In this document: positions 1 to 64,000 of the stretch, piece by piece
How positions within the stretch are numbered: position 1 is the first letter of the stretch
Layout of the letters: the number at the start of each line of letters is the position of its first letter
Source: Nodosilinea sp. FACHB-141
GTDB lineage: Bacteria; Cyanobacteriota; Cyanobacteriia; Phormidesmidales; Phormidesmidaceae
Length of the DNA: 64,000 nt
Direction of reading: 5' to 3'
Assembly: GCF_014696135.1 (NCBI RefSeq)
Contig: NZ_JACJPP010000011.1
Coordinates: 186,001-250,000 of the forward strand
The notes under the pieces: generated by a model
Told to the model about the DNA's origin: nothing
The model's database searches: none
Seen by the model: the letters and a program-made list of their open reading frames with translations, nothing else
Made by a program: the position numbers and the translations under genes

Positions 1-123
1 GCGCTCTGGCTGCTGGCCTTTAGCCCCTATTGGGTGCTGCTGGCAGCAGTGGGCTACGGTGGCTATCGGCTGTGGCACCATCACACCGCACAGCCCGAAC
101 CGGCTGAGGCAGACAATGGTTAA
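1..123 (+). CDS. C-terminal end of a membrane protein (partial)
   Basis: An open frame enters from the left edge and stops at TAA 121-123, giving the last 40 residues of a protein. They contain a hydrophobic stretch (ALWLLAFSPYWVLLAAVGYG), then a short basic, His-rich patch and an acidic tail, as in the end of an integral membrane protein. The family cannot be identified from this fragment. It is convergent with pheT, whose stop lies 83 bp away. Confidence 0.6.
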   Translation, partial: ALWLLAFSPYWVLLAAVGYGGYRLWHHHTAQPEPAEADNG

Positions 124-206
124 GGTCATGCCCTAGTTAGAGCTAACCCCACGTTCCCTAAGCGGAGCCGTTGGGAACACGGGGCGGTGGCATGTCGCTG
201 CTGTAG

Positions 207-2645
207 TTAGCTGCGCAGCGTTACGCCAAACTGCTTCTCCAAGGTGGCGCGCACTTTTTGGTGCACAGGGTCTACCGTTTCATCGGTGAGGGTTTGGTCG
301 GGGGAGCGGTAGACCAGACGAAAGGCCAGGCTGCGTTGCCCCTGGGGGACGCTTTCGCCTCGGTATTCGTCAAATAGGGCGACCGACTCCAGCAGTTTGC
401 CCCCGGCTTTGGTCATGGTTGTCGTCAAGTCAGCGACGGTAACCTCGAGCGGAGCGTAGAAAGCCAGGTCGCGATCGCTGGCCGGAAACGTCGAGTATGC
501 GGCAAACTTCACCGACCTTTGCAGCACTGGCACCAGGCAGGTCTCCAGCGCTGACCAGTTGAGCTGAAACACATACACCTCGGCGGGTAGCTCCCGCTGC
601 TGGCGCAGCTGGGGATGGAGCTGACCAAAACGGCCTAGCTCTAACCGCCCCCGCACCCACAGCGATGCGGTTCGACCGGGGTGAAAGCGCGGGTCGGTGC
701 TGTCGGCGCGGTAGTCAACCGTCAGGCCCAAGCGGCTAAAGACACCGTCGAGAATGCCTTTGGCCTCGTACCAGGTAAGGGGGCGATCTTGACCGCTGGT
801 AACCCACTGACTCGATCGCCCATCACCGCCGACAATGCCGCCCAAGGCCTCAGCCTCATGAATGCCTGTTTCATCCTGCCAAAAAATATGGCCAATCTCA
901 AAGCCATTGAGGGGGCCGTTTCCTTGGTTGAGGTTAAATTCGTAGGCATCGATCAGCCCGTCTACCAGATCCTGGCGCAGGGCAGAATATTCAGGGAAAA
1001 GCGGGTTGGCGAGGGTGACCTGGCGATCGCTAACCGGCTTAGTCAGCGAGTAGTGCAGCAACTCCGTCAGCCCAGCCGCCCGAAACGTCTCCCGCAGCTT
1101 GCGGCGCAGGGCTGCCTCCACCGACAAAAAGCCGCCGATCGCCTTTTGGGGCAGGGTGTCGGCAAAGTGGTTGTAGCCGTAGAGACGGGCCACTTCTTCA
1201 ATCAAGTCCACCTCGCGCTCCAGATCGCGGTAGCGATAGGGGGGTACGGTTACGGCCCACACGCCCGTATCATCTGTTGGAGTTACCTGGCAGCCCAAGG
1301 TTTCTAGCAGCTTTTGAATGGTCTCAGGCGGCAGGTCTTGGGGCTGGTCACCCAGATTGATCACTTTGCCCAGTAGTTGGGCTACCCGGCTCAGCCGCAG
1401 GGTAATCACCCGCTCGGGAATGGCCGTCCCAAGGACAGTGGTGCCGGTGGTCTGGGCAACGACGGTGGCCCCAGCTAGCTCTTGTAGGAGTTGCAGGGCG
1501 CGATCGCAGGCCAGCCCCAGCTCTGCCGGGTTCACACCGCGCTCGTAGCGGGCCGAAGCCTCGGTACGCAACCCTTGGCTGCGGGCCGACTTGCGAATCG
1601 CCGCCGCGTCAAAAAAGGCGGCCTCTAGCATGATCGCCTGGGTGCCGTCGTGGACCTCAGTGGCTTCACCGCCCATCACCCCCGCCAGGGCCACAGGTTG
1701 GTCGTTGGCCGTAATCAATAGAGTCTCGGGCTGAAGCTGACGCTTTTGGCTATCTAGGGTCACTAGGGTTTCGCCGGGCTGAGCGTAGCGAACGCCGAGG
1801 TTGAGGGCGTCCCCAGTGGTTAGCAGGCGATCGCGGTCAAAGGCGTGTAGCGGCTGGCCCCACTCCAGCAGCACGTAGTTAGTTACATCCACAACATTAT
1901 TAATGGGGCGAGTGCCTGCCGCCACCAGCCGCTGCTGCAACCACTGGGGCGAAGGGCCAAGGGCAATGTTCTCCAACACCGTGCCGATGTAGATTGGGCA
2001 GGCCTTCTCATCCGGGAGGGCGATCTCCGGAGCCGTGGTGCTTTTCGGTATTGCGGGCGCTTGGGTGATCGGCAGGTGCAGCTCGGCCCCCGTAATTGCC
2101 GCCACTTCGCGGGCAATGCCCACCATGCTGAGGGCATCGGCCCGATTAGCTGTCGAAGTGACATCGAGAATTACATCGTCTAGGCCGAGCAGGGGGCGCA
2201 CATCTTGCCCCAGCTCTAGGCTGTCAGCCGCAAAAATATGGATGCCCTCAGAATCCTTCGCCAACCCCAATTCTGCTAGGGAGCAGATCATGCCCGCTGA
2301 GGGCACGCCGCGCAGCTTGCGGGGCTTGATGGTCAAATCTACGACCGGCAAATAGGTGTCAACGGTAGCCACCGCCACATAGATGTCGGCTCGCACGTTG
2401 GCAGCCCCGCACACTATAGTTGAACTATCGGCTTGGCCAATGTCGACCACGCATACGCTGAGCTTGTCGGCATCGGGGTGCGGGGTGCGCTCTACCACTC
2501 GGCCAACCACCACGCCATCGGCCCAAGTGCGTCTATCTTCAATGTCTTCGACCTCAAACCCGGCCATGGTTAGGGCATCGGCTAGCTCTTCGGCAGAAAG
2601 CTGGACATTGACGTATTCATTGAGCCAGTTCAGAGATATGCGCAT
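207..2645 (-). CDS. pheT: Phenylalanine--tRNA ligase beta subunit
   Basis: Charges tRNA-Phe as the beta half of the cytoplasmic alpha2-beta2 enzyme. The 812-residue protein begins [12 protein letters not shown], the family's usual N-terminus. An OB-fold tRNA-binding domain follows (about residues 40-150), then B3/B4 editing and B5 domains in the middle, and a C-terminal FDX-ACB anticodon-binding domain ([16 protein letters not shown] to the end). I chose ATG at 2643-2645; the frame stays open 40 codons further upstream, but that stretch is unlike the family. The length is normal for bacterial PheT. No pheS is adjacent, so the two subunits are encoded apart. Confidence 0.96.
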
Positions 2646-2856
2646 GGTGGGGCTGTCTTGACCGTTAGAAAATCTAGAATGCTGTGGTTTATTGCCCAAA
2701 CATTCTACCCCGTGGGCATTGCATCTACCCAAGGGCGCCAGCTCTCTACTGCACACCTGATTCACTATTGAGAATAGGAAGCAAGGGTTTATCGACTTTT
2801 CACATTTCCCCTGGATTTTGGGCAGAAGTATATATCCCTGTAGGTGAATGCTATAA

Positions 2857-2908
2857 CCCCTCTCTGAAACAGGGAATAATTGGGGTAATGTGGCATTACC
2901 GAGAGGGG
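2857..2908. other. Nested hairpin in the pheT/kinase divergent gap
   Basis: The 383-bp gap between pheT (minus) and the kinase gene (plus) holds a two-stem structure. CCCCTCTC at 2857-2864 pairs with GAGAGGGG at 2901-2908, and inside it GGTAATG/CATTACC (2884-2890 and 2894-2900) forms a perfect 7-bp stem with a TGG loop. It may be a leader structure of the kinase transcript or a small repeat. No known riboswitch was recognised, and nothing else was found in the gap. Confidence 0.45.
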
Positions 2909-3028
2909 CCGGTCCCCATAGCTGCCGCGATCGCAGCCTTAGGGCTGCCCTGTTACTGCCCCGCTGCTGGTTAATTACCGCTTGCCGTGGCCTTCGGGCC
3001 CGTCTAGATACCCACCATTCTGGGCCGC

Positions 3029-4618
3029 ATGAGCTACTGCATCAACCCTGATTGTTCTAAGCCTAAGAACCCCCCCACGGTTAACCAATGTCAAACGTGC
3101 GGGGCAGAGCTACTGTTGCGGGACCGCTACCGGATGATTCGGGCTCTGGGCCAAGGTGGCTTCGGGGCAACCTTTCTGGCTCGCGATGAGCTGCTGCCCG
3201 GCAAGCCCCCCTGCGTCATCAAACAGCTGCGCCCCTCCGCCGAAGCGCCCCACGTGCTCGAGATGGCACGAGATTTGTTTAAGCGAGAAGCCAAAATCTT
3301 AGGGATGATCGGTAACCATCCCCAGCTGCCCCGCCTGCTTGACTACTTTGAGAGCGAGCAAGAGTTTTTCTTGGTGCAGGAATATATCAATGGCCTCACC
3401 CTACAGCAAGAGGTCAAGCGCGGTGGCCCCTTCACTGAGGCTGGGGTCAAGCAATTCCTCAGCGAAATTTTGGCGATGGTGCAGTACGTCCACGATAACC
3501 ACGTTATTCACCGCGACATCAAACCCGCCAACATCATTCGTCGCGACCAGGATAAAAAACTGGTGCTGATCGATTTTGGGGCCGTAAAAGACAAAGTCAA
3601 CCCAGCCCAGGCCGCCAGCTCTGACCAGACAGCCCTCACCGCCTATGCCATTGGCACTCCCGGCTACGCGCCCCCTGAGCAGATGGCCATGCGCCCCGTC
3701 TACGCCAGCGACATCTACGCCCTGGGGGTGACCTGCATTTATTTGTTATCGGCCAAGGCCCCCAAAGACCTCAACTACGACCCCAATAACGGGGAACTGC
3801 TGTGGCGTGAGCACGTGCACATTAGCGACCACTTTGCTGGCGTGCTGCAAAAGATGCTGGAGATCTCGGTCAAGCATCGCTACCAGAGCGTGGAGGCTAT
3901 CCATCGCGACCTAGATCTTGAACCCTACATGGAAAGCCTGGCCCAAAACATGGCGTTTCCCACCTCACTGGGGCCGGCCACCAGCGGCTATAGCATTGGC
4001 GGGCCAGTGAGTGGTTCCTCACCCCATGCCGCTATCAGCAACTCAGGGGGTGGTTCTCCGTCATCTCGCATGGCGGCAGCGATTCGAGCCCGGCGGGAGC
4101 GATCGCATTCGGGGGCCAAGAGCATGGCTCCCTTGGTGCCAACTCAAAACGGCTCGCCCACCCCGCGGAAAGCTACGCCCGCTGCTGCCGTGTTGTCTGC
4201 CGAAGATGTCAAGCAAAAGTACGCCAAAGGGCGACGCGACTTTTCGCTACAAACTTTCAAAGACCTCGATCTACAGCGCACCCTGCTGGTCGAAGCCAAC
4301 TTTAATCAATCAAAGTTGCCCAACGCCAACTTCCAGGGCTCTGATCTCAGCAACGCCAACTTTGGCCGGGCCAACCTGTGCAAAGCAACCTTGCGCAACG
4401 CCAAGTTGATCAAGGCCTACTTCCACTATGCCAACCTGGAGGGGGCCGATCTGCGAGGGGCCAACCTCGCCCATGCCTGTCTGTCAAACGCTAACCTGCG
4501 GGGAGCCAACCTCTGCGGAGCTGACCTGACGGGAGCGCTAATTTCTGCCGACCAGCTGGCAGCAGCTCGCACCAACTGGTCTACGGTGATGCCCAACGGC
4601 CGCCGGGGCGTTCTTTAG
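3029..4618 (+). CDS. Ser/Thr protein kinase with zinc ribbon and pentapeptide repeats (SpkB-like)
   Basis: A Hanks-type kinase of 529 residues. An N-terminal four-cysteine knuckle (C4, C9, C21, C24) precedes the catalytic domain: glycine loop GQGGFG 41-46, lysine K65, HRDIKPAN 161-168, DFG 182-184 and APPEQ around 214-218. A Ser/Gly/Pro-rich linker (about 310-390) leads to a C-terminal right-handed pentapeptide-repeat region (A(N/D)LxG type, about 408-500). This order of Cys motif, kinase and pentapeptides matches cyanobacterial SpkB, a kinase linked to motility and oxidative stress. The specific role here is inferred. The stop codon overlaps the convergent AI-2E gene by 4 nt. Confidence 0.9.
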
Positions 4619-5805
4619 GGCAGGGCTGGTGCCTTCGCCTGGGGTGAGCCAGCGCCGGGGCTAACGGAGGCATCGGCCTCGGGAACAGGCTGACGGGAGT
4701 TGCGCAGTGCCACTAGGGCTTCTTTAATAATGACAGCGGCGGGGACGGCCACAATTACCCCCAGCAGACCCCCTACCCTCGCCCCGGATAAAATGGCGAT
4801 AAAGACCCAAAAAGGGTTCAACCCGGTAACGCTGCCCAACACTCGGGGAGCAATGCCGTTTTCAACCAGCTGCTGCACAACAACGGCAGAAATCAGCATG
4901 GGGATGGCAATTTTGATGTCCCGCAGGGCCACCAGTAGGGTAACGATGATTACGCCGACGGTGCCGCCAAAGGGCACCAGCGCCAGCAGCCCCACGGTGA
5001 GACCAAACAGTGAACCGAAGGGGACATTCAGCAGGCCAAAAATGATTGTCAGGGCAGTGCCAAAGCAGCTAGCGACGATGAACTGGCCTAAAAAATAGTT
5101 GCGAAAGCTCTGCCGCAGGGTCTCTGAGAAGGGCTGCTGGAGGCGGGTCGGTAGCAGCCCTACTACCCCTTCCCACACCTCTTCGCCGTGCTGGAGCAGG
5201 TAGAAAGTGAGCACCACGGTCAGCACAACGTCGAGTAGCTTATTGGCGGTAAACACCGCTACGTTGATGGTGAGGTTGAGGGCTTCCCCCGCAATGGACT
5301 GGATCTCGCGCTTGAGGCGATCGCTGGTTTGAGCAATTAGCCCATCGAGGTTGATTGGCCAGCCCCATTCGGCCATCTTGCCGTCGAGCACTATGAGCTG
5401 GGTTTTGCCTGAGTCAAACCAGTCGGGCAAGCGCACTACCAGCTGCTGACCCTGGTCGATAACAAAGGGCAGCACCACAATTGCTAGGCCTGAAAACCCC
5501 ACCAGAGCCAGCACCAGCACTAGGGTTGAGGCTAAGCCACGCTTGAGGCCGAGGTTTTCGAGGCGACCCATGGGATAGCTGAGCAAAAACGCCAGCAGAC
5601 CCGCGATCAGCACGGTGACTAAAATTGAGCGGAAGTAACCAAAAATAACCGCCACCGCCCAAACGTTCAGTACGAGCAGCGGGGTAGCCAGCAGCACTAG
5701 GGTTGACTGCGCCATGGGAGTAAGCTCTTCCCACCAGCGGGCTAGCCAGCTTTTGGCGATCGGTTCGTTACCATGTGCTGCACCGTACTCCATACGTCTG
5801 CTCAT
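4615..5805 (-). CDS. AI-2E family transporter / permease
   Basis: A 396-residue integral membrane protein with hydrophobic segments in the usual AI-2E exporter (PerM/TqsA) pattern: an N-terminal pair of helices, a soluble loop (about 125-195), then a C-terminal bundle with the family signature around NGIAPRVLGSVTGLNPFWVF. These proteins exchange small solutes or ions across the plasma membrane; the substrate is unknown. The C-terminus is a Pro/Ala-rich tail. ATG 5803-5805 is used, with an alternative ATG at 5791-5793. The 3' end overlaps the convergent kinase stop by 4 nt. Confidence 0.88.
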   Translation of the reverse strand: MSRRMEYGAAHGNEPIAKSWLARWWEELTPMAQSTLVLLATPLLVLNVWAVAVIFGYFRSILVTVLIAGLLAFLLSYPMGRLENLGLKRGLASTLVLVLALVGFSGLAIVVLPFVIDQGQQLVVRLPDWFDSGKTQLIVLDGKMAEWGWPINLDGLIAQTSDRLKREIQSIAGEALNLTINVAVFTANKLLDVVLTVVLTFYLLQHGEEVWEGVVGLLPTRLQQPFSETLRQSFRNYFLGQFIVASCFGTALTIIFGLLNVPFGSLFGLTVGLLALVPFGGTVGVIIVTLLVALRDIKIAIPMLISAVVVQQLVENGIAPRVLGSVTGLNPFWVFIAILSGARVGGLLGVIVAVPAAVIIKEALVALRNSRQPVPEADASVSPGAGSPQAKAPALP

Positions 5806-6022
5806 GTGGGCCAGGGTCTATCGGGGCGCGGCCGTTGTGGCCATTTACAGCCTAAGGCAAAGCAGCGGGTTTCAAGCTTGGGCGATCGCGCTTTTTTACC
5901 AGCCAGATGAAGGTTTGCCTCTGGCACTAGTCACCTCAAAGGGTAATATGTAAACAATTTAAAACAAATCCTTCTATAGTCCAGTTTGATTGGTTCGGCT
6001 CATTACCTAAGTTAATTACTTT

Positions 6023-6733
6023 ATGCTGGCCTCCCATCCCGCCCCTACCTCAGGAATCATTCTCAAGCAGCCCCATCCCCAAAAGGTGCTGGTGCTGGGC
6101 GATAGTCTGGTGTACGGCTTTGGTGACCCAGAAGGCGGCGGCTGGGTTGAGCGCCTGCGCCGCTTGACCATGGCTCCAGGCCGTGAGGGGGCGGTTTTTT
6201 ACAACCTCGGGGTGCGGGGGGATGGCGTCAGCCAGGTAAGACAGCGCCTTGACCATGAGTTTCGCAACCGAGGTGAGCTGCGCAACCGGGTGCCCGATCT
6301 GCTGGTGCTGTCGGTGGGTCTCAATGACTCAGCGCGGGTAGGCAATACTCTGGGCCGCAATCGCACCGACTTTGACGAGTTTCAAGAGCACATGGAGGCG
6401 CTGCTGAACCAGGCGCGACGGCTGTGCCCAGTGCTGTTTATCGGCATGACGCCGGTCAACGAGCAGGCCATGCCCTTCTCAGAGGTGCTGTATTACACTC
6501 ACAGCGACCAGTGGCGCTATCGCGAAGCCACTCGTCTGGTCTGCACCAGCCACAACATTCCTTACCTAGATGTGCTCAACCTGTGGATGGGCCGGGGTGA
6601 AGCCTGGTGGCAGCCGCTAATTTCTGTGGATGGCCTGCACCCCAACGTAGCTGGCTACCGGGCGCTGCTCCAGGACATTCTCACCTGGGATGCCTTTCAA
6701 GCCGCTGTCGATGTGCCTGTTGGTCAAGCCTAG
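6023..6733 (+). CDS. SGNH/GDSL-type hydrolase
   Basis: A 236-residue esterase/lipase-like protein. Block I is VLVLGDSLVYGFGDPEGGGW with the nucleophile Ser in GDS. A Gly block (NLGVRGDGVSQVRQRL) and an Asn block (LSVGLNDSAR) follow, and the C-terminal D-x-x-H catalytic pair is DGLHPNVAGY. It is the size of single-domain cytosolic SGNH hydrolases and has no signal peptide. The substrate cannot be predicted. The DUF2252 gene starts 29 bp after its stop, so the two may be cotranscribed. Confidence 0.88.
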   Translation: MLASHPAPTSGIILKQPHPQKVLVLGDSLVYGFGDPEGGGWVERLRRLTMAPGREGAVFYNLGVRGDGVSQVRQRLDHEFRNRGELRNRVPDLLVLSVGLNDSARVGNTLGRNRTDFDEFQEHMEALLNQARRLCPVLFIGMTPVNEQAMPFSEVLYYTHSDQWRYREATRLVCTSHNIPYLDVLNLWMGRGEAWWQPLISVDGLHPNVAGYRALLQDILTWDAFQAAVDVPVGQA

Positions 6734-6762
6734 CTACGCTGCTGTTTCTGGCCTGTATTGCT

Positions 6763-8184
6763 ATGGTTACCGCTGACGAATCGGCTTCTAGCCCAGTCGC
6801 CGATGCCGATATGCCTCAGTCGGTAGCCGATCGCATGGCGGCGGGCAAGGCTTTGCGGCAGCGGGTCAAGCGCTCTGACCTGGGCGAATATCACCCCCCT
6901 GCCAATCGCCCTGACCCGGTAGACCTGCTGCAGGCCCAGGCGACAACGCGTCTGCCATCCCTGGTGCCGCTGCGCTACGGGCGAATGCTGGCGTCGCCCT
7001 TTGCCTTTTTGCGGGGTTCGGCGGCGGTGATGGTGGCCGATGTTGCTCCAGCACCGACTACCGGCATTGAGGTGCAGGCCTGTGGTGACATGCATGTGTC
7101 TAATTTTGGGGTGTTTGCCTCGGCTGAGCGCAACCTGGTATTTGCCATCAACGACTTTGACGAAACCTACCCCGCCCCCTGGGAGTGGGATCTGAAGCGT
7201 CTGGCGGCCAGCATTGTGGTAGCGGGGCGATATTTAGGGGGCGATCGCTCCCTTTGCCAGAACTCAGTGCGGGCGGCGATCGAATCCTACCGTCAGCACT
7301 TGGCTGCCTACGCCAACCTGCCTTACCTTGAGCTGTGGTACGACAACATTACTGAATCCGAACTGCTCGGAAAGCTGCCCGACAGCGCCGAGAAATATGC
7401 CCAGCGAGTTTTGGATAAGGCGCGCGATCGCAACCACCTGCAAGTGCTCGACGAAATGACCAACCTGGTGGACGATCGCCACCACATCATCGAGTCACCG
7501 CCGCTGGTGGTGCGGGCCGAGACCCTGAGCGATGGCCCTACGGTACTAGCTGACGTGAAGACGCTGCTGCAAGACTATTTGACGTCTCTGAGCGGCGATC
7601 GCCGCTTTTTGCTATCGCGCTACCGGCTGCTGGATGTGGCCCGTAAAGTAGTGGGAGTGGGGAGTGTGGGCACCCGTTGCTGGGTGCTCTATTTAGAGGG
7701 CAAGGACGCCAGCGATCCACTGTTCTTGCAGGTCAAAGAAGTCCAGCCTTCAGCGCTGGCCCCCTATTCCTCGGCGCGGTGTGACCATCGATTGCCCGAT
7801 GACCACCAGGGGCGGCGGGTGGTGATTGGCCAAAAGTTGATTCAAGGATCTCCCGATATTTTTCTAGGCTGGGGCAGCCTCAACGGCACCCACTACTACG
7901 TTCGTCAACTGCGCGATATGAAAGGCGGATTTAAACTCGAACCCGACAAGTTTCAGCTATCGAGACTGCCTGACTACTGCACCCTCTGCGGCTGGGCGCT
8001 GGCGCTGGCCCACGCAAAATCGTGCGACGCCGCCATGCTGGCGGGCTATATTGGCAAAGGCGATGCGTTGGCCGATGCCCTGGTTCTCTTTGCCGAAGCC
8101 TACGCCGACCAAACCGAGCGCGACTACGATCGCCTGGTGTCCGCTGCTAAACAAGGGCGCATTCCGGTTGACTACGAAGATTGA
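6763..8184 (+). CDS. DUF2252 family protein
   Basis: A 473-residue member of DUF2252, a poorly characterised family distantly related to kinase/aminoglycoside-phosphotransferase folds. Family hallmarks include LVPLRYGRMLASPFAFLRGS, the block CGDMHVSNFG, and FAINDFDETYPAPWEWDLKR, with conserved Asp/His residues that could bind metal or nucleotide. I chose ATG 6763-6765. A longer in-frame start at 6607 would overlap the SGNH gene by more than 120 bp and would add a low-complexity N-terminus. No function is known. Confidence 0.87.
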   Translation: MVTADESASSPVADADMPQSVADRMAAGKALRQRVKRSDLGEYHPPANRPDPVDLLQAQATTRLPSLVPLRYGRMLASPFAFLRGSAAVMVADVAPAPTTGIEVQACGDMHVSNFGVFASAERNLVFAINDFDETYPAPWEWDLKRLAASIVVAGRYLGGDRSLCQNSVRAAIESYRQHLAAYANLPYLELWYDNITESELLGKLPDSAEKYAQRVLDKARDRNHLQVLDEMTNLVDDRHHIIESPPLVVRAETLSDGPTVLADVKTLLQDYLTSLSGDRRFLLSRYRLLDVARKVVGVGSVGTRCWVLYLEGKDASDPLFLQVKEVQPSALAPYSSARCDHRLPDDHQGRRVVIGQKLIQGSPDIFLGWGSLNGTHYYVRQLRDMKGGFKLEPDKFQLSRLPDYCTLCGWALALAHAKSCDAAMLAGYIGKGDALADALVLFAEAYADQTERDYDRLVSAAKQGRIPVDYED

Positions 8185-8188
8185 GGAT

Positions 8189-8695
8189 CTAGTCGAGACA
8201 GCCTTCATCTAGGTCTGATCCTCTAGTCGGCGGCAGGCCAGACCGTTGAATCGGGCGGCCCAAAATCATGCTTTGGGTCCGACTGACCGGTGGCGGCTGG
8301 GGTAGGGCTGCTTCGCACAGGGCGTCAACCTCGATTTCGACCAGCATATCGGGCTGCATGAGGGCAGGAATTTCGACGGTGGTGTTGACCGGGGGATGGT
8401 CGGCAAATAGCTCGTGGTGGGCCTGGGCGACTTCTGCCCAGCGGCTCATATCAGTGATGTAGATGCGGGTACGCACCACGTCGCTGAGGTCAGCATCCAG
8501 TTCTACTAAGGCCTGCTGAATGATCTCAAAGCAGCGCTTGGTTTGAGCGTAGGCATCGCCGGGGGCAAAGGTGCCCCCTTGGCCATCGCTGGGGGCGGTG
8601 CCGGAGACAAAAATTTGCTGGCCCACCCGCAGCGCTCGGCAGTAGCCGACCTGCTCTTCCCACGGAGTGCCCGAAAATGCTCGCTGCCGCGCCAT
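8189..8695 (-). CDS. RidA/YjgF/UK114 family protein
   Basis: A 168-residue Rid-fold protein; the core covers about residues 1-130. RidA enzymes hydrolyse reactive enamine/imine intermediates released by PLP enzymes. Here the segment that in RidA carries the catalytic Arg (R-T/C-x-VEV) reads VNTTVEIPALMQPDMLVEIE, so the Arg appears replaced. This suggests one of the Rid subfamilies without imine deaminase activity. About 35 extra residues, rich in Pro/Arg, follow the core. It is convergent with the DUF2252 gene, 4 bp away. Confidence 0.87.
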   Translation of the reverse strand: MARQRAFSGTPWEEQVGYCRALRVGQQIFVSGTAPSDGQGGTFAPGDAYAQTKRCFEIIQQALVELDADLSDVVRTRIYITDMSRWAEVAQAHHELFADHPPVNTTVEIPALMQPDMLVEIEVDALCEAALPQPPPVSRTQSMILGRPIQRSGLPPTRGSDLDEGCLD

Positions 8696-8917
8696 CGCCT
8701 TGCCTAAGGTAAAATCAGCCCCAGCATAGCGTTATTCCTGGGTGGTGTCGGGCCTTTCAACCCGATGGCGGCTCGGAGCATTTCTAGAATGCCTGCCTTC
8801 AAACATAAGAGCGCTGAAGTTGTTGCAGAATGGGGCATTGGCCCTGCAGCGATGGACGGGAATGGGTGGGCCTGGGGCAGGTAATGTCAAGACTGACTGA
8901 CAGCTAACCGCAGGTCT

Positions 8918-9895
8918 ATGGTTGTTTTCTCCAAGATAGGAATGGCGGTGCTGGCCATTTTGGTCGGTAGCGGTGGGGTTGTGGCTCTGTTTTATGGGGC
9001 GAATGCGCTGGTGGAGCGCTTTGCCCCAGGCCGGCTCAAAGGTCGCATCTTGCCCTGGGTTTACCTAAGCCCGGCGCTGCTGCTGCTGCTGGCCTACCTG
9101 GTCATTCCAACGGTGTTGACGGTTTACGTTAGCCTGCTGGATGCGCGATCGCAGTCCTTCGTCGGTCTTAGTAACTACCTCTCGCTCCTTGCCGATCCGG
9201 GGATGGGCGAAGCCTTACGCAACAATATTTTCTGGCTGGTGGGGGTGACAGGGGTTAGTGTCAGCCTGGGGCTGCTGATTGCGGTACTAGCCGACCGAGT
9301 GCGCTACGAGCCACTACCCAAAACGCTGATCTTTTTGCCCATGGCGATCTCCTTTGTCGGAGCCAGCGTGATCTGGAAGTTTATCTACGCCTTTCGTCCG
9401 GCGGGAACTGCCCAAATTGGCTTGCTCAACGGGGTGATTACCAGCTTGGGCTTTGAGCCGGTGGGCTGGCTGGTGGAGCGATCGCTCAACAACTTCGCCC
9501 TGATCACCATTATGATTTGGCTGCAAACAGGCTTTTGCATGGTGCTGCTCTCGGCAGCGGTGAAGGGCATTCCCCAGGAAATGATCGAAGCCGCCCGCAT
9601 CGATGGGGCCAATGAGGTACAGATCTTTTGGCGCATTGTCGTGCCCATGATTCGCTCCACCATTCTGGTGGTCTCAACCACCACTGTGCTGCTGGTACTG
9701 AAGGTATTCGACATTGTGTATGTAATGACGGCGGGCAACCAGGGCACCGAGGTGATCGCCAGCCGCATGTTTAAGGAGATGTTTAGCTTTCGCCACTACG
9801 GCCGGGGCAGCGCGATCGCCGTCATTTTGCTGCTCGCCGTCATCCCCATCATGGTCGTCAACATCCGCGAATTCCTCCACCCCACTACCCGCTAA
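8918..9895 (+). CDS. ggtC: Sugar/osmolyte ABC transporter permease (AglF/GgtC-type)
   Basis: The first membrane subunit of a CUT1 importer, 325 residues with about seven to eight hydrophobic segments. The EAA loop that docks to the ATPase is EAARIDGANEVQIFWRIVVPMI. The motif around FRPAGTAQIGLLN and the extra N-terminal helices are typical of the alpha-glucoside/glucosylglycerol subfamily (AglF, GgtC). The likely substrate is an osmolyte such as glucosylglycerol, sucrose or trehalose. It heads a colinear cassette: permease, permease, ATPase, diguanylate cyclase, binding protein. The exact substrate is inferred. Confidence 0.8.
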   Translation: MVVFSKIGMAVLAILVGSGGVVALFYGANALVERFAPGRLKGRILPWVYLSPALLLLLAYLVIPTVLTVYVSLLDARSQSFVGLSNYLSLLADPGMGEALRNNIFWLVGVTGVSVSLGLLIAVLADRVRYEPLPKTLIFLPMAISFVGASVIWKFIYAFRPAGTAQIGLLNGVITSLGFEPVGWLVERSLNNFALITIMIWLQTGFCMVLLSAAVKGIPQEMIEAARIDGANEVQIFWRIVVPMIRSTILVVSTTTVLLVLKVFDIVYVMTAGNQGTEVIASRMFKEMFSFRHYGRGSAIAVILLLAVIPIMVVNIREFLHPTTR

Positions 9896-9903
9896 ACCCC
9901 CTA

Positions 9904-9935
9904 CCCTCCCACTCGCTAACCCTCCCACTCGCTAA
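9904..9935 (+). repeat. Tandem 16-nt repeat between the two permease genes
   Basis: CCCTCCCACTCGCTAA occurs twice without a gap (9904-9919 and 9920-9935). A degenerate third copy covers the last codons and TAA stop of the upstream permease, ending at about 9895. The whole spacer before the next ATG (9947) is C/T-rich on the plus strand and has no recognisable Shine-Dalgarno sequence. Confidence 0.75.
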
Positions 9936-9946
9936 CCCTCTACCCC

Positions 9947-10795
9947 ATGCCCCCCTGGCTCACCCGCACCCCCATCCACCTCGCCCTAGTCACCCTTTCC
10001 CTGCTGTGGACTCTCCCCAGCCTGGGCTTGCTGATCAGCTCGATCCGCCCCCCAGCTGACGTGCTCGCCAGCGGCTGGTGGACGGTGTTTCAGCACCCTT
10101 TTGAGTTCACCCAGTACAGCCTGGAGAACTACCGCGCGGTGCTGGGCGCGGCGGGGATGGGTCAGGCGTTGCTCAATAGCTTTACCATTGCGATTCCAGC
10201 GACGGTGATGCCGATCGCGATCGCCACCTTTGCCGCCTACGCCCTCGCCTGGATGGAGTTTCCTGGGCGCCAGTGGCTGTTTTTGGCGATCGTGGCGTTG
10301 CTGGTGGTGCCCTTGCAGATGACGTTTATTCCTTTGCTGCGCACCTACGGCGATTTGGGCCTGACGGGCACCTTCGCCGGGGTGTGGCTGGCCCATACGG
10401 GCTACAGCCTGCCCCTAGGCATTTACCTGTTGAATAATTACATCAGAGCGTTGCCGAAGGATTTAGTTGAAGCGGCGGCGGTGGATGGGGCCACCCACCT
10501 CAAAATTTTTACTCGGGTGGTGGTACCGCTGTCGATGCCTGCGATCGCCTCCTTTGCAGTTTTCCAGTTTCTCTGGGTGTGGAATGATTTGCTGGTAGCG
10601 CTGGTATTTTTGGGCGGCACCCCCACCGTCGCTCCCCTGACGATTACCCTCACCAACCTGGTCGGCTCGCGAGGCCAAGACTGGCACCTGCTCACCGCCG
10701 GGGCGTTTGTCACCATGACGGTGCCGCTGCTGGTGTTCTTTGCCCTCCAGCGGTACTTTGTGCGCGGGCTGCTGGCGGGGTCGGTGAAGGGGTAG
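9947..10795 (+). CDS. ggtD: Sugar/osmolyte ABC transporter permease (AglG/GgtD-type)
   Basis: The second CUT1 membrane subunit, 282 residues with six predicted helices and the EAA loop EAAAVDGATHLKIFTRVVVPLS. The conserved MalG-type C-terminus (about PLLVFFALQRYFVRGLLAGSV) and KG end are present. It partners the preceding permease in an importer whose ATPase gene follows after a C-rich spacer with a long inverted repeat. The start ATG 9947-9949 gives MPPWLTRTPIHLAL. Confidence 0.82.
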   Translation: MPPWLTRTPIHLALVTLSLLWTLPSLGLLISSIRPPADVLASGWWTVFQHPFEFTQYSLENYRAVLGAAGMGQALLNSFTIAIPATVMPIAIATFAAYALAWMEFPGRQWLFLAIVALLVVPLQMTFIPLLRTYGDLGLTGTFAGVWLAHTGYSLPLGIYLLNNYIRALPKDLVEAAAVDGATHLKIFTRVVVPLSMPAIASFAVFQFLWVWNDLLVALVFLGGTPTVAPLTITLTNLVGSRGQDWHLLTAGAFVTMTVPLLVFFALQRYFVRGLLAGSVKG

Positions 10796-10802
10796 ATGGG
10801 TT

Positions 10803-10947
10803 GATGGGTAGGCGGGTGCATGGAGTAGATGAGCCTAAAACTCCACCCCCTGAGCCCTGACCCCTGCCTCCTACCCCTCACCCTTCCCATCCACGCTCCC
10901 ACCCATCCACCCCCTCACCCTCCTACTCTCCCACCCGCCCACCCATC
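10803..10947. repeat. C-rich spacer with long inverted repeat before the ATPase gene
   Basis: The 166-bp gap before the ABC ATPase is strongly strand-biased. GATGGGTAGGCGGGTG at 10803-10818 is complementary at 15 of 16 positions to CACCCGCCCACCCATC at 10932-10947. Between the arms lies a run of C/T-rich units in which CCCACCCATCCAC occurs at 10898-10910; it recurs at 10938-10950, across the right arm. The plus-strand transcript would place a large hairpin just before the ATG at 10962, within the transporter cassette. Confidence 0.7.
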
Positions 10948-10961
10948 CACTCCCCCACCCT

Positions 10962-12065
10962 ATGCCCTCGGTCACTTTCAAGTCTGTCACTAAGCGCTAC
11001 GGCGAGTTTGTGGCCCTGCGTGATCTAGATATTGAGATTGGCGATCGCGAGTTTCTAGTCTTTGTTGGCCCGTCGGGCTGTGGCAAAACCACTACTCTGC
11101 GGTTGCTGGCGGGGTTGGACAGCGTGACTGCGGGAGATATCTACATTGGCGATCGCCGGGTGAATGAGCTGGCTAGCCGCGATCGCGATATTGCCATGGT
11201 GTTTCAGTCCTACGCGCTGTACCCCCATATGACGGTGTACGACAACATGGCTTTTAGCCTGGAGATTCAGGGTTTGGGCCGGGGCGATATTCAGCAGCGG
11301 GTGCAGCGGGCGGCTCAGCAGATGGGGCTGGAGGATTTGCTTCACCGCAAGCCTAAGGAACTCTCGGGGGGGCAGCGGCAGCGGGTGGCGGTGTGTCGGG
11401 CAATCCTTCGCAACCCGGCGGTGTTTTTGATGGATGAACCCCTTTCTAACCTGGATGCCCAACTGCGCGTGCAGGCCCGCGCCGAAATCAGCCGCCTGCA
11501 CCGTGAGCTAGAGAGCACGTTCGTTTATGTCACCCATGACCAAGTCGAAGCCATGACCATGGGCACTCGCATTGCCATTTTGAACCAGGGCGTCTTGCAG
11601 CAGATCGATACTCCCCAGGCGATCTACAGCGCTCCTAAAAACAAGTTTGTGGCCGGGTTTATCGGCAGTCCCGCGATGAATTTCTTTGATGGAGTTCTAG
11701 TCGAAATGGCCGATCAGCTTTGGTTCAAATCCGATGCTCTAAGCTTGCCTCTACCGCCGACAACCTCTGCCCAGTACCAGCGCTACATCAGTCAGCGGGT
11801 AATCTGCGGCATTCGCCCCGAAGACATTCACGATGCCCGCTACCTGCCTCCTAGCATAGTCACCGCTCCCCTCAAAGGCACCATTACCCACACTGAAAGC
11901 ATGGGCCATGAGGTGATTGTTTACCTGGCTCTAGGCGACGGTCAGAGCTGCGCAGCTAGGGTAGATCGCCGCTCGACTCTGGCTTTGGGCGACAGGGTTG
12001 AACTGGCCGTGAACACCCATGTCCTACACCTGTTTAATTCCCACACTGAAGAGGCGATAAGTTAA
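10962..12065 (+). CDS. ggtA: ABC transporter ATP-binding protein (MsmK/UgpC/GgtA-type)
   Basis: The 367-residue ATPase of a CUT1 importer: Walker [11 protein letters not shown]-loop [14 protein letters not shown], signature [11 protein letters not shown], Walker [18 protein letters not shown]-loop [14 protein letters not shown]-terminal TOBE/MalK regulatory domain follows (about 235-365, [11 protein letters not shown]). It probably energises the two permeases encoded just upstream. MalK-type ATPases of this group are often shared between transporters, so its specificity is not fixed by sequence alone. The stop is followed by the diguanylate cyclase gene in the same direction. Confidence 0.9.
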
Positions 12066-12186
12066 CTCTTTGGGTGGGGATTGTTTAGGAGCGACTTTTG
12101 CTAACTTAACAAAGAACAATGCTGAACAGGGAATAATTCGACTCTGGCACCTGTTCTGCTCAATCTACCACCAGAGGATTTTCTCT

Positions 12187-13806
12187 ATGGCCAAGGTGCC
12201 TAGAGGTAAACGGCAGTCTCCCCGCTTTTGGAACGAGATTACTCCAGAGTCATCGGAGTTGCAGCTCTCTCCGACGGCATGGCGGCACGAGGCGACCGTG
12301 AACAGGCAGATTCAAGTTTATGCCCAGCTTCATCTGCTGCAGCAAATAGTTGACTCGATGCCTGCTTGCGTTTCCTATGTAGACAAAAATCTTTGCTATC
12401 AATACGTCAACGTCACGTATCAAGACTGGTTTGGTATCAAGCCGGAGGATCTCTATGGTCGCTCCTTGGAAACAGTGATTGGCACCGCCGCCTACGAAAA
12501 GGTTAAGCCCAATATCGATCGGGTTTTAGCGGGAGAAAAGGTGGTCTATGAAGCCACCCTACATTATGACCGGGCGGGGACGCGCTATGTGCACGCCACC
12601 CTGGTACCCGACTACGACACCGAGGGGGCGGTGAAAGGCTACTTTGCGTTGATTCAAGACCTGACCGATCGCAAGGCGGCAGAACTTGCCCTCCAGCGGA
12701 AGTCAGAGCAAGATCACACTCTTTGGCAGATCACCCAACGCATTCGACAAACCCTAGACCTACAAGATATTTTGGCCACTGCCACTGAGGAGGTGCAGCG
12801 CCACCTACACGTCGATCGCACCCTGATTTTTCAGTTCACCTCGGGCCACGGCGGCGAGGTCATTCAGGTTACCCATGAGGCTGACTGCCCTATAGCCATC
12901 ACCGCTCATCAGTGCCAGGGGCAAGGGCTGCGGTCAACCTGCTATCAACATTATGGTCAGAGCACCGTGGGTGCTGTGGCCGACCTAGAGCAGCAGGATG
13001 CTGACCTCTGCCTCAGCCCCTTGATGCGGGCGATCGCGGCCAAGTCGGCCATCATTGCCCCGGTGCTACAGTCTCAAGGCAAAGGAGAAAACTGCCTTTG
13101 GGGTTTTTTGATCGCTCAGACCTGTAGCGACTACCGCCAGTGGAGTACGGGAGAAGTCGATCTGCTGGAGCAGGTGGCTGACCAGTTGGCGATCGCCGTG
13201 CAGCAGGCCGATCTACTGGCCAAACTCCAGTGCCAAGCTGAACGGCTAGCCGAGACCAACCAGGCCCTAGAGCAGGCCAACCAACGCCTCAATGAACTGA
13301 GCCGCCAAGATGCCCTCACCAAAATTGCCAACCGTCGCCATTTCGACGTCGTTCTTCAGCAGGAGTGGAAGCGCCTGAGCCGCAGCCAATTACCCCTCTC
13401 GCTGATCATGTTTGACGTTGATCGCTTTAAGCAATTCAACGATCGCCACGGGCACCTGGCTGGCGATGCTTGTCTGACCACCGTTGCCCAAACTAGCCAG
13501 GGCGTGGTCAATCGCCCTACCGATCTAGTCGCTCGCTATGGGGGCGAAGAGTTTGCTGTCGTCTTGCCCAATACCGATCTTTCAGGGGCACTCACCATTG
13601 CTGAAACCCTTCGTCGCAGCATCTGCGCGCTCAACATCGTGAATTTTGAAACAGCAACCGAGACGGTCTATGTCACCGTTAGCGTTGGGGTGGCCTGCCA
13701 AATTCCCACTGTCGGCACGTCGCCTCAATATCTAATCGACATCGCTGATCGGGCGCTCTACCGAGCCAAGCAGACCGGACGCAACCGCGTAGTCTACGGG
13801 GAATAA
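12187..13806 (+). CDS. PAS-GAF-GGDEF diguanylate cyclase
   Basis: A 539-residue cytosolic signalling protein. A PAS domain covers about residues 50-170 ([20 protein letters not shown]), then a GAF domain of the phytochrome/GAF_2 type (about 185-340), a short coiled coil, and a GGDEF domain with the intact active site RYGGEEF. The product-inhibition I-site RxxD (RPTD) lies five residues before it, so it should make cyclic di-GMP. ATG 12187 is preceded by AGAGGA at 12173-12178; the frame is open back to 12070 without a good ribosome site. It sits between the transporter ATPase and binding-protein genes, so expression may be coupled to osmolyte uptake. Confidence 0.9.
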
Positions 13807-13890
13807 GGATTCTTTTCGCGGGGCTGGCACAGTAGAGTAACCTGGCCTAAGGTTAGGGCCATGCATGCCAACTGAGATCAGGCCACCACA

Positions 13891-15186
13891 ATGAAAAAAC
13901 TTCCCCATTTCGTCGGGCTTACGCTCATCTTCAGCGTTGTGATGGTTGGCTGTCGGTCGCAGTCAAACGCTCCCCAGTCTACCGAAGTGCAGTCCGGCGA
14001 TACCATCACCATTCTGGGCACCCTGACCGGCGTGGGCGAAGACAAGATGCGGGCCGCTATGGCTCCCTTTACCGCAGCTACCGGAATTGAAATTATCTAC
14101 GAAGGCAGCGACGCTTTTACCACCCTGGTGCCGGTGCGGGTCGATTCGGGCAACCCGCCTGATATAGCCCTGTTTCCGCAGCCAGGGCTGATGATGGACT
14201 TTGCTGAGGCCGGCCAGATGGTGCCCCTCACCGACTTTATCGATCGCGCCACCCTGGGCGACGCCTACGACGAGTACCTGCTGAATCTAGTCAGCTTAGA
14301 AGACGATGTCTACGGCCTGTGGATGCGGGCGGATGTGAAAAGTCTGGTGTGGTACAACCCGCAAGCCTTTGAGGCCAAAGGATACACTGTGCCTGAGACC
14401 TGGGCCGAGATGGAAGTGCTCAGCGATCGCATGATCGCCGACGGCAGCAAACCCTGGTGTATGGGCATGGAGAGCGGCCAGGCCACCGGCTGGGTCGGCA
14501 CCGACTGGGTCGAAGACATTTTGCTGCGCCAGGCGGGGCCAGAGGTTTACGACCAGTGGGTGAGCCACGAGATTCCCTTTGCTGACCCGCAGGTGAAGGC
14601 GGCGTTTGAGGGCTTTGGAGCGATCGCCCTCGACTCCGAGGCGGTGCTGGGCGGCACCACTGGCATCCTCAGCACCCCCTTTGGGGAGGCCCCGCTGCCT
14701 CTATTTGCCAACCCACCAGGCTGCTACCTGCACCACCAGGCCAGCTTTATTGTCGAATTTTTACCCGAAACCGTTGAACCCGGCGTCAATCTCAGCGTGT
14801 TCCCGCTGCCGCCGATGGACCCAGCCCAGGGCAACGCAGTGATTTTGGGCGGCATCGTCTTTGGCGTGTTTAACGACACGCCAGCGGTGCGCGCCCTGAT
14901 GGCGTATCTGGCCACCCCCGAACCCCATGCGATTTGGGCCGGGCTGGGCAGCTACATTTCTCCGCACCGCCAGGTGAGCCTCGACGCCTACCCCGACGAC
15001 CTCACCCGCAGGCAAGCCGAGATTTTGCAAAACGCCGATGTGCTACGCTTCGACGGTGCTGATCTGATGCCGGGTGCGATCGGCACGGGTGCCTTTTGGT
15101 CGGGCATTGTTGACTATGTCGATGGCCAAGACTTAGACACCGTGCTCAGCGACATCGACGCTGCCTGGCCCCCAGAATCTGAGTAG
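13891..15186 (+). CDS. ggtB: Substrate-binding lipoprotein of the osmolyte ABC transporter (GgtB/AglE-type)
   Basis: A 431-residue periplasmic binding protein. The signal peptide ends in a lipobox-like VMVGC at Cys21, so it is probably lipid-anchored. The mature start (TITILGTLTGVGEDKMRAAM) and the block PVRVDSGNPPDIALFPQPGL are characteristic of the alpha-glucoside/glucosylglycerol binding subfamily. It completes the importer formed with the two permeases and ATPase upstream, and is the last gene before a hairpin terminator. The substrate assignment rests on subfamily resemblance only. Confidence 0.85.
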   Translation: MKKLPHFVGLTLIFSVVMVGCRSQSNAPQSTEVQSGDTITILGTLTGVGEDKMRAAMAPFTAATGIEIIYEGSDAFTTLVPVRVDSGNPPDIALFPQPGLMMDFAEAGQMVPLTDFIDRATLGDAYDEYLLNLVSLEDDVYGLWMRADVKSLVWYNPQAFEAKGYTVPETWAEMEVLSDRMIADGSKPWCMGMESGQATGWVGTDWVEDILLRQAGPEVYDQWVSHEIPFADPQVKAAFEGFGAIALDSEAVLGGTTGILSTPFGEAPLPLFANPPGCYLHHQASFIVEFLPETVEPGVNLSVFPLPPMDPAQGNAVILGGIVFGVFNDTPAVRALMAYLATPEPHAIWAGLGSYISPHRQVSLDAYPDDLTRRQAEILQNADVLRFDGADLMPGAIGTGAFWSGIVDYVDGQDLDTVLSDIDAAWPPESE

Positions 15187-15208
15187 GGGGGCATGGCGAT
15201 CGCCCCCC
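15186..15208 (+). terminator. Hairpin just after the binding-protein gene
   Basis: GGGGGGC (15186-15192) pairs with GCCCCCC (15202-15208) around a 9-nt loop that contains part of a GGCGATCGCC palindrome. It begins at the stop codon of the upstream gene and is followed by a weak TTGG/TTTT stretch. It is a likely terminator for the transporter cassette. The remaining 190 bp to the thioesterase stop contain no gene I can support. Confidence 0.6.
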
Positions 15209-15396
15209 CAAGGAATTTGGTTTTCCCTCGGGGGTTGCTGACAAACAATATGATTTGAGAGAGCAAACCACCATGTCAGAATGCTGGCCGGCGTCGGCAA
15301 ACTGCTCAAAAACACCCCGGTCATGGATGTGTCAGCCCACACTAAGGGTGCCGTAGCCCGAAGTTAGATAGGGAAACTAAATTCATGGGCCAAGAC

Positions 15397-15819
15397 CTAG
15401 ACTTCCGCCGCCACAGTTAAATAGGCAGAAAACAAAGCTCTTTCTTCCGATGAAAGGCGTTTGGGACGCATGGTTTTGATGTCTACAAATAAGCCTTTTT
15501 GCATGCCCTCAGCGGCCAGCACCTGGTCACCGTTGTAAAACCGAAACTGCATGACCGCTGAGGCATTGCGTAGCTCAGACAGCCACATTTGAGCCTGAAC
15601 GCGATCGCCCAAATACAGCGGCAATTTATAAATAATGTTGGTTTGAGTTAAAACGGGCGCAATTCCCTGTTTAACCACTTCATGGATTGGCATGCCAATG
15701 GCTTCTAGCAACTTGAGGCGACCAATTTCCATCCAGTGGATATAAACCGAGTTATTCACATGGCCAGCAAAGTCAATTTGATAGGTATAAACCTCAAGAT
15801 CAAACAGAAGTTTGTGCAT
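15397..15819 (-). CDS. 4HBT-type acyl-CoA thioesterase
   Basis: A 140-residue hot-dog-fold thioesterase of the YbgC/4-hydroxybenzoyl-CoA type. The catalytic-loop motif is YQIDFAGHVNNSVYIHWME, with the Asp before GHVNN. These enzymes release acids from acyl-CoA or acyl-ACP in the cytosol. It is transcribed away from a TetR-family gene whose putative operators lie in the 94-bp gap, so it is probably the regulator's target. The acyl chain is unknown. Confidence 0.88.
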   Translation of the reverse strand: MHKLLFDLEVYTYQIDFAGHVNNSVYIHWMEIGRLKLLEAIGMPIHEVVKQGIAPVLTQTNIIYKLPLYLGDRVQAQMWLSELRNASAVMQFRFYNGDQVLAAEGMQKGLFVDIKTMRPKRLSSEERALFSAYLTVAAEV

Positions 15820-15851
15820 AGTCTGCGCCAGCCAGAGAATGATCGATCTAA

Positions 15852-15894
15852 GTCACCGCTCAGTGACACGGTATCATGGTCACCGAGTGGTGAC
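15852..15894. promoter_or_regulatory. Two related 16-nt palindromes between TetR and thioesterase genes
   Basis: Box 1 at 15852-15867 reads GTCACCGCTCAGTGAC and box 2 at 15879-15894 reads GTCACCGAGTGGTGAC. Box 2 has perfect 6-bp arms. The reverse complement of box 1 matches box 2 at 14 of 16 positions, so they are two copies of one site in opposite orientation, with centres 27 bp apart. Their location between divergent tetR and thioesterase starts, and their size, suit TetR-family operators controlling both genes. Confidence 0.75.
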
Positions 15895-15913
15895 AAGCCA
15901 GCGAGAGGACTTT

Positions 15914-16528
15914 ATGGCACGCGACAAAGAAGAAACTAAGGCCCGCATTTTGGCTGCCGTTGGCAAGCTATTAGCCGAATCTGGCTTTAAAGGTCTGGGG
16001 GTGAATGCGATCGCCCGCGAGGCCGGAGTCGATAAAGTCTTGATCTACCGATATTTTGAAGGGCTGCCGCAGCTGCTCCAAAGTTTTGCTAAGGAGGGTG
16101 ACTACTGGCCATCAGTGGAAGAATTGGTGGGGGACGAGTCTACGGTGAATGCCGAAACTCTGGCTGACTGGATGGCCTATCTACTGTCAAGATTTTCAGA
16201 CAATCTGCAAGAGCGCCCCATGACGCAGGAAATTCTGCGGTGGGAACTGCTTGAGGGCAATGAATTAACCCGTGAACTTGCCTATGTAAGAGACAGATTT
16301 GCTCTAGACAGCCTAAAGTTTTTAGAAGAAAAAGGGTCTTTTTCTCCAGACAAAGATATTCCGGCCATTAGCGCTGTTTTAGTAGCAGGGGTGGTTTACC
16401 TCATGCTGCGAACTAAGTCCAGCAGCACGTTTATGGGCATCGACTTTAGCTCGCCTGCCGGCTGGCAGCGCATTCAGGCCGCCCTTGATTCCATGGTTCA
16501 GCTAACAGTTGCAGACAGCAAAAAATAA
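15914..16528 (+). CDS. TetR/AcrR family transcriptional regulator
   Basis: A 204-residue repressor with an N-terminal helix-turn-helix (about 8-55: TKARILAAVGKLLAESGF, then AIAREAGVDKVLIYRYF) and a helical ligand-binding C-terminal domain. ATG 15914 is preceded by GAGAGGA at 15903-15909; the frame is open upstream but would run through the palindromic operators. The palindromes end 20 bp before this start, consistent with autoregulation. The ligand is unknown; an acyl-CoA or fatty acid would suit the divergent thioesterase. A strong hairpin overlaps its stop. Confidence 0.9.
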   Translation: MARDKEETKARILAAVGKLLAESGFKGLGVNAIAREAGVDKVLIYRYFEGLPQLLQSFAKEGDYWPSVEELVGDESTVNAETLADWMAYLLSRFSDNLQERPMTQEILRWELLEGNELTRELAYVRDRFALDSLKFLEEKGSFSPDKDIPAISAVLVAGVVYLMLRTKSSSTFMGIDFSSPAGWQRIQAALDSMVQLTVADSKK

Positions 16529-16558
16529 CCGGTGACTCCGCTCAGCCACCGGTTATTT
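16523..16558. terminator. Bidirectional hairpin terminator between tetR and map
   Basis: AAATAACCGGTG (16523-16534) and CACCGGTTATTT (16547-16558) form a perfect 12-bp stem around a 12-nt loop. The left arm includes the TAA stop of the TetR gene. A-rich and T-rich flanks make it suitable for termination in both directions between the convergent tetR and map genes. Confidence 0.85.
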
Positions 16559-16580
16559 CAAATTTGCAGGGCTGCGATCG

Positions 16581-17387
16581 CTAGGCCAAAACCTTGGCAG
16601 GCGAGAGCGTCAGCACATCGACGCCGTCTTTGGTCACCACTACGGTGTGCTCAAACTGGGCCGAGAGAGAGCGATCGACGGTAATTGCCGTCCAGCCGTC
16701 AACCAGCACTTCAGCCTCATAGCTGCCGATATTGATCATCGGCTCAATAGTGAACACCATGCCGGGGCGCAGCTTTTTGCCTTTGCCCTTTTCGCCGTAG
16801 TGGGGAATCTGCGGGGCGGCGTGGAAAATGCGGTGGACGCCGTGGCCCACAAAGTCGCGCACCACCGAGAAGCCTTCGCCTTCAGCATATTCTTGAATGG
16901 CCGCACCAATGTCGCCTACCCGAGCACCGGGCTTGACCGCACGGATGCCGCGCCACATGGCTTCTTCGGTGACTTCAACCAGGCGGCGGGCGGTGGGCGA
17001 GACATCACCTACCAAGAAGGTGCGGGAAGTATCGCCGTGGTAGCCGTCGAGAATAGGGGTGACATCGATATTGACGATGTCGCCGTCGCGCAGTACGTCT
17101 TCGCCGTTGGGAATGCCGTGGCAGATAACTTCGTTAATGCTGGTACAGATCGAGCGGGGAAAGGGCATCACCGTACCGGCATAGCCCAGGGGAGCACTTT
17201 TAGCGCCGTGCTTTTGGGTCCAGGTCTCGGCCAAGTCGTTCAGTTCTTGGGTACTGACGCCGGGCTTGACGTGGGGAGTCAGGTAGTCGAGCAGCTGAGC
17301 GGCGAGCTGGCAGGCTTTGCGCATTTTTTCTAGCTCGCGGCTAGAAAGGAGAGTGATGACTTCGGAGGGTTGCTTTTGTTCTTCCAC
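16581..17387 (-). CDS. map: Type I methionine aminopeptidase
   Basis: Removes initiator Met from nascent proteins. The 268-residue protein has the pita-bread fold blocks and the expected metal ligands: Asp in DGDIVNIDVTPILDGYHGDTSRTF (two Asp), His in GHGVHRIFHAAP, Glu in FTIEPMIN and a late Glu in SAQFEHTVVV. A short N-terminal extension precedes the peptidase core. The start appears to be GTG at 17385-17387; a Met in RELEKMRKACQL is an internal alternative. The 169-bp gap upstream shows nothing else. Confidence 0.95.
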   Translation of the reverse strand: MEEQKQPSEVITLLSSRELEKMRKACQLAAQLLDYLTPHVKPGVSTQELNDLAETWTQKHGAKSAPLGYAGTVMPFPRSICTSINEVICHGIPNGEDVLRDGDIVNIDVTPILDGYHGDTSRTFLVGDVSPTARRLVEVTEEAMWRGIRAVKPGARVGDIGAAIQEYAEGEGFSVVRDFVGHGVHRIFHAAPQIPHYGEKGKGKKLRPGMVFTIEPMINIGSYEAEVLVDGWTAITVDRSLSAQFEHTVVVTKDGVDVLTLSPAKVLA

Positions 17388-17556
17388 GGTATCTTTGGCT
17401 CTGGGTGAATGGCTGGGGGTGAGTGCCTTAGCTATAGAGTAGGCATTTTCTCGGCGATAGAAACATTGAGGGTCTAAACCGACCGCTCCTGCCCAGCAGT
17501 AATTCCCTGGGTGATGATGCCAAAAATGCCATGCCGCTAGTATAGCAACCGGCGTC

Positions 17557-18066
17557 CTACTGCTTGTGGTTTGCTAGGGCCTTGCGCATCTTAAAGCAGG
17601 GCATTTCTTGTCCAAAGGCCAGCTGGTGAACCCCCGGCTCAATGACTTCAAAGCCCTGCTTTTGGTAAAACGCTGCGGCATTGAGAGAGGCGTTGAGCCG
17701 CAGGTCGGTGAGCCCTAGGGCGATCGCCTCTCGTTCAAGGGTGGCTAAAATGCTGGCTCCAATGCCGCGCCGGCCATAGTTGGGGTGAGTGTACAAGCTC
17801 TGCAATTCGCCATCTTTGTGAATAAAGCCGTAGCCAACGACCTGCCCGCTGTGTCTGGCGACAATGACCCGACGGTCGGGGTGCTCAATCCATCTTTGGC
17901 GGACGCGCTCAATGCGATCGCTCGTAATTGGCCGCCGGGACCAGTTGTTCAAAATCTCGTGGGAGTAGTAGGGGGCGGCCGTCTGGTGCACCGCCGCTGC
18001 GTGAATTTCGAGCAGGGCTTGGGCATCTTCGGGTTTGGCTGGCTCAATGGTGATGGGGCTATCCAT
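17557..18066 (-). CDS. GNAT family N-acetyltransferase
   Basis: A 169-residue acetyltransferase using acetyl-CoA. Motif A is LQSLYTHPNYGRRGIGASIL, with the Q/RxxGxG/A loop for pyrophosphate, and motif B includes AAAFYQKQGFEVIEPGVH. The substrate is not predictable. I chose ATG 18064-18066 (MDSPITIEPAKPEDA); the frame is open upstream only by running antisense into the end of the aldo/keto reductase gene. It lies 43 bp downstream of that gene on the same strand. Confidence 0.87.
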   Translation of the reverse strand: MDSPITIEPAKPEDAQALLEIHAAAVHQTAAPYYSHEILNNWSRRPITSDRIERVRQRWIEHPDRRVIVARHSGQVVGYGFIHKDGELQSLYTHPNYGRRGIGASILATLEREAIALGLTDLRLNASLNAAAFYQKQGFEVIEPGVHQLAFGQEMPCFKMRKALANHKQ

Positions 18067-18109
18067 AGGTACTCGCTTGGCGTAGCGGCAGCTTGCTGCC
18101 CTGTAGCCC

Positions 18110-19237
18110 CTAGTCGCCCCAAAGGCGGCGGCGGGTGGGGCCTTGGAGGCGATCGTGGGTATCGCGCAGCAGCGCGGGAATATCGAGCTTTTCGGGGCAG
18201 CGGGGCAGGCAGTCGCCGCAGTCGGTGCAGCGGTTGGCCTTGCGGCCGGGGAACCAGTGACCTGCGTTCTCAAACATGCGGTACCGATATTCGCCAAAGG
18301 GCTGCATGTCGTAGGCCACCGCTAGATTTCTGAGCCGCAGCACTTCTGGAATATTGATGGCTTCGGGGCAGGGCAGGCAGTCGTAGCACTGGGCGCAGCG
18401 ATCGCTCCCCAAAGCAGCAGATTCTTGCGTCGAAAGCCGTTCCAGGGCAGCGAGTTCTGCAGTGGTCAGGGGCTGGGTGCGATCGCCCAAACTTTCTAGA
18501 GTTGCGAGTTCTGCCGGGATGGCAGGGCCGGTGCTGAGGGTGGTGATGCGTGGGTCGGCCAGCAGCCAGCGATAGGTCAACTCCAGCGGGGTAAACGGCG
18601 CGCAGAGTTCCTCAAGCTGGGCGGGCGGGGTGTAAAGCATACCGCCCTTGTCGCCGGGGGAGATGATGAAGATGCCCATATCTCGCTCAGCAGCAAGGTC
18701 GAGGATGGGGGCGTGGCGCTGAAAGAAATAGTAGTAGTGCAGGTTGACGAAATCGAACTGATCAGTGGCGATCGCCCCCTCGATCACCTCCCGACTGCCG
18801 TGGGTCGAAAACCCCACGTGGCCAATGCGTCCCTCAGCCTGAAAGCGCCGCACCGCCGCCATGCAGCCCTGGGGATCGCTCACCCAGGCTAGGTGCTCAG
18901 AGGTGTTGAGACCGTGGATGGCGAGACAGTGAATGTGGTTTAGCCCTAGCCGTTCCAGGGATTCCTCCAGGCGCTGAGTCATTGTGGCGGCGTCAGGCTG
19001 AGGTGTAACTTTGGTGGTGATTACCAAGTTGTCTGGCACCGCTGCTGTTTTGAGAAAAGCCCCTAACCAGCGCTCGCTAGTGCCATAGGCCTGAGCAGTT
19101 TCGATGTGGTTGATGCCCAGCGCCAACCCAGCGATCAGAGTGTCGCGAAACACCTTCTCAGAGGCCAAAGCGCGCATGGTGCCCAGAGATAGCACCGAGA
19201 GCGATAGATTGGTGCGACCGAACCGCCGATAGTCCAT
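18110..19237 (-). CDS. Aldo/keto reductase with C-terminal 4Fe-4S domain
   Basis: A 375-residue protein. An AKR barrel (about 1-260) begins MDYRRFGRTNLSLSVLSLGT and has the catalytic Tyr in AQAYGTSERW. Then comes a ferredoxin-like C-terminus with two Cys clusters, CAQCYDCLPCP and CTDCGDCLPRCP. Such fusions are common in cyanobacteria and anaerobes and are thought to be redox enzymes taking electrons through the clusters. The substrate is unknown. A repeat element of the GGGTATAGGG family fills the 89-bp gap upstream of its start. Confidence 0.9.
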   Translation of the reverse strand: MDYRRFGRTNLSLSVLSLGTMRALASEKVFRDTLIAGLALGINHIETAQAYGTSERWLGAFLKTAAVPDNLVITTKVTPQPDAATMTQRLEESLERLGLNHIHCLAIHGLNTSEHLAWVSDPQGCMAAVRRFQAEGRIGHVGFSTHGSREVIEGAIATDQFDFVNLHYYYFFQRHAPILDLAAERDMGIFIISPGDKGGMLYTPPAQLEELCAPFTPLELTYRWLLADPRITTLSTGPAIPAELATLESLGDRTQPLTTAELAALERLSTQESAALGSDRCAQCYDCLPCPEAINIPEVLRLRNLAVAYDMQPFGEYRYRMFENAGHWFPGRKANRCTDCGDCLPRCPEKLDIPALLRDTHDRLQGPTRRRLWGD

Positions 19238-19246
19238 AGTTGGAAG

Positions 19247-19330
19247 GGTTTAAGGGTGCAGGGTATAGGGTTTAAGGGATGGCCACAACCCTGAACCTTG
19301 TACCTTATACCCTAAACCCCCATACCCTAC
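19247..19330. repeat. GGGTATAGGGTTTAAGG-family element, locus 1
   Basis: The gap between the aldo/keto reductase start and the bifunctional nuclease stop is filled by G-rich heptad-like units (GGGTATAGGGTTTAAGG at 19261-19277), followed by the C-rich complement (CCTTATACCCTAAACCCC at 19303-19320). The arms form an imperfect inverted repeat, and the right arm runs over the nuclease stop codon. The same units occur near 39180 and 46995. Confidence 0.75.
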
Positions 19331-19851
19331 GAATCAGAGCTTTCGAGGGTATCGTTGCTGGTCGAGGACTTGCCTCGGTGGGTAAAATCGGAGGGGTTGA
19401 TGTTGGCCAAAAAAGCCTGGAATGCCTTCTTCTCGGCCTCATCAGCGTCGGTATCGACGGAGATAGAGGCCTCGGCGACAACTTCTTCCATTACCCAGAT
19501 GGGGGCGTCAAGGCGCAGGGCGATCGCGATCGCATCGCTGGGGCGAGAGTCTAGTTCGCGGCGAATTTCGCCCTTGGAGAGGGTGAGCAAGGCAAAGTAT
19601 GTGTTGTCTTGTAGGGAGTGAATGACCACGCGCTCCAGGGTCATATCCCACTCGTCGAGCAAGTTGACAAACAGGTCGTGGGTGAGGGGACGGGGGGCGG
19701 GCTGGTTTTCGAGCACCGCGATGATGGAATTGGCCTGCTCGCGGCTGATGTAGATTGGAACCTGTCGGCGATCGGTAGTGTCTCGCAGCAAAATTACCGG
19801 AGTTCGCGACATCGCATCTAGGGCAATCCCGGCGACTCTCATTTCAATCAT
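19327..19851 (-). CDS. Bifunctional nuclease family protein (DUF151)
   Basis: A 174-residue protein of the BFN/DUF151 family, whose plant members have DNase and RNase activity. The core motifs IYISREQANSIIAVLENQPAPRPLTHDL and SRPSDAIAIALRLDAPIWV are clear. The C-terminus is an acidic, Ser-rich tail (about 140-174). It is divergent from riboflavin synthase. The 310-bp gap upstream (19852-20161) shows a short GGGGG/CCCCC hairpin near 20012-20024 but no recognisable riboswitch. Confidence 0.88.
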   Translation of the reverse strand: MIEMRVAGIALDAMSRTPVILLRDTTDRRQVPIYISREQANSIIAVLENQPAPRPLTHDLFVNLLDEWDMTLERVVIHSLQDNTYFALLTLSKGEIRRELDSRPSDAIAIALRLDAPIWVMEEVVAEASISVDTDADEAEKKAFQAFLANINPSDFTHRGKSSTSNDTLESSDS

Positions 19852-20161
19852 TGGTTTGGCCTCTTGGATCCGTTGATTGGCGTGCTCTAGGGGTGTTTGT
19901 CAGCCTGGAACCGATACTATTACTAGTGTACTGGGCTGTTTGCGTACCGGGCGATTTCTATGAATGGCAGGCTGAGGGTTACCCAGTGAAGCGATTCTAA
20001 AGCGACTGTGGGCGGGGGTTGCCCCCTTAGTCTACCTAAGCTTATCTATCAGCAGATGGAATACGGGATACTCTAAAGAAAAAAATTATTGCTTTAAGTA
20101 TGCCCCGATTGGGCCCTAGGTGGGTCGCAGTTTCCCTGAGAATTTTCTTAAGGTTACAGCC

Positions 20162-20821
20162 ATGTTTACCGGACTGATTCAAGCGACGGGTACGCTCTTT
20201 CACAAGGGCGATACTCAGGTCTACCTGCGCTGGGAGACCAGCCCACTGCCTAGTTCTCTCACCGATGTCGAACTGGGGGATAGCATCGCCGTAGACGGCA
20301 TTTGCCTGACGGTAGAAACCATGCTGCCCGATGGCTTTGTGGCCGCAGTTTCACCGGAAACCCTCGATCGCACCTCTCTAGGCAACCTCCCCGATGGCAG
20401 TCGAGTCAACCTGGAGTCGTCGCTGCGGGTGGGCAGCAAGATTGGCGGTCACTTTGTCACCGGCCACATCGACGGGCAGGGTCATCTAGAAGCGGCGATC
20501 GAAACTGACAACGCCTGGAAGCTTAGCTTTACCGTGGGCGATCGCAGAATTGCCCGCTACATCGTGCCCAAGGGCAGCATTGCGGTGAATGGCATTAGCC
20601 TGACGGTGGCCGACTGTAGCCCCAGCGGCAACTGGTTCGCCGTCGCGGTGATCCCCGTAACCTACCATGAGACCACGCTGCAACACCTACGCCCCGGCCA
20701 GGCAGTGAACCTGGAGGGCGACGTGCTGGGCAAGTACGTAGAGAAGTTTATGGGGGGCAAGGATGACGCCCCGGCGGGCAACAGCGTTTCGTTAGAGTTT
20801 TTGGCGGAGCATGGCTACTGA
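20162..20821 (+). CDS. ribE: Riboflavin synthase (alpha chain)
   Basis: Converts two 6,7-dimethyl-8-ribityllumazine molecules to riboflavin. The 219-residue protein begins MFTGLIQATGTL, the family's invariant N-terminus. It has two tandem lumazine-binding barrels: SIAVDGICLTVE with GGHFVTGHIDGQG (about 1-97), and SIAVNGISLTVA with TYHETTL (about 98-195). ATG 20162 was chosen from the MFTG start; 14 further codons are open upstream. It is monocistronic here. No FMN-responsive leader was recognised. Confidence 0.96.
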   Translation: MFTGLIQATGTLFHKGDTQVYLRWETSPLPSSLTDVELGDSIAVDGICLTVETMLPDGFVAAVSPETLDRTSLGNLPDGSRVNLESSLRVGSKIGGHFVTGHIDGQGHLEAAIETDNAWKLSFTVGDRRIARYIVPKGSIAVNGISLTVADCSPSGNWFAVAVIPVTYHETTLQHLRPGQAVNLEGDVLGKYVEKFMGGKDDAPAGNSVSLEFLAEHGY

Positions 20822-20989
20822 GGCGACTAACCCATACAGCCTGCTTTCGCGTTAAATTTGCTTTGTTATAGTCGTAATCAGACTCAAAACCATAAGACGT
20901 TCAAACGTTGGCTTGGAAAATGTCTCAATCAAACTGGCTACAGCTATAGCGTTACAGGAAGAGAATTAGGCTAGCACCCAGCGACTCCG

Positions 20990-21475
20990 ATGGCTGACGT
21001 TACGCTTCACCTCATTTGCGGCAAAATTGCAGCGGGCAAGTCCACTAAGGCGCGCGAACTGGCGAGCCAGCCCAGGACGGTTTTGATCAATCAAGACGAG
21101 TGGCTATCCACCCTCTACCCCGATGAGCTGAACACGTTAGCCGACTATGTTCGCTACAGCACGCGTCTCAATACAGTAATGGGTATCCACGTTGAGGCGC
21201 TGCTGAGAGCGGGTCTCTCGGTCGTCCTCGATTTTCCTGCCAACACGGTCAAGAGTCGCCAGTGGATGAAAGCCATCGTTGAGCGCGCCGAAGCTGCCCA
21301 TGTTCTCTATTACCTGGATGTGCCGGATGCCGAGTGCAAGCGGCGGCTGCGCCTGCGCAACGAAAGTGGCACTCACGAATTTGCGCCAACCGAGGCTGAT
21401 TTTGATCAGTTCACCAGCTATTTTGTGCCGCCCGCCCCGGAAGAGGGCTTTAACGTGATCACTATCCACGGCTGA
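20990..21475 (+). CDS. Small P-loop ATPase/kinase (AAA_33 type)
   Basis: A 161-residue P-loop protein. Walker A is CGKIAAGKST near the N-terminus, and a Walker B-like VVLDFPANT lies around residue 75. An Arg-rich lid (ECKRRLRLRNESG) and the pattern QDEWLSTLYPDEL resemble the small zeta-toxin/gluconate-kinase-like AAA_33 proteins that phosphorylate small molecules. The substrate is unknown. Its stop is 5 bp from the stop of the convergent glycosyltransferase gene. Confidence 0.8.
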   Translation: MADVTLHLICGKIAAGKSTKARELASQPRTVLINQDEWLSTLYPDELNTLADYVRYSTRLNTVMGIHVEALLRAGLSVVLDFPANTVKSRQWMKAIVERAEAAHVLYYLDVPDAECKRRLRLRNESGTHEFAPTEADFDQFTSYFVPPAPEEGFNVITIHG

Positions 21476-21480
21476 TGCGG

Positions 21481-22881
21481 CTAGATCCACCCCGGCAGCA
21501 GCCAGCGGCGGTGGAGCGCTTCTAGCGAGAGGGGGATGCCGAGGTAGAGGGGGAGCCAGAAAAGAAAGCTGAGGGCGATCGCCCCTAGCAGCACCAGGGC
21601 CAGCGGGCGATCGCGCGGATTCTGCCACCACTGCGCCATCAGCCAGGCCAGCCCCAGGGTGCTAACCGCCGCTATGCCTATCGCGTGGTACAGAAACGTG
21701 CAGCGGCTCACCAGCGCCCAGGGCAGCCAGTTCGCTAGGTAATTAAGCAGAATAAACAGCACTACGGCATTGCTTGACGACCCAACTCCGCGATTTTCGC
21801 CCGTCACTCGCCGACTCACCCAGCCCAGGCCCAGGGCCAGCACCGCCGCTGTCCCCAGCCACCACAACACCGGGTTGCCCATGGCGTGGATGGTTGTGGC
21901 CATACCGTCAGCGCGTTCGTAAAAGTAGGCTACCGGGCGCACCATCAGCGGCCAGCTGTGCCACGGCGAGCAGTAATCGTGACCCGCTCCCGCTGCGATC
22001 GATTGGTGGGTAGACCAAAGCCGACGGTGAACGCCCATTAACGATTCACTCGTCAGCACCAGATGGGGCAGCCACAGCAGCAGGTAGGTTGCCAAGGGAA
22101 TCACGCCCAGGTAGGCCGCCCGCATGCGCCAGCGGTTGCCCCTTATCCCCCAGCCCCTTCTCCCTGAGGGAGAAGAGGAGCCAGAGGAAACATCAAAGTC
22201 CCTCTCCCCTGGGGAGAGGGATTTAGGAAGAGGGGCTTCCCCATCGCTTGTGAGAATTTCCCACAGCAGCAGGCCCAGCCACAGTCCTGCCCAGTTCCAC
22301 TTCACGCTGATGGCGGCCCCCAGGGCGATGCCTGCTACCCAGCGCCAGTGCGAGGAATGCTGGGCCTGACCTGCCCTGACCCATGCCCACTGGCCCAGCA
22401 GCCCCAGGGCCAGCCCGTAAATATTGATCAACGCCAGGCGCGACTCTACTAGAGTCAGCCCTTCCATCGTCATTAGCAGTCCGGCCACCAGAGCGAAGGT
22501 GCGACGGCGTTGAGGTGGGTATTCATGGCTGAGGGCAAAGGCCAGCGCCGCTAACAGTACCGGAATCGTCGCGCCCACGATCGCATTCAGCCAGCGAAAG
22601 GCGAGCGGACTGACCAAAGCCCCCTCCACCTTCACCGTGGGCCAACCCAGCCAAGTGGCGGGCCACTGACCAAGCCAAAGGCCCAGGGCAATTAGGTATT
22701 TAGCCAGGGGCGGGTGGGCATCGAAGCTGGGCGTTCCCTGTAAATAGTCGAGGGCGAAGGGGACGTAGTAGACCTCGTCGAAGACTAGCCCGTGGATGCG
22801 GCCCAGGCCAGCTAAGCGGAGGCTGAGGGCGATCGCCCCCAACCCCAGAGTCCAACCCCAGAGAGGCACCCGACGAATCAC
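21481..22881 (-). CDS. Phospholipid carrier-dependent glycosyltransferase (PMT/ArnT-like)
   Basis: A 466-residue polytopic GT-C glycosyltransferase. The N-terminal catalytic loop FDEVYYVPFALDYLQG and the DAHPPLAKYLIALG motif are typical of protein O-mannosyltransferase-like enzymes that use lipid-linked sugars at the plasma membrane. The start is GTG 22879-22881, overlapping the GST stop by one base. Residues about 213-248 (GEAPLPKSLSPGERDFDVSS onward) are hydrophilic and encoded by a palindromic repeat at 22140-22243 inserted in frame, so this loop is not part of the ancestral protein. Confidence 0.85.
   Translation of the reverse strand: MIRRVPLWGWTLGLGAIALSLRLAGLGRIHGLVFDEVYYVPFALDYLQGTPSFDAHPPLAKYLIALGLWLGQWPATWLGWPTVKVEGALVSPLAFRWLNAIVGATIPVLLAALAFALSHEYPPQRRRTFALVAGLLMTMEGLTLVESRLALINIYGLALGLLGQWAWVRAGQAQHSSHWRWVAGIALGAAISVKWNWAGLWLGLLLWEILTSDGEAPLPKSLSPGERDFDVSSGSSSPSGRRGWGIRGNRWRMRAAYLGVIPLATYLLLWLPHLVLTSESLMGVHRRLWSTHQSIAAGAGHDYCSPWHSWPLMVRPVAYFYERADGMATTIHAMGNPVLWWLGTAAVLALGLGWVSRRVTGENRGVGSSSNAVVLFILLNYLANWLPWALVSRCTFLYHAIGIAAVSTLGLAWLMAQWWQNPRDRPLALVLLGAIALSFLFWLPLYLGIPLSLEALHRRWLLPGWI
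22140..22243. repeat. Palindromic repeat element inserted in frame in the glycosyltransferase gene
   Basis: CTTCTCCCTGAGGGAGAAG and CCCTCTCCCCTGGGGAGAGG are two near-perfect palindromes about 30 bp apart, bounded by CCCCCAGCCCCTT and GAGGGGCTTCCCC. The unit resembles the small intergenic palindromes common in cyanobacterial genomes. Here it lies inside an open reading frame without breaking it and encodes about 34 residues of a hydrophilic loop. Confidence 0.8.
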
Positions 22882-23543
22882 TACTGCCCTTGGGCGGCCA
22901 TGCGCTCTTTCATGCGATCGCGAAACGCCGCCAGATCTTTCGCTGAAGGTTGGGTCCTCTGCCAGGCGGGGCGATCCATCAGGCGGCTAGTCCAGGCTTG
23001 TAGGGTGGGGTAGTCGGCCATGGGCAGGCCCAACTGCTCAAACCAGGGGGCAAAGGTGCCCGCCACCACATCCGCCAGGGTGAGCTGCTCGCCGCAGAAA
23101 AAGGGGCCATTCCCCAGCTTGTCGGCATAGAACTTGAGCACCACCTCGGCCTTTTGCTTGGCCTGGGCGATCGCATCTTCTGGGTCTTGGCCAAAGCCCA
23201 TCATCTGTTTGATCAGTGGGTTGATGGCGGGCACCAGCTCATTCACCGTCACCATTTCGACCATGCGCATCGTGGCGATGCCCTCGGGAGTCGTTGCCAG
23301 CAGCGAAGGCGTGGGGTACTTGGCTTCTAAATAATCCAAAATGGCGAAGGATTCAATGACCGTGAAGCCATCATCGACCAGCACGGGAATGTGATGAAAG
23401 GGATTGAGTGCCAAAAACTCAGGCTGAAACTGCTCTCCCCCCATGCTCATGGCCATCTCCTCGAAGGGCAAATTCTTCTCTAGCAGCGCCACCCAGACGC
23501 GGCGGGAGTTGACCGACAGCGGGGTATGGTAAAAGGTCAGCAT
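22881..23543 (-). CDS. Glutathione S-transferase family protein
   Basis: A 220-residue cytosolic GST. The N-terminal thioredoxin-like domain (MLTFYHTPLSVNSRRVWVAL, with the cis-Pro block HIPVLVDDGFTVIESFAILDYL) binds glutathione. The C-terminal helical domain has LTLADVVAGTFAPW around 150-165. Either of the two Ser residues near the N-terminus could activate the thiol. ATG 23541-23543 was chosen for the canonical MLTFY start. It is followed with 1-nt overlap by the glycosyltransferase and is divergent from hisC. Confidence 0.9.
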   Translation of the reverse strand: MLTFYHTPLSVNSRRVWVALLEKNLPFEEMAMSMGGEQFQPEFLALNPFHHIPVLVDDGFTVIESFAILDYLEAKYPTPSLLATTPEGIATMRMVEMVTVNELVPAINPLIKQMMGFGQDPEDAIAQAKQKAEVVLKFYADKLGNGPFFCGEQLTLADVVAGTFAPWFEQLGLPMADYPTLQAWTSRLMDRPAWQRTQPSAKDLAAFRDRMKERMAAQGQ

Positions 23544-23625
23544 GATCAAACCTTGCCTCAACAGGCTGAATGTCTGTGATCCAGCATTTCACAGGAAGTA
23601 CTCTGATCCCCACGATTTATTTGTA

Positions 23626-24690
23626 ATGAGTTACGTTCGCCCCAACATAGATGCGATGGCTGGCTACGTGCCGGGAGAACAGCCTCGCCCTGGCACAGGC
23701 ATTATTAAGCTCAACTCCAACGAAAACCCCTATCCGCCCTCTCCCCAGGTGATTGAGGTGCTGAGGCATTTCGAGAATGAGCTGCTCAGGCGGTATCCTG
23801 ACCCTTTTGCCCGCAACTTTTGTCAGGCGATCGCCGATGTTCTAGGCGTACCGGCGGACTGGATCATTGTGGGAAACGGGAGCGACGATCTGCTCAATCT
23901 TTTGGTGCGCGCCTGTGCCGATGACGCCGCCCGACCGATTGTCTACCCCACCCCTACCTACGTGCTGTACCGCACCCTGGCGGCGCTGCAACCCGCCACC
24001 GTGGTCGAGGTTCCCTATCCCGACGATTTTCAGTTTCCTCTAAAGGATTTGGTGGCGGCCCAGGGGGCGATCACGTTCATTGCCACTCCAAACAGCCCTT
24101 CGGGCCACGTGGTGGCGCTGTCTGACCTGCGAGACTTAGCACAGCAGGCTTCAGGACTGGTCGTGGTAGATGAAGCCTACGTGGATTTTGCTGAGGGTTC
24201 AGCGCTGTCGCTGGTGCAGGAATTCGACAACGTTGTGGTGCTGCGCACCCTATCGAAGGGCTATGGGCTGGCGGGGCTGCGGCTGGGGTTTGGCATTGCC
24301 AATCCGGCGCTGTTGGCTGAGCTATTTAAGGTCAAAGACAGCTACAACGTCGATGCTCTTGCGATCGCCCTAGGAACGGCGGCCATGCGCGATCAGGCCT
24401 ACAAGAACACCTGCGTAGATAAAATCAAATCCTCGCGAGCAGCATTAACCAAAGAACTGCGGCATCTGGGGTTTACTGCGCTCGATTCCCATGGCAACTT
24501 TGTCTTGGCTACGCCGCCCCAGCCCAACGCCGAGCAGCTGTATCTGGCCCTAAAAGAGCAGGGCATTTTGGTACGCTACTTCAAACAACCCCGGTTAGAC
24601 GACAAGCTGCGGATTTCGGTAGGCACCGAGGAGCAAAACCACGCGCTGATCGCGGCCCTAGTACGTTTACTACCATCTCTACAACCTTAG
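23626..24690 (+). CDS. hisC: Histidinol-phosphate aminotransferase
   Basis: A PLP enzyme of histidine synthesis converting imidazole acetol-phosphate and glutamate to histidinol-phosphate. The 354-residue class I/II aminotransferase has IIKLNSNENPYPPSPQV near the N-terminus, GNGSDDLLNLLVRA for phosphate binding, FIATPNSPSGHV, VVVDEAYVDF, and the PLP lysine in RTLSKGYGLAGLRLGF. ATG 23626 (MSYVRPNIDAM) is preferred; the frame is open 28 codons further into the GST promoter region. It stands alone, as his genes usually do in cyanobacteria. Confidence 0.94.
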   Translation: MSYVRPNIDAMAGYVPGEQPRPGTGIIKLNSNENPYPPSPQVIEVLRHFENELLRRYPDPFARNFCQAIADVLGVPADWIIVGNGSDDLLNLLVRACADDAARPIVYPTPTYVLYRTLAALQPATVVEVPYPDDFQFPLKDLVAAQGAITFIATPNSPSGHVVALSDLRDLAQQASGLVVVDEAYVDFAEGSALSLVQEFDNVVVLRTLSKGYGLAGLRLGFGIANPALLAELFKVKDSYNVDALAIALGTAAMRDQAYKNTCVDKIKSSRAALTKELRHLGFTALDSHGNFVLATPPQPNAEQLYLALKEQGILVRYFKQPRLDDKLRISVGTEEQNHALIAALVRLLPSLQP

Positions 24691-24781
24691 CGACGATTGG
24701 TATGTCCCAAAGATTGAGTGTTTTTGAGCTATCAAGAGTACAGTGACCCGCGAGTGGGAGCATTGCCCAAACTGGAGACGA

Positions 24782-24836
24782 TCCGCCGGGAGATGGGAAC
24801 TACAGACACCTATTAAGCGTTTGTAGCACCGGCGGA
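24782..24836. other. Two-stem structured element in the hisC/kinase gap
   Basis: The 307-bp gap between the convergent hisC and GUN4-kinase genes contains TCCGCCGG (24782-24789) pairing perfectly with CCGGCGGA (24829-24836). An inner CTACA/TGTAG stem (24800-24804 and 24822-24826) nests inside it. Further on, TCACCTCCT at 24861-24869 is complementary to a Shine-Dalgarno sequence. No gene was found in this gap. It may hold a terminator or a small RNA, but no known RNA family was recognised. Confidence 0.4.
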
Positions 24837-24997
24837 CGCACCGAACAAGGCTACGCTCCATCACCTCCTGTTTGATGAGTGAGAATTTAGAAAAGCGGAG
24901 TGCCCCGTGGTGCCAGGTGACAGATCGCTGAAAGGCAGGAAAATCGTGTAAACACTCTGCTTTTACAAATTTTTAAAGACCGCTAGAATGGCTCGTA

Positions 24998-26647
24998 CTA
25001 AAGTTCACAAGTCTTTGTGCGAGAGAAGAGAACCCCAAACCATCCACCACCAACCGACAAGAACAACCCACCCACAAAACCACACCCCGTGACGTGAGCC
25101 GGAAATTCTCCGGTGGGAGATAAAGAGGGATTTGCCTTTAGGTCGTCATAGTACACAAGAGGCTTGTCGTCTTTACGCCAGCCGATGCGATTACAGAACT
25201 CATCCCAAATCTTATCACCCGGATACTTGCCATCGAGTTTGGCCCCACATTCGATATAAATTTGCTTCTGTACACTAAAACCAAACTTGCCCTGGCTGTA
25301 CTTTACCCACAGGCGATCAATCGTGCGTAAATCCGTGCAGGGAAAATTCAGCAATTCATCGGTAGTGAACCAATTGTCAGTTTTTTTGCCCACAGTGCGA
25401 ATCATCGCTTCATAGGTTTCTTGGTCAGCATTTCTCCACTTTCCGGCTTTGAGTAGGTCGCGCAGGTGGGTGTAGTCAACCCCTTTTTCTGAGCTAAGAT
25501 CATCCTGGTACTCTTCCTCATAGCCATCTTGAAATCCATCTCGAAAGTTTTCCCATGCTCTCCTTAACCCGTTTTGAGGCTTAGGTTCTGGATTTTTTTG
25601 AGGAGTTACATTCTTCTCAGGCTGAGCTTTCTGCTCTTGTGGTGCAATTGCTTCTTGCTCACATCTCAATAATTCTTCTTCATAAGCAGCCTGAAATTCC
25701 TCGGAGGCATCCTGGAAACCTTCCTTAAAGCTTTGCCACACTCCTCTTAACCCTTTCTTGGGCTTGGTTTCCGAGTCTTTTTTAAGAGTTACATCTGCCT
25801 GAGAACCGGCCTCCCCCAATGCTACTTGCAGCGATTGCAAAGCCTCTGCCCCGTTAGCGTACCGGCGGCTATAGTGGCCGCACACCATCTTAGTCAGTAC
25901 CTCCGCTAGGGAATCGCTGACCTTTACCCCTTTCCGCCACACTACATCTAGCGTGTTGGGGTCGAGATCGAGATCATTTGGGTAGCGGCCTGTCAGTGCT
26001 TCTATGACTACCATGCCTAGGGCATAGACATCACTAGCGGGGTAGGGTTTCCCTCGGGCTTGCTCTAGAGGAGTATAGCCTTCGGTGCCAATGCTGACAG
26101 TAGTTGCAATTAACTTAGATGGAGGGTGAGCCATCTGCCCAAGTTGCTGGGCTGAAAATTCTTTCACAATGCCAAAGTCGATCAGGCACAGCACACCATC
26201 CTGACGGCGAATCAAGTTTTCGGGCTTAATGTCGCGGTGGATAACCCCCTGCTGATGTACATAACTGAGTACTTCCAACCCTTGGCGCAATAATGTAGTC
26301 ACATCCTGTTCGGGCAATCGCTTTGCGGCATGAAGTTCATCCCGCAGGGTGCGCCCTGCAATAAAATCCTGCACGATGTAGAGCTTGCCGTTTTCTTCCA
26401 GGTGTGCCAAAAGCAGCGGAATTTGGTCGTGGCGACCTAGGCGCTCCAGGATCTCAGCCTCTTGGTCAAACAGACGGCGGGCTACCTGCCATGTCTCGGC
26501 AGAAAACTTGCGCCGAGGCCGCAATTGTTTTACCACACAGCGGGGCTGACCAGGGCGGCGCAAGTCTTTGGCCAAAAAGGTGATGCCAAACCCGCCTTCG
26601 CTAAGGGCTTGGATGACTTCGTAGCGCCCGTCAATGATTTGGGGCAT
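24998..26647 (-). CDS. Ser/Thr protein kinase with C-terminal GUN4 domain
   Basis: A 549-residue fusion. The kinase domain (about 8-275) has GFGIT, K40, HRDIKPEN 137-144, DFG 157-159 and a Thr-rich activation loop. The GUN4 domain (about 391-530, YTHLRDLLKAGKWRNADQET onward) is the fold that in free GUN4 binds porphyrins and activates Mg-chelatase. The linker holds two related copies of an amphipathic motif, GLRGVWQSFKEGFQDA (299-314) and GLRRAWENFRDGFQDG (360-375). It is divergent from the CobA-HemD gene of tetrapyrrole synthesis, which may be meaningful or chance. The final 20 residues are glycine-rich. Confidence 0.9.
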   Translation of the reverse strand: MPQIIDGRYEVIQALSEGGFGITFLAKDLRRPGQPRCVVKQLRPRRKFSAETWQVARRLFDQEAEILERLGRHDQIPLLLAHLEENGKLYIVQDFIAGRTLRDELHAAKRLPEQDVTTLLRQGLEVLSYVHQQGVIHRDIKPENLIRRQDGVLCLIDFGIVKEFSAQQLGQMAHPPSKLIATTVSIGTEGYTPLEQARGKPYPASDVYALGMVVIEALTGRYPNDLDLDPNTLDVVWRKGVKVSDSLAEVLTKMVCGHYSRRYANGAEALQSLQVALGEAGSQADVTLKKDSETKPKKGLRGVWQSFKEGFQDASEEFQAAYEEELLRCEQEAIAPQEQKAQPEKNVTPQKNPEPKPQNGLRRAWENFRDGFQDGYEEEYQDDLSSEKGVDYTHLRDLLKAGKWRNADQETYEAMIRTVGKKTDNWFTTDELLNFPCTDLRTIDRLWVKYSQGKFGFSVQKQIYIECGAKLDGKYPGDKIWDEFCNRIGWRKDDKPLVYYDDLKANPSLSPTGEFPAHVTGCGFVGGLFLSVGGGWFGVLFSRTKTCEL

Positions 26648-26730
26648 GGCAGTGCGAGAAAAAGCATGAACAATTACTCGTTCCTAGCTTACCCAGCCCG
26701 CTAAGGGAAGTCATGGGGATATGGCGAATC

Positions 26731-26763
26731 AGAAACCCGGTCTCTTGGAGAAACTGGGTTTCT
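26731..26763. repeat. AGAAACCCGGT hairpin repeat
   Basis: AGAAACCCGGT (26731-26741) is complementary at 10 of 11 positions to ACTGGGTTTCT (26753-26763), with an inner TCTC/GAGA stem. This short hairpin is of a type dispersed in many cyanobacterial genomes. It lies in the 196-bp divergent gap between the GUN4 kinase and the CobA-HemD gene, so it is not at a transcript end. Confidence 0.65.
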
Positions 26764-26843
26764 AAATTTATGATTTGCTATTGGGCAATCAGGGGCCATC
26801 CAAGGGGCATGACTTACGAGGCGTGACGGTGTAACGTTTGATT

Positions 26844-28469
26844 ATGACTCAGCCGGGGACAGTGTATATCGTAGGAGCGGGGCCGGGGAGCCTCGACTAC
26901 CTCACCGTGCGGGGATACACCCTGCTCCAGCGGGCCGAGTGCCTGGTGTACGACGCTTTGCTGGATGAGGCGCTGCTGGCGCTGCTGCCGGAGGGGTGCG
27001 ATCGCATCAATGTTGGCAAACGCGGTGGCCAGCCTAGCACCGCCCAAACCGACATCAATCAACTCTTGGTCAAGCTGGCTCTAGAAGGGCGTCAGGTGGT
27101 ACGTCTTAAAAGCGGCGACCCCTTTATTTTTGGCCGCACCGCCGCCGAGGTGCAGGCTCTACGCGAGGCGGGCTGCCCGGTAGAAGTTGTGCCCGGCGTT
27201 TCGTCGGCTCTGGCGGCCCCGCTGCTGGCAGGTATTCCCCTCACCGACCCGGTGTGGAGCCACGGCTTTGGCGTCTTTACCGCCCACGATCTTGATCTGC
27301 TCGACTGGCCCACCCTGGCTCGCCTGCGCACTCTGGTGCTGCTCATGGGCAGTCGCCACCTCGAAGAAATTGTTCACCGTCTGCGCCAAAACGGCTGCCG
27401 AGGCGACATGCCGGTGGCCATTATTCGCTGGGGCGGCCACCCCCAGCAGCAGGTGTGGGAAGGCAGCCTGCTCACCATTTGCCAGGCAACTCGCGGCGAA
27501 ACCCTCTCCCCCTGTGTGACGGTGTTTGGGGAAGTTGTCCGCCTGCGTCCTTATCTGGCTTCGGGCAAGCAACCAACCCAAGATTCAAAATCCAAAATCC
27601 AACATTCTGGAGAGAGCCCTGGAGCGGTGCATTGCTTCGTGAATGCACCCTACGCATCCCATCACCCCATCACTCCCCTCCCTCTCACTCAAAAGACCAT
27701 CCTCATCACCCGCGCCGCCGAACAATCCAGCGCCTTTGCTGACTTGCTCATCACCCAGGGAGCTACGGTGATCGATCTCCCCGCACTGGAGATGCGATCG
27801 CCGTCGAGCTGGGCTGGGCTAGATGAAGTGATCGCTGCTCTTCCCACCTTCTCTTGGCTGATTCTCTCCTCGGCTAATGCGGTGAATTTCTTTGTGGATC
27901 GGCTGCTGGAGCAGGGGAAGGATCTGCGCGCCCTGAGTTCGCTCAAAATTGCCGTGGTGGGGCGTAAAACGGCGGCGGTGCTAAGACAACGGGGATTGGT
28001 ACCAGACTTTATTCCCCCCGACTTTGTTGCCGATTCCCTGGTCGGTCACTTTCCTGAAGCGGTGGCGGGGCAGCGGTTGCTATTTCCCCGGGTAGAAAGC
28101 GGCGGTCGGGAAGTGCTGGTGCAGGAGTTCACCGCCGCCGGGGCCGAGGTGGTGGAAGTGGCGGCCTACGAATCGGGCTGTCCAGAGTTCGCCGACCCAA
28201 ACGCCTTGACAGCCCTGAAAAGTGGCAATGTGGATGTGATCACCTTTGCCAGTTCGAAAACCGTGGTGCATACGGCTCAGCTTTTGGAACAGGGTTTAGG
28301 TGCGGACTGGCGCGAGGTGCTGAAGGGGGTGGCGATCGCCTCCATTGGCCCCAAAACCTCAGACAGCTGCCGCGAGCTTCTAGGCCGGGTGGATATTGAG
28401 CCAGCGGAATATACCTTAGATGGACTGACGGAGGCGATTGTCACATGGGCCAGCGCATTATCGGCCTAA
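26844..28469 (+). CDS. cobA-hemD: Uroporphyrinogen-III C-methyltransferase / uroporphyrinogen-III synthase fusion
   Basis: A 541-residue bifunctional tetrapyrrole enzyme. Residues about 1-240 are SUMT (VYIVGAGPGSLDYLTVRG, VVRLKSGDPFIFGR, PVEVVPGVSSALAAPLLAGI), which adds two methyls to uroporphyrinogen III to make precorrin-2. Residues about 285-540 are HemD, which closes hydroxymethylbilane to uroporphyrinogen III. The linker (about 245-282) is encoded by low-complexity DNA that includes TTCAAAATCCAAAATCCAA, a cyanobacterial heptamer-type repeat. ATG 26844 is used; a TTG lies two codons upstream. coaE overlaps its 3' end by 25 nt, indicating cotranscription. Confidence 0.93.
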   Translation: MTQPGTVYIVGAGPGSLDYLTVRGYTLLQRAECLVYDALLDEALLALLPEGCDRINVGKRGGQPSTAQTDINQLLVKLALEGRQVVRLKSGDPFIFGRTAAEVQALREAGCPVEVVPGVSSALAAPLLAGIPLTDPVWSHGFGVFTAHDLDLLDWPTLARLRTLVLLMGSRHLEEIVHRLRQNGCRGDMPVAIIRWGGHPQQQVWEGSLLTICQATRGETLSPCVTVFGEVVRLRPYLASGKQPTQDSKSKIQHSGESPGAVHCFVNAPYASHHPITPLPLTQKTILITRAAEQSSAFADLLITQGATVIDLPALEMRSPSSWAGLDEVIAALPTFSWLILSSANAVNFFVDRLLEQGKDLRALSSLKIAVVGRKTAAVLRQRGLVPDFIPPDFVADSLVGHFPEAVAGQRLLFPRVESGGREVLVQEFTAAGAEVVEVAAYESGCPEFADPNALTALKSGNVDVITFASSKTVVHTAQLLEQGLGADWREVLKGVAIASIGPKTSDSCRELLGRVDIEPAEYTLDGLTEAIVTWASALSA

Positions 28470-29053
28470 CCGGGGGCATTGCCACCGGCAAATCAACCGT
28501 ATCCGAGTACCTGGCGCGAGTACACCACCTGCCCGTGCTGGATGCCGATATCTACGCTCGTCAGGCCGTGGAGCCGGGGTCGGCGGTGTTGGGGGCGATC
28601 GCCAATCGCTACGGAGCATCTCTGCTTCACCCCGACGGCACCCTGAACCGGGGAGCGCTGGGGGAAATCGTCTTTAACCAACCCGCCGAAAAAGCCTGGC
28701 TAGAGCAGCAGATTCACCCGGTGGTACGCCAGCGTTTCGGGGAGGCGATGGCTGAGCTGGCCGAGGCTCCCGTCGTGGTGCAAGTCATCCCACTTTTGTT
28801 TGAGGCCAACCTAGCTGATCAGGTGAGCGAAATTTGGGTGGTGACCTGTCCCTTTGATCGCCAACGTCAGCGCCTCATGGAACGCAATGGTTTGACTGCC
28901 GAGCAGGCCACCGCCCGCATTCAAAGCCAGATGCCCTTGGCAGACAAAGTGGCCTTGGCGGATGTGGTGATCGACAACTCCGCCGACTTGGCCGCCCTAT
29001 CCCGTCGGGTGGATGAGGCGTTGCAGCACACCCCCGAGGGCTTCCGGCGCTAG
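28445..29053 (+). CDS. coaE: Dephospho-CoA kinase
   Basis: Catalyses the last step of coenzyme A synthesis, ATP-dependent phosphorylation of the 3'-hydroxyl. The 202-residue protein has P-loop GLTGGIATGKST, the substrate block LDADIYARQAVEPGS, IHPVVRQRF, PLLFEANL and a lid RLMERNGLTAEQATARIQSQMP. It starts inside the hemD end (25-nt overlap). The last 57 nt overlap antisense with the 3' end of the methyltransferase-like gene. Confidence 0.95.
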   Translation: MGQRIIGLTGGIATGKSTVSEYLARVHHLPVLDADIYARQAVEPGSAVLGAIANRYGASLLHPDGTLNRGALGEIVFNQPAEKAWLEQQIHPVVRQRFGEAMAELAEAPVVVQVIPLLFEANLADQVSEIWVVTCPFDRQRQRLMERNGLTAEQATARIQSQMPLADKVALADVVIDNSADLAALSRRVDEALQHTPEGFRR

Positions 29054-31075
29054 GGCCGTATTGGGCTTAGAAAAAGCGGCATAGGGGCTGCCCTGGGTTG
29101 GTCCCTGATGCCGCAGCCACAGTGCACAGAGCGTTGTACGAGAGGGGATGTCGGGCCAGAGCTTTTGGTGATTTGACAGGTCGAGCACGGTAGCCAGATC
29201 GGTTTGGCGCTGTAGCCAGTGGCGCAGGGGGGCACTGTTGCTCTGGGCCCAAAAGGGGTCGAGTAACACCCCGCAGCGACCGCCGGGCCGCAAGAGTTGC
29301 AAGCTGCGTTCTAGAAATAACCGAGACCAAAAAAGCCGATTCTGGCTCAGGCCGTCAGGCCCTAAGCTGCTGTGGGGATATTGGTCAGAGCGGCGCAGGT
29401 AGTTACTCAGCCAGGTGAACTGGCCCCGGTACTCGGCCCAGGCTTGGGTGAGGTCGTGGTCGATGGTCAGCACCGGTTGGCGGTTGTGCCGAAAGGTAGA
29501 GGGAGTCACGTTTTTTTGCTCAAACAGAGTGGCATAGCGTTCCACAAAGCCCACCTGGGTCGCCTCCACGGCCCCGCGGGGAAAGTGGCTAAGCACGATG
29601 TCAAAGCCGCCTTGGTCACGCCGCTGCTGGTGAAAATAGAACCCCCAATGGAAGGGCTGGGTGGCATCGACATCCGTTTGGTTTAGGGGGCGAGTGGGGC
29701 GATCGCCCGTCGGATCGGGCACCCTCAGGCCCAGCTGCTGGCTGCCCTCGCTCCACAGCAAGTGGGTGAGCTTGCCCTGGGCAATGGCGTCGAGTTCGTC
29801 GAGGCGATCGCGCAAAAAGTCGGCCTGGGCGTAGGCGGGCACGCTGCCCACTTCGGCCAGCAGCTGGGTCTGGCTGCGGTAGTGCTCTAGGCGCACCTGG
29901 CGCTCACCCAGCACAGACTGGTAGCTGTCAGCAATCAATGGTTGGAGCAGATTCCCCTGGAGCGGGACGGCTTGTTCTGGATCTTTGGCCCCGCGCCGGG
30001 GCGGCACCTGATCGAATCGTTCGTCATCAACGCGCACTAGACCGACCAGAGCGTTGCCCTGGAGCACGGTTAGGGTTAGGTCAGGCAATGCGGTGAGTTC
30101 TGTCGGTTGGCTGGTGTGCTGCACGCCCTGGAGCCACAACTGTAGCCGAGCGAGCTCTACCGCTGGAGGCCACAGGTCGAGGCCGTAGAGGGCGTGGGTG
30201 GCCAGGTGTTGGTAGAGGCCTAGGGTAGGGTTGTTGGGGGATGGTTTGGCCCAGTTGGGAATAGTTTTGGCAGAATTTTGGGTGGCGATCGCCCGCAATC
30301 CTAGGGCCAATTCCATCAGCTGATTGAGCGCCGCCACGAGAAAGCGCCCTGAACCACAGGCGGGGTCGAGCAGGGTGAGCTGTCCTAGCTCGGTCAACAG
30401 CGTTCCGGCCTCGGCGGGGGAAAGCTCCTTTAGAAGCTGTTCGGTGGAGCGATAGCGGTGGTTGGTGAGCGCCTCGGCGCGGTCGAGTAGGGTGGCGTGG
30501 ATGGTGCGATCGCACAGCGCCCCCAGCAGTGGTGCTGGCGTCGCCATGGCGACCCCGTCATAGCCATTGACCGCCTGCTCTAGCAGCATGCCCAAGCCCG
30601 CGTCTAGCCCAGCAGGAGCCGCCGCTGCCAGGTCGGCTAGCCAGTGGAGGGTGGGCTCAAAGGCAGCGTCGGGCAGGGGAACGTGACCCCAGCGCTGGTC
30701 TAACTCTGTGAATCGAAACGGCCCTGTGGGCACAAAGGGCAGTGGCCCTAGCCGCTGGCGCAAAGCTGGGGGGCGCTCCTCGGCGGGCAGGGTAAACCCC
30801 TGCTGGCAAAGCGGCTGTAGCACCTGTGAGAAGAACCCATCTAGCTCGCGCTGCTGGCTCTGGCCAAACTGATTGTGTAGATACCACTCGTCACCGCCCA
30901 AGTAGCCCCGCTGTTGCAGGGCCGCCACGGCAATCAGCCGCGTGAGCAGCAGCGTGGCGTAGTGGCGGCGTTGACTGCCGGGTAAGGACACCAGGGCGTC
31001 GGTCAACGTCTGCCAGCTCCGCTGAAAGCCTTGCACTAGGGTGGGGGTGGGGGGCTGCTCTACCGTAAGGCCCAT
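28997..31075 (-). CDS. Eco57I/type IIG-like DNA adenine methyltransferase homologue with degenerate motif IV
   Basis: A 692-residue protein related to the methylase part of Eco57I-type restriction-modification enzymes. SAM-binding motif I is intact (LTLLDPACGSGRFLVAALNQ). Motif IV, normally NPPY/F after a hydrophobic strand, reads FDIVLSHFPRGA, so the base-flipping Asn-Pro-Pro triad is gone. The region RPGGRCGVLLDPFWAQSNSA resembles motif VI. No nuclease motif was found and no target-recognition domain is recognisable. The last 19 residues are encoded antisense to coaE, suggesting 3' truncation. ATG 31073-31075 was chosen, 5 bp after the stop of the SRPBCC gene. It is likely catalytically inactive, or has another role. 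Confidence 0.72.
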   Translation of the reverse strand: MGLTVEQPPTPTLVQGFQRSWQTLTDALVSLPGSQRRHYATLLLTRLIAVAALQQRGYLGGDEWYLHNQFGQSQQRELDGFFSQVLQPLCQQGFTLPAEERPPALRQRLGPLPFVPTGPFRFTELDQRWGHVPLPDAAFEPTLHWLADLAAAAPAGLDAGLGMLLEQAVNGYDGVAMATPAPLLGALCDRTIHATLLDRAEALTNHRYRSTEQLLKELSPAEAGTLLTELGQLTLLDPACGSGRFLVAALNQLMELALGLRAIATQNSAKTIPNWAKPSPNNPTLGLYQHLATHALYGLDLWPPAVELARLQLWLQGVQHTSQPTELTALPDLTLTVLQGNALVGLVRVDDERFDQVPPRRGAKDPEQAVPLQGNLLQPLIADSYQSVLGERQVRLEHYRSQTQLLAEVGSVPAYAQADFLRDRLDELDAIAQGKLTHLLWSEGSQQLGLRVPDPTGDRPTRPLNQTDVDATQPFHWGFYFHQQRRDQGGFDIVLSHFPRGAVEATQVGFVERYATLFEQKNVTPSTFRHNRQPVLTIDHDLTQAWAEYRGQFTWLSNYLRRSDQYPHSSLGPDGLSQNRLFWSRLFLERSLQLLRPGGRCGVLLDPFWAQSNSAPLRHWLQRQTDLATVLDLSNHQKLWPDIPSRTTLCALWLRHQGPTQGSPYAAFSKPNTALAPEALGGVLQRLIHPTG

Positions 31076-31080
31076 GGTGC

Positions 31081-31533
31081 CTAGGGGGAAGGAGATTGTT
31101 TGGCCGCCATGGCGTAGTCGCGAAAGCGGTTGAGGTCGTCTTGCAGCGTAGCTTCGACCAACCGACCGAGGAACAGCCCGTCCATCCACTTGATGACGCC
31201 AGGCACCGAGTAAGACACGGTGAGCTTGACGGTTGACTGACCCTCCTTACGATCGTAAAAGCGAATGGCCCCCCGATTGGGCAGCCCGTCAATCGCTTCC
31301 CACTGAATAATCTGGTGGGTGACCAGGTTGGTGATCTTAGAGCGCCAGGTAAACTCAAACCCGCGGGAGGCCAGCTTCCACTCTGAAATTTCGGGATCGG
31401 CATCGGAGACTTTGACAGAGTCGATCCACTTCATCCAGCGGGGCATCTGCTCCAGGTCAGACCACAGATTCCAGGACGTTTCTACCGGCACATCGACATC
31501 TACCGCTACGCTGTGATCGAGCCATTCACCCAT
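31081..31533 (-). CDS. SRPBCC family protein (polyketide cyclase/START-like)
   Basis: A 150-residue START-fold protein. The N-terminal pattern VDVDVPVETSWNLWSDLEQMPRWMKWIDSV is the typical opening of the cyclase/dehydrase subfamily, which in cyanobacteria and plastids binds hydrophobic ligands. The C-terminus (LGRLVEATLQDDLNRFRDY) is the usual amphipathic helix. Its stop is 5 bp from the start of the methyltransferase-like gene, so they probably share a transcript, though a functional link is not evident. The ligand is unknown. Confidence 0.87.
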   Translation of the reverse strand: MGEWLDHSVAVDVDVPVETSWNLWSDLEQMPRWMKWIDSVKVSDADPEISEWKLASRGFEFTWRSKITNLVTHQIIQWEAIDGLPNRGAIRFYDRKEGQSTVKLTVSYSVPGVIKWMDGLFLGRLVEATLQDDLNRFRDYAMAAKQSPSP

Positions 31534-31701
31534 GGTTTACCCCTGCCACTAATTAAGGCTGTGCCGCTGGCGCTTGCGAAGGCCATTGCAAAAGACAGGT
31601 GCAATCGCAAACTCAGTGCCAATGCGGTATTCCACGCTAGCACTGAGCCTATTCTACCCGTATTTCTTCGGACGCACTTTGTCTCCGCTGTTTTGTCGGT
31701 G

Positions 31702-32649
31702 CTACATCCCCTTGCGCGCTACTAAGGTGCGGTGGCGGGGGTCGCTGGGCACTGTGATAGGTGGCTCAAAGCCAGCCTCAACCAGAGCTGCTTCTAAATC
31801 AAAGGTGTAGTAGTCGTCGCTCCAGGGTTCGGTGCTTTTCATCAGCGTAAACAGCACCGGAGGCAGGGCTTGGATCACGGGCGACTTGGGGTTGTTGTCG
31901 ACAATGGCCAGGACTCCGCCGGGCCGCAGCACTCGCCGGGCTTCGTCAAATATGGCTTGGGTAGCGGCGCGGGGCAGTTCGTGGGCAACAAACTGCATCG
32001 TCACCACATCAAACGACGCAGCGGGGAAGCCGGTAGCTTCTGCTGCCCCATGTACCCATTGAGCAATTTCACGGTTGGTATCTTGGGATTGAGCCACCAC
32101 TAGCATGTAGGGCGACAGGTCAAGGCCCACGGTGCGCACCGGATTTCTCTGGGCGTAGTGGCGGTGCAGGCTGAGGGTAGAAATGCCCACCGAGCAGCCC
32201 ACATCCAAAATGTCTGTTACCTCGGCTGGGCCATGCTGGTCGAGCACTTCAAGAAAGCTGTGGCGCAGCCGGGCTTGGGCTGTCTGCCAGGACAACTCTT
32301 CCTGAGGCCAAACCCGCAGGGCCATGGCGTAGGTGGCGGGGGCGGCCTCAAAGGCGGCTTGCCAGCAAAGGTTGCCCTCGCTGTAGGCGTGGAAGGGCAC
32401 CTGGTAATAGTCGGGGTAGACTACCGCTGGATTGGTTAACTCATCCAATCGCTGGCGCATTTCGGGAGTGTCGAGATCGAGGCAGGTTTGTCGCCAGGGA
32501 ACGCCATTTTTCTCGGCGGTTTTGATTAGCACCTGGCGGGCCTGGCGCTTCATCAGGGCGTAGAGAGCGGGAGTTTGAATGGCGCGGTTGACGATCCGCG
32601 AGAGCAGATCGTTGCCGGCCCAGTCGGGCTTGAGTTTGGTCGTGGTCAT
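31702..32649 (-). CDS. Class I SAM-dependent methyltransferase
   Basis: A 315-residue cytosolic methyltransferase with an N-terminal helical extension (about 1-140) and a Rossmann core. Motif I is DILDVGCSVGISTLSL, the acidic loop is VGLDLSPYMLVVAQ, and motif II/III regions are SFDVVTMQFVAHELP and ARRVLRPGGVLAIVDNN. The post-core ends MKSTEPWSDDYYTF as in UbiE/COQ5-like cyanobacterial proteins. The substrate is unknown. The 168-bp gap between this gene's stop and the SRPBCC start holds nothing recognisable. Confidence 0.87.
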   Translation of the reverse strand: MTTTKLKPDWAGNDLLSRIVNRAIQTPALYALMKRQARQVLIKTAEKNGVPWRQTCLDLDTPEMRQRLDELTNPAVVYPDYYQVPFHAYSEGNLCWQAAFEAAPATYAMALRVWPQEELSWQTAQARLRHSFLEVLDQHGPAEVTDILDVGCSVGISTLSLHRHYAQRNPVRTVGLDLSPYMLVVAQSQDTNREIAQWVHGAAEATGFPAASFDVVTMQFVAHELPRAATQAIFDEARRVLRPGGVLAIVDNNPKSPVIQALPPVLFTLMKSTEPWSDDYYTFDLEAALVEAGFEPPITVPSDPRHRTLVARKGM

Positions 32650-32766
32650 GGACGCGGTAAGGAGGGTTTAGGCTTACTGTACTGGATTGGCAAGGTGCGC
32701 TGGTAGAGCTTCTGACTGCTGCACTGCTGGGTTACGATAGCGACGTAGCAGTATGGCGATCGCTTT

Positions 32767-33546
32767 ATGCCCCCCAATGTCTTACCGCTTCATACCCTGA
32801 ACCCGTTGGGACGCTTTTCTGACCGCGCCCAAGACTATGCTCGCTATCGGCCAGGCTATCCTCCGGAGGCGATCGCCGCCATTTTGGCCGACATGGGTGA
32901 CCCGCGATCGCTAGTGGTAGCCGATATTGGAGCAGGCACGGGTATTTCGAGTCGGCTGCTGGGCGATCGCGGCCCCCAGATAATCGCGGTTGAACCCAAT
33001 GCCGCTATGCGCGAAGCAGCTGAAGCGCATCCCCAGGTGGTCTTTCAGCCAGGTACTGGTGAGCAAACAGAGCTAGCGGATAAGTCTGTTCATATTGTCA
33101 CCTGTTGCCAGTCGTTTCACTGGTTCAACGCACCGCTGGCGCTGGCGGAGTTTAGCCGCATTTTGCAGATGGGAGGACGCTTGGCCCTGCTCTGGAACGA
33201 CTGGGATTTAAAGGACTCAGGCACGGCGGCCTACTATCAGATCATCCATGCCGTAGCGACGCGTGCTATTGACCACCGCGACCACACCCAAGCGCTCAAA
33301 GCGGTGGAGCAGCAGACTGAGTTTTCACGGGTGCGACACCTGAGTTTTGCCTACGGCCAGACGCTGACGCTGCCTGAGGTGGTGGGGCGATCGCTCAGCT
33401 CGTCCTACATTCCTAAGGAAGGGCGAGCTCACCTACAGTTTCTAGACGCCAGCGCCGCTTGGCATGGGGCTTGGGCTGCGATCGACGGCACAGTGACGCT
33501 GAAGTATGTCACCAACCTGTATCTGAGCGAAAAAGTGGCAACCTGA
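32767..33546 (+). CDS. Class I SAM-dependent methyltransferase
   Basis: A 259-residue methyltransferase of the Methyltransf_11 type, beginning GRFSDRAQDYARYRPGYPPE, a signature N-terminus of this subgroup. Motif I is VVADIGAGTGISSRLL, the SAM ribose-binding acid is in IIAVEPNAAMREAAE, and QSFHWFN and FSRILQMGGRLALLWND follow. Similar proteins act on small molecules such as trans-aconitate, but the substrate here is unknown. It is divergent from the preceding methyltransferase gene across 117 bp. Confidence 0.87.
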   Translation: MPPNVLPLHTLNPLGRFSDRAQDYARYRPGYPPEAIAAILADMGDPRSLVVADIGAGTGISSRLLGDRGPQIIAVEPNAAMREAAEAHPQVVFQPGTGEQTELADKSVHIVTCCQSFHWFNAPLALAEFSRILQMGGRLALLWNDWDLKDSGTAAYYQIIHAVATRAIDHRDHTQALKAVEQQTEFSRVRHLSFAYGQTLTLPEVVGRSLSSSYIPKEGRAHLQFLDASAAWHGAWAAIDGTVTLKYVTNLYLSEKVAT

Positions 33547-33628
33547 CCTTGATCAGCGACATCATTCAGCTTTCATCGCTAATAGAGGAACCGCCGCTGC
33601 CTGAGCTAGATGAGCAGGAATGGTGCGA

Positions 33629-34237
33629 TCAGTTCTGCCGAACTGGAATTTGAATATCGCTCCGCTTTAGGGCATCGGGCACATAGGGGCCATCGTAAAA
33701 AAAGCGGCGGGGCGGCCCTGCCACGGCATACTCAGGATGCGCTGCCAACCAAGTCTTCAGCTGCTGAAGGCCGCTGGTGTAGACCTCGTAGCCATAGCCG
33801 CCCCTGACGCCAACACTCACGACTGTCATGGGCGGAATGTCTTCTACTTGCACGTTTTGGGCGATCTCCTGGGGCACGATATCCAAACTGCGGTACAAAA
33901 ACGAAACCGATGCGTCCCCTTCGACCACCGTACTAGCATCAAGGGTTGCGGTCGGGTAGCGCGTTTCTACTGGAGCCGTCATGGCAATATCGTTGCTGCT
34001 GATGTGGCGAAAGAGCGGCGAGAAGCCCTGGGAGGGCGCGTTAGCTAAGTTTCCCGTCACCTGCACCGTAGCGGCCCTATAGTCGGGATACTGCTTGATT
34101 TCGATTTCCCCATCCGCCGTTGGTGGCGGAAAGCCTACGGGCAGCGGTGCCGAGGCCGCACTGTAGGCCCAAAAGAGCAGCGCCCCCACCCCGATTACCA
34201 CAACCCCCACAATTAGCAGACTCTGGCCCAGTTTCAT
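33629..34237 (-). CDS. SOUL/HBP family heme-binding protein, membrane-anchored
   Basis: A 202-residue protein. An N-terminal transmembrane helix (LLIVGVVVIGVGALLFWAY) is followed by a SOUL domain: EIEIKQYPDYRAATVQV, then FRHISSNDIAMTAPVETRYP, the family's signature. SOUL proteins bind heme or other tetrapyrroles. The topology suggests the domain faces the periplasm or lumen. ATG 34235-34237 was chosen so the anchor is at the N-terminus. The SOUL fold is C-terminally complete (PRRFFYDGPYVPDALKRSDI). Confidence 0.88.
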   Translation of the reverse strand: MKLGQSLLIVGVVVIGVGALLFWAYSAASAPLPVGFPPPTADGEIEIKQYPDYRAATVQVTGNLANAPSQGFSPLFRHISSNDIAMTAPVETRYPTATLDASTVVEGDASVSFLYRSLDIVPQEIAQNVQVEDIPPMTVVSVGVRGGYGYEVYTSGLQQLKTWLAAHPEYAVAGPPRRFFYDGPYVPDALKRSDIQIPVRQN

Positions 34238-34304
34238 AAAAGACGGCTCGACACAGCTATAGCTTGAGTGTAACAACCTCCTCGAAGGCCTTCTTCGATA
34301 GGGG

Positions 34305-34979
34305 TTAACCCGCTGCGGCTTGCCCAAGGGGAGAGTGCTCGTAGTGGTGGAGCAGGTCGGCGGGGTCGTCGTAGATGGCGATCGCGCCCGCTAACTCCTC
34401 ATCGCTAAAACCACCGCAGCGCACGGCAATCACCTTCACCCCAGCTCCGCCTGCCGACTCAATGTCATAGGGGGTATCGGCCAGCATCACCATGCGATCG
34501 GGCGCGAGCTGTGCCTTTTTGACGGCGGCTTCGACGATGTCGGGGGCGGGTTTAGAGTTTTCGGCATCGCTGGACGTGGTGGTTTCGTGCAGCAGATCGT
34601 CCACCTCGGCGATTTTGAGCATCACCTCTAGTTCCTTAGGGCTGGCGGAGGTGGCAATCACCACGTGCAGGCCCGCTTCCAGCATTTTTTGCACCAGCGC
34701 CCGTGCGCCGTTGGCGGGGGCAATGTCGGGCGCATACTTATTTAAGACCAGTTCTTTGCGATCGCTGGCGATTGTCTTGCCGGGTTCTTCTTCGTCATTG
34801 AGTTCGGGAATCAGCTTGGGCATGAGCTGATCGCCACCCATTCCCATCATCGCGCGCACCTGGTCAAAGGGCACGTCATAACCGTGGCTGGCGAAGGACT
34901 CAACCCAGGACTTGGCATGGGCATCGTTGCTCAAAACCAGTGTTCCATCAACATCTAAAATGACGCCATCGAGTTGCAT
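34305..34979 (-). CDS. HAD-superfamily phosphatase
   Basis: A 224-residue haloacid dehalogenase-like hydrolase. Motif I is DVDGTLV near the N-terminus with nucleophile Asp, motif II Ser/Thr is in VVIATSASP, the motif III Lys region is NSKPAPDIV, and motif IV acids are in VMLADTPYDIESA. The cap domain (about 15-85) is of the small helical CI type found in phosphoglycolate phosphatase/beta-phosphoglucomutase relatives. The substrate is unassigned. ATG 34977-34979 gives MQLDGVILDVDGT; the frame continues upstream without a better start. Confidence 0.88.
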   Translation of the reverse strand: MQLDGVILDVDGTLVLSNDAHAKSWVESFASHGYDVPFDQVRAMMGMGGDQLMPKLIPELNDEEEPGKTIASDRKELVLNKYAPDIAPANGARALVQKMLEAGLHVVIATSASPKELEVMLKIAEVDDLLHETTTSSDAENSKPAPDIVEAAVKKAQLAPDRMVMLADTPYDIESAGGAGVKVIAVRCGGFSDEELAGAIAIYDDPADLLHHYEHSPLGQAAAG

Positions 34980-35201
34980 GCCGACCCCTGCTTTAGCTTT
35001 TGTTCGATCTTGACAGGAAAGCAATGGGCCCACATCTTCCAAGAGAAGAGTGTGTCAGGCATCAGTATTGAGTTTGTGTCCGTCTTATGATGTTCAAGCT
35101 GCAACGCTTACGTTTCTCAAGGCAGACGGCGAAAGTTCCGATCGCTGATTAAAGTTAACTATTCCCCCAGCCTGTCCCTATTGGCATGGGATCTGACAGG
35201 T

Positions 35202-35936
35202 ATGAAATTGACAATTTTGCGGAGCCGGAAGTTTTGGCTGTTGGCCTGCTGCGGCGTAATTGCGGCTCTGCTGAGCAGCCAACTGCCGCTGCAAGCTTGG
35301 TTTGTGAATATTGAAGGCTGGCTCAGCGCGCTGGGTTTTGTGGCGGCTCCGGTCTTTGTGGCGGTGTATTTGCTGGCGACCGTATTGGGTCTGCCCAACA
35401 TCGTGCTGATTTTGGTGGCCGGGGCGGTCTTTGGTTTGATGCAAGGAATTGTGGTGGCTTCTGTGGCCGACACCCTGGGGGCGATCGCCTGTTTTTGGGT
35501 GGGGCGCACCCTAGCCCGCGATCGCATCAAGCGCTGGATGATCACAAACCCCAGCTTTGCTCGCCTCGATCACGCCGTCGGTCAAAAGGGCTGGAAAATC
35601 TTGCTGCTGACGCGGCTGTCGCCCCTGGTGCCATCTAACCTGCTCAACTATGGCTTTAGCTGCACCAAGGTGAATTTTTGGCAGTACTGCTTTTTTTCCT
35701 GGGTGGGCATGCTGCCGGTAATTACGCTGTATGTCTATTTGGGCTCCTTTGGCGTTGCCCTGTTTCACGAGGGGCTCACCGCCAGAAAACTGGCGCTGCA
35801 AGGCGGTGGGGCTGTGCTGGCACTCTGCGCCGGGTGGTATACCACCAACCTGACTCGCAAGGCGCTCAACCCCAAGTGCCCCGACGAGCCGTCTGAGTCA
35901 GAGTGCAGACAATCTGAGCCAGAGCGCAGACGATAA
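35202..35936 (+). CDS. TVP38/TMEM64 (VTT domain) membrane protein
   Basis: A 244-residue DedA/VTT-type membrane protein with five to six hydrophobic segments. The VTT core spans about 60-190: GAVFGLMQGIVVASVADTLG, then CFWVGRTLARDRIKRWM and LTRLSPLVPSNLLNYGFSCT, with the amphipathic re-entrant loops expected of the family. Relatives scramble phospholipids or recycle lipid carriers. The polar C-terminus (about 225-244, Glu/Ser/Arg-rich) is variable. ATG 35202 (MKLTILRSRKFW) is used. Confidence 0.87.
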   Translation: MKLTILRSRKFWLLACCGVIAALLSSQLPLQAWFVNIEGWLSALGFVAAPVFVAVYLLATVLGLPNIVLILVAGAVFGLMQGIVVASVADTLGAIACFWVGRTLARDRIKRWMITNPSFARLDHAVGQKGWKILLLTRLSPLVPSNLLNYGFSCTKVNFWQYCFFSWVGMLPVITLYVYLGSFGVALFHEGLTARKLALQGGGAVLALCAGWYTTNLTRKALNPKCPDEPSESECRQSEPERRR

Positions 35937-36000
35937 TGAGCGATCTCAACAGGGCAATTTTCGGGGTTAGCCCGGTAGCTTGAGACATAGGCTTTGGTAA

Positions 36001-36067
36001 ACCCCAATTCATAATCACGAACCCCGTAGGGGCGTAGCATGCTACGCCCCTACTACAAATTGGGGGT
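36001..36067. repeat. Nested hairpin repeat (GTAGGGGC family), copy 1
   Basis: An inner perfect 28-nt palindrome at 36026-36053 (arms GTAGGGGCGTAGCA and TGCTACGCCCCTAC) is enclosed by outer arms ACCCCAATT (36001-36009) and AATTGGGGGT (36058-36067). It lies between the convergent VTT and SDR genes and could also terminate both. The same architecture recurs at 58504-58565 with different arm sequences. Confidence 0.85.
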
Positions 36068-36137
36068 ATTCATGCGGAATTTGGCATCACAAGCACCTGT
36101 GCTTAACCCATAAATCTACTCCCCATCCCTGGGCTGT

Positions 36138-36890
36138 CTACTTCTGCACGGCGGTGAACCCGCCATCTACAACGAGGTTGTGGCCAGTCACAAACCCAGC
36201 CCCCTCAGAACACAGCCAGACGACGGCCTCGGCAATATCCTCTGGCCTGCCAATGCGCTGTAGCGGAATGCCAGCGGCTACCTGATCGAGCATTTCAGGC
36301 GGGGCTGCGGCCCAGAGATCGGTTTTGACCGCGCCGGGGCTAACGGTGTTGATGCGAATGCGATCGCTAGAGTATTCTGCCGCCGCCGCCCGCGATAGGG
36401 CGATGACTCCCGCCTTAGCCGCACCGTAGGCCCCATACCCGGCCACCCCCAGCAGGGCACCCTGGGAAGAGGTATTCACGATCGCCCCACCGCCCGACTG
36501 CTGCATAGCGGGGATTTCGTACTTCATCGACAGCCAAACCGATTTGAGATTGGCGTTGATTTCAAAATCCCAGTCGGCTTCGGAGAGGTCGGCCAGTTTG
36601 CCCGAGGTACCCGACCCGGCATTGTTAAAGGCATAGTCGAGGCGACCGTAGGTTTCGACGGTTTGTTTAACCATAGCTTCGAGATCTGACGCCTGGGTGA
36701 CATCGGCTTGGATAAACATCGCCTTCCCCTGAGCCGCTTTGATCTGCTGGACGGTTTCCTCGCCCTTGTCGGGGCGGCGAGCGACTACCACCACAGTTGC
36801 GCCTGCTCGGCCAAAGGCGATCGCAGTGGCCCGACCAATGCCCGAACTTGCCCCGGTCACGATCGCAACTTTGCCAGCCATCGAAGCCAT
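36138..36890 (-). CDS. Short-chain dehydrogenase/reductase (glucose 1-dehydrogenase-like)
   Basis: A 250-residue classical SDR. The cofactor loop is VTGASSGIGRATAIAFGRAG, with VVVARR after beta-2 suggesting NADP(H). NNAG, the catalytic Ser of NTSSQGA, and YGAAKAG (YxxxK) are all present. The C-terminus GAGFVTGHNLVVDGGFTAV is the common end of this subfamily. The substrate is unpredictable. ATG 36888-36890 is used; ATG 36879-36881 is an alternative. Confidence 0.92.
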   Translation of the reverse strand: MASMAGKVAIVTGASSGIGRATAIAFGRAGATVVVVARRPDKGEETVQQIKAAQGKAMFIQADVTQASDLEAMVKQTVETYGRLDYAFNNAGSGTSGKLADLSEADWDFEINANLKSVWLSMKYEIPAMQQSGGGAIVNTSSQGALLGVAGYGAYGAAKAGVIALSRAAAAEYSSDRIRINTVSPGAVKTDLWAAAPPEMLDQVAAGIPLQRIGRPEDIAEAVVWLCSEGAGFVTGHNLVVDGGFTAVQK

Positions 36891-36992
36891 GGATCACGCT
36901 CCTGAGTCACAGAAGGATGCAGCTGATCCTAGCTCGGCCAAGGTTTTAGAGCTGTTTGCCTCATCACCTAAACGGTTATCGCAGGGCTGATT

Positions 36993-37223
36993 CTAGCTGG
37001 TGCTGCTCTCAGTTGGGTTTCGTTCCTCAGTCACGATGGGGTCATCGGCGCAGATGCCGTAGAAAGCTGCTAAGGATATTTCTACAGAAGCTGACGCCTG
37101 AACAGGTTGATATATCACCATTACGTCTACATCTCGGTCGGCCAACCCAACCGGCAGAGCAAGATGTAGAATGCCATCTTGTTCAATGTGCTGACGTACT
37201 TTAATGCTTTCCATAGCGGTCAT
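36993..37223 (-). CDS. Small antitoxin-like protein without partner
   Basis: A 76-residue protein. The N-terminal part (SIKVRQHIEQDGILHLALPV, then ADRDVDVMVIYQPV) resembles the cyanobacterial antitoxins usually encoded just before a PIN-domain VapC-type toxin. The C-terminal segment FYGICADDPIV also recurs in that family. The usual partner would start immediately downstream on the minus strand, but only about 100 bp separate this gene from the SDR gene and no toxin frame is there. Start 37221-37223 or 37212-37214. The family assignment comes from memory of similar sequences. Confidence 0.6.
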   Translation of the reverse strand: MTAMESIKVRQHIEQDGILHLALPVGLADRDVDVMVIYQPVQASASVEISLAAFYGICADDPIVTEERNPTESSTS

Positions 37224-37328
37224 TTCCCTTGCTGTATTCTTTACTCTGGCCTGGGTTTGATTGGCTGTTCTTCTTGCCCGTCAGCCCCACCTGGATTTGC
37301 TCTAACCCACCCCCGGCAAAGTGGCTCG

Positions 37329-39077
37329 CTACTGCAACACGGACTCTAGCTGGTGCTGCTCCCAGAGGTTGCGGTAGAGGCCCGGCTGCTGCACCAGGTC
37401 GCGGTGGCAGCCCTGCTGCACAATGCGCCCTTTGTCCATCACAAAAATGCGATCGGCGGTGGCGGCGGCAGACATCTGGTGCGAGATAAACAGCACCGTC
37501 TTTTGCTGAGTGCCCTCCGAGAGGGCGTTGAGAATGGCGGTAGCGGTGCGGTTGTCTACGCTAGAGAGGGCGTCGTCAAGCACCAGAATGGGGGCATCAA
37601 CCACCAGGGCGCGGGCTAAGGCGGTGCGCTGCCGCTGCCCCCCTGAGAGGGTGATGCCGCGCTCACCCACGACAGTGTCGTAGTGATGAGGAAAGTTCTG
37701 AATCTCTTCGTCCATCTGGGCCTGCTTGGCGGCGTACTGCACCTCGGGGAACTCCATCATGGGTTCGCCGTAGCGGATGTTGTTGTTGATGCTGGTGCTA
37801 AACAGAAAGCTGTCTTGGGGCACGTAGGCGATCGCCCGTCTCAGATCGGCCAGGGGCAGCTCGGTCACATCGTAGCCATCTAGATAGAGCTGGCCGGGGC
37901 CAATATCGAGCAGGCGGGGCAGGGCGTTGGCCAGGGTCGATTTGCCCGAGCCAATCGGGCCGACGATCGCAATTTGTTCCCCCGGCGCAATCTTAAAGTT
38001 CACCTCATCCAGTGCCGGAACTTTGCTGTCGGGGTAGGCGTAGTTGAGGTGGCGGGCCTCTAGGCTGCCTTTGACTTGCTCCAGGGGCAGGGGAATGGCG
38101 GTGGCAGCCGTTTGCACATCAGGTTGGGCATCGAGGATTTCTTCAATGCGGTTGATGCTGACCTCACCGCGCTGGTAGGCGGTGATGGTGAACCCCAGCA
38201 GGGCGGTGGGAAACACCAGCCGCTCCACATACAGCAGCAGAGCCACAAAGTCGCCCACGGTGATCACTCCCTCGGCGATCGCCCCCGCCCCCGTGGCCAA
38301 AATCACCAGCAGGCCAACACTGGCAAGCCCCCCCAGCAGCGGAAACAGCATGTTGCGGGTGCGGGCCAGCTTCAGGTTGGCGTCGAGCAGGCTGGTGTTG
38401 CGGTGGTTAAAGGCGCGGCGCTCGTTCTCTTCTTGGGCGTAGATTTTAATCAGCGCAATGCCGCTCATGTCTTCTTGAATCAGGTCGCTGAGGTCAGAGA
38501 TGCGCTCCTGCACATGGAGCTGCTCGTTGCGCAGGCGATCGCTAAAGGTCTGCACCAGCACCAGCATCAGCGGGTAGACAATCAGCGAAATCAGGGTCAG
38601 CCGCACGCTGATTGACAGCATTACCGGCACCGTCAGGGCATAGGCAAACAGAGTATTGGCCAAGCTCAAAATCGCAAAGCCCAGCAGGCGGCGAATGTTG
38701 TCCACATCGCTGGTGGCGCGGCTGATCAGCTCCCCGGCGGTGTTGCGGCCAAAGTAGGCGGGCTCCATGCTCAGCAGGTGCTGAAAGATGCGCTGCTTGA
38801 GGTCAAACTCCACCTGGCGGCCCACCCCAAATAGGGTAATGCGCGACACCATGCGAATCACCCACATCACCGAAGCTAGCACCAGCACCAGCAGGGCGTA
38901 GTACATCACCCGGTTAAAGCTAAAGGTGACCTGAAGCTCGTCAATGCCGTTGCGAATCAGCAGCGGTATCCACACGCCGACTAAGTTCACAATAAAGAGT
39001 GCAACAACCCCCAGTGCCGTCTGCCGCCAGTGGGGTCTGAGGTAGGTACCCAGTTTTTGTAGCTGCGATCGCGCCAT
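37329..39077 (-). CDS. ABC exporter, fused membrane and ATPase domains (MsbA/MdlB-like)
   Basis: A 582-residue half-transporter that would dimerise. The type I exporter membrane domain has six helices (about 15-310). The nucleotide-binding domain (about 340-575) has Walker A GPIGSGKSTL, Q-loop YVPQDSFLF, signature [11 protein letters not shown], Walker B PILVLDDALSSVD and H-loop FISHQMS. Likely cargo is lipid, peptide or drug; nothing adjacent narrows this. The gap upstream carries a GGGTATAGGG-family repeat. Confidence 0.92.
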   Translation of the reverse strand: MARSQLQKLGTYLRPHWRQTALGVVALFIVNLVGVWIPLLIRNGIDELQVTFSFNRVMYYALLVLVLASVMWVIRMVSRITLFGVGRQVEFDLKQRIFQHLLSMEPAYFGRNTAGELISRATSDVDNIRRLLGFAILSLANTLFAYALTVPVMLSISVRLTLISLIVYPLMLVLVQTFSDRLRNEQLHVQERISDLSDLIQEDMSGIALIKIYAQEENERRAFNHRNTSLLDANLKLARTRNMLFPLLGGLASVGLLVILATGAGAIAEGVITVGDFVALLLYVERLVFPTALLGFTITAYQRGEVSINRIEEILDAQPDVQTAATAIPLPLEQVKGSLEARHLNYAYPDSKVPALDEVNFKIAPGEQIAIVGPIGSGKSTLANALPRLLDIGPGQLYLDGYDVTELPLADLRRAIAYVPQDSFLFSTSINNNIRYGEPMMEFPEVQYAAKQAQMDEEIQNFPHHYDTVVGERGITLSGGQRQRTALARALVVDAPILVLDDALSSVDNRTATAILNALSEGTQQKTVLFISHQMSAAATADRIFVMDKGRIVQQGCHRDLVQQPGLYRNLWEQHQLESVLQ

Positions 39078-39171
39078 AACATCCGCCCTAATTGCCCCCC
39101 TATCCTAGACGAATTTGGGGGGACGCATTGGCGGCACGTTATGGCCTATGGCTGTCTGGCAAATTGCTGGG

Positions 39172-39249
39172 GAGGGTTTAGGGTACAGGGTTTAAGGTCT
39201 ACGGCAACGCCCTGCACCCTAAACCTTAAACCCTATACCCTGACCCTAA
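39172..39249. repeat. GGGTATAGGGTTTAAGG-family element, locus 2
   Basis: AGGGTACAGGGTTTAAGGT (39180-39198) and ACCTTAAACCCTATACCCT (39223-39241) are inverted copies matching at 18 of 19 positions, with further GGGTTTA/TAACCC-type units outside. The element sits between the ABC exporter start and the YdcF stop. The same units occur at 19247-19330 and, as a half element, near 46995. Confidence 0.82.
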
Positions 39250-39298
39250 CTGCTTAAAGCTCTAGCGAGCCGGTTCCTGGGTGCCAGAACGGTTTCAA

Positions 39299-40423
39299 CT
39301 AGATCGTCTCAACCACCTCATCCCACTGCATGCTGAAGGGAGGCAGCCAGCCCCGCAGGTAGTAGTAGATGGCGCTCAGCAGCTCGCCCCAGTAGCGCGT
39401 GGTCAGCGCCAGGGCGTTGACGTTGGGGGCCAGATCGGCCAGGCTGGCCAGGGTATCGCGGTTTTCCAGGTTGGGGGTGCTATACAGCTCGGTGGGGGCC
39501 GCCACCACCTGAATGCCCTCATTCTCAAAGGCGAGGGCGGCGCGGCGCATGGTTAACGCGGGGGCCACCAGCACCACCCGGTTGGCGTCGCGGTTGTTGC
39601 GGGCCGTCTCAAAGCGGCCTGAGCGAACCGGCGCAGTAAACAGTCCCTGCTCGCTTAAAAAGTTCCTTTGGTCGACCACCGTGTTGCGGATGTCGGTGCC
39701 CGTGGCCTCAACTCGAATGCTCTCTGAGGGCACGCCCCGACCCACCAGCTGCTGACGAATCGCCTGCCTGAGGGGTTCTTGCTCTTCGCCCGTGCCAAAC
39801 CGAGGCCCGGCGGTGACGGTCACAAAGGGGCGGGCCGCACTAATGCGGTTGTAGACATTAGCGGCGCTGTTGAGCTGGGCCACCAGCGCTGGGTCGAGGG
39901 GGTTGTCGGCGTCGATGCGGCTGTTGAGGGCGTTGGTCAGGCGGTAGGCGTCAGCGTTTTCGCCAATCACTACAATCGATACGGCTCGGTCGACGGGCAC
40001 CTGGTCGATCGCGGGGCAAATGTCGCTACACAGCCGCTGCTGGCTGGCGTAGGCCCGCTGCACCGACTGTTCAGAATGGTTGACCAAGGCCCGCGCAATC
40101 AGTGGCATGCTGGCAAAAAATAGGATCAGCAGCGCCACGGTCACCATGCGCCCATTCACCTTGTTCATGCCGTTGCTGAGGGACAACGCCAGCAGCGTAA
40201 TTGCCCCGCCCAGAGGGGTGAGCGGAAACACCAAAAACTGCCAAAACACCCCAATGGTGCTGTCGTCGGGGAATAAAAACGCCCCCGCAATCAGCGCCAA
40301 GATCATGGCTCCGCCGAACCAGGTCAAAAAGTTGGCGGGAATGAATTTTTTGAGCACCCACCACAGAAAGTAGCCGATGCCAAGCCACAGCAGCAGACGG
40401 GTTAATAGATTGAGAATATCCAT
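39299..40423 (-). CDS. YdcF/ElyC family (DUF218) membrane protein
   Basis: A 374-residue protein with three to four N-terminal hydrophobic segments (about 1-125), then a DUF218 domain (about 150-360). The domain carries the typical blocks AVSIVVIGENADAYRL, ESIRVEATGTDIRNTVVDQR and RVVLVAPALTMRRAALAFE. E. coli relatives ElyC and SanA affect envelope integrity and peptidoglycan/lipid-carrier metabolism. The catalytic activity is unknown. It is divergent from the iron permease gene across a 263-bp gap. Confidence 0.87.
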   Translation of the reverse strand: MDILNLLTRLLLWLGIGYFLWWVLKKFIPANFLTWFGGAMILALIAGAFLFPDDSTIGVFWQFLVFPLTPLGGAITLLALSLSNGMNKVNGRMVTVALLILFFASMPLIARALVNHSEQSVQRAYASQQRLCSDICPAIDQVPVDRAVSIVVIGENADAYRLTNALNSRIDADNPLDPALVAQLNSAANVYNRISAARPFVTVTAGPRFGTGEEQEPLRQAIRQQLVGRGVPSESIRVEATGTDIRNTVVDQRNFLSEQGLFTAPVRSGRFETARNNRDANRVVLVAPALTMRRAALAFENEGIQVVAAPTELYSTPNLENRDTLASLADLAPNVNALALTTRYWGELLSAIYYYLRGWLPPFSMQWDEVVETI

Positions 40424-40686
40424 AGTCAGATTGGCAACGGGCAGTTGGGTGCTGTCGGGCGAGGGGCGAAATTCGCACCCTGGCTTGGGATGGCTTGGCG
40501 GGGGCTAACCTGGCCCCGCAGGAACTCTCTGCAAAGCATACTTCAGTAACGAAAACTCGGGCTATGTGCGGTCCTAATCAGCTCAAAGTCCTTCTTTTGC
40601 TATAGAAGGCTTCTCTAATGCTGAAACGGCTGACGGGCGGGGTTTCGTTCTGTGCTAAAAGGAATGGGTAGCAATAATTGCCGGTT

Positions 40687-42348
40687 ATGAAATCCCTCGG
40701 TGCCCCCTGGAAAGCCTCTCTGCCACGGCCCGACAGCTGGACGCTGAGCGTGGGGCTGATCGCCCTGGTAATGCTGCTGCCGGTGGCAATCATTCTCGCC
40801 AGCCTGTTTACTAACTCCAGCAACGCCTGGGGGCACCTGGCCGTGACGGTGCTGCCTGAGTACATTCGCAACTCGCTGGTGCTGATGGTGGGGGTGGGGC
40901 TGGGGGTGCTGGCGATCGGAGTGAGCACTGCCTGGCTGGTGAGCACCTGCCAATTTTGGGGCCGGCGCTGGTTTGAGTGGCTGCTGCTGCTGCCGTTGGC
41001 CGCCCCCACCTACATCCTCGCCTACGTCTATACCGACACGCTGGAGTATTTTGGCCCGGTGCAGACGGCCCTGCGCGGTCTGTTTGGCTGGCAGCAGGCG
41101 ACCGACTACTGGTTTCCCAACATTCGCTCGATTGAGGGGGCGATTCTGCTGTTTAGCCTGACGCTCTACCCTTACGTGTATCTGCTGGCGCGGGTGGCGT
41201 TTTTAGAACAGTCAACCGCGACGCTGGAGGCGAGCCGCTGTTTGGGCTGCGGCCCCTGGAGCAGCTTTAGGACAGTGGCGCTACCCCTGGCTCGACCGGC
41301 GATCGCCGCTGGCACCGCCCTGGCCCTAATGGAAACCCTGAACGACTTTGGCACTGTGGCTTACTTCAGCGTGCCGACCTTTACCACGGGCATCTATCGC
41401 ACCTGGTTTGGCATGGGCGATCGCCCGGCGGCGGTGCAGCTGTCGGCGGTGCTGCTGCTGTTTATCTTTGCGCTGGTGGTGCTCGAGCAGCGATCGCGCC
41501 GTCGGGCTCGCTATTACCAGGGCATGGCCCGCACGATTTCGCAGTCGCGCTACGGGCTGGGCGGGCTGCGGGCGGTGGGGGCCTGGCTGGTCTGCGCCGC
41601 CCCCGTGCTGCTGGGGCTGATCATTCCCACCGGGCTGCTGCTGGGGATGACGGTACGCAATGCCGAAGACACTCTCAACGGCGACTTTGTGGTGCTGGGG
41701 ATTAACAGTCTGGTGCTGGCGGTGCTGGCGGCGGTGCTGGCGGTGTTGCTAGCGCTGGTGATGGCCTATGGTCTGCGGCTCAACGGCACGTCGTTTCTCA
41801 AGCTCTCGGTGCAGGGGGCTAACTTGGGCTACGCCGTACCGGGGGCGGTGATTGCGGTGGGCACGCTGATTCCCCTGGCGCAGTTCGACAATGCGATCGA
41901 TGCCTGGATGCGGCAGACATTTGGAGTTTCGACCGGGCTGCTGCTGAGCGGCACGATTATTGCGCTGCTGTTTGCCTATTTGGTGCGGTTTTTGGCGGTG
42001 AGCTTTGGGGCGATCGAGGCGGGGTTGGGCAAAATTAAGCCCTCGCTGGATGATGCGGCCCGCAGCCTGGGCCAGAGCCCCAACCAAACGCTGATGAAAA
42101 TTCATCGTCCGCTGCTGGGTAGTAGTTTGCTCACGGCCACCATGCTGGTGTTTGTGGATGTGATGAAGGAGCTGCCCGCTACGCTGATTATTCGCCCGTT
42201 TAATTTCGACACGCTGGCGGTGCGGGTTTATCAGTATGCCGCTGATGAGCGGTTGATTGAGGCCTCGGCCCCAGCGCTGGCGATCATTGTGGTGGGGCTG
42301 CTGCCAGTGCTGTGGCTGAGCAAGCAGATTGCCAATGAGGGGAAGTGA
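40687..42348 (+). CDS. futB: Iron(III) ABC transporter permease (FutB/FbpB-type)
   Basis: A 553-residue fused double permease with about twelve hydrophobic segments. Each half has an EAA loop: EASRCLGCGPWSSFRTVALP in the first and DDAARSLGQSPNQTLMKIHR in the second. KELPATLIIRPFNFDTLAVR near the C-terminus is characteristic of ferric iron permeases. It would import ferric iron delivered by FutA, encoded convergently 300 bp away. No FutC ATPase gene lies nearby. ATG 40687 is chosen; TTG 40678 is in frame upstream. Confidence 0.92.
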   Translation: MKSLGAPWKASLPRPDSWTLSVGLIALVMLLPVAIILASLFTNSSNAWGHLAVTVLPEYIRNSLVLMVGVGLGVLAIGVSTAWLVSTCQFWGRRWFEWLLLLPLAAPTYILAYVYTDTLEYFGPVQTALRGLFGWQQATDYWFPNIRSIEGAILLFSLTLYPYVYLLARVAFLEQSTATLEASRCLGCGPWSSFRTVALPLARPAIAAGTALALMETLNDFGTVAYFSVPTFTTGIYRTWFGMGDRPAAVQLSAVLLLFIFALVVLEQRSRRRARYYQGMARTISQSRYGLGGLRAVGAWLVCAAPVLLGLIIPTGLLLGMTVRNAEDTLNGDFVVLGINSLVLAVLAAVLAVLLALVMAYGLRLNGTSFLKLSVQGANLGYAVPGAVIAVGTLIPLAQFDNAIDAWMRQTFGVSTGLLLSGTIIALLFAYLVRFLAVSFGAIEAGLGKIKPSLDDAARSLGQSPNQTLMKIHRPLLGSSLLTATMLVFVDVMKELPATLIIRPFNFDTLAVRVYQYAADERLIEASAPALAIIVVGLLPVLWLSKQIANEGK

Positions 42349-42371
42349 GCAGACAGGAATTCTACTGTTCG

Positions 42372-42570
42372 GTCACTCTGGAAGCTGGGTGGAGTGAAGC
42401 GGAACCCAGCAAGCCTATGATGCTATCGGGTTTTGCTCCGTTTCACCCAACCTACGAGAAATCGAACCATTCAGTTTGTCCAGCCTGAACTTGTAGGTTG
42501 GGTGGCGCGATCGCAGAACTCAACAGCGGTAAACAGTAATGGGTTTCGCTCCGCTGCACCTAACCTACAA
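42372..42570. repeat. GTAGGTTGGGT repeat element (two tandem units)
   Basis: Unit B has arms TTGTAGGTTGGGTG (42491-42504) and CACCTAACCTACAA (42557-42570), complementary except at one position, around a sequence that includes GGGTTTCGCTCCGC. Unit A (about 42380-42458) has similar GGGTGGAGTGAAGCGGAACC and GGGTTTTGCTCCGTTTCACC segments ending in CCAACCTAC. This type of dispersed element is common in cyanobacteria. It occupies most of the gap between the convergent futB and futA genes. Confidence 0.75.
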
Positions 42571-42581
42571 GGGCTTTAAAC

Positions 42582-42617
42582 GATGAATGCCCTCTCAAAA
42601 CTGAGAGGGCATTCATC
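42582..42617. terminator. Bidirectional hairpin between futB and futA
   Basis: GATGAATGCCCTCTCA (42582-42597) and TGAGAGGGCATTCATC (42602-42617) form a perfect 16-bp stem with a 4-nt AAAC loop. It lies between the convergent futB and futA genes, 31 bp from the futA stop. There is no clear T-run, but the stem strength and position suit termination in both directions. Confidence 0.8.
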
Positions 42618-42648
42618 AGTCAGCAGATAGGGCTAGCTAACCCTAGAC

Positions 42649-43722
42649 CTACTTCCAGCCGGCGCGATCGGTAATGCGCAGAGCTTCGGGGTTGTTGCTG
42701 CCAAACACCGAGGCATTCAGCGAGTCTTCTTTAAATTCGCCAAAGCCTGCCACTACAGAGTCGATCTCAACGCCTTGCACCACGGGGTACTCGTTGTTGC
42801 TCTCGGCAAAAATGCGCTGGGCCTCAGGGTTCGCCAAATACTCCAGGAACTTCACAGCAGCCTCAGCATTGGGCGCGGTCTTGACCACCCCGGCTCCGCT
42901 GATGTTGACGTGGGTGCCGCGCCCGTCGGGGCCATTACCCTGGTTAGGGAAGAACACGCCCATTTTCTCAGCGATCGCCTGCTCCTCGGCCTTATCAGAC
43001 TTGGCCAGACGAGCAAGGTAGTAGGTGTTGGAGATGGCAATATCGCCTAGCCCAGCAGCAGCGGCCTTGATCTGGTCGCTATCACCCCCCTCGGGGTCGC
43101 GGGCAAAGTTGGCCACCAGGCCCCGCGCCCACGCTTCAGTTTCTTCGGCCCCATGGGCAGCGATCATCGACCCAACCAAAGACTGGTTATAAATATTGGT
43201 CGAGCTGCGAACGAGAATGCGTCCGCGCCACTTGGGGTCGGCCAGATCTTCGTAGGTTGATAGTTCGGAGGGGTCAACGGTGTCTTTGTTGTACACCAGC
43301 ACCCGCGCCCGCTTGGTCAGGCCAAACCACAGCCCGTCGGGGTGGCGCAGATTTTCGGGAATCGCCTCGCTCAGCACCGATGAGGTGACCGGCTGGAACA
43401 TATCTTCTTGCTCGGCGCGCCAGAGGCGACCAGCATCCACAGTCATGAGAATGTCGGCGGGGCTGTTTGCGCCTTCGCTCTTGATACGCTCGATCAGCTG
43501 GTCGGCCTCGGCCTCAACCACGTTGACGCGAATGCCCGTGGCTTCCCGGAAGCCCTCGTAAAGTTGGTCGTCAGTGTCGTAGTGGCGAGCAGAGTAGAGA
43601 TTGACCACCGGGCCACGGCGAAGGCCAAACTGAGCTGTGGCGGGGCGCTGGCGCAGGTAGCCTGCGGCTACGGCGGTTGCGGCAGCACCGGCCCCTAAAA
43701 ATGCGCGTCTTCCTAATCTCAT
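42649..43722 (-). CDS. futA: Iron(III)-binding periplasmic protein with Tat signal (FutA/IdiA-type)
   Basis: A 357-residue solute-binding protein that captures ferric iron for FutB. The N-terminus [20 protein letters not shown] has a twin-arginine motif, so it is exported folded. [19 protein letters not shown], the Tyr pair in [15 protein letters not shown], and [16 protein letters not shown] are iron-binding hallmarks of the IdiA/FutA group. A possible Fur-like palindrome lies upstream. It is convergent with futB rather than in an operon with it. Confidence 0.94.
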
Positions 43723-43821
43723 AGGGTTTTTACCTCCAAAAATTAAACCTCAACTAAATCTCTAGGCAACTCCAACCGGACGGCCCCAGATCATTGAGAT
43801 ATCAAGTTGAATTGTATCTCT

Positions 43822-43853
43822 TAATGCGACCTTCTCTTGATAATGCCGCATTA
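43822..43853. promoter_or_regulatory. Possible Fur-type operator upstream of futA
   Basis: In the 305-bp divergent gap between futA and the TonB-like gene, TAATGC (43822-43827) is followed by the perfect palindrome TAATGC-C-GCATTA (43841-43853), preceded by TTGA. Three hexamers of this A/T-rich kind resemble the repeated hexamers of Fur boxes. Nearby, GAGATA and TATCTC form a further inverted repeat (about 43796-43820). The assignment is a guess from position and iron function. Confidence 0.35.
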
Positions 43854-44027
43854 AAGCTTAGCCCTGTGGCGGATAATCGCAATACCCTTGCGCTTCGCCG
43901 ATGTCTCTGCTATGGAGTCAGCACCCTGTAGGCAAGGGCTTGAGACCAGAGAAGAATAGCTTTAGAATGGCCAATGAAGAATAAGTCTTGTTAGCTTAAC
44001 CGCATCTGCGAGCGCAACCTTTCGACA

Positions 44028-44807
44028 ATGACTCCCAGACTAACTACCCCACCGTTCTCCCTGCGCCGCTCTGCATCAAAGACCAAAGGGCGATCGCGAT
44101 CGTGGCTGGGGATGGGGTGTGCGATCGCCTCCCTCGCTGCCCACGGAGTCTTACTAGCCCTGGTCATTCCCGAATCAAATCAGCCTTCCCCGCTGGCAGA
44201 AGACCTAGCGGAACCTGCACCCTTAGAGGATGTGGCGCTGACCGTGCTGCCGCCCGCCGTAGAAACACCGCCAGCCGTAGCCCCAGTTAAAGCACCGCCA
44301 GCTTTAGCCTCGCCGCAGCCTGGGGTGGCTACTACCGCTGCACCTCCTCAGGCCAAACCCCAAGCTTCAACCGCGCCAGTTCCCGCCGCTCAGCCCAAAC
44401 CATCGCCGCAGCCCACAGCGGCGGCTCCAGAACCGGCCTTAACCCCTCCCGCTGCGCCCACCTCAGAACCGCCTAGCCCGCCAGGGCTTTACGCCAACTT
44501 TCCCCATTTAGAGGGCGCCCAGGCCGCTTGCGAAGGGTTAGCCGACTGCTGGCGCAGCCCGGTGAGCAGCAGCTGGCGCAGTGCCGCAGGCGATTTGCAA
44601 GCGCGGCTAGAATCCCAAGGCTACACCGTGAGCAACATCACTGGCGAAGTCTTGTCTATAGACTCTGGGGTGCGGGTATACGCCGTCAGCAAGCCCGGCG
44701 AGCGCAACTATTACTTAAACTTGGTCTCGGTGCGGGAGGGCGTGCTCTACACCATGACCGCCGAACCCATGACCTCTGACCAAGTGCTGGCCTTGCAGCG
44801 ATCGTAG
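44028..44807 (+). CDS. TonB-like membrane protein with proline-rich spacer
   Basis: A 259-residue protein. A basic cytoplasmic start is followed by one transmembrane helix (about 28-46, AIASLAAHGVLLALVI), with the AxHGVLL pattern of TonB anchors. A Pro/Ala/Lys-rich extended region follows (about 50-155), then a C-terminal domain of about 100 residues (LYANFPHLEGAQAACEGLAD onward). That last domain does not show the usual TonB YPxxAxxxxxxG signature. The location next to futA suggests a role in outer-membrane iron uptake, but this is inference. Confidence 0.7.
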   Translation: MTPRLTTPPFSLRRSASKTKGRSRSWLGMGCAIASLAAHGVLLALVIPESNQPSPLAEDLAEPAPLEDVALTVLPPAVETPPAVAPVKAPPALASPQPGVATTAAPPQAKPQASTAPVPAAQPKPSPQPTAAAPEPALTPPAAPTSEPPSPPGLYANFPHLEGAQAACEGLADCWRSPVSSSWRSAAGDLQARLESQGYTVSNITGEVLSIDSGVRVYAVSKPGERNYYLNLVSVREGVLYTMTAEPMTSDQVLALQRS

Positions 44808-44936
44808 GCAGTCTTGAAATTATCTGGTTAGTCAAAATTCGGGCGGGCAGTTCAACAGTGATCTCTTCCAACTGCCGTTGCGGAACTTCTCACACCAATG
44901 TGAGATAGCTACAGACCGTGGACGCCCAATAAAACG

Positions 44937-44985
44937 TTAGCCCGGCTTTTCCCTTCATTAAAGTGCTTGGAAAAAGCCGGGCTAA
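44937..44985. terminator. Bidirectional hairpin between the TonB-like gene and nblA
   Basis: TTAGCCCGGCTTTTCC (44937-44952) pairs with GGAAAAAGCCGGGCTAA (44969-44985) with a single bulged A, around a 16-nt loop. The stem contains T- and A-runs on either strand. It lies midway between the convergent TonB-like and nblA genes. Confidence 0.82.
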
Positions 44986-45047
44986 TTGTCGGTGTAAACG
45001 CTAAGCGTGAACTGTCTTGAGGTCATTGGCGTTTCTGGCAAAGGAAA

Positions 45048-45266
45048 TTATCCTTCTGATAGTGCTTGGCGCAGGGAGTCAGGGCCTTTACCAATTTCCC
45101 AAGTGTTCTTCAAAATTTCCCGAAACGTGGTGGTTTGGTACAGCATTGCTTCTTTGAGCTGCACGAGTAGGGTTTGAGCATCTTCTGGGGAAAGCGATTG
45201 CACTTGCTCTTCAAACACCCGAAGCTCAAACTGTTGCTCAAGGGGTAACTCTTGACGGATATCCAT
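45048..45266 (-). CDS. nblA: NblA-type phycobilisome degradation protein
   Basis: A 72-residue helical protein. The pattern LPLEQQFELRVFEEQVQSLSPEDAQTLLVQL, followed by FREILKNTWEIGKGPDS, matches NblA/Ycf18, the adaptor that links phycobilisomes to the ClpC protease during nutrient starvation. The C-terminus is slightly longer than usual and less conserved. The 290-bp upstream gap is A/T-rich near the start (TATAAA, CATATT). I found no convincing NtcA or NblR site in it. Confidence 0.85.
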   Translation of the reverse strand: MDIRQELPLEQQFELRVFEEQVQSLSPEDAQTLLVQLKEAMLYQTTTFREILKNTWEIGKGPDSLRQALSEG

Positions 45267-45556
45267 GATGACGTCTCTCTAATATGACTTCATGTTTATA
45301 AATGTAACACTTTGTTAAAGACTGTGTGGATATCTCTGCCTTGCGTGGTAGCCAGCTTGACTGGCGCTTCCTATGCAGGGCCTTCGAGTCGGCAAACGTC
45401 GCCCCGTGACCAGCTCTCTAGGCGCATAGCTCTATAGGGCCAAGTTTTTACAAGGTACACGTTAAGCACTGTCAAGTCTTCGCTCGTAAGTTACATGCTC
45501 TTTGACCAGCTTTTTAGAATGATTTATGCAATTGACTGAGGCATCGCCGCAATCTG

Positions 45557-46291
45557 ATGCAAGCCAACATACCTACCCAAGAAGCTGATCGACTTGAAGC
45601 GCTCAGGCAATACAAGGTTTTAGATACACCCGCCGAGCGTTCCTACGACGACATCACTTCGCTTGCCGCCTTCATCTGCGATGTGCCCATTGCGCTCATC
45701 AGCTTGGTTGACGCAGAGCGGCAGTGGTTTAAATCTAAGGTGGGTGTTGTGGCGCAAGAGACCGGCCGAGATGTTTCATTCTGCGCCCACGCCATCTTGA
45801 GCCCAGCGATCATGATTGTGAATGATGCTGCCGAGGACGAGCGGTTTGCTAACAACCCGCTGGTAACCGGCGAGCTAGGCATTCGATTCTATGCTGGAGT
45901 GCCTTTAATTTCTCCTGGTGGTCAGCCGCTCGGAACGCTGTGTGTGATTGACAGAAAACCTAGGACTTTAGAAGTCTGCCAAATCAGGACTTTAGAAGCT
46001 CTGGCGCGCCAGGTAGTGATGCAGTTAGAGCTACAGCGGGTGTCTTCGCAATTGGCTGAGGCGCTAGAAAAAATGGAGCTGATGGCTGGGTTAATTCCCA
46101 TTTGCTCTTATTGCAAGGGCATTCGCAACGATGAGGGCTACTGGTCAACCGTGGAGTCGTTTATTCAGCAATATTCAGATGTCGGCTTCACCCATGGGGT
46201 GTGCGACAACTGTATGAAACGACATTTTCCAGAGGTAGCAGACATTTTGCTCCCAAACCTGGGGACAAGAGGGATTATTCCAGAAGAATAG
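45557..46291 (+). CDS. GAF-domain sensor with C-terminal Cys motif
   Basis: A 244-residue protein. The GAF domain (about 20-160) opens EADRLEALRQYKVLDTPAER, and the segments DVSFCAHAIL and GVPLISPGGQPLGTLCVID are typical of the free-GAF family. After a short coiled coil, the C-terminus holds ICSYCKGIRNDEGYW and GVCDNCMKRHFPEV, two CxxC pairs that could bind zinc or iron; this tail also ends many response regulators. No output domain is present, so it probably acts through partners. Confidence 0.85.
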   Translation: MQANIPTQEADRLEALRQYKVLDTPAERSYDDITSLAAFICDVPIALISLVDAERQWFKSKVGVVAQETGRDVSFCAHAILSPAIMIVNDAAEDERFANNPLVTGELGIRFYAGVPLISPGGQPLGTLCVIDRKPRTLEVCQIRTLEALARQVVMQLELQRVSSQLAEALEKMELMAGLIPICSYCKGIRNDEGYWSTVESFIQQYSDVGFTHGVCDNCMKRHFPEVADILLPNLGTRGIIPEE

Positions 46292-46312
46292 GTCATGCAC
46301 AGCCCTGTGCCC

Positions 46313-46978
46313 CTACTCAGCCCATTGGCGCAGCAGGTTGGCGGTGGTTTTGGTCAGCAGGTCAAACTCTGGGGTTTTGCCGGTTTGGGCAAACAGGGTG
46401 CGCTTTACAGTTTCGAGGTCAAAGAGAATTTCGCGGCGGGCGGCATCACGCACCAGGCTTTGCACCCAGCCCACGACCACAATGCGATCGCCCCTCACCA
46501 CCGGCTCCACCCGATGCAGCGTAGTGGATGGGTAGACAATAGCGCTCCCCGCCGCCAGTTTGTAGGGCTGCTCGCTGTCAGCCCCCTCAATCACCAGTTC
46601 GCCGCCGTCATAATCGTCGGGCCCGCTCAGAAACACCGTCAGCGACACATCTGAGCGATAGAAGTTAGCGCCTCCCATCAGGGCATTGTCGGTGTGCCGC
46701 CCGTAACTCATCCCCACCCCGTAGCGGCTAAACAGCAGGGAATGGACGATGCGCGGGCATGCGATCGCCTGAAACAGCGCATTTCGCGCCAGAGCCTTTT
46801 GCACCACCACCTTCAACGGCTCAACGGCCGCCTGCTTAGCTGCCTGCTCGTTCTGCTTAACTAGCTTGGCGTGCCAGCCCGCCGTCGTCTCCCCCGGCAC
46901 AAACGCGGCCTGGGCTAAGCCCTCTTTGATTTGGGCGACTTCATCCGGGGTCAGCAGGTCAGCAATGCAGACAATCAT
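46313..46978 (-). CDS. Fe(II)/2-oxoglutarate-dependent oxygenase (PiuC/YbiX-like)
   Basis: A 221-residue oxygenase of the PKHD-type hydroxylase family. Iron ligands are the H-x-D of GMSYGRHTDNALMG and the distal His of STTLHRVEPV; 2-oxoglutarate would be held by the Arg of GDRIVVVGW. The N-terminus (LLTPDEVAQIKEGL) and AGWHAKLVKQNEQ are family features. Relatives are often iron-regulated, which fits the nearby fut genes. A half-copy of the GGGTATAGGG repeat lies directly upstream. Confidence 0.9.
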   Translation of the reverse strand: MIVCIADLLTPDEVAQIKEGLAQAAFVPGETTAGWHAKLVKQNEQAAKQAAVEPLKVVVQKALARNALFQAIACPRIVHSLLFSRYGVGMSYGRHTDNALMGGANFYRSDVSLTVFLSGPDDYDGGELVIEGADSEQPYKLAAGSAIVYPSTTLHRVEPVVRGDRIVVVGWVQSLVRDAARREILFDLETVKRTLFAQTGKTPEFDLLTKTTANLLRQWAE

Positions 46979-46989
46979 CGGCGTGAACT

Positions 46990-47024
46990 AGGGAGGGTAT
47001 AGGGTTCAAGGTACAGGGTAAAGG
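46990..47024. repeat. GGGTATAGGGTTTAAGG-family element, half copy (locus 3)
   Basis: GGGTATAGGGTTCAAGGTAC and then AGGGTAAAGG follow each other directly upstream of the 2OG-Fe oxygenase start. They match the left arms of the elements at 19247 and 39172. No complementary right arm is present, so this looks like a partial copy. Confidence 0.65.
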
Positions 47025-47187
47025 CTCGGGAACTGACCTTGGAGTTGCCGGTTTGAATCAGGGGTGAGTTCGCTCTTGGTATTCCCCTCGCTCCAAGTCC
47101 ATCTCTCCGCTCACTGCCAGCCATCTGGTGTATCTTAGTCGGGTATCGCCCGAGATTGGGCTACACCGCGTGGAGGATTCGCAATCG

Positions 47188-48534
47188 GTGACTTCCCTAT
47201 CGCTAATGGCCCTGCCCCTGGGCCTGTTCTCAATCCTGTTAGGCATGGGAGAACCCAAGCCCCTGCAGCCGTCTGGGCTCAACCCCGCCGCGTTGCAAAT
47301 TGAGTGGCAGTCGCCGTGGATTGCGGAGCTGGCCCGCGACCCAGTAGTAGAGGCAATCGTGGCTGACTATGTGGCGGGGCTGCAGCGGCAGGGCTGGTCA
47401 GTACCCGACCAGGGCGTTTGGATTCAGGTGGGCCAGAGCGCGATCGCCGAGCATCGGGGCGACGTGCTGATGCCCGCTGCCTCGCTAACTAAGCTGGCGA
47501 CCACCCTAGCCGCCCTTAAAACCTGGCCTCTCGACCACCATTTCGAGACTCGGGTGGGCATGCGCGGCACTCTCCAAGCCGATGGCGTACTCGACGGCGA
47601 CCTGGTGATTCAGGGCAGCGGCGATCCGCTGTTTGTGTGGGAAGAAGGCATAGTGCTGGCCAACCGCCTGCAAGAGTTGGGCATTCAGCGAGTGACCGGG
47701 GAGATTTTGGTGAGCGGCTCCTTCACCATGAATTTTGGGGAGGAGCCGACGGATTCTCTGGCGGATTTGCAGCAGGTGATGTCGGCTTCAACCTGGACCT
47801 GGGAGGCCCGCCAGGCCTACGCCAACCTGCCGCCCGGCACGCCGCAGCCCAGCCTAGAGATTGTCGGTACGGCCCGCTGGGTGCCGGCGGCGGAGCTAGA
47901 GACCAGCGATGTGGAGTGGGTAGTGCAGCATCAGTCGCTGCCGCTGGTGGCCCTGCTCAAGGCGATGAACATTTACAGCAACAATGTCATGGCGGAAATG
48001 GTGGCTAGCTTGGCGGGCGGACCGGGGCCAGTGATGACCAAAGCGACAGCGGCAGCAGAATTACCGCCGGGTGAACTCAGCTTGGTCAACGGGTCGGGCC
48101 TAGGGGTAGACAACCAGATGTCGGCGCGGGCGGCAGTGGCTATGACGGTGGCCATTCAGCGAGAGCTGAGCGGCCAGGGTTTTTCGGTGGCCGACGTATT
48201 GCCAGTCTCTGGAGAGGACATGGGCACCCTCATCGATCGCCGCATTCCTGCCACGGCTGCAGTCAAGACCGGCAGCCTAGCGGAGGTCAGCGCCCTGGCG
48301 GGAATGGTGCCCACGGCCGAAAAGGGGCCGGTGTGGTTTGCCATTATCAACAAGGGCTGGGACATCCCCGACCTGAGGGTGCAGCAAGATCAGCTGTTGC
48401 AGGCGATTCAGGCCCACTGGGGCGCGGCGGAAGCGCCTGCCGACCTGAGGACGAAGGTGGTCATGCAGACAGGGCCGTTTCGCTATGGCGACCCCAGCCG
48501 CAATCAGGTGGCTGAAGAGGTGGCGTCGGAGTAG
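47188..48534 (+). CDS. D-alanyl-D-alanine carboxypeptidase/endopeptidase (PBP4, peptidase S13)
   Basis: A peptidoglycan-trimming penicillin-binding protein of about 448 residues. The three active-site motifs are present: SxxK in PAASLTKLATTL, SxN in IYSNNVMAEM, and KTG in AAVKTGSLAEV. A hydrophobic N-terminus (LMALPLGLFSILLGM) would export or anchor it. I prefer GTG 47188, preceded by GGAGGA at 47172-47177; GTG 47128 and ATG 47206 are alternatives. The 3' end overlaps the convergent LpxB-like gene by 31 nt. Confidence 0.9.
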   Translation: MTSLSLMALPLGLFSILLGMGEPKPLQPSGLNPAALQIEWQSPWIAELARDPVVEAIVADYVAGLQRQGWSVPDQGVWIQVGQSAIAEHRGDVLMPAASLTKLATTLAALKTWPLDHHFETRVGMRGTLQADGVLDGDLVIQGSGDPLFVWEEGIVLANRLQELGIQRVTGEILVSGSFTMNFGEEPTDSLADLQQVMSASTWTWEARQAYANLPPGTPQPSLEIVGTARWVPAAELETSDVEWVVQHQSLPLVALLKAMNIYSNNVMAEMVASLAGGPGPVMTKATAAAELPPGELSLVNGSGLGVDNQMSARAAVAMTVAIQRELSGQGFSVADVLPVSGEDMGTLIDRRIPATAAVKTGSLAEVSALAGMVPTAEKGPVWFAIINKGWDIPDLRVQQDQLLQAIQAHWGAAEAPADLRTKVVMQTGPFRYGDPSRNQVAEEVASE

Positions 48535-49763
48535 GGCACGGTGTAGTGCTGGTGCAGGGTTTTGGCGATCGCCTTGGCCGCCCCGGGCAAACCCATGCGG
48601 CGGCGACCGTTCTCGGCAATGCTCTGAAGCCGGGAGCCATCGGCCAGGCAGGCTTGCAGCGCCGCCCCCGTTTCACTGGGCTGGCTAAGCAAAATGATCG
48701 ATTGCCCCAGCAACCTTGATTGAGACTCGGCAAAGGCGTAGGTGAACTGCGGCCCAGGTCCAGGGAAGGTGAAGACGGGCTTGCCCAGGCCAACCGCCTG
48801 CTCGGTGGCGGTGCCAGCGGTCGCGATCGCCGCGTCGGCCAGGTGCAGGCATTCGGCAAAGGCATTGGTGGTCAACACCAGCACACCATTGTTTCGCTGG
48901 AAGGTGGGGTATTTTTCAGCAACCGGCTGCCACCCAGCGTCTAGCAGGACATCTTTAAATGCAGCCAAGTTGAGGGAGGGGGCGAGGGCAGCAAGCAGAC
49001 GCACTTGGCGGTCGCTGAAGGTCTCCATTACCGCTGCGATCGCGCTCACCATTCGCTGCCAGTTGTCAAAAGCTTCGGGCGCGCGCGAGCCGGGCAGCAG
49101 GGCCAGCGTGAGTTGAGCTGGGGCTGGGGCAAAGGTGGCCGTCAGCTGGGCTAGCTTGTCGGCGCTGGTGTCCAGGTCGTCCATCATGGGGTTGCCGGGG
49201 TAGAGGGCCGGTACCCCGCGCTTTTGCAGCAGGTCAGCGGTGAGCTGATCGCGCACAAAAGCCCCTTGGCAGCGGGGGCGAGCCATCAGCCAGCGCTCCC
49301 ACGGCACGTAGACCGAGCCCGACCAGCCTTCCAGGGGAGGGCGACCAGGCAAGCGCCCCGTTTCGTTACGCAAATAGTATTCTGACTTGGCGGTGCCAGT
49401 GAAAAAATATTCAGCGCCGCTCTGCCAGGCGATCGCTAGGGGCACGATATCCCCCACCGCCAAAATTTTGCCACCGCTTTTGGCCCACTGACGGGCAGTT
49501 TTAAGCTGGGCTAAGGTTAACCCCACCAACCCCCCCTGCAAATCGCGCCACAGCTGATAGCGATCCATGTAGATAAAGCCGCCAGAGGGCATCGCTTGGG
49601 TCGGCCCCTGGATGGCAATACCCGCTTTCTCATAGGCGCGACCCTCACCCACGATCGGCAGCGCGGCCAGGGTCGGCGCACCGGGCAGTTGGCGCAGCTG
49701 CTTGAGAATGCGAACCGCAATGCCGTCTTCGCCGTGGCCGTTACTAATGCAGAGTAGCTTCAT
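48504..49763 (-). CDS. Lipid-A-disaccharide synthase-related protein
   Basis: A 419-residue GT-B-fold protein. It opens MKLLCISNGHGEDGIAVRIL and has LPIVGEGRAYEKAGI, AYPGNPMMDDL-like and LALLPGSRAPEA blocks. The C-terminal donor site is ATAGTATEQAVGLGKPVFTF. Cyanobacteria carry this LpxB-like family instead of, or beside, true LpxB; its acceptor is unknown. Its C-terminus (about 10 residues) is encoded antisense to the end of the PBP4 gene. Confidence 0.9.
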   Translation of the reverse strand: MKLLCISNGHGEDGIAVRILKQLRQLPGAPTLAALPIVGEGRAYEKAGIAIQGPTQAMPSGGFIYMDRYQLWRDLQGGLVGLTLAQLKTARQWAKSGGKILAVGDIVPLAIAWQSGAEYFFTGTAKSEYYLRNETGRLPGRPPLEGWSGSVYVPWERWLMARPRCQGAFVRDQLTADLLQKRGVPALYPGNPMMDDLDTSADKLAQLTATFAPAPAQLTLALLPGSRAPEAFDNWQRMVSAIAAVMETFSDRQVRLLAALAPSLNLAAFKDVLLDAGWQPVAEKYPTFQRNNGVLVLTTNAFAECLHLADAAIATAGTATEQAVGLGKPVFTFPGPGPQFTYAFAESQSRLLGQSIILLSQPSETGAALQACLADGSRLQSIAENGRRRMGLPGAAKAIAKTLHQHYTVPYSDATSSAT

Positions 49764-49892
49764 CGTTGCGGATTCAATGCTATCGGTGAGGATTCAACCC
49801 CAATGTTGAAAACTCAACACCACTGCCAACCCTAACAGAAAATGCATGAAGCACACCTGGAGGAATGGGGCCGCAGCGGAAGGCACTGTCGC

Positions 49893-50603
49893 CTATGGTT
49901 TGGTGGGAGGCACTTTAGGTTTGGGCTTTGGCTTTGGTTTGGCGCTGGGCTCGACTAGTTTGGCCTTTGACTTGATCTCTGGCTTGGCTTTCTCGGACTG
50001 AGGCAGTCCCAGTGTTTGGGTAATGTGGTGCTGAATGTCTTCGCGATCGTAGGCGGTCTGCACCGGAAAGCGACTTAGGGGTAGCCCAGCGCTCTTGACG
50101 GCCTGGTTGAGAAAATCGTCCCGTTTGATCCGGTCTACACGCTGGTGGCTGCTGTCGTCGAGTTCAACGGCGGCCAGAACTTTGAGGCTGGTGCGATCGC
50201 AGAGCACAAAATCAAAATGCTTAGCCGATATCTTGTTGAAGGCCCGCTGCCAATCGCCTCGGTTGTCGGTTTGGGGTTTGAGCACATCGGCAACGCGCAC
50301 TTTGCCAAAGACTAGATACTGACCCTGGGTAGCATTCTGCAACGCGTGGTAAAAAGTAGTCTCTGCTTGGGTGAACAGATACTTCTGACAGCTGTAGGAG
50401 TAGGACTGAGCAGTGTCAGTCCCGTGCGCTTGGGTCGGCTTAGGCGAGGTGGAGTTAGCCTGGCGGCTGAGGAGGGCGATCGCTCCTACCCCAACCCCAG
50501 CGCAAATTAGCAACAGAACAATCAGCGATGACACGTTTTTAACGACCCTTGACGGATGCTGAGCCCAGCATGCCCGACTCAACCCTCCTAGGCGCAGGGT
50601 CAT
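49893..50603 (-). CDS. DUF2726 domain protein, membrane-anchored
   Basis: A 236-residue protein. One hydrophobic helix (about 23-46, VSSLIVLLLICAGVGVGAIALL) precedes a DUF2726 domain (about 75-195: LFTQAETTFYHALQNATQGQ, then HFDFVLCDRTSLKVLAAVEL). DUF2726 is related to restriction-endonuclease-like folds; D-x-V-L-C-D and AVELDD are its conserved acidic blocks. The C-terminus is a Lys/Pro-rich tail (KPKPKPKPK). The function is unknown. It is divergent from the hybrid histidine kinase. Confidence 0.8.
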   Translation of the reverse strand: MTLRLGGLSRACWAQHPSRVVKNVSSLIVLLLICAGVGVGAIALLSRQANSTSPKPTQAHGTDTAQSYSYSCQKYLFTQAETTFYHALQNATQGQYLVFGKVRVADVLKPQTDNRGDWQRAFNKISAKHFDFVLCDRTSLKVLAAVELDDSSHQRVDRIKRDDFLNQAVKSAGLPLSRFPVQTAYDREDIQHHITQTLGLPQSEKAKPEIKSKAKLVEPSAKPKPKPKPKVPPTKP

Positions 50604-50745
50604 TAAATTATTGCTAGAACGAAAAACCCCTCAATGTTTCTTTGTGAAGGAACCGGATTTCGTTGCGAAACGGCCTTGTTTCCCCTACACCACCCTTTGA
50701 TTTCCTTAGGATCTGGGTTTAGACCGTTTGCCGCTGGAACGCCCA

Positions 50746-53700
50746 ATGAAACTGCTGGTGATAGAACCCGAACCGCTGGTTGCCCAGGCTCTGAAGCTGC
50801 TGCTGGACAGCGTAGCGTACTCGGTGGAGGTGGCTTGTCTTGACCCCCGCGTCACCCGCAGCGATATCGCTAGCCTAATCGTCAAGGGACCATATGACTT
50901 AGTCATTCTCGATGGGGCTGTGGGGTTGAGTCTGGGGCCAGAGTTGCGCGCCCATCTGCCCAAAAGCCCCCTACTGCTGTTGACGAGTGAGGCCCTAGAC
51001 ACCCCACTCTGGGCCACAGAAACCTTGAGAAAACCCGTTGAAGCGGTAGATCTCGTTGCTCGGGTGAGTGCTCTAATCGGTAAGCCCACTGCCTTAATTA
51101 GCCCCGTGGCTGAGCTGAGCCGCTGCAAACGGCTAGAGCTTTCCCTCAAGGCGTCGGAGGCGAAGCTCAGCGGTATTTTAGACAGCGCGATCGCCGCAAT
51201 CGACAGCTTTCAAGTCTACGCCGACGGCAGCTTCGAGTATGTATATTGGTCTGCCGGGTGCGAACAGCTGTTTGGCTACCCCCGCAGCGTCTATGACGAC
51301 AAACAGTTTTGGCTGGCCCAGGTGCACCCCGACGATCGCGATCGGGTGATTATGCCCCTCTTTAACGACTTTTTTGCCGGCGGCCAGACTACCGCTGAGT
51401 ACCGATTTCGCCATCAAGATGGCACGATGCGCTGGTTTCGCAGTGACTTTGCCTCGCGCGAAATTGCTGAGGGCTGCTGGGTGGTGACCTCCGTCAACTA
51501 CGACATCACCGAGCGCAAGCAGCTAGAGCGCGATCGCGATCGGTTCTTAGCGGTGGGGTTTGATCTGCGCACGATTAGCGATCGCAGCGGCTACTTTCGC
51601 TGGGTCAGCCCTACCTTTGAGAAGGCCCTGGGCTGGACCGCCGCCGAAATGACCGCTGTTCCCTGGCGTGACTTTGTCCACCCCGACGATTTGGCAGCCT
51701 CTGTCAACGAAACTACCGCGATCTTCGAAGGGCGCAACACCTTGGCCTTTGAGAATCGCTACCGCCACAAAGACGGCTCCTACCGCTGGCTGCTGTGGAA
51801 GGCGCGGCTTCATGCCGACGACGATCGGATCTATGGCGGCGCGATCGACATTACCGAGCGCAAACGCTCCGAGGCCGCCCTGCGCGACTCAGAAGAAAAG
51901 TATCGCCTGCTGTTCAACTCCATGGACGAGGGGTTTTGCGTCATCGAGATGCTCTTTGACGAGGGCGATCGCCCCATCGACTATCGTTTCCTCGACATCA
52001 ACCCCACCTTTGCGCAGCAGACGGGCCTGATCGATGCCAAGGGCAAACGCGCCCGCGAAATGTTGCCTAACCTCGAAACCCACTGGTTTGAAAAGCTGGG
52101 CCGAGTGGCGCTCACCGGTGAGCCCGTGCGCTTTGAAGATCACGCCGAAGAAATGGAGCGCTGGTTTGACGTCTTTGGCTTTCGCTTCGGCGCACCGGAA
52201 CTGCGTCAGGTGGCGGTGCTGTTTCGCAATGTCACCGAGCGGCGGCAGGCCGACGCCGCCCTTAAGGAGAGCGAACGCAAGCTGCGGGCCATCTTTGACA
52301 GCACTTTTGAGTTTATTGGCCTGCTCAAAACCGACGGCACCGTGCTCGACGTCAACCGCACGGCCCTGAGCGTGATTGCGGTTGAAGCCGAGGCGGTGAT
52401 TGGCCAGCCCTTCTGGCTCACCCCCTGGTGGGATCACTTCCCTGAGCAGCGGGAGCGTCTGCGGCAGGCGATCGGCCGCGCCGCTCAGGGTGAGACCGTG
52501 CGCATGGAAAATCAGCACATCTGGGCCGACGGCTCCGCCGCCTGGGTTGACTTCTCGATTAAGCCGGTCTTAGATGAGCAGGGTCAGGTGATTATGCTGG
52601 TGCCCGAGGGGCGCGACATTACCGGGCGCAAAACCGCCGAGCGCAAAATTCGCGAACAGGCAGCCCTGCTCGACATCGCCTCCGACGCTATCACCGTGCG
52701 CGACCTCGACCATCACCTGCTCTACTGGAACCGGGGGGCCGAGCGCCTCTACGGCTTTGCCGCCGAGGAGGTGGTGGGCCAGGTGGCCTACGACCTGCTA
52801 CGCAGCGAAACCGCCCAGCACGGCGAGATGATGCCCGCCCTGCTAGAGCGCGGCGAGTGGCGCGGCGAACTCGACCGGTTTACTAAAACCGATCAAGCGG
52901 TGAGCGTCGCCGCCCGCTGGACCCTGGTGCGCGACGAGGTCGGGCAGCCCAAATTTATTCTCACCGTTGAGACCGACATCACCGCCAAAAAGTCTCTGGA
53001 GGCGCAGTTTTACCAGGCCCAGCGGGTCGAGAGCCTGGGGCGGCTGGCCAGCGGCATTGCCCACGACCTCAACAACGTGTTTACCCCCATTGTCACCATT
53101 GCCCAACTGCTGCGCCTTACCCAGCGTCACCTCAGCGACAAAGCTCAAGATCATCTGCGACTGCTGGAAGAGAGCGCCAAGCGCGGGGCCAGCATGGTGC
53201 AGCAAATTTTATCGATTACCCGCAGCAGCAGCGGCACACGCACGGAGGTCAACTTGGGGCCGCTGCTGCAAGATCTGGGGCATATTTTGCAGCAGAGTTT
53301 GCCCAAGCACATAGACCTACAACTGCCGGAGTTAGCCACGGCCAATGGCCAGGAACTTTGGGTCAGCGTTGACCCAACCCACCTGCATCAGGTGCTGATG
53401 AACCTGTGCGTCAACGCCCGCGACGCTATGCACGAGGGCGGTAGGTTGACCCTGGCGGCGGAGCTGGTAACGGTAGATGCGGCCTTGGCTCAAGCCCACC
53501 TCGATGCTCATGCGGGCCAGTATGTGCGGCTGACAGTGGCCGACACGGGCACGGGTATTGATCCGGAGCTGTGCGATCGCATCTTTGACCCTTTCTTTAC
53601 CACCAAAGCACCGGGCCAGGGCACCGGGCTGGGGCTGGCCACGGTGTTGGGCATTGTTAAGGCGAGCGATGGCTTTGTGCAAGTGGTTAGCGAGGTGGGT

Positions 53701-54150
53701 CAAGGCACCCAGATGCAGGTCTATCTGCCGGCTCTCACCCAGCCCTCGGTCAGCGATGCCCCCGAGGCCGACGGGCCCGACGCTCCCCAGCAAGGCCGGG
53801 GGGAACTGCTGCTGGTGGTAGAGGACGATGCCTCGGTGCAAGATTCGGTGCGATCGCTGCTGCTCAGCTACAACTACCGCATTGTGATGGCCAGCAATGG
53901 CTTTGAGGCGCTAGACTGCTTTGTTCAGCAGCCGACCTCCCTGGTGGTGGTCGATATGATGATGCCGGGCATGGATGGCATTACCCTGATTCAGCGGCTT
54001 AAAGCTATGCAGCCCAGCGTTAAGATTATTGGCACCAGTGGCTTGCCCACCTATCAGGAGAAGGCGCTAGCTGCTGGAGCCAGCGCCTTTTTGCTCAAGC
54101 CCTACGACCTCAGCGACCTACTCGACGCGATCGCCCTGCTGCTGCGTTAG
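50746..54150 (+). CDS. Multi-PAS hybrid histidine kinase with N- and C-terminal receiver domains
   Basis: A 1134-residue cytosolic sensor. A receiver-like domain covers about 1-115 (phospho-acceptor candidate D56). Five PAS domains with PAC motifs follow (about 140-760, e.g. [23 protein letters not shown]). The dimerisation domain has H773 in GIAHDLNN. The ATPase domain has N-box [12 protein letters not shown]1 DTGTGID and G2 [11 protein letters not shown]-terminal receiver carries D1070 in [12 protein letters not shown] and K of FLLKPYD. No membrane segment is seen, so signals are sensed inside the cell. The first receiver lacks a typical D-D pair and may be degenerate. ATG 50746 is used. 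Confidence 0.92.
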
Positions 54151-54169
54151 CCCGCTGAGGGAATCGCAT

Positions 54170-54949
54170 TTAACAGCCCCGTGGCGGTACTCGGCTACCC
54201 GCATTAATGCGGTTAAGGTTGTTGAGGTTTAGTAAGGCGCTGCCGTAGCGCACTACGCTGGGGCTAACCTGGCGACCTCGACGCACTTGCAAATAGCCGC
54301 TGGGGCCAAAACTTTGAAATGTTTCTCCGGTGCTGAGGACTTTAGCCCCCTGCAAATTTTGAACTGCAAAACCCGATATCGTATTGCCACTCACCTGGCC
54401 TTGCACACAAATTGCTTCCCCATCAACATAGCCAAAGACCCCTGTAATAGCGCTGCCCCGCTTGCTGAAAGTGAAAGTGACGCCGCCGTTTTCAAGTAGT
54501 GCCGCATCGGAGACAACACTGCTGCTAGGGGTACCGTTCCAGTAGCGGTAGGTACCGTCTGGCAAATCTTGCACTCGGCTGAGGGCGGGCCGTGGTTCTG
54601 GGTTAGGTTCTGATATAACTTGGGCTTGGGTAATCAGCATCACCGTTTCTGTGTCAGCGCATTCGGGATCGCCTTGACACGAAGCCGCTTGGATGTCGCC
54701 CATTTCATAGGTAAATCGTACCTGCTCGCCAACGAGATTTTGCTCACAAATCTCAAAGTCGGCAAATTCTGTAAACGTTTCTCCCTCGTCATTTACCACT
54801 TCGACATAACAGGCGCGATCGCCCACATTTAAGCTTTGAACAGTGCCTATAGCAGGCTGCTGAGCCTTGCTGGGCTGTATTGATAGTAGGGGTAAGCCCA
54901 GCGCTAATAGTGCGATTGAGAGCAAGAAGTTTGTTTTTTTATGTAGCAT
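54170..54949 (-). CDS. Hypothetical secreted protein
   Basis: A 259-residue protein. The signal peptide MLHKKTNFLLSIALLALGLP is followed by a likely AxA cleavage (SKAQQ). The mature part has two Cys-containing segments: GDRACYVEVVNDEGETFTEF (about 43-62), and DLPDGTYRYWNGTPSS followed by FTFSKRGSAITGVFGYVDGE (about 127-175), which looks like a beta-rich unit. Cyanobacteria often carry such short secreted proteins. I recognise no family and no function can be given. It is convergent with the histidine kinase, 20 bp away. Confidence 0.7.
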   Translation of the reverse strand: MLHKKTNFLLSIALLALGLPLLSIQPSKAQQPAIGTVQSLNVGDRACYVEVVNDEGETFTEFADFEICEQNLVGEQVRFTYEMGDIQAASCQGDPECADTETVMLITQAQVISEPNPEPRPALSRVQDLPDGTYRYWNGTPSSSVVSDAALLENGGVTFTFSKRGSAITGVFGYVDGEAICVQGQVSGNTISGFAVQNLQGAKVLSTGETFQSFGPSGYLQVRRGRQVSPSVVRYGSALLNLNNLNRINAGSRVPPRGC

Positions 54950-55530
54950 AGTTTGGTAGACGTAGAATGGTTATTGACAAGTAGACATCCCCAATTAAAC
55001 ATCACTCTGATTCGCTAAAAGCATTCCTATGCGGTTCTTAATAGAGATAATCAAATAGGACGACCTACCATCAAAAAACTGATTTAACATAGAGTATAGG
55101 TAAGATAGTTTGATTGCGAGGTGCTTGACCTAACCAAGGCTGCGACTCTGCTGTAATATAATCGATCAAAATTTGTGCCCAGCTGGTGGAGAATGAATCC
55201 ATTTGAGCGTGTAGCTTGATAAGCAAACACGCGTGTCTTAGAAAACGTAGGATGCGTTGTCGGCTTTAGAGTTATTGCAATCCTCAGCTTTTCTTCTGAC
55301 CGCAACGAACCATTTCTTTGTAGGGTGATTTACTAACAAGTGCTATGGAACGGGCAAGCAACAATTATTGCCGTAGGTATAAGAGTGTAGGCTGTCGCTG
55401 ATGGCGATCGCTAGATAGAGAGGATTACAAGAACCGTTTGCAGTCAGCAGTAGCGCTTATCCCTCTTGAGAGAGCCCCATAAAGTATCAGGGCTTGTTAC
55501 AGTCACAGAGATAGTAAGAATGGCAAGTGC
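54950..55530. other. AT-rich intergenic stretch
   Basis: No gene is supported here. A short minus-strand frame at 55084-55305 encodes 73 residues without family features and was rejected. The stretch contains one copy of a 45-nt repeat (55244-55288) and some isolated HIP1 octamers. It is noticeably more A/T-rich than the surrounding genes. Confidence 0.6.
55244..55288 (+). repeat. 45-nt direct repeat, left copy
   Basis: Begins AACGTAGGATGCGTTGTC and ends CAATCCTCAGC. It matches 56380-56424 at 35 of 45 positions without gaps. The two copies flank the alpha/beta hydrolase gene at a distance of 1.1 kb. Confidence 0.75.
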
Positions 55531-56361
55531 ATGTTTTTCAGCCAAGCTTCTACATCGCAATCCCAGTTGCATGAGCATTCTGTCGATCTGGGGGATTGCA
55601 AGATTTTTTATACCCAGGGCGGGCTGAAGTTAGATTCAGCTCCTATTGTGCTTCTGCATGGTTGGGGGATTTCTGCTGTGCCTTATCATGAAGTCCTAAC
55701 CCTCCTAGCACAGCACCATCCTGTAATTGCTCCTGATTTGCCCAGTTTTGCCCGCTCGCCCTACTCGAACCTCATTCCCGACTACGACGGCTACGCTAAA
55801 TTTTTACTTTCGTTTCTGGATGCCTTAAATCTTCAACAAGTACACCTCGTAGGGCACTCGTTTGGAGGAGGAATTTCAATTGCTTTATCTGCTCTTGCTC
55901 CAGACAGAATAAAAAGTTTGATTCTAGTAGATAGTACCGGCATTCCGACTGTATCTATCCCAGAGATAATACCAAGAAGGGCAATTGAAATGACAGCCCA
56001 ATTGCTTCTTCCAAGGCTAAGATTAAAATTGGTTGATATTCCCCGAGTCTTCTCCCATAACCTTTTGTTCAACACAGGAAACGCTATTCAAGCGTTACTA
56101 CTTTCCTTACAGGTAAATCTGAAACATTTACTGCCAAAAATTGAAGCTCCTTGCCTGTTGCTATGGTCAGAAAAAGACCTGACTGAACCAATAAGTGTCG
56201 CACGAGAGATGGCTGCAATAATTCCAGATTCCAGACTAGTTACCGTAGAGGAAGGTTGGCACGAATGGGGACTCTGGTATCCCGAGAAATCCACATCTCT
56301 CATGCTTGACTTTATTCATCAAGTCGAGTGTACTAACGCAGTTACGACAGGCCTTGCTTGA
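55531..56361 (+). CDS. Alpha/beta hydrolase
   Basis: A 276-residue hydrolase: oxyanion block VLLHGWGISAVPYHEV, nucleophile elbow GHSFGGG (Ser), acid in LLWSEKDLTEPI and catalytic His in GWHEWGLWYP. The substrate is unknown. Base composition is clearly more A/T-rich than neighbours (for example around 55900-56100) and HIP1 sites are scarce, which suggests relatively recent acquisition. The gene lies between two 45-nt direct repeats and is followed by a broken reading frame. Confidence 0.88.
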   Translation: MFFSQASTSQSQLHEHSVDLGDCKIFYTQGGLKLDSAPIVLLHGWGISAVPYHEVLTLLAQHHPVIAPDLPSFARSPYSNLIPDYDGYAKFLLSFLDALNLQQVHLVGHSFGGGISIALSALAPDRIKSLILVDSTGIPTVSIPEIIPRRAIEMTAQLLLPRLRLKLVDIPRVFSHNLLFNTGNAIQALLLSLQVNLKHLLPKIEAPCLLLWSEKDLTEPISVAREMAAIIPDSRLVTVEEGWHEWGLWYPEKSTSLMLDFIHQVECTNAVTTGLA

Positions 56362-56379
56362 ATTGGGGAGCGATCGGCA

Positions 56380-56424
56380 AACGTAAGGTGCTTTGTCAGC
56401 TTTAGGGCCGCTGTAATCCTCAGC
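56380..56424 (+). repeat. 45-nt direct repeat, right copy
   Basis: Begins AACGTAAGGTGCTTTGTC and ends TAATCCTCAGC, the counterpart of 55244-55288. It starts 19 bp after the hydrolase stop and overlaps the start of a gene remnant. Confidence 0.75.
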
Positions 56425-56704
56425 ATTTATCAGAGATCTGTGTGATTTACCCCACTCCTATGAAGATGCCGTTGACTTTTTTGTAGACCTTTCAACAAAG
56501 AGGAATATTGGGGTTCATTTTTATTGTCCACGCCTGGTTGATTCATTGTGTGAGTCACCGGAAGTGTATGCGGTTAATCGGCTAGTGTCCTTTTCTCTTG
56601 AGGAGTTAGCTCCCATCAAAGACTTTCTCTGCATGAGGGACGTAAATGGGTTCAACAGCGAAAATTCAGACATTTTCAACGACGTCCATTCCATATCCTT
56701 TTAG
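56417..56704 (+). pseudogene. 5'-truncated reading frame of unknown origin
   Basis: A 95-codon open frame without a credible start codon runs from the stop TAA at 56414-56416 to TAG at 56702-56704. The translation has protein-like composition (DAVDFFVDLSTKRNIGVHFY, then PEVYAVNRLVSFSLEELAP), with no recognised family. The lost 5' end begins at the right copy of the 45-nt repeat, so the repeat or an associated rearrangement may have removed it. It could also be chance. Confidence 0.4.
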
Positions 56705-56744
56705 CGTTAGGTAGATTTTGCGTGTCTACCCGATGCTTTTGTAT

Positions 56745-58112
56745 TTATAGCCCGTAGGGCTCGGGTTGAAGGGCCACTTGGTTGGCGATCGCCTCATAGA
56801 GCCGGTCTGATATGAGCGTGTAGGCCTCATCGGTTAACCCTGCTGGGCTTTGAAACGCCTGCCCCGCAAAGTCTTCATAGAGCGGGTAAAAATTCAACAC
56901 CTGAGCATTGGCTGACTGGGTCTTGGCCTGGTTAGCAACAGCAGCTAAACCTGCAAATCCAGCGCGCATTTGCTCTAGGTAAACATTGTCTAACTCGCCC
57001 AAAATCGCCGATTCTTCAGGAGTCAGAGACTCTGGCTTGCGACTAGAGATCTCTGGCTCAATGGCGATGATGAGGCGCTTTTTATTGGCTGCGGCCCAGC
57101 TCACCATCTGCCGCATGTGGCGACCGTAGCGATCGATGCGCTGTTCGAGTTCGGCTTGGTCGGCGGGCAGGCGATCGCTAAGGGTGGCATCCAAAGTGGG
57201 TGAGTAGAGATTGAGCGGTTCTGCCAGGCGCGGCTCTGCTTGCTGGCGTTGCATACCGTAGCGTTTGATGCCCTGCACCACATAGAGCTGGTCAAACCAA
57301 GCCCGCGTCTGCTTACTCAGCTGAGCGCCAAACGACTGGCTTTCCCCGGTCAAATATTGCTCTAGCCCCGGCACATCGCTGCCCCGGTCGGCGCTAGGCA
57401 ACATCAGGTCGGCGTAACCCCCCATCACCACTACAAAGTCTGGATTGTAAGCGGCTACTCGTTGGGTCAGCATGGCTAGCGCATTACCCGACGCGTAACC
57501 GGGTACGGCTGCATTCACAACTCGATATTGCCCATCGCGAATGCGCGGTGGCAGCGCTAGGGCTTTTTGCACCTGGTCAGCCCGGAAGGGCAGCGCACTG
57601 GGTTGAAACTGCCCGGGGTTAGCCCGCTGCTGGGCAACTTGATCGTTGAGCCGGGTTTCTAGCTTGCTGGCAAAGGTGGTTTGGTTGTTGGAGCTAAGCT
57701 GCCCAAAAGCTGTCGAACCACCGAGGACAAAAATTCTAATCTCCCCCGCTGCCTTGGCGCTAGGCACGGCTTCTTCGTCTCGAAAGCCGCTGTCGTTGAT
57801 CTGCCAAAAATTGCTCTGCTGGTTGCCCGCCAGCCGATAGCCCAGTAGGGGGTCGCGCAGAGCGTTCAATTTGCCGTCGCTGGGCAGACCTGCGTAGGGC
57901 TGTCCATTCCGACTGACAAACCGCAGATGGTAAGAATCAATGACGTCAGAGGCCGGATTAGCGGTGAAGCGATCGCTGGTGCCCGTGGCGTGGGCCACCA
58001 ATCGCGTTAGCAACTCAATACCAACAGGAATGCCAATCAGCAGCAGCAGAAACAGCGCCAACCGTAAACGGCGACGCGGCTTCTTCCTTTTGTATTGGTA
58101 ACTGCTGTACAT
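56745..58112 (-). CDS. Membrane-anchored SGNH/GDSL-like hydrolase
   Basis: A 455-residue protein with a strongly basic start (YQYKRKKPRRRLRL) and one transmembrane helix (about 18-38), then a large extracytoplasmic domain. SGNH-like features are IRIFVLGGSTAFGQ (nucleophile Ser in GGS), VNAAVPGYASGNALAML and PDFVVVMGGYADLMLP. The C-terminal D/H pair is not obvious. Related proteins act in O-acyl transfer or removal on cell-surface polysaccharides. ATG 58110-58112 was chosen; TTG 58130 is in frame upstream. Confidence 0.75.
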   Translation of the reverse strand: MYSSYQYKRKKPRRRLRLALFLLLLIGIPVGIELLTRLVAHATGTSDRFTANPASDVIDSYHLRFVSRNGQPYAGLPSDGKLNALRDPLLGYRLAGNQQSNFWQINDSGFRDEEAVPSAKAAGEIRIFVLGGSTAFGQLSSNNQTTFASKLETRLNDQVAQQRANPGQFQPSALPFRADQVQKALALPPRIRDGQYRVVNAAVPGYASGNALAMLTQRVAAYNPDFVVVMGGYADLMLPSADRGSDVPGLEQYLTGESQSFGAQLSKQTRAWFDQLYVVQGIKRYGMQRQQAEPRLAEPLNLYSPTLDATLSDRLPADQAELEQRIDRYGRHMRQMVSWAAANKKRLIIAIEPEISSRKPESLTPEESAILGELDNVYLEQMRAGFAGLAAVANQAKTQSANAQVLNFYPLYEDFAGQAFQSPAGLTDEAYTLISDRLYEAIANQVALQPEPYGL

Positions 58113-58503
58113 AAATTCCGCCACTCTCAAGTCCTACACATCAATAGGCAAATTAGCAGATCGATTGTAGGCGATCGCCGCCCCTTTGCCCGAATGGCCC
58201 CAAATTTTAGTCAAACCTGGCATAGTCCGTTAGAAGAAGCCAGGCCACGAGTTTAACCCCTTAACGTAGAAGCCAAAAGGCCAGCTTATGTTCCGCAACG
58301 CGTTAAATTACTCAGAATTCACATAAATTAGGTGCAGTTAGCCTACCTGAGCGGGCGCTTTAAAGGCGGTGCGCTGTAGCTTTTAGTTATCTGTTGATCC
58401 CACTGGCCCTTTTTAGAGAGTAGAATTCAAGAAGATTTCACTTCTGCTGCAAGAAACAGGACTTCCCAACAATTGTCTTCTGATACAAAATCTACCTTGA
58501 GAA

Positions 58504-58565
58504 ACCCCGGTTCACAACAGAGATCTCGTAGGGGCATTGCACTGCAATGCCCCTACAAACCGGGT
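58504..58565. repeat. Nested hairpin repeat (GTAGGGGC family), copy 2
   Basis: The inner palindrome at 58528-58556 has arms GTAGGGGCATTGCA and TGCAATGCCCCTAC around a single C. Outer arms ACCCCGGTT (58504-58512) and AACCGGGT (58558-58565) enclose it. Compared with copy 1 at 36001-36067, the core GTAGGGGC/GCCCCTAC is identical while the inner tips and the outer arms differ but remain self-complementary. Confidence 0.85.
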
Positions 58566-58780
58566 GTAACCCAATAGGATTCGGTATGAGAATGTCTTAT
58601 TGGAACCTATCGCTCCAGACAGAAGATTGTAAGATTTCCTCGAGTGAGATGAACAGCCCAATTTATAAAATTTTCAACAATCAGTAGATCGGGTAATCAA
58701 ATATCTCTAGAGCTGTAAAAAACAACTTTCAAGCACCACGATCTCGCGACTTGTAAAAAGCAAAATAATTGATTTCATTT

Positions 58781-58804
58781 CCCCCAGCTTTAGGGTGCTG
58801 GGGG
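58781..58804 (-). terminator. Hairpin downstream of the lysozyme gene
   Basis: CCCCCAGC (58781-58788) and GCTGGGGG (58797-58804) form a perfect 8-bp stem with an 8-nt loop, 54 bp past the lysozyme stop codon on the minus strand. The flanking tract is AAATGAAATC on that strand, not a T-run, so termination activity is uncertain. Confidence 0.5.
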
Positions 58805-58858
58805 GACATAGATAGGGTGATCTGCAAAGCGTCTAGGCGAACATGGCGGTTTTGCTCA

Positions 58859-60172
58859 TTAGACCCCTAAACTGGCGCGGGTACGGGAGCCGACAACACC
58901 ATCGGCGGTTAAGCCTCGGCTGGCCTGATACTGGCGTACAGCGCGATCGGTGCCGGGGCCAAACACTCCGTCGGCTACTACCGAAAATCCGGCACGGGCG
59001 ATCGCCTGCTGCACAGCCCGCACATCGTTGCCTCGGGTATAGGGGTTGGCCAACCGCAGCACTCGTATAAAGGAGGGCGAGGTCGGGGTGGGCGGGGTGG
59101 TGGTCTGCTGTTGTAGCCTTGTCCAGGTTTCGGGGCCGACGACGCCATCGGCGGTCAGTCCTCGGCTGGCTTGGAACTGGCGCACGGCGCGATCGGTGCC
59201 AGGGCCAAAGATGCCGTCGGCGGTGACGGCAATGCCCTGGCGGCTGAGAGCCTGCTGCAGCGTCAGCACGTCGCTGCCCGAGGTGAGCGGGTTGGTGAGC
59301 CGCAGCAGCCGGTTCTGGGCGAGGGACGGGGCGGGAGGCGACTGTTGCAGCCGCGCCCAAGTTTGGGGGCCAACAACACCATCAGCCGGAAGGCCCTGCG
59401 ATCGCTGAAACTGCTCGACGGCGATCGCCGTCGCCGGACCAAAATATCCGTCCGCAACTAGATTTGCCCCCCAGCGCACCAGCGCCTGCTGCACCTGCTG
59501 CACATCCTGACCATTGGTGTAGGGGTTGGTGAGAGATAGCAGTCGCGGCCCCGAGGCTGTCGGTACCCCGCCGCCGCTGCCCGATACTGCGGGTCGATTG
59601 GCCAGATAGGCCTGGGCCTCTTGGCTCAGATAGCGATTGCCGCTGGGGGTGCGACCGCCCGCCAGATAACGCTGTCCGGCGGTGCTGAGGGCTACCCCCG
59701 GTGTGCCTGCTAGAAACACATTGGCCTCTGACAAGCGGCGGCGCAGCAGCCCTTCCTCCACATTGGTGCCGGGGTTACGGTAAAGAATTAGGGCCGCCTC
59801 AAGGTTCTGCCACTCCTGATTGCGCAGCACCCGCGAGATGGTTTCAAAGCCGCTGGACCCGTAAAAGTAGGCACCCAGATTGTAGGCAAAGCTGAGAATC
59901 GCCCCCCGCTGGTTGTCATTCATCGTTGACCAGGTGGGAATGCGCTCCTGCGGCGGTAGGTAATTGTTGGCGACTTGCCGCATTAGTAGCTCGTCGGCCT
60001 CCTCTCGGGTGATGCGATCGCCCAGCTTGAAGGGTTGACCATCCTTATCGCGGGTCGAACCCCAGCCAATAGTGATGGGCAAATTCCCGGTCTTGGGGTC
60101 TGGGTAGGCTTGTAGACTCAAGCCCTCAAAGGTTTTGATCAGGTCTAGACCTGGCGTGGGCACCCCAGCCAT
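58859..60172 (-). CDS. GH24 lysozyme with three peptidoglycan-binding repeats
   Basis: A 437-residue endolysin-like protein. Residues 1-155 are a phage-type lysozyme: catalytic Glu in LIKTFEGLSLQAYPD, then the ITIGWGST block, and NQRGAILSFAYNLG. Three PG_binding_1 repeats follow (about 210-275, 282-350, 365-437), each with a GxDVxxLQQAL-type start and ADGxxGPxT end; the second and third are nearly identical. No signal peptide is visible, so export is by another route, or it is of prophage origin. No other phage genes are nearby. Confidence 0.92.
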   Translation of the reverse strand: MAGVPTPGLDLIKTFEGLSLQAYPDPKTGNLPITIGWGSTRDKDGQPFKLGDRITREEADELLMRQVANNYLPPQERIPTWSTMNDNQRGAILSFAYNLGAYFYGSSGFETISRVLRNQEWQNLEAALILYRNPGTNVEEGLLRRRLSEANVFLAGTPGVALSTAGQRYLAGGRTPSGNRYLSQEAQAYLANRPAVSGSGGGVPTASGPRLLSLTNPYTNGQDVQQVQQALVRWGANLVADGYFGPATAIAVEQFQRSQGLPADGVVGPQTWARLQQSPPAPSLAQNRLLRLTNPLTSGSDVLTLQQALSRQGIAVTADGIFGPGTDRAVRQFQASRGLTADGVVGPETWTRLQQQTTTPPTPTSPSFIRVLRLANPYTRGNDVRAVQQAIARAGFSVVADGVFGPGTDRAVRQYQASRGLTADGVVGSRTRASLGV

Positions 60173-60254
60173 AGCAATTACCTCGCGGAAAACGTTAGAA
60201 CTTACCGCAAGTGTATCTAGACTCTGGGTGTCCTATAGCCTCTCTACGGTAGGG

Positions 60255-61067
60255 CTAAGGCCAAAGGGTGCCGGTGGGGCGGCAGTGGCTAAAGACCTTG
60301 TGCCAGTTCACTACCGAGCCGATCACGGCGATCGCCGGAGCTTCAAACCCCGTCTCTGCCACCTGGGCCACGATAGTGGTCAGCGTGCCAATCAGCGTTT
60401 CTTGCTGCGGGTAGGTGCCCCAACGAATCAGCGCTACAGGGGTGTCGGCGCTAAGGTCGGCCGCGAGCAGCTCGGCGGTAATCGTCCCCAGGTTGTGAAT
60501 GCCCATGTACACCACAATGGTTTCAGACCCCTGGGCCAGGGCGCGCCAGTTTACCCTCGGTCGATACTTGCCGGCCGACTCATGGCCGGTCACAAAGGTC
60601 ACTGACGAACTTTGGCTGCGGTGGGTAACCGGAATGCCCGCATAGGCTGGTACCGCGACTCCAGCCGTAATGCCCGGCACTACTTCTACCCGAATGCCGG
60701 CTTCTACTAAGGCCGCCATTTCTTCGCCGCCGCGCCCAAACACAAAGGGGTCACCCCCTTTGAGGCGCACTACTACAGCGTGGGCTTTGGCCTGATCGAT
60801 GATCAGCTGATTGATTTCCTCTTGCCCTAAGGAATGGCGACCGCGCCGCTTGCCCGCGTTGATCACTGTGGCCTGGGGGTTAATCATGGCCAAGATAGGA
60901 GCGCTTACCAAGGCGTCATGGATGACTACATCAGCGCACTCCAACAGCCCCTTGCCCCGCAGCGTAAACAGACCCGGATCGCCCGGCCCCGCGCCGACCA
61001 GGTAAACCATGCCGTAGGGTTGGCCCCCCTGGGGCTGGACTGTAGGCCGAGAAGCTGCCGACACCAT
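60255..61067 (-). CDS. cobA: Uroporphyrinogen-III C-methyltransferase (second copy, free-standing)
   Basis: A 270-residue SUMT: VYLVGAGPGDPGLFTLRGKG, VVVRLKGGDPFVFGRGGEEM, VEVVPGITAGVAVPAYAGIP, the SVTFVTGHE block and YMGIHNLGTITAEL. It makes precorrin-2 for siroheme (or cobalamin). The start is ATG 61065-61067 or ATG 61008-61010. It lies 100 bp downstream of a CbiX/SirB-type chelatase gene on the same strand, so the pair probably supplies siroheme for nitrite and sulfite reductases. A second SUMT is fused to HemD at 26844. Confidence 0.92.
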   Translation of the reverse strand: MVSAASRPTVQPQGGQPYGMVYLVGAGPGDPGLFTLRGKGLLECADVVIHDALVSAPILAMINPQATVINAGKRRGRHSLGQEEINQLIIDQAKAHAVVVRLKGGDPFVFGRGGEEMAALVEAGIRVEVVPGITAGVAVPAYAGIPVTHRSQSSSVTFVTGHESAGKYRPRVNWRALAQGSETIVVYMGIHNLGTITAELLAADLSADTPVALIRWGTYPQQETLIGTLTTIVAQVAETGFEAPAIAVIGSVVNWHKVFSHCRPTGTLWP

Positions 61068-61167
61068 AGGCGTGATCAAATCCAAATAAAAAACAAAAAG
61101 GCTGGCTGAGGAAATTGGCCATTCTCTAGGGTAGACCGTTGCCGACCCAAGGTAGCGATCGCTGTGC

Positions 61168-62193
61168 CTAAGACACGAGCGACGACGGGTGAACCGCGTG
61201 GCGAAAGGCCACCCGCTGCATCGGTACCAGCGCCTCCTGAGGCTTGGTCGGTATGCGATGGAGGGCAAGGTCAATCACCAGATTGGCCAGCTCGGGCGAA
61301 GGCCCCAGCGGCGGCAGCAGATGAAACCCCATTCGAGGAAAGCGCTCGGCCAGCTCTTCGGTGTGGTGGGTAATGGCGTCGGTGGTGCTGCCCGCGAACA
61401 AGAAATAGGGCAAAATTGCTACCCGTTGCACCCCACTCTGCATATAGTGAATCACTTGGGTATCTAGGCTGGGGGCAACTGCCCAAAAGGCGGCAGTGCC
61501 CCCCAGCCCCTGAGCCAGGGCGTAAATAGGAGCATTGCCCCCGGGTCGGCGGCTGCCGTGGGACAACACAATTAGCGCTTCGGTGGCGGTGGTGCTTAGC
61601 TTGTGGCGCAAGAGACCTATAAGACCGGGATGGCTGCCCAAGTGCGGGCAGATCTCTAGGCTTAAGCCCGGCAGCTCGTGACGGGCCAACTCGACCTCCG
61701 CTGGAATGTCTTCCATCACGTGGACGCCAGCCAGCAAGAACAAGGGGAGTACCCGCACTCGATGTACTCCTGCGGCCTGGGCCCGCTGGCTAAAGGCGAC
61801 AATTTGCTGATGCAGCGGCACGGCTCCAACTTCAAGGCAGGCGGTGCCCACCAGCGGACCATTCACCGTCTCGGGCTGAGAGACTCGGCTGCGAAAAATA
61901 CCGGCTTCTTCCCCAAGAGGGCTAGTCGTGCTGGGGCGCAGCCAGTCTAACGCTGGAGCCCGCCGCAGAAATGATGCCGCCTGACTAGTCGCCGATCGCT
62001 CCATTGCCGCCCGTTCACCAAGCTCCATACGGCTATCTGAACAGTCTGGAGGGCTTGGCTGATTCCCCCACAGGCCAGGTTCCTGCGATCGCACGAAGTG
62101 AGCCAACCGCTCCATGCCTTGCCCGGGTCGTGGGTCGCGGCTACCGTGAGATACTAATAGATAAGCTGTCGATGCAGATGCAGACACAGGCAA
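61168..62193 (-). CDS. sirB: Sirohydrochlorin chelatase-like protein (two CbiX domains)
   Basis: A 341-residue chelatase with two CbiX repeats: YLLVSHGSRDPRPGQ near the N-terminus and ALIVLSHGSRRPGGNAPIYA around residue 210. Metal-binding His residues are in each SHGS block, and VLPLFLLAGVHVMEDIP and ILPYFLFAGSTTDAITHHTE are family motifs. It would insert Fe (or Co/Ni) into sirohydrochlorin. About 75 extra residues (near 38-112) interrupt the first domain. The start is TTG 62191-62193 or GTG 62185-62187; no ATG fits. Confidence 0.87.
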   Translation of the reverse strand: MPVSASASTAYLLVSHGSRDPRPGQGMERLAHFVRSQEPGLWGNQPSPPDCSDSRMELGERAAMERSATSQAASFLRRAPALDWLRPSTTSPLGEEAGIFRSRVSQPETVNGPLVGTACLEVGAVPLHQQIVAFSQRAQAAGVHRVRVLPLFLLAGVHVMEDIPAEVELARHELPGLSLEICPHLGSHPGLIGLLRHKLSTTATEALIVLSHGSRRPGGNAPIYALAQGLGGTAAFWAVAPSLDTQVIHYMQSGVQRVAILPYFLFAGSTTDAITHHTEELAERFPRMGFHLLPPLGPSPELANLVIDLALHRIPTKPQEALVPMQRVAFRHAVHPSSLVS

Positions 62194-62435
62194 ACTCTAA
62201 CTCTCTAAACAACAGCAGCAGGTCATCCACACACCGCTCAACCCTGGGGCTAGCGCACTACAGAGGGAAATCTTGCCGCCTTACAACAGGTAGTGCTGGC
62301 CCCTCATTATAAAGATTTAGTTCAAGGCGTCTGGTATCGTATCCATCAAAAGGTATGAGGGTTAGTTAGCTCGATATTTGGCGGCCCCAAGTAGCTCAGC
62401 TCCCAGACCCATTGTGGTAAAGTAAAAACTGGTTT

Positions 62436-62506
62436 GCGGGTGTAGTTTAGTGGTAAAACCTTAGCCTTCCAAGCTAATGATGGGGGTTCGATTCCCCCCA
62501 CCCGCT
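62436..62506 (+). tRNA. tRNA-Gly(UCC)
   Basis: A 71-nt gene with 7-bp acceptor stem GCGGGTG/CACCCGC and discriminator T. The D arm is GTTTAGTGGTAAAAC. The anticodon stem TTAGC/GCTAA has loop CTTCCAA (anticodon TCC, reading GGA), and the T arm GGGGGTTCGATTCCCCC has the conserved TTCGA. CCA is not encoded. A transposon end begins 8 bp downstream, and a matching guide inside that element targets this gene. Confidence 0.97.
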
Positions 62507-62513
62507 TAAATAG

Positions 62514-62613
62514 TGTACAGTGACTCACTATTTGTCATCGGTGACGTATCAGTGTCGTTGAGGCCAGATTTAATGTCATTGAGACATAATTGTGTCGTCA
62601 AACCGCTGGTGAC
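62514..62613 (+). mobile_element. Terminal region of a Tn7-like, type V-K (Cas12k) CRISPR-associated transposon remnant
   Basis: The sequence starts TGTACAGTGAC 8 bp after the tRNA and continues with TGTC-containing repeats at 62533, 62553, 62574 and 62593, at a regular 19-21 bp spacing, then GTGAC at 62609. TGTACA termini with TGTC/GTGAC transposase-binding repeats at two helical turns are the hallmark of V-K CAST ends, which insert beside tRNA genes. No tnsB, tnsC, tniQ or cas12k lies in the window. The interior continues rightwards at least to the CRISPR repeat at 62777. Confidence 0.85.
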
Positions 62614-62641
62614 ACATTGTTTGTTTTCTAGGAAGCCTTTA

Positions 62642-62695
62642 GAAGGCTAAGGCTTTACCTTTCAAATTGCTTAAGGCCTTGTCGGCGCTGCTTTT
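62642..62695 (-). ncRNA. Putative delocalised homing guide (crRNA) matching the adjacent tRNA-Gly
   Basis: On the minus strand, a repeat-like 3' end TTTGAAAG (62666-62659) is followed by GTAAAGCCTTAGCCTTC (62658-62642). This 17-nt sequence matches tRNA-Gly positions 62453-62469 at 16 of 17 positions (18 of 20 if extended). The target is preceded by AGTG (62449-62452), a GTN-type PAM, and lies 61 bp from the transposon end. Short, delocalised homing spacers are known for V-K CASTs. The 5' part of the repeat (to about 62695) is not clearly conserved. Confidence 0.8.
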
Positions 62696-62740
62696 TAAGC
62701 CATAATCTCTAGAATTTGCCGAAGTGGCAAGGTTGCAGGC

Positions 62741-62777
62741 CTTTCAACCTCCCCTGTTCAGGGTGGTTGATTGGGAC
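62741..62777 (-). CRISPR. Single 37-nt type V-K-like CRISPR direct repeat
   Basis: Read on the minus strand, the 37-nt unit starts GTCCCAATCAACCACCC and ends CAGGGGAGGTTGAAAG. Its length, the terminal GTTGAAAG and the internal CCACCC/GGGGAGG-type pairing agree with V-K repeats as I remember them. Only this one full repeat is present; 75 bp further on the strand lies the TTTGAAAG end of the guide. The sequence after it (62740-62716) does not match tRNA-Gly contiguously, sharing only AACCTT. Confidence 0.7.
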
Positions 62778-62984
62778 GGCAGCTTAAATAAACAATGCCT
62801 TCTGAGGCGAGTTTAGGGCAAAGGGTGAGCGTTGAACGATGAATGGAATAGCTAGCGGGAAGGACACCTTGCTGCATCCACAAGGGATAACCATTGACGT
62901 TGTGTAGCTGTAGGGTGCGATCGCCCTATTTAGCCTCATGTGACCTGCCGGGCTAGCCGAGCAAAATAAATGTACACTTACCCC

Positions 62985-63016
62985 TTGACTCTCTAGCTCA
63001 CTGGAAGCTTCACCAT
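62985..63016 (+). promoter_or_regulatory. MerR/CueR-type promoter upstream of copZ-copA
   Basis: TTGACT (62985-62990) is followed 20 bp later by CACCAT. The spacer CTCTAGCTCACTGGAAGCTT contains an imperfect dyad (CTCTAG/CTGGAAG). The long 19-20 bp spacer with a central dyad is typical of MerR-family metal-responsive promoters such as those of CueR. Position directly before the copper genes supports copper control. No regulator gene is in the window. Confidence 0.6.
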
Positions 63017-63044
63017 AGAGCCATACGAGTTCAAAGGCTTAGCC

Positions 63045-63239
63045 ATGACGATTCAGCTGACTGTTCCTAACCTGGCTTGTTCTGCCTGTGTCGATACCGT
63101 CACCCAGGCAATTCAAGCGATCGATGCCACGGCCCAGGTGAATGCTGACCCCAAAACGAAGCAGGTCAACGTTACTACCGCAGCATCGGAAAGCGAGATT
63201 AAGCAGGCGATCGCCACTGCCGGCTACACCGTTGCCTGA
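63045..63239 (+). CDS. copZ: Copper chaperone (heavy-metal-associated domain)
   Basis: A 64-residue Atx1/CopZ-type protein with one HMA fold: MTIQLTVPNLACSACVDTVT, where the C-x-x-C (ACSAC) binds Cu(I), and the typical C-terminal AIATAGYTVA. It delivers copper to the P-type ATPase encoded 35 bp downstream. A MerR-like promoter precedes it. Confidence 0.93.
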   Translation: MTIQLTVPNLACSACVDTVTQAIQAIDATAQVNADPKTKQVNVTTAASESEIKQAIATAGYTVA

Positions 63240-63274
63240 GCCCGTAGCCTACTCAAAATTTGAGGATCAAAGCG

Positions 63275-64000
63275 ATGGAAAACCAAACCTTTAAGCTGCG
63301 GGGCATGAGTTGTGCCGCCTGCGCTAGCAATGTCGAAGCCGCCATTCGCTCGGTGCCCGGTGTCGATGTCTGTAACGTCAATTTTGGGGCTGAGCAAGCG
63401 GCTGTCACCTACAACCCTCGGCAAACGAATCCAGCCGAGATTCAGGCGGCGGTGGATGAGGCGGGCTACAAAGCCCAGCCCCTGGATGATGTTATGGCCC
63501 TAGAAGACGATGTCGAGCGGCGAGAGCGAGAAGCTGAAAACCGCAAACTCACTCGCAAAGCTGTGTTTAGCCTAGCGATCGCCGCCATTTTAGTGCTCGG
63601 CTCGTTGCCGATGATGACGGGACTGCCGATTCCGTTCATTCCCATGTGGCTACACAACCCCTGGGTTCAGCTGGTGCCGACCACGCCTGTGCTGTTCTGG
63701 GCGGGCAATTCCTTCTACATCAACGCCTGGAAAGCTCTCAAGCGCCACTCGGCTAGCATGGATACGCTGGTGGCCGTGGGCACCGGCACCGCGTTTCTCT
63801 ATTCGCTGTTCCCTACCCTCTACCCCCAGTGGTTCATTGACCAAGGGCTCAACCCTGACGTGTACTTTGAAGCTGCTGCGGTGATTATCGCCCTGATTTT
63901 GCTGGGACGACTGTTGGAGAACCGGGCCAAGGGCCAAACCTCCGAAGCCATCCGCAAACTGATGGGCTTGCAGGCCAAAACCGCGCGGGTGATTCGCCGG
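63275..64000 (+). CDS. copA: Copper-translocating P-type ATPase (partial, N-terminal 242 residues)
   Basis: Runs off the right edge. The N-terminal HMA domain has GMSCAACASNVEAAI (C-x-x-C), followed by an acidic/basic linker and the first transmembrane helices (AVFSLAIAAILVLGS; VPTTPVLFWAGNSFYINAWK; MDTLVAVGTGTAFLYSLFP; YFEAAAVIIALILLGRLLE). The start of the actuator region (AKTARVIRR) is reached at the edge. The order is that of P1B-1 copper pumps (CopA/CtaA/PacS). ATG 63275 gives MENQTFKLRGMSC. Confidence 0.93.
   Translation, partial: MENQTFKLRGMSCAACASNVEAAIRSVPGVDVCNVNFGAEQAAVTYNPRQTNPAEIQAAVDEAGYKAQPLDDVMALEDDVERREREAENRKLTRKAVFSLAIAAILVLGSLPMMTGLPIPFIPMWLHNPWVQLVPTTPVLFWAGNSFYINAWKALKRHSASMDTLVAVGTGTAFLYSLFPTLYPQWFIDQGLNPDVYFEAAAVIIALILLGRLLENRAKGQTSEAIRKLMGLQAKTARVIRR

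Follow-up and report, generated by a model that had tools for sequence, protein, structure and literature searches.

What is a methylase that keeps its SAM motifs and has lost its catalytic site? The question is raised by a 692-residue frame in the window, i.e. the whole stretch of 64,000 nucleotides of Nodosilinea sp. FACHB-141 analysed here, whose product (hereafter the window protein) has the core of an Eco57I/MmeI-type adenine methylase and no NPPY/F motif.

The methylase core and its altered motif IV

The frame runs on the minus strand from a methionine codon at 31075 to a stop ending at 28997 (28997..31075); the plus strand over the same interval is closed by many stops. Its MGLTV start, common to the near orthologues, lies 5 bp after the stop of an SRPBCC gene. 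Pfam profiles identify the core: MmeI_Mtase matches at 4.8e-9 with 36.2 bits (cut-off 27) and Eco57I at 1.6e-6 with 28.7 bits (cut-off 25.3). The gene is single-copy in its own genome, the sole further match being a short stretch of a separate 944-aa frame. An initial annotation had described an uninterrupted frame of 692 residues with an intact SAM motif I, and both descriptions hold. Motif I, DPACGSGRF (residues 237-245; 30341..30367, minus strand), was located by sequence and alignment, and D237, G241 and G243 are conserved in 56/56 rows of the cyanobacterial family that have a residue there. Apart from I and IV, the motifs are named by convention. Motif II, YGLDLW (residues 297-302; 30170..30187, minus strand), supplies the acidic D300, a position that is D or E in all 56 family rows having a residue, and motif III, GNALVG (residues 340-345; 30041..30058, minus strand), keeps G340, L343 and G345 in 57/57 rows. 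The protein has the Rossmann-like class I methyltransferase fold with motifs I, II and III, in a model of middling confidence.

The motif IV site, SHFPRG (residues 496-501; 29573..29590, minus strand), places H497 at the position of the catalytic Asn. The annotation had SHFP standing in for NPPY/F: the motif is indeed absent and SHFP does occupy residues 496-499, and the alignment shifts the register by one residue. The catalytic site of long relatives, [TAG]-N-P-P-[WY], aligns with S-H-F-P-R, so that S496 matches the residue preceding the Asn and the NPPW of active-type relatives corresponds to H497-F498-P499-R500. H497 therefore replaces the Asn, F498 the first Pro and R500 the Trp, while P499 is unchanged in 57/57 family rows. 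A true NPPY hidden elsewhere would have undone this reading; at the sequence level none of NPP, DPP or SPP occurs anywhere in the 692 residues. A motif-X-like region, VAMATPAPLLGALCDR (30506..30553, minus strand; sequence and alignment), is likewise degenerate.

An AlphaFold model built with 19 sequences has a mean pLDDT of 66.1 and a pTM of 0.53; residues 469-500, which hold motif IV, fall below a pLDDT of 50, nor can most of the last 70-100 residues at the C-terminus be relied on. A two-helix hairpin (residues 377-447; 29735..29947, minus strand) is predicted to separate motif III from motif IV. In the VIA-align ranking the type IIL restriction-modification enzyme MmeI (PDB 5hr4) comes first as the nearest solved fold (Z 17.2 over 289 residues, 4.8 A), followed by CamA (Z 13) and PglX (Z 12), while Foldseek returns PglX at 9.0e-6 and MmeI at 3.9e-4. 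MmeI itself works as an active enzyme, combining nuclease activity with target recognition. The sole match in a sequence search of the PDB was a type I M protein (E 3.4e-4). The model supports a helical-plus-methylase architecture and gives nothing certain around H497.

The loss of the Asn is old and family-wide: it is missing in 56/57 aligned family rows as against 1/18 rows of the long type IIG-like relatives (17 genes, L106 and L127 being one gene). Within the window's genus, 25/25 aligned rows show SH[FLV]P and the H is fixed, so that this copy is no recent mutant; a recent mutation or a sequencing error is ruled out by these two counts. The alignment leaves out fragmentary or frame-broken loci (L002, L021, L027, L049, L050, L051, L062, L063), the distant L064-L066 and near-duplicates. 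Across the 57 family rows residue 497 is H in 30, R in 10, A in 7, Q in 5 and N, S, D, L or V in one each, i.e. nine kinds of residue, and position 500 is equally free. Fixation thus concerns the SAM motifs, whereas the residue at the catalytic position changes from lineage to lineage. The family also has near-invariant residues of its own that differ in the long relatives: W64 (53/53), W145 (54/54), E397 (57/57), P413 (57/57) and G501 (52/57).

Pairwise Nei-Gojobori estimates, made with our own script, give a dN/dS of 0.05-0.20 for the window gene against 15 members of its genus and of 0.05-0.29 for all genus pairs with dS < 1, as compared to 0.12-0.19 for coaE, 0.09-0.17 for the hemD fusion and 0.03-0.06 for the SRPBCC gene. 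This range points to maintenance by selection and rules out decay; together with the age of the Asn loss and the near-invariant SAM motifs it bears out the earlier remark that the gene is not simply decaying. The altered site is more than a chance observation because it is conserved family-wide under purifying selection.

Long relatives and the descent of the family

The long relatives, 1058-1414 aa when uncut by contig ends, carry NPP[WY] and occur sporadically outside the family. Two that were tested reach 510-518 bits (E 1e-153 or below) on the PADLOC type IIG model PDLC03628, as opposed to only 46 bits for the window protein. Each of three checked lies beside a large SNF2-type helicase matching an HKD+Snf2 model (best PADLOC model C3a139), with Pfam PLDc_2 and SNF2 domains in the one helicase scanned, a defence-like arrangement. 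The window protein shares with the PDLC03628 proteins a homologous helical domain and a methylase core of about 30% identity with motifs I-III conserved, whereas they have NPP[WY], YYT at the motif-X-like site and some 310 further residues at the C-terminus, all of which it lacks. The YYT (positions 177-179) is present in 17/18 rows of the long relatives and lost in the cyanobacterial family. The match to one long relative, L057 (1265 aa), extends as far as residue 951 of the latter, at which point 28 residues of the window protein remain. Set against the plan of a type IIG enzyme, the protein has SAM motif I (DPACGSGRF) and, at the site of the catalytic NPP[YFW], HFPR; it has neither a target-recognition domain after the methylase domain, the C-terminal region of about 310 residues of L057 being missing, nor an endonuclease domain at the N-terminus of the same chain, since the relatives' N-terminal domain, a putative nuclease, is absent. 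In another long NPPW relative (L061:5160-9431, plus strand) motif I is separated from the remainder of the methylase domain by a DUF559 domain (residues 561-665), possibly an intein-like or homing insertion.

PglX/BrxX of BREX belongs to the same methylase superfamily (Foldseek 9.0e-6), and the window protein scores 35.2 bits on the NCBIfam BREX_x_MTaseX model for BREX-6 (cut-off 900), 28.2 for BREX-1 (500) and 24 for BREX-2 (400). An identity as BREX PglX is ruled out by scores so far under the cut-offs. According to a study of BrxX, this protein keeps NPPY, shares motif IV with MmeI and has a TRD and a CTD; the flipped adenine is held in place by the tyrosine of NPPY, mutation of which disrupted binding to DNA (PMC11842806).

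The gene is present in 59/61 genomes of the window's cyanobacterial family, 57 of them found by search and two more at contig ends (L162, L163); named members among the matches include Nodosilinea, Phormidium tenue FACHB-1052, Tildeniella torsiva and Shackletoniella antarctica. The two genomes without it (G013, G234) are also without the SRPBCC gene, for which an assembly gap may be the cause. The methylase frame is interrupted in 2/57 genomes (G024, G384). Outside the family 29/328 genomes of the class match at a threshold of 1e-30. Motif IV is readable in 27 of these, the fetched match in G204 and G289 stopping short of the site, and 26 have NPP[WY]. The exception, L060 (6069-7817, minus strand; genome G049, of another family), is a degenerate relative of 582 aa with THSPN at motif IV, without a target-recognition domain and with no SRPBCC gene found; it would seem to have decayed independently from that type of long enzyme. 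A search of viral contigs gave nine pattern matches, none of them confirmed as a viral relative.

A tree of 73 rows, from which the motif IV columns were excluded and L112 and L116 additionally omitted, separates the family from the long relatives by a single branch (SH-aLRT 98). When rooted on three distant NPP[WYF] proteins (L064-L066, with eleven rows omitted), the long NPPW forms are the earliest branches, L060 follows, and the family comes last, L056 lying close to the base of the latter; the outgroup does not form one group, and the long L065 falls inside the family, an unreliable placement. The rooted tree suggests that the family derives from an NPPW ancestor, with the proviso that the outgroup did not group cleanly. 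L056 is a partial family row of 491 aa that keeps TNPPW and ends where the short family proteins end. It fits, tentatively, a loss of the target-recognition domain before that of the Asn, being one fragment from an assembly of 1840 contigs.

Several family members (e.g. L017-L020, L024, L025, L028, L030, L031 and L108-L111) still have the long relatives' N-terminal domain, which is missing in the window's branch, where the MGLTV start runs almost directly into the helical domain. Within one genus some members (L019, L025, also L020 and L024) carry this domain, which measures about 150 aa, and from others, including the window protein, it is cleanly gone; several retain MGLTV or MGLSV as their first residues.

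The SRPBCC gene and the wider neighbourhood

Directly upstream on the same strand lies a gene for an SRPBCC (polyketide-cyclase/dehydrase-like) protein (31081..31533), whose stop precedes the methylase ATG by 5 bp. The SRPBCC fold usually binds hydrophobic ligands. An SRPBCC gene precedes the methylase in 51/51 family genomes having upstream sequence. It was found directly upstream on the same strand in 47/57, with no upstream sequence in eight; it also stands before the interrupted frame in G024 and G384, and two more genomes have the pair adjacent at contig ends. The gap, counted from the last aligned SRPBCC codon, ranges from -16 to 246 bp and is <=71 bp in 45/47. None of the loci of the long relatives has an SRPBCC gene.

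In the other genera of the family crtQ (zeta-carotene desaturase) precedes the SRPBCC gene in 7/7 tested (872-908 bits, cut-off 622); G027, also of another genus, has no crtQ and has a short-chain dehydrogenase before SRPBCC. Since crtQ and SRPBCC are adjacent without the methylase in 7/12 other cyanobacteria, the methylase seems a newcomer to an older pair. In the window's genus neither crtQ nor crtP exceeds the cut-off in any of 15 genomes (two weak matches, 114-117 bits). All seven genomes of the genus that were tested contain a CrtI-family desaturase scoring about 431-444 bits (e.g. G000:C11:752359-753654). The carotenoid desaturation route has apparently been replaced in this genus, and G027 looks alike. 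Because the SRPBCC-methylase pair outlived crtQ, the methylase would be tied to SRPBCC and not to zeta-carotene desaturation.

The 3' end of the methylase gene overlaps by 57 bp, tail to tail, with coaE (dephospho-CoA kinase; 28445..29053, plus strand), next to which a tetrapyrrole methylase/HemD fusion (26838..28469, plus strand) is conserved throughout the genus. A class I methyltransferase gene (31702..32649, minus strand) lies upstream of SRPBCC; only some members of the genus have it there. In two small-genome cyanobacteria (L146, L147) hemD faces SRPBCC-crtQ as hemD-coaE faces SRPBCC-methylase in the window, and this hemD-facing neighbourhood may be old. The window also encodes a Ser/Thr protein kinase fused to a GUN4 domain (24998-26647, minus strand).

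Candidate roles and their implications

The evolutionary part of the account, i.e. descent, losses, conservation, selection and linkage, is well supported, and from it we infer the molecular job of the window protein: SAM binding, a lack of catalysis, co-expression, and a physical or functional pairing with SRPBCC. The explanation to which we give an even chance is that crtQ-SRPBCC gained, on its downstream side, a restriction enzyme of the type IIG-like class, which was exapted: its role would now be that of a SAM-binding pseudo-methyltransferase working as the partner of the SRPBCC protein. On this account an ancestor of the cyanobacterial family captured a long restriction-methylase beside the gene pair. 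Target recognition and the catalytic Asn would have disappeared, together with, for the most part, the motif IV aromatic and the motif-X-like stretch; the window's lineage would also have shed the N-terminal domain. The helical domain and the SAM motifs would have survived in the family as a whole. The present protein, probably co-expressed with SRPBCC, would act as a SAM-binding scaffold or sensor and be dead as an adenine methylase; SAM occupancy may shape the domain, and the SAM-bound state would most likely tune the action of the SRPBCC protein. In BrxX, bound SAM contributes to the organisation of the methylase domain (PMC11842806). The annotation had offered a repurposed SAM-binding or DNA-binding protein, of which the SAM-binding half gains support from the old Asn loss, the near-invariant SAM motifs and the low dN/dS, binding itself being predicted from these.

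A comparison is offered by METTL14, the pseudo-methyltransferase of the m6A writer, which has a broken motif IV (EPPL), is kept as a non-catalytic platform, cannot accommodate the methyl donor in its pocket and pairs with an active sister (PMC6112310). Both are methylase folds with a ruined motif IV, whereas the window protein keeps its SAM motifs and has no active DNA methylase linked to it. Because this combination, SAM motifs kept and motif IV ruined, is the opposite of METTL14, a SAM-binding, non-catalytic partner of SRPBCC is favoured. Counting against such a partner are the middling AlphaFold model, with its low confidence around motif IV, and the variability at 497, where no single replacement is fixed family-wide; L056 keeps NPPW, adjacency is no proof of partnership, and the frames of G024 and G384 are interrupted.

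The main rival, unlikely though to be taken seriously, is that the protein is still a methyltransferase acting on another substrate (a small molecule, lipid or protein), with a SAM pocket that is catalytic without the NPPY Asn and an SRPBCC protein that delivers or binds a hydrophobic substrate. Complete motifs I, II and III, the upstream SRPBCC partner and the strong purifying selection would all suit it, but with nine residues at 497 and position 500 equally free there is no conserved new catalytic residue at the site. A non-catalytic DNA- or RNA-binding regulator working through the remaining helical and methylase domains appears less probable again: its fold would be MmeI- and PglX-like, and core charge is equal to that of the long relatives (median pI 6.27 in the family and 5.96 in the relatives, a comparison showing no difference and bearing neither way on a loss of DNA binding), yet the target-recognition region, about 310 residues in L057, is missing.

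The remaining readings are much less probable. That the protein belongs to a defence system which lost its modification part, as the annotation had also proposed, would agree with the PADLOC type IIG assignment of the two long relatives tested and with the SNF2/PLD helicases adjoining the three that were checked, but we regard it as very improbable for a vertically kept core gene of one family, with no defence gene seen travelling along and a fixed housekeeping neighbourhood between SRPBCC/crtQ and, in the window's genus, coaE/hemD. That the protein is still active as an adenine DNA methylase, with HFPR as an unusual form of motif IV, has a slightly smaller chance still: motif I is intact, but the Asn, the first Pro, the aromatic, the motif-X-like stretch and the target-recognition domain are all changed or absent. 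Judging from the loss of the Asn, the aromatic, the motif-X-like stretch and the target-recognition domain, catalysis has probably been lost. The least credible reading is a slowly decaying, functionless relic, to which the broken frames in 2/57 genomes could be referred; the selection estimate (every pair shown has a dN/dS of 0.05-0.29), the retention across the family and the family-specific near-invariant residues contradict it.

Pseudo-enzymes and domesticated defence genes are a known kind; the present instance and its SRPBCC/crtQ setting were not found in the literature searched. Searches on SRPBCC with zeta-carotene desaturase, restriction-modification exaptation, Nodosilinea and NPPY pseudoenzymes returned, among titles and abstract openings, no title on the family, and nothing was found for the gene tag slr0941. 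Restriction enzymes are usually gained and lost quickly. In this case a single lineage shed whatever acts on DNA and is now found in nearly all examined genomes of a cyanobacterial family, invariably following the small SRPBCC gene. The before-and-after series, comprising long NPPW forms, one TRD-less NPPW form, N-terminally complete pseudo-forms and short pseudo-forms, is useful for studying the conversion of a defence enzyme into something else, and its end product is a mirror image of METTL14, with the SAM motifs kept and the catalytic site lost. For annotation, matches to Eco57I/MmeI methylases in these cyanobacteria need not mean restriction systems. More speculatively, and with a likelihood no greater than that of the main rival, the captured and stripped defence enzyme may now be a family-fixed SAM sensor that couples methyl-donor status to an SRPBCC-borne lipid/isoprenoid or pigment function. 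If true, this would be an exaptation from defence to metabolism, in which the cofactor pocket, and not catalysis, was worth keeping.

Follow-up and report, generated by a model that had tools for sequence, protein, structure and literature searches.

The left end of a cyanobacterial type V-K CAST lies downstream of a tRNA gene that points at it, and the element is anchored there by a truncated repeat of about 12 nt and a spacer, usually of 17 nt, both read towards the left end (PMC9938897). The target is preceded by a GTN PAM, and the distance from the PAM to the transposon end is 46-82 nt (PMC9938897). According to a review, truncated att-site crRNAs, mostly directed against tRNA genes, are the rule (PMC11406308).

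Here we describe a locus that begins according to this plan and then breaks off. It lies in the genome G000, in a stretch of 64,000 nucleotides (C11:186001-250000) which we call the window. When it is compared with elements of the ShCAST, AcCAST and AnCAST kind (PMC9938897, PMC11406308), we see the same tRNA gene pointing at a left end made of TGTACA and TnsB-site-like repeats, the same truncated repeat (R*) with a 17-nt spacer read towards that end, a GTN PAM at 61 bp (46-82 in the published elements) and a V-K-type repeat behind. On the other hand, everything past the first CRISPR repeat is missing, and both the R* handle and one base of the guide are changed. We therefore regard positions 62514-62779 as very probably the relic of the left terminus of a type V-K CAST downstream of tRNA-Gly(TCC), which was later deleted and is decaying, with most of its guide handle lost. 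The anatomy itself is already published, and the locus is an ordinary, decayed member of a known system. Its features are the following:

62436-62506, plus strand: tRNA-Gly(TCC), the attachment-site gene (ARAGORN; Rfam tRNA, 76 bits)
62450-62469, plus strand: PAM GTG (62450-62452) and 17-nt protospacer (62453-62469) within the tRNA gene, read from the sequence
62514-62629, plus strand: CAST left end, terminus TGTACAGTGAC and TnsB-site-like repeats (TGTCAT/TGTCGT/GTGAC), aligned to the left ends of G009, G014, G017, G021 and G249
62642-62658, minus strand: 17-nt homing (anchor) spacer GTAAAGCCTTAGCCTTC, 16/17 to the tRNA, in the position of the 17/17 guide of G014 and G021
62659-62670, minus strand: truncated repeat R* GCAATTTGAAAG, decayed from GCGAGTTGAAAG (comparison with G009, G014, G021 and the genome's own tRNA-His element; duplex energies)
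62741-62777, minus strand: lone surviving V-K CRISPR repeat of 37 nt (plus-strand CTTTCAACCTCCCCTGTTCAGGGTGGTTGATTGGGAC), whose identity to the repeats in the array of the G014 element is 90-92%
62780-62815, no strand: putative zone of the deletion junction, with the CAST remnant on one side and the flank of a copper locus on the other (similarity to the G014 CAST stops at 62779, similarity to the copper-gene flank of G011 starts at about 62810)

Guide, target and left end

The first-pass annotation, made from the sequence of the window, had proposed that a minus-strand sequence at 62658-62642 is a Cas12k-type homing guide against the adjacent tRNA-Gly gene, and in kind this was right. On the minus strand, 62669-62642 reads CAATTTGAAAG followed by GTAAAGCCTTAGCCTTC, with GAAAG directly before the 17-nt spacer, while the tRNA gene has AGTG followed by GTAAAACCTTAGCCTTC at the target. 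The PAM is thus GTG. Spacer and protospacer agree in 16 of 17 positions, and the slight divergence that had been suspected is a single mismatch at spacer position 6 (G in the guide, A in the protospacer), where an rG-dT wobble on the target strand could be formed. Counted from the start of the protospacer to the TGTACA at 62514, the spacing is indeed 61 bp, and the left end begins 7 bp after the end of the tRNA. All of these parameters, which had been likened to those of Cas12k-guided insertion at tRNA genes, agree with the published anchor-spacer layout.

To quantify the match, we compared it with 120 Markov resamples of the 339-bp stretch. The best 17-mer match to the tRNA in the resamples was 11-14/17, which argues that a match of 16/17 is not due to chance; this comparison concerns the match alone, before a PAM or a preceding GAAAG is demanded.

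By itself, TGTACA is uninformative (8 occurrences in the window, 6.6 expected), and we identified the left end by the TnsB-site-like repeats that follow it. A scan for TGTNCA with such repeats, which is blind to CAST ends of other sequence types, matched only this left end in the window and nine other stretches of the same genome. The V-K repeat at 62741-62777, of which the first-pass annotation made no mention, is the only one at the relic, and there is no array. Besides the tRNA, Rfam gave only sub-threshold matches, and a search of a plasmid collection gave no match.

Relatives at the same tRNA gene

We searched 390 genomes of the class for the guide motif, allowing up to 2 mismatches, and found it in six of them. 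It always occurs inside sequence that resembles a CAST left end, with an R*-like handle before it, although this handle is altered in G017 and a second site in G021 is more diverged. In other words, a guide-like sequence in a genome that lacks a CAST end, an outcome that would have spoken against a homing guide, was not seen in any of the six.

The first-pass annotation had also suggested looking for the same guide in a relative with a full CAST at this tRNA, and we found one in G014, a genome of the same genus. Its complete CAST of 22.5 kb (C10:874674-897150) lies at the same tRNA-Gly with a guide of 17/17 and a spacing of 61 bp. Within it are about eleven repeats, a tracrRNA region, cas12k, cargo, and genes resembling TniQ, TnsC and TnsB whose order is the published one; a right end closes the element, and matching 5-bp target duplications (GATGT) flank it. 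Cas12k was assigned here by NF038191, and the Tns names by order, size and similarity rather than by a family-model match. The relic shares with this element the tRNA gene, the spacing, 82% identity over the first 266 bp and a guide that is one base apart; unlike G014, it has retained neither the array, tracrRNA, cas12k and tniQ/tnsC/tnsB-like genes nor the right end and the perfect guide.

The remaining matches differ in their degree of preservation. The relic of the window recurs in G009 (96% identity over 1.2 kb), and G017 has a decayed form of left end and guide. In G249, which belongs to another genus, the guide and the genome's own tRNA-Gly have an extra base change in common, so that they match in 17/17 positions. 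G021 has the guide, R*, an array and an intact cas12k together with stacked left ends. Its contig C44 presumably corresponds to NZ_JACJOX010000049.1 of Leptolyngbya sp. FACHB-60, whose V-K CAST at tRNA-Gly resembles the relic in its tRNA-Gly guide and R* and has an array and intact cas12k as well, but differs from it in having its left ends stacked, and in a second left end, 39 kb away, whose guide has diverged more. In C44 itself (L051 3071-3345, L053 2076-2248), the tRNA-Gly guide and array come after a stack of two left ends that differ in sequence type, and this further left end with its diverged guide follows after 39 kb, as in tandem or recombined CASTs.

These comparisons bear on whether the match could be accidental, or a duplicated piece of the tRNA gene unrelated to CRISPR. 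The match does lie less than 200 bp from the tRNA. However, it is confined to the spacer and comes after an R* handle, it exceeds all 120 resamples, and the guide recurs in intact CASTs and covaries with the tRNA in G249. An accidental or duplicated match is already refuted by the intact G014 element, and we give it practically no weight.

At one position the window and G009 differ in a way that matters for the history of the relic: the 5 bp before the left end (in 62507-62513) are AATAG in the window and GATGT in G009, although the flanking DNA is 96% identical. The two relics may thus not go back to one simple inherited insertion; separate insertions or recombination are possible.

In summary, a V-K CAST homing guide can outlast its transposon and record the site of a former element. 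The genus offers a compact series at one tRNA gene, from a complete element over stacked ends to truncated relics, which opens the turnover of the attachment site and target immunity to study.

Extent of the relic and other CASTs of the genome

The first-pass annotation spoke of a guide in place and had not established that the element is truncated. Positions 62514-62779 can be aligned with the initial 266 bp of the element in G014, and the CAST-like sequence stops just after the single repeat. We found no cas12k, tnsB, tnsC or tniQ in the window or in the next 56 kb, while identical queries do find the other CASTs of the genome; the absence of tniQ is not based on PF06527, a model that matched nowhere, not even the TniQ-like gene later found by similarity. 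Likewise, the 60 kb from 60001 on contain no right-end-like site and no similarity to the right-end side of G014, and a right end with a 5-bp target-site duplication is seen in G014 and not at the relic. A working CAST or a working guide is therefore not supported, since the element is cut after its first CRISPR repeat, has no effector or transposase genes, and has a handle that is predicted to pair poorly with tracrRNA.

Two candidates for the missing side were rejected. AATAG at 62847-62851 is not the right-hand target duplication, as the similarity to the CAST is already over at 62779 and the copper-gene flank of G011 starts at about 62810. TGTACA at 62971 has no TnsB-like repeats beside it.

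A deletion is the simplest account of the extent of the relic. In G012, this copper flank is joined directly by an N-terminal fragment of TnsB, and G019 has the corresponding sequence too; the right side of a CAST would therefore once have lain there. We propose that Cas12k would have been guided to the tRNA gene by a short homing crRNA (truncated repeat and 17-nt spacer), and that TniQ, TnsC and TnsB would then have placed the element some 61 bp beyond the PAM. Later, a deletion would have taken out the whole stretch that starts directly behind the first CRISPR repeat and reaches to the copper-gene flank, and with it the tracrRNA, cas12k, the cargo, the transposase genes and the right end. 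The remaining scar would now be decaying, with a guide that departs from its target at one position and most of the tracrRNA-pairing handle lost.

In the flank itself, upstream of the genes for an HMA protein and CopA, the minus strand at 62853-62960 has a fragment that resembles the C-terminal portion of a longer gene in the copper locus of G011.

The cas12k genes of the genome belong to sites other than the tRNA-Gly relic. At tRNA-Val(TAC), 0.5 Mb from the relic, there is a V-K CAST of another branch that appears to be complete (C11:760218-808157), with the anchor GAGCGCCTGCCTTACAA (17/17), cas12k at C11:761360-763309 and, at about C11:804.9-808.2 kb, genes resembling TniQ, TnsC and TnsB. 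Its end sequence (TGTACGTTCGCA...) is unlike that of the relic, and its TnsB is only 38-39% identical to the TnsB of the lineage that matches the relic. Its cargo of about 40 kb includes two large ORFs, one helicase-like (1061 aa) and one DNA-methylase-like (1394 aa), which may form a defence system. Furthermore, a decayed V-K CAST at tRNA-His (G000:C16, L011 16944-18940) has kept a perfect guide and a CRISPR array, and its cas12k is broken.

Could the locus be a non-autonomous mini-CAST, in which the left end and a distant right end enclose the copper genes, from those for the HMA protein and CopA onwards, and which depends on another CAST for its movement in trans? In favour of this, the left end can be recognised and the same genome has a complete V-K CAST. 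However, that CAST is of another branch, with a different end and TnsB and a tracrRNA unfit for the handle, and the 60 kb searched hold nothing like a right end. The copper genes, moreover, adjoin other, differently broken CAST remains in G011, G012 and G019, and hence look like a flank. We consider such a mini-CAST very improbable.

State of the guide and use of the site

The first-pass annotation had proposed a prediction of the pairing between the repeat end and tracrRNA, and the predicted pairing turned out to be weak. R* and tracrRNA change together across lineages: GGAGGGTT goes with AACCCTCC in the tRNA-Val CAST of the genome, and GCGAGTT goes with AACTCGC in the tRNA-His, G014 and G021 elements. 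Such matched pairs, as found in intact elements, have predicted duplex energies of -12 to -15 kcal/mol. For the window handle, GCAATTT, the prediction is -3.1 kcal/mol with the tracrRNA type of the matching lineage and -0.7 kcal/mol with the tracrRNA of the complete tRNA-Val CAST; for the G009 handle it is -6.3 kcal/mol. The predicted pairing thus argues against use of the guide by Cas12k, and the guide is probably an inactive, decaying, non-functional remnant.

Conservation can be judged from the comparison with G009. The left end is 93% identical and the flanks are 92-99% identical, so that the left end shows no sign of constraint. The guide region is 97.6% identical (42 columns), which does not exclude a weak constraint.

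Potentially, the left end and guide could have been kept because they are active, for example as a mark or a shield at tRNA-Gly when other CASTs arrive, or as the source of a homing guide that acts in trans. The presence of the relic in two related genomes and a guide that still matches in 16/17 positions would fit; the decay of the handle and the lack of extra conservation of the left end would not. Nor does an old end seem to be a bar to insertion, because the new CAST of G014 lies directly outside an old left end and left ends are stacked in G021. A retained function is thus hardly to be expected, and a decaying relic remains our reading.

The G014 site (C10 near 874658-874674, L049) is of interest in its own right. 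Outside the right end, the duplicated GATGT runs straight into TGTACAGTGACGCTCC..., the left end of an older CAST. It seems that the newer CAST went in at exactly the same base as the earlier one, which argues against a lasting target immunity from the old end. Finally, in G012:C38 (L044 from 2107) and G011:C198 (L056) an integrase-like (tyrosine recombinase) gene follows the same tRNA-Gly, and the site has therefore been used by different kinds of mobile element.

Follow-up and report, generated by a model that had tools for sequence, protein, structure and literature searches.

Features downstream of the tRNA-Gly(TCC) gene

The window, that is, the whole 64-kb stretch analysed (G000:C11:186001-250000, where G000 is the 5.9-Mb genome holding it and other G numbers denote related genomes), contains a tRNA-Gly(TCC) gene followed by the features collected in Table 1, and beyond the host flank come copZ and then copA. 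In cyanobacterial type V-K CASTs the left end lies downstream of a tRNA gene, 37-nt repeats are read towards that end, a truncated repeat of ~12 nt (R*) carries a 17-nt anchor spacer to the tRNA, and the PAM is GTN, 46-82 nt from the left end (PMC9938897). For attachment they mostly use tRNA genes, and the guide for that site is truncated and separate from the array (PMC11406308). Every feature surviving in the window agrees with this published scheme.

Table 1. Features between the tRNA-Gly gene and copZ (window positions)
Feature	Positions	Strand	Basis or remark
tRNA-Gly (anticodon TCC), attachment site	62436-62506	+	ARAGORN; Rfam RF00005, 76.1 bits
GTG, fits GTN PAM, immediately 5' of protospacer	62450-62452	+	sequence; PAM rule PMC9938897
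17-nt protospacer GTAAAACCTTAGCCTTC within tRNA gene	62453-62469	+	16/17 to window anchor spacer
Transposon left end, starts TGTACAGTGAC	62514-62638	+	82% identity to G024 left end
Anchor (delocalised) spacer GTAAAGCCTTAGCCTTC, 17 nt	62642-62658	-	16/17 to tRNA-Gly 62453-62469
Truncated repeat R*	62659-62670	-	alignment to G024
Segment between canonical repeat and R*, homologous to G024	62671-62740	-	alignment
Canonical 37-nt V-K repeat	62741-62777	-	search, alignment to G024, fold
32 nt of spacer length between repeat and host flank	62778-62809		common only to G000 and G013
Host flanking DNA upstream of copZ	62810-63044		homologous flank in G006, G011, G021

The first-pass annotation had described an isolated 37-nt CRISPR repeat of type V-K character, and the unit is indeed found at exactly 62741-62777. 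It reads GTCCCAATCAACCACCCTGAACAGGGGAGGTTGAAAG on the minus strand, ends 3' in GTTGAAAG, and folds as ((((((.((((.....)))).)))))) at -14.2 kcal/mol (z -2.1), a hairpin shape matching that of the array repeats of the congener G024 and of a tRNA-His locus in the same genome. A search allowing up to 3 mismatches found no second copy in the window, and the number expected by chance was 0. Similarity to known V-K repeats, on which the annotation had staked its reading, is borne out by ~92% identity to the array repeats of the intact G024 CAST and by arrays in named Nodosilinea and Phormidium records (mostly Nodosilinea), which carry the same repeat type and point to a Nodosilinea-like cyanobacterium as the host; viral contigs searched with the repeat pattern gave no match. 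A suggested search of the rest of the genome for the same repeat in an array returned a similar one, the nine-unit tRNA-His array on contig C16 (~89% identity), but no array of identical repeats. With the length, terminal motif and hairpin of a V-K repeat, the unit is, by its sequence, a type V-K CAST repeat.

The annotation had also assigned the repeat to an adjoining delocalised guide, and this guide is real. The anchor spacer, preceded by TTTGAAAG, departs from the tRNA gene only at guide (seed) position 6, and it is accompanied by an R* that is damaged, reading GCAATTTGAAAG where G024 and G012 have GCGAGTTGAAAG and being without its GTTGAAAG core; the anchors of G024, G012 and G016 match the protospacer at 17/17 positions. 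On the plus strand, TGTACAGTGACTCACTATTTGTCATC begins at 62514, downstream of the tRNA gene, and the measured distance from the GTG PAM to the left end is 61 bp, within the published range. The left end contains predicted TnsB-like sites at 62520 and 62541, and the 82% identity to G024 holds for the whole of 62504-62779 against the left-end and guide region of that genome. A terminator-like hairpin (TGTGTCGTCAAACCGCTGGTGACACA-TTGTTTGTTT, 62591-62625) lies inside the left end on the tRNA strand. A 9-bp direct repeat, GCTTAAATA, occurs at 62504 and 62782; its reading as a target duplication or a scar of recombination was rejected, because its left copy is GCTTAGATG in G013 and G024 and it includes bases outside any possible 5-bp duplication.

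Missing parts and a junction shared with G013

Inspection by eye of the translated ORFs (100 aa or longer) between the repeat and a point ~31 kb further on revealed no recognisable cas or tns gene, an absence supported by genome-wide searches for Cas12k and TnsB; on this contig, the Cas12k closest to the remnant lies 512 kb away. The earlier observation that neither an array nor cas genes stand beside the repeat thus holds. The next 30 kb lack an array beyond the one repeat, a tracrRNA, cas12k, tns genes and a right end, and the locus is without the set found together in a complete CAST element (cas12k, tracrRNA, tnsB, tnsC and tniQ). Within ~31 kb beyond the repeat neither a right end nor a 5-bp target duplication was found, nor were paired TnsB-like sites or another transposon end, save one isolated motif (L009:15207). 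Duplex energies between guide and tracrRNA do not differ from those of shuffled controls, and this is equally so for the native G024 pair.

The 32-nt junction that follows the repeat is probably the remains of a neighbouring spacer. It had no match among plasmids, and of the 65 genomes compared within the family just G000 and G013 carry it. Homology of the host flank begins at 62810 for G006 and at 62853 for G011 and G021. The copper genes were considered as cargo of the element, a reading left unsupported by the presence of the copZ flank in congeners that have no remnant.

The same stump is found in G013 (C1:251998-252476) at 94% identity, with a deletion junction identical base for base, which points to one deletion before the two genomes split. 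The G013 copy differs in its tip (TGTGCA instead of TGTACA) and in 4 of 37 positions of the repeat, and its R* core GTTGAAAG is intact; the mismatch at guide position 6 is common to both genomes and absent from G024, G012 and G016. Differences between G000 and G013 amount to 4/37 in the repeat and 8/124 in the left end, compared with 12/563 in the adjoining stretches (Fisher p 0.013 and 0.017, respectively), a contrast that rests on 12 differences in two related regions, was put to the test once these had been seen and involves small numbers. The upstream stretch alone has 2 changes in 226 positions. The anchor 17-mer is identical in the two genomes, which carries little weight for 17 nt at ~98% identity. 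Judged by these alignments, the changes in the repeat, left end, R* and anchor are drift and not retention.

Related elements in the genus and in the same genome

An intact counterpart occupies the same tRNA-Gly(TCC) gene in the congener G024 (C10, about 874.7-897.1 kb), where a complete V-K CAST comprises a repeat array (about 11 units), a Cas12k scoring 885 bits against NF038191 (cut-off 150 bits) and a TnsB at C10:875088. Its right end (L114:8674) is flanked by ACATC, which on the opposite strand reads GATGT like the bases beside the left end, and this identifies a 5-bp target duplication. The repeat, anchor, R* and left end of the window align end to end with this element. The G024 CAST abuts the left-end scar of an earlier insertion, located at the same 5-bp site, and a newer CAST placed immediately beside an old end speaks against a solo end conferring lasting target immunity. 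Back-to-back ends separated by a few bases are seen at L114:8640-8720 in G024 and at about L117:4247-4300 in G011.

A comparison of the tRNA-Gly(TCC) locus in 28 congeners (L053-L080) revealed sequence resembling a transposon end in 15 genomes, 57-64 bp away from the shared PAM, most of them with bare scars. The end is accompanied by an array and Cas12k in G024 and G012, by the anchor and one repeat in G000 and G013, and by the anchor in G016, which has no Cas12k anywhere in its genome; most other carriers have the end alone, and G008 runs off its contig. The 15 end-bearing congeners form a decay series at a V-K attachment hotspot, with an intact CAST, a one-repeat stump, an end with guide and a bare end as stages within one genus at one tRNA. 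V-K CASTs are not known to encode their own machinery for excision and resolution. This series, together with the case of re-insertion beside an old scar, could offer material for studying the loss of V-K CASTs and for dating insertions at an attachment site. Among other observations at this tRNA, its 3' halves occur far from the full gene (L046:300-355 in G006, G017:C12:365626-365671 and G004:C374:1413-1458) and resemble those left by site-specific island integration into the same tRNA, and seven or eight congeners have a different insert after tRNA-Gly, with a terminator-like CCCCTGA...TCAGGGG.

Two further V-K elements are present in G000. The one at tRNA-Val(TAC), 48 kb long and apparently intact (C11, about 760.2-808.2 kb; L016:3218 to L038:17157), has a left end, an anchor to tRNA-Val, a short array, a Cas12k of 707 bits (C11:761360-763309) and genes taken as tniQ, tnsC (TniB, AAA) and tnsB (Mu-type C-terminal domain; TnsB at C11:806286-808157). 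A large defence-like cargo lies between its cas12k and tniQ-tnsC-tnsB. The element at tRNA-His (C16, L012:944-2830) is wrecked, retaining a left end, an anchor spacer to tRNA-His, nine repeats and a C-terminal Cas12k fragment with a stop.

Origin of the remnant and its place among V-K CASTs

We consider it very probable that the repeat is part of the fossil stump of a V-K CAST at tRNA-Gly(TCC), the rest of which was deleted before the split from G013, and that the stump is now drifting. A V-K CAST would have inserted 61 bp downstream of the GTG PAM in the tRNA gene, with the repeat at 62741-62777 as the array unit nearest its delocalised guide. A deletion reaching from within or immediately beyond this unit to a point in the host DNA on the upstream side of copZ would then have taken the rest of the array, the tracrRNA, cas12k, tnsB-tnsC-tniQ, the cargo and the right end, and run into the host flank, leaving the left end, anchor spacer, R* and one repeat as a non-functional, drifting fossil. 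The first-pass annotation had pictured an array collapsed to a single repeat plus the guide; one repeat and the guide do remain, but the loss would extend to nearly the whole element and part of the host flank. The deletion is reconstructed from the remnant and its junction and the event itself is seen in no relative; none was found to have an intact element beside copZ and copA in the same gene order, and G024 has other DNA beyond its element. Since the stump has lost the promoter of tracrRNA and array, which lies downstream of cas12k, we infer that the stump is not transcribed, and likewise that it has no present function.

That the stump has instead been kept for a function of its anchor crRNA or solo end, for example Cas12k guidance in trans or a role as 3' context of the tRNA, is very improbable, though such retention would also explain the left-end scars in so many congeners. 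Slightly less credit is due to the narrower proposal that guide and repeat are still in use, supplying a crRNA to another Cas12k in trans or solo-end target immunity at tRNA-Gly. The genome does have an intact Cas12k, and the 17/17 identity of the anchor in G000 and G013 fits such use; against it stand the damaged R* core in G000, the anchor mismatch in the seed, the missing tracr-array promoter, a sole promoter-like match on the repeat strand that is at chance level (2 found, 0.8 expected), the drift of the repeat and the old scar in G024, which did not stop re-insertion at the same point. Just as doubtful, and for the most part refuted, is a miniature, non-autonomous two-ended element that a CAST at another locus of the genome would move in trans. 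For this an intact V-K CAST is available, and a TGTACA hexamer at 62971 could mark the other end, but the hexamer is followed by CTTAC and not by AATAG, the 5 bp that a matching duplication would show, is ATATAC in G013, and was rejected as a second end. No second end was found, the TnsB-like site pairs being only those at 62520 and 62541; BLAST with three right ends matches only the left end, and the left end of the intact tRNA-Val CAST belongs to a different sequence type and matches nothing in the window. A non-CRISPR hairpin (terminator or REP-like, for instance) resembling a repeat by chance would fit a single copy in the window but is virtually discounted by the zero chance expectation at 3 mismatches and the 92% identity to true arrays, and is refuted by the G024 alignment, in which the unit is placed with respect to guide and end just as in the intact element.

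The fossil stump has little significance as a lone repeat, which is the ordinary decay, of a known kind, of an already described system; mildly interesting is the genus-wide decay series (15/28 genomes) to which it belongs. With V-K CASTs of the ShCAST/AcCAST/AnCAST type it shares the tRNA site, the left end downstream of it, the 17-nt anchor with R*, the GTN PAM, the 46-82 nt spacing and a 37-nt hairpin repeat ending in GTTGAAAG that reads, as their arrays do, towards the left end. Unlike a complete V-K CAST, it retains only the tRNA-proximal ~265 nt with one repeat, and is without tracrRNA, cas12k, tnsB, tnsC, tniQ, cargo and right end. The tRNA-Val and tRNA-His CASTs of the same genome have the same layout and mechanism, and the latter a similar array repeat, but they differ in tRNA target and left end, and the tRNA-Val repeat is widely divergent. 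Closest is the G024 CAST, with the same tRNA, the same left-end position and the similarities in left end, guide region and repeats given above, from which the stump differs in lacking the ~11-repeat array, Cas12k, TnsB, right end, GATGT duplication and fully matching anchor.
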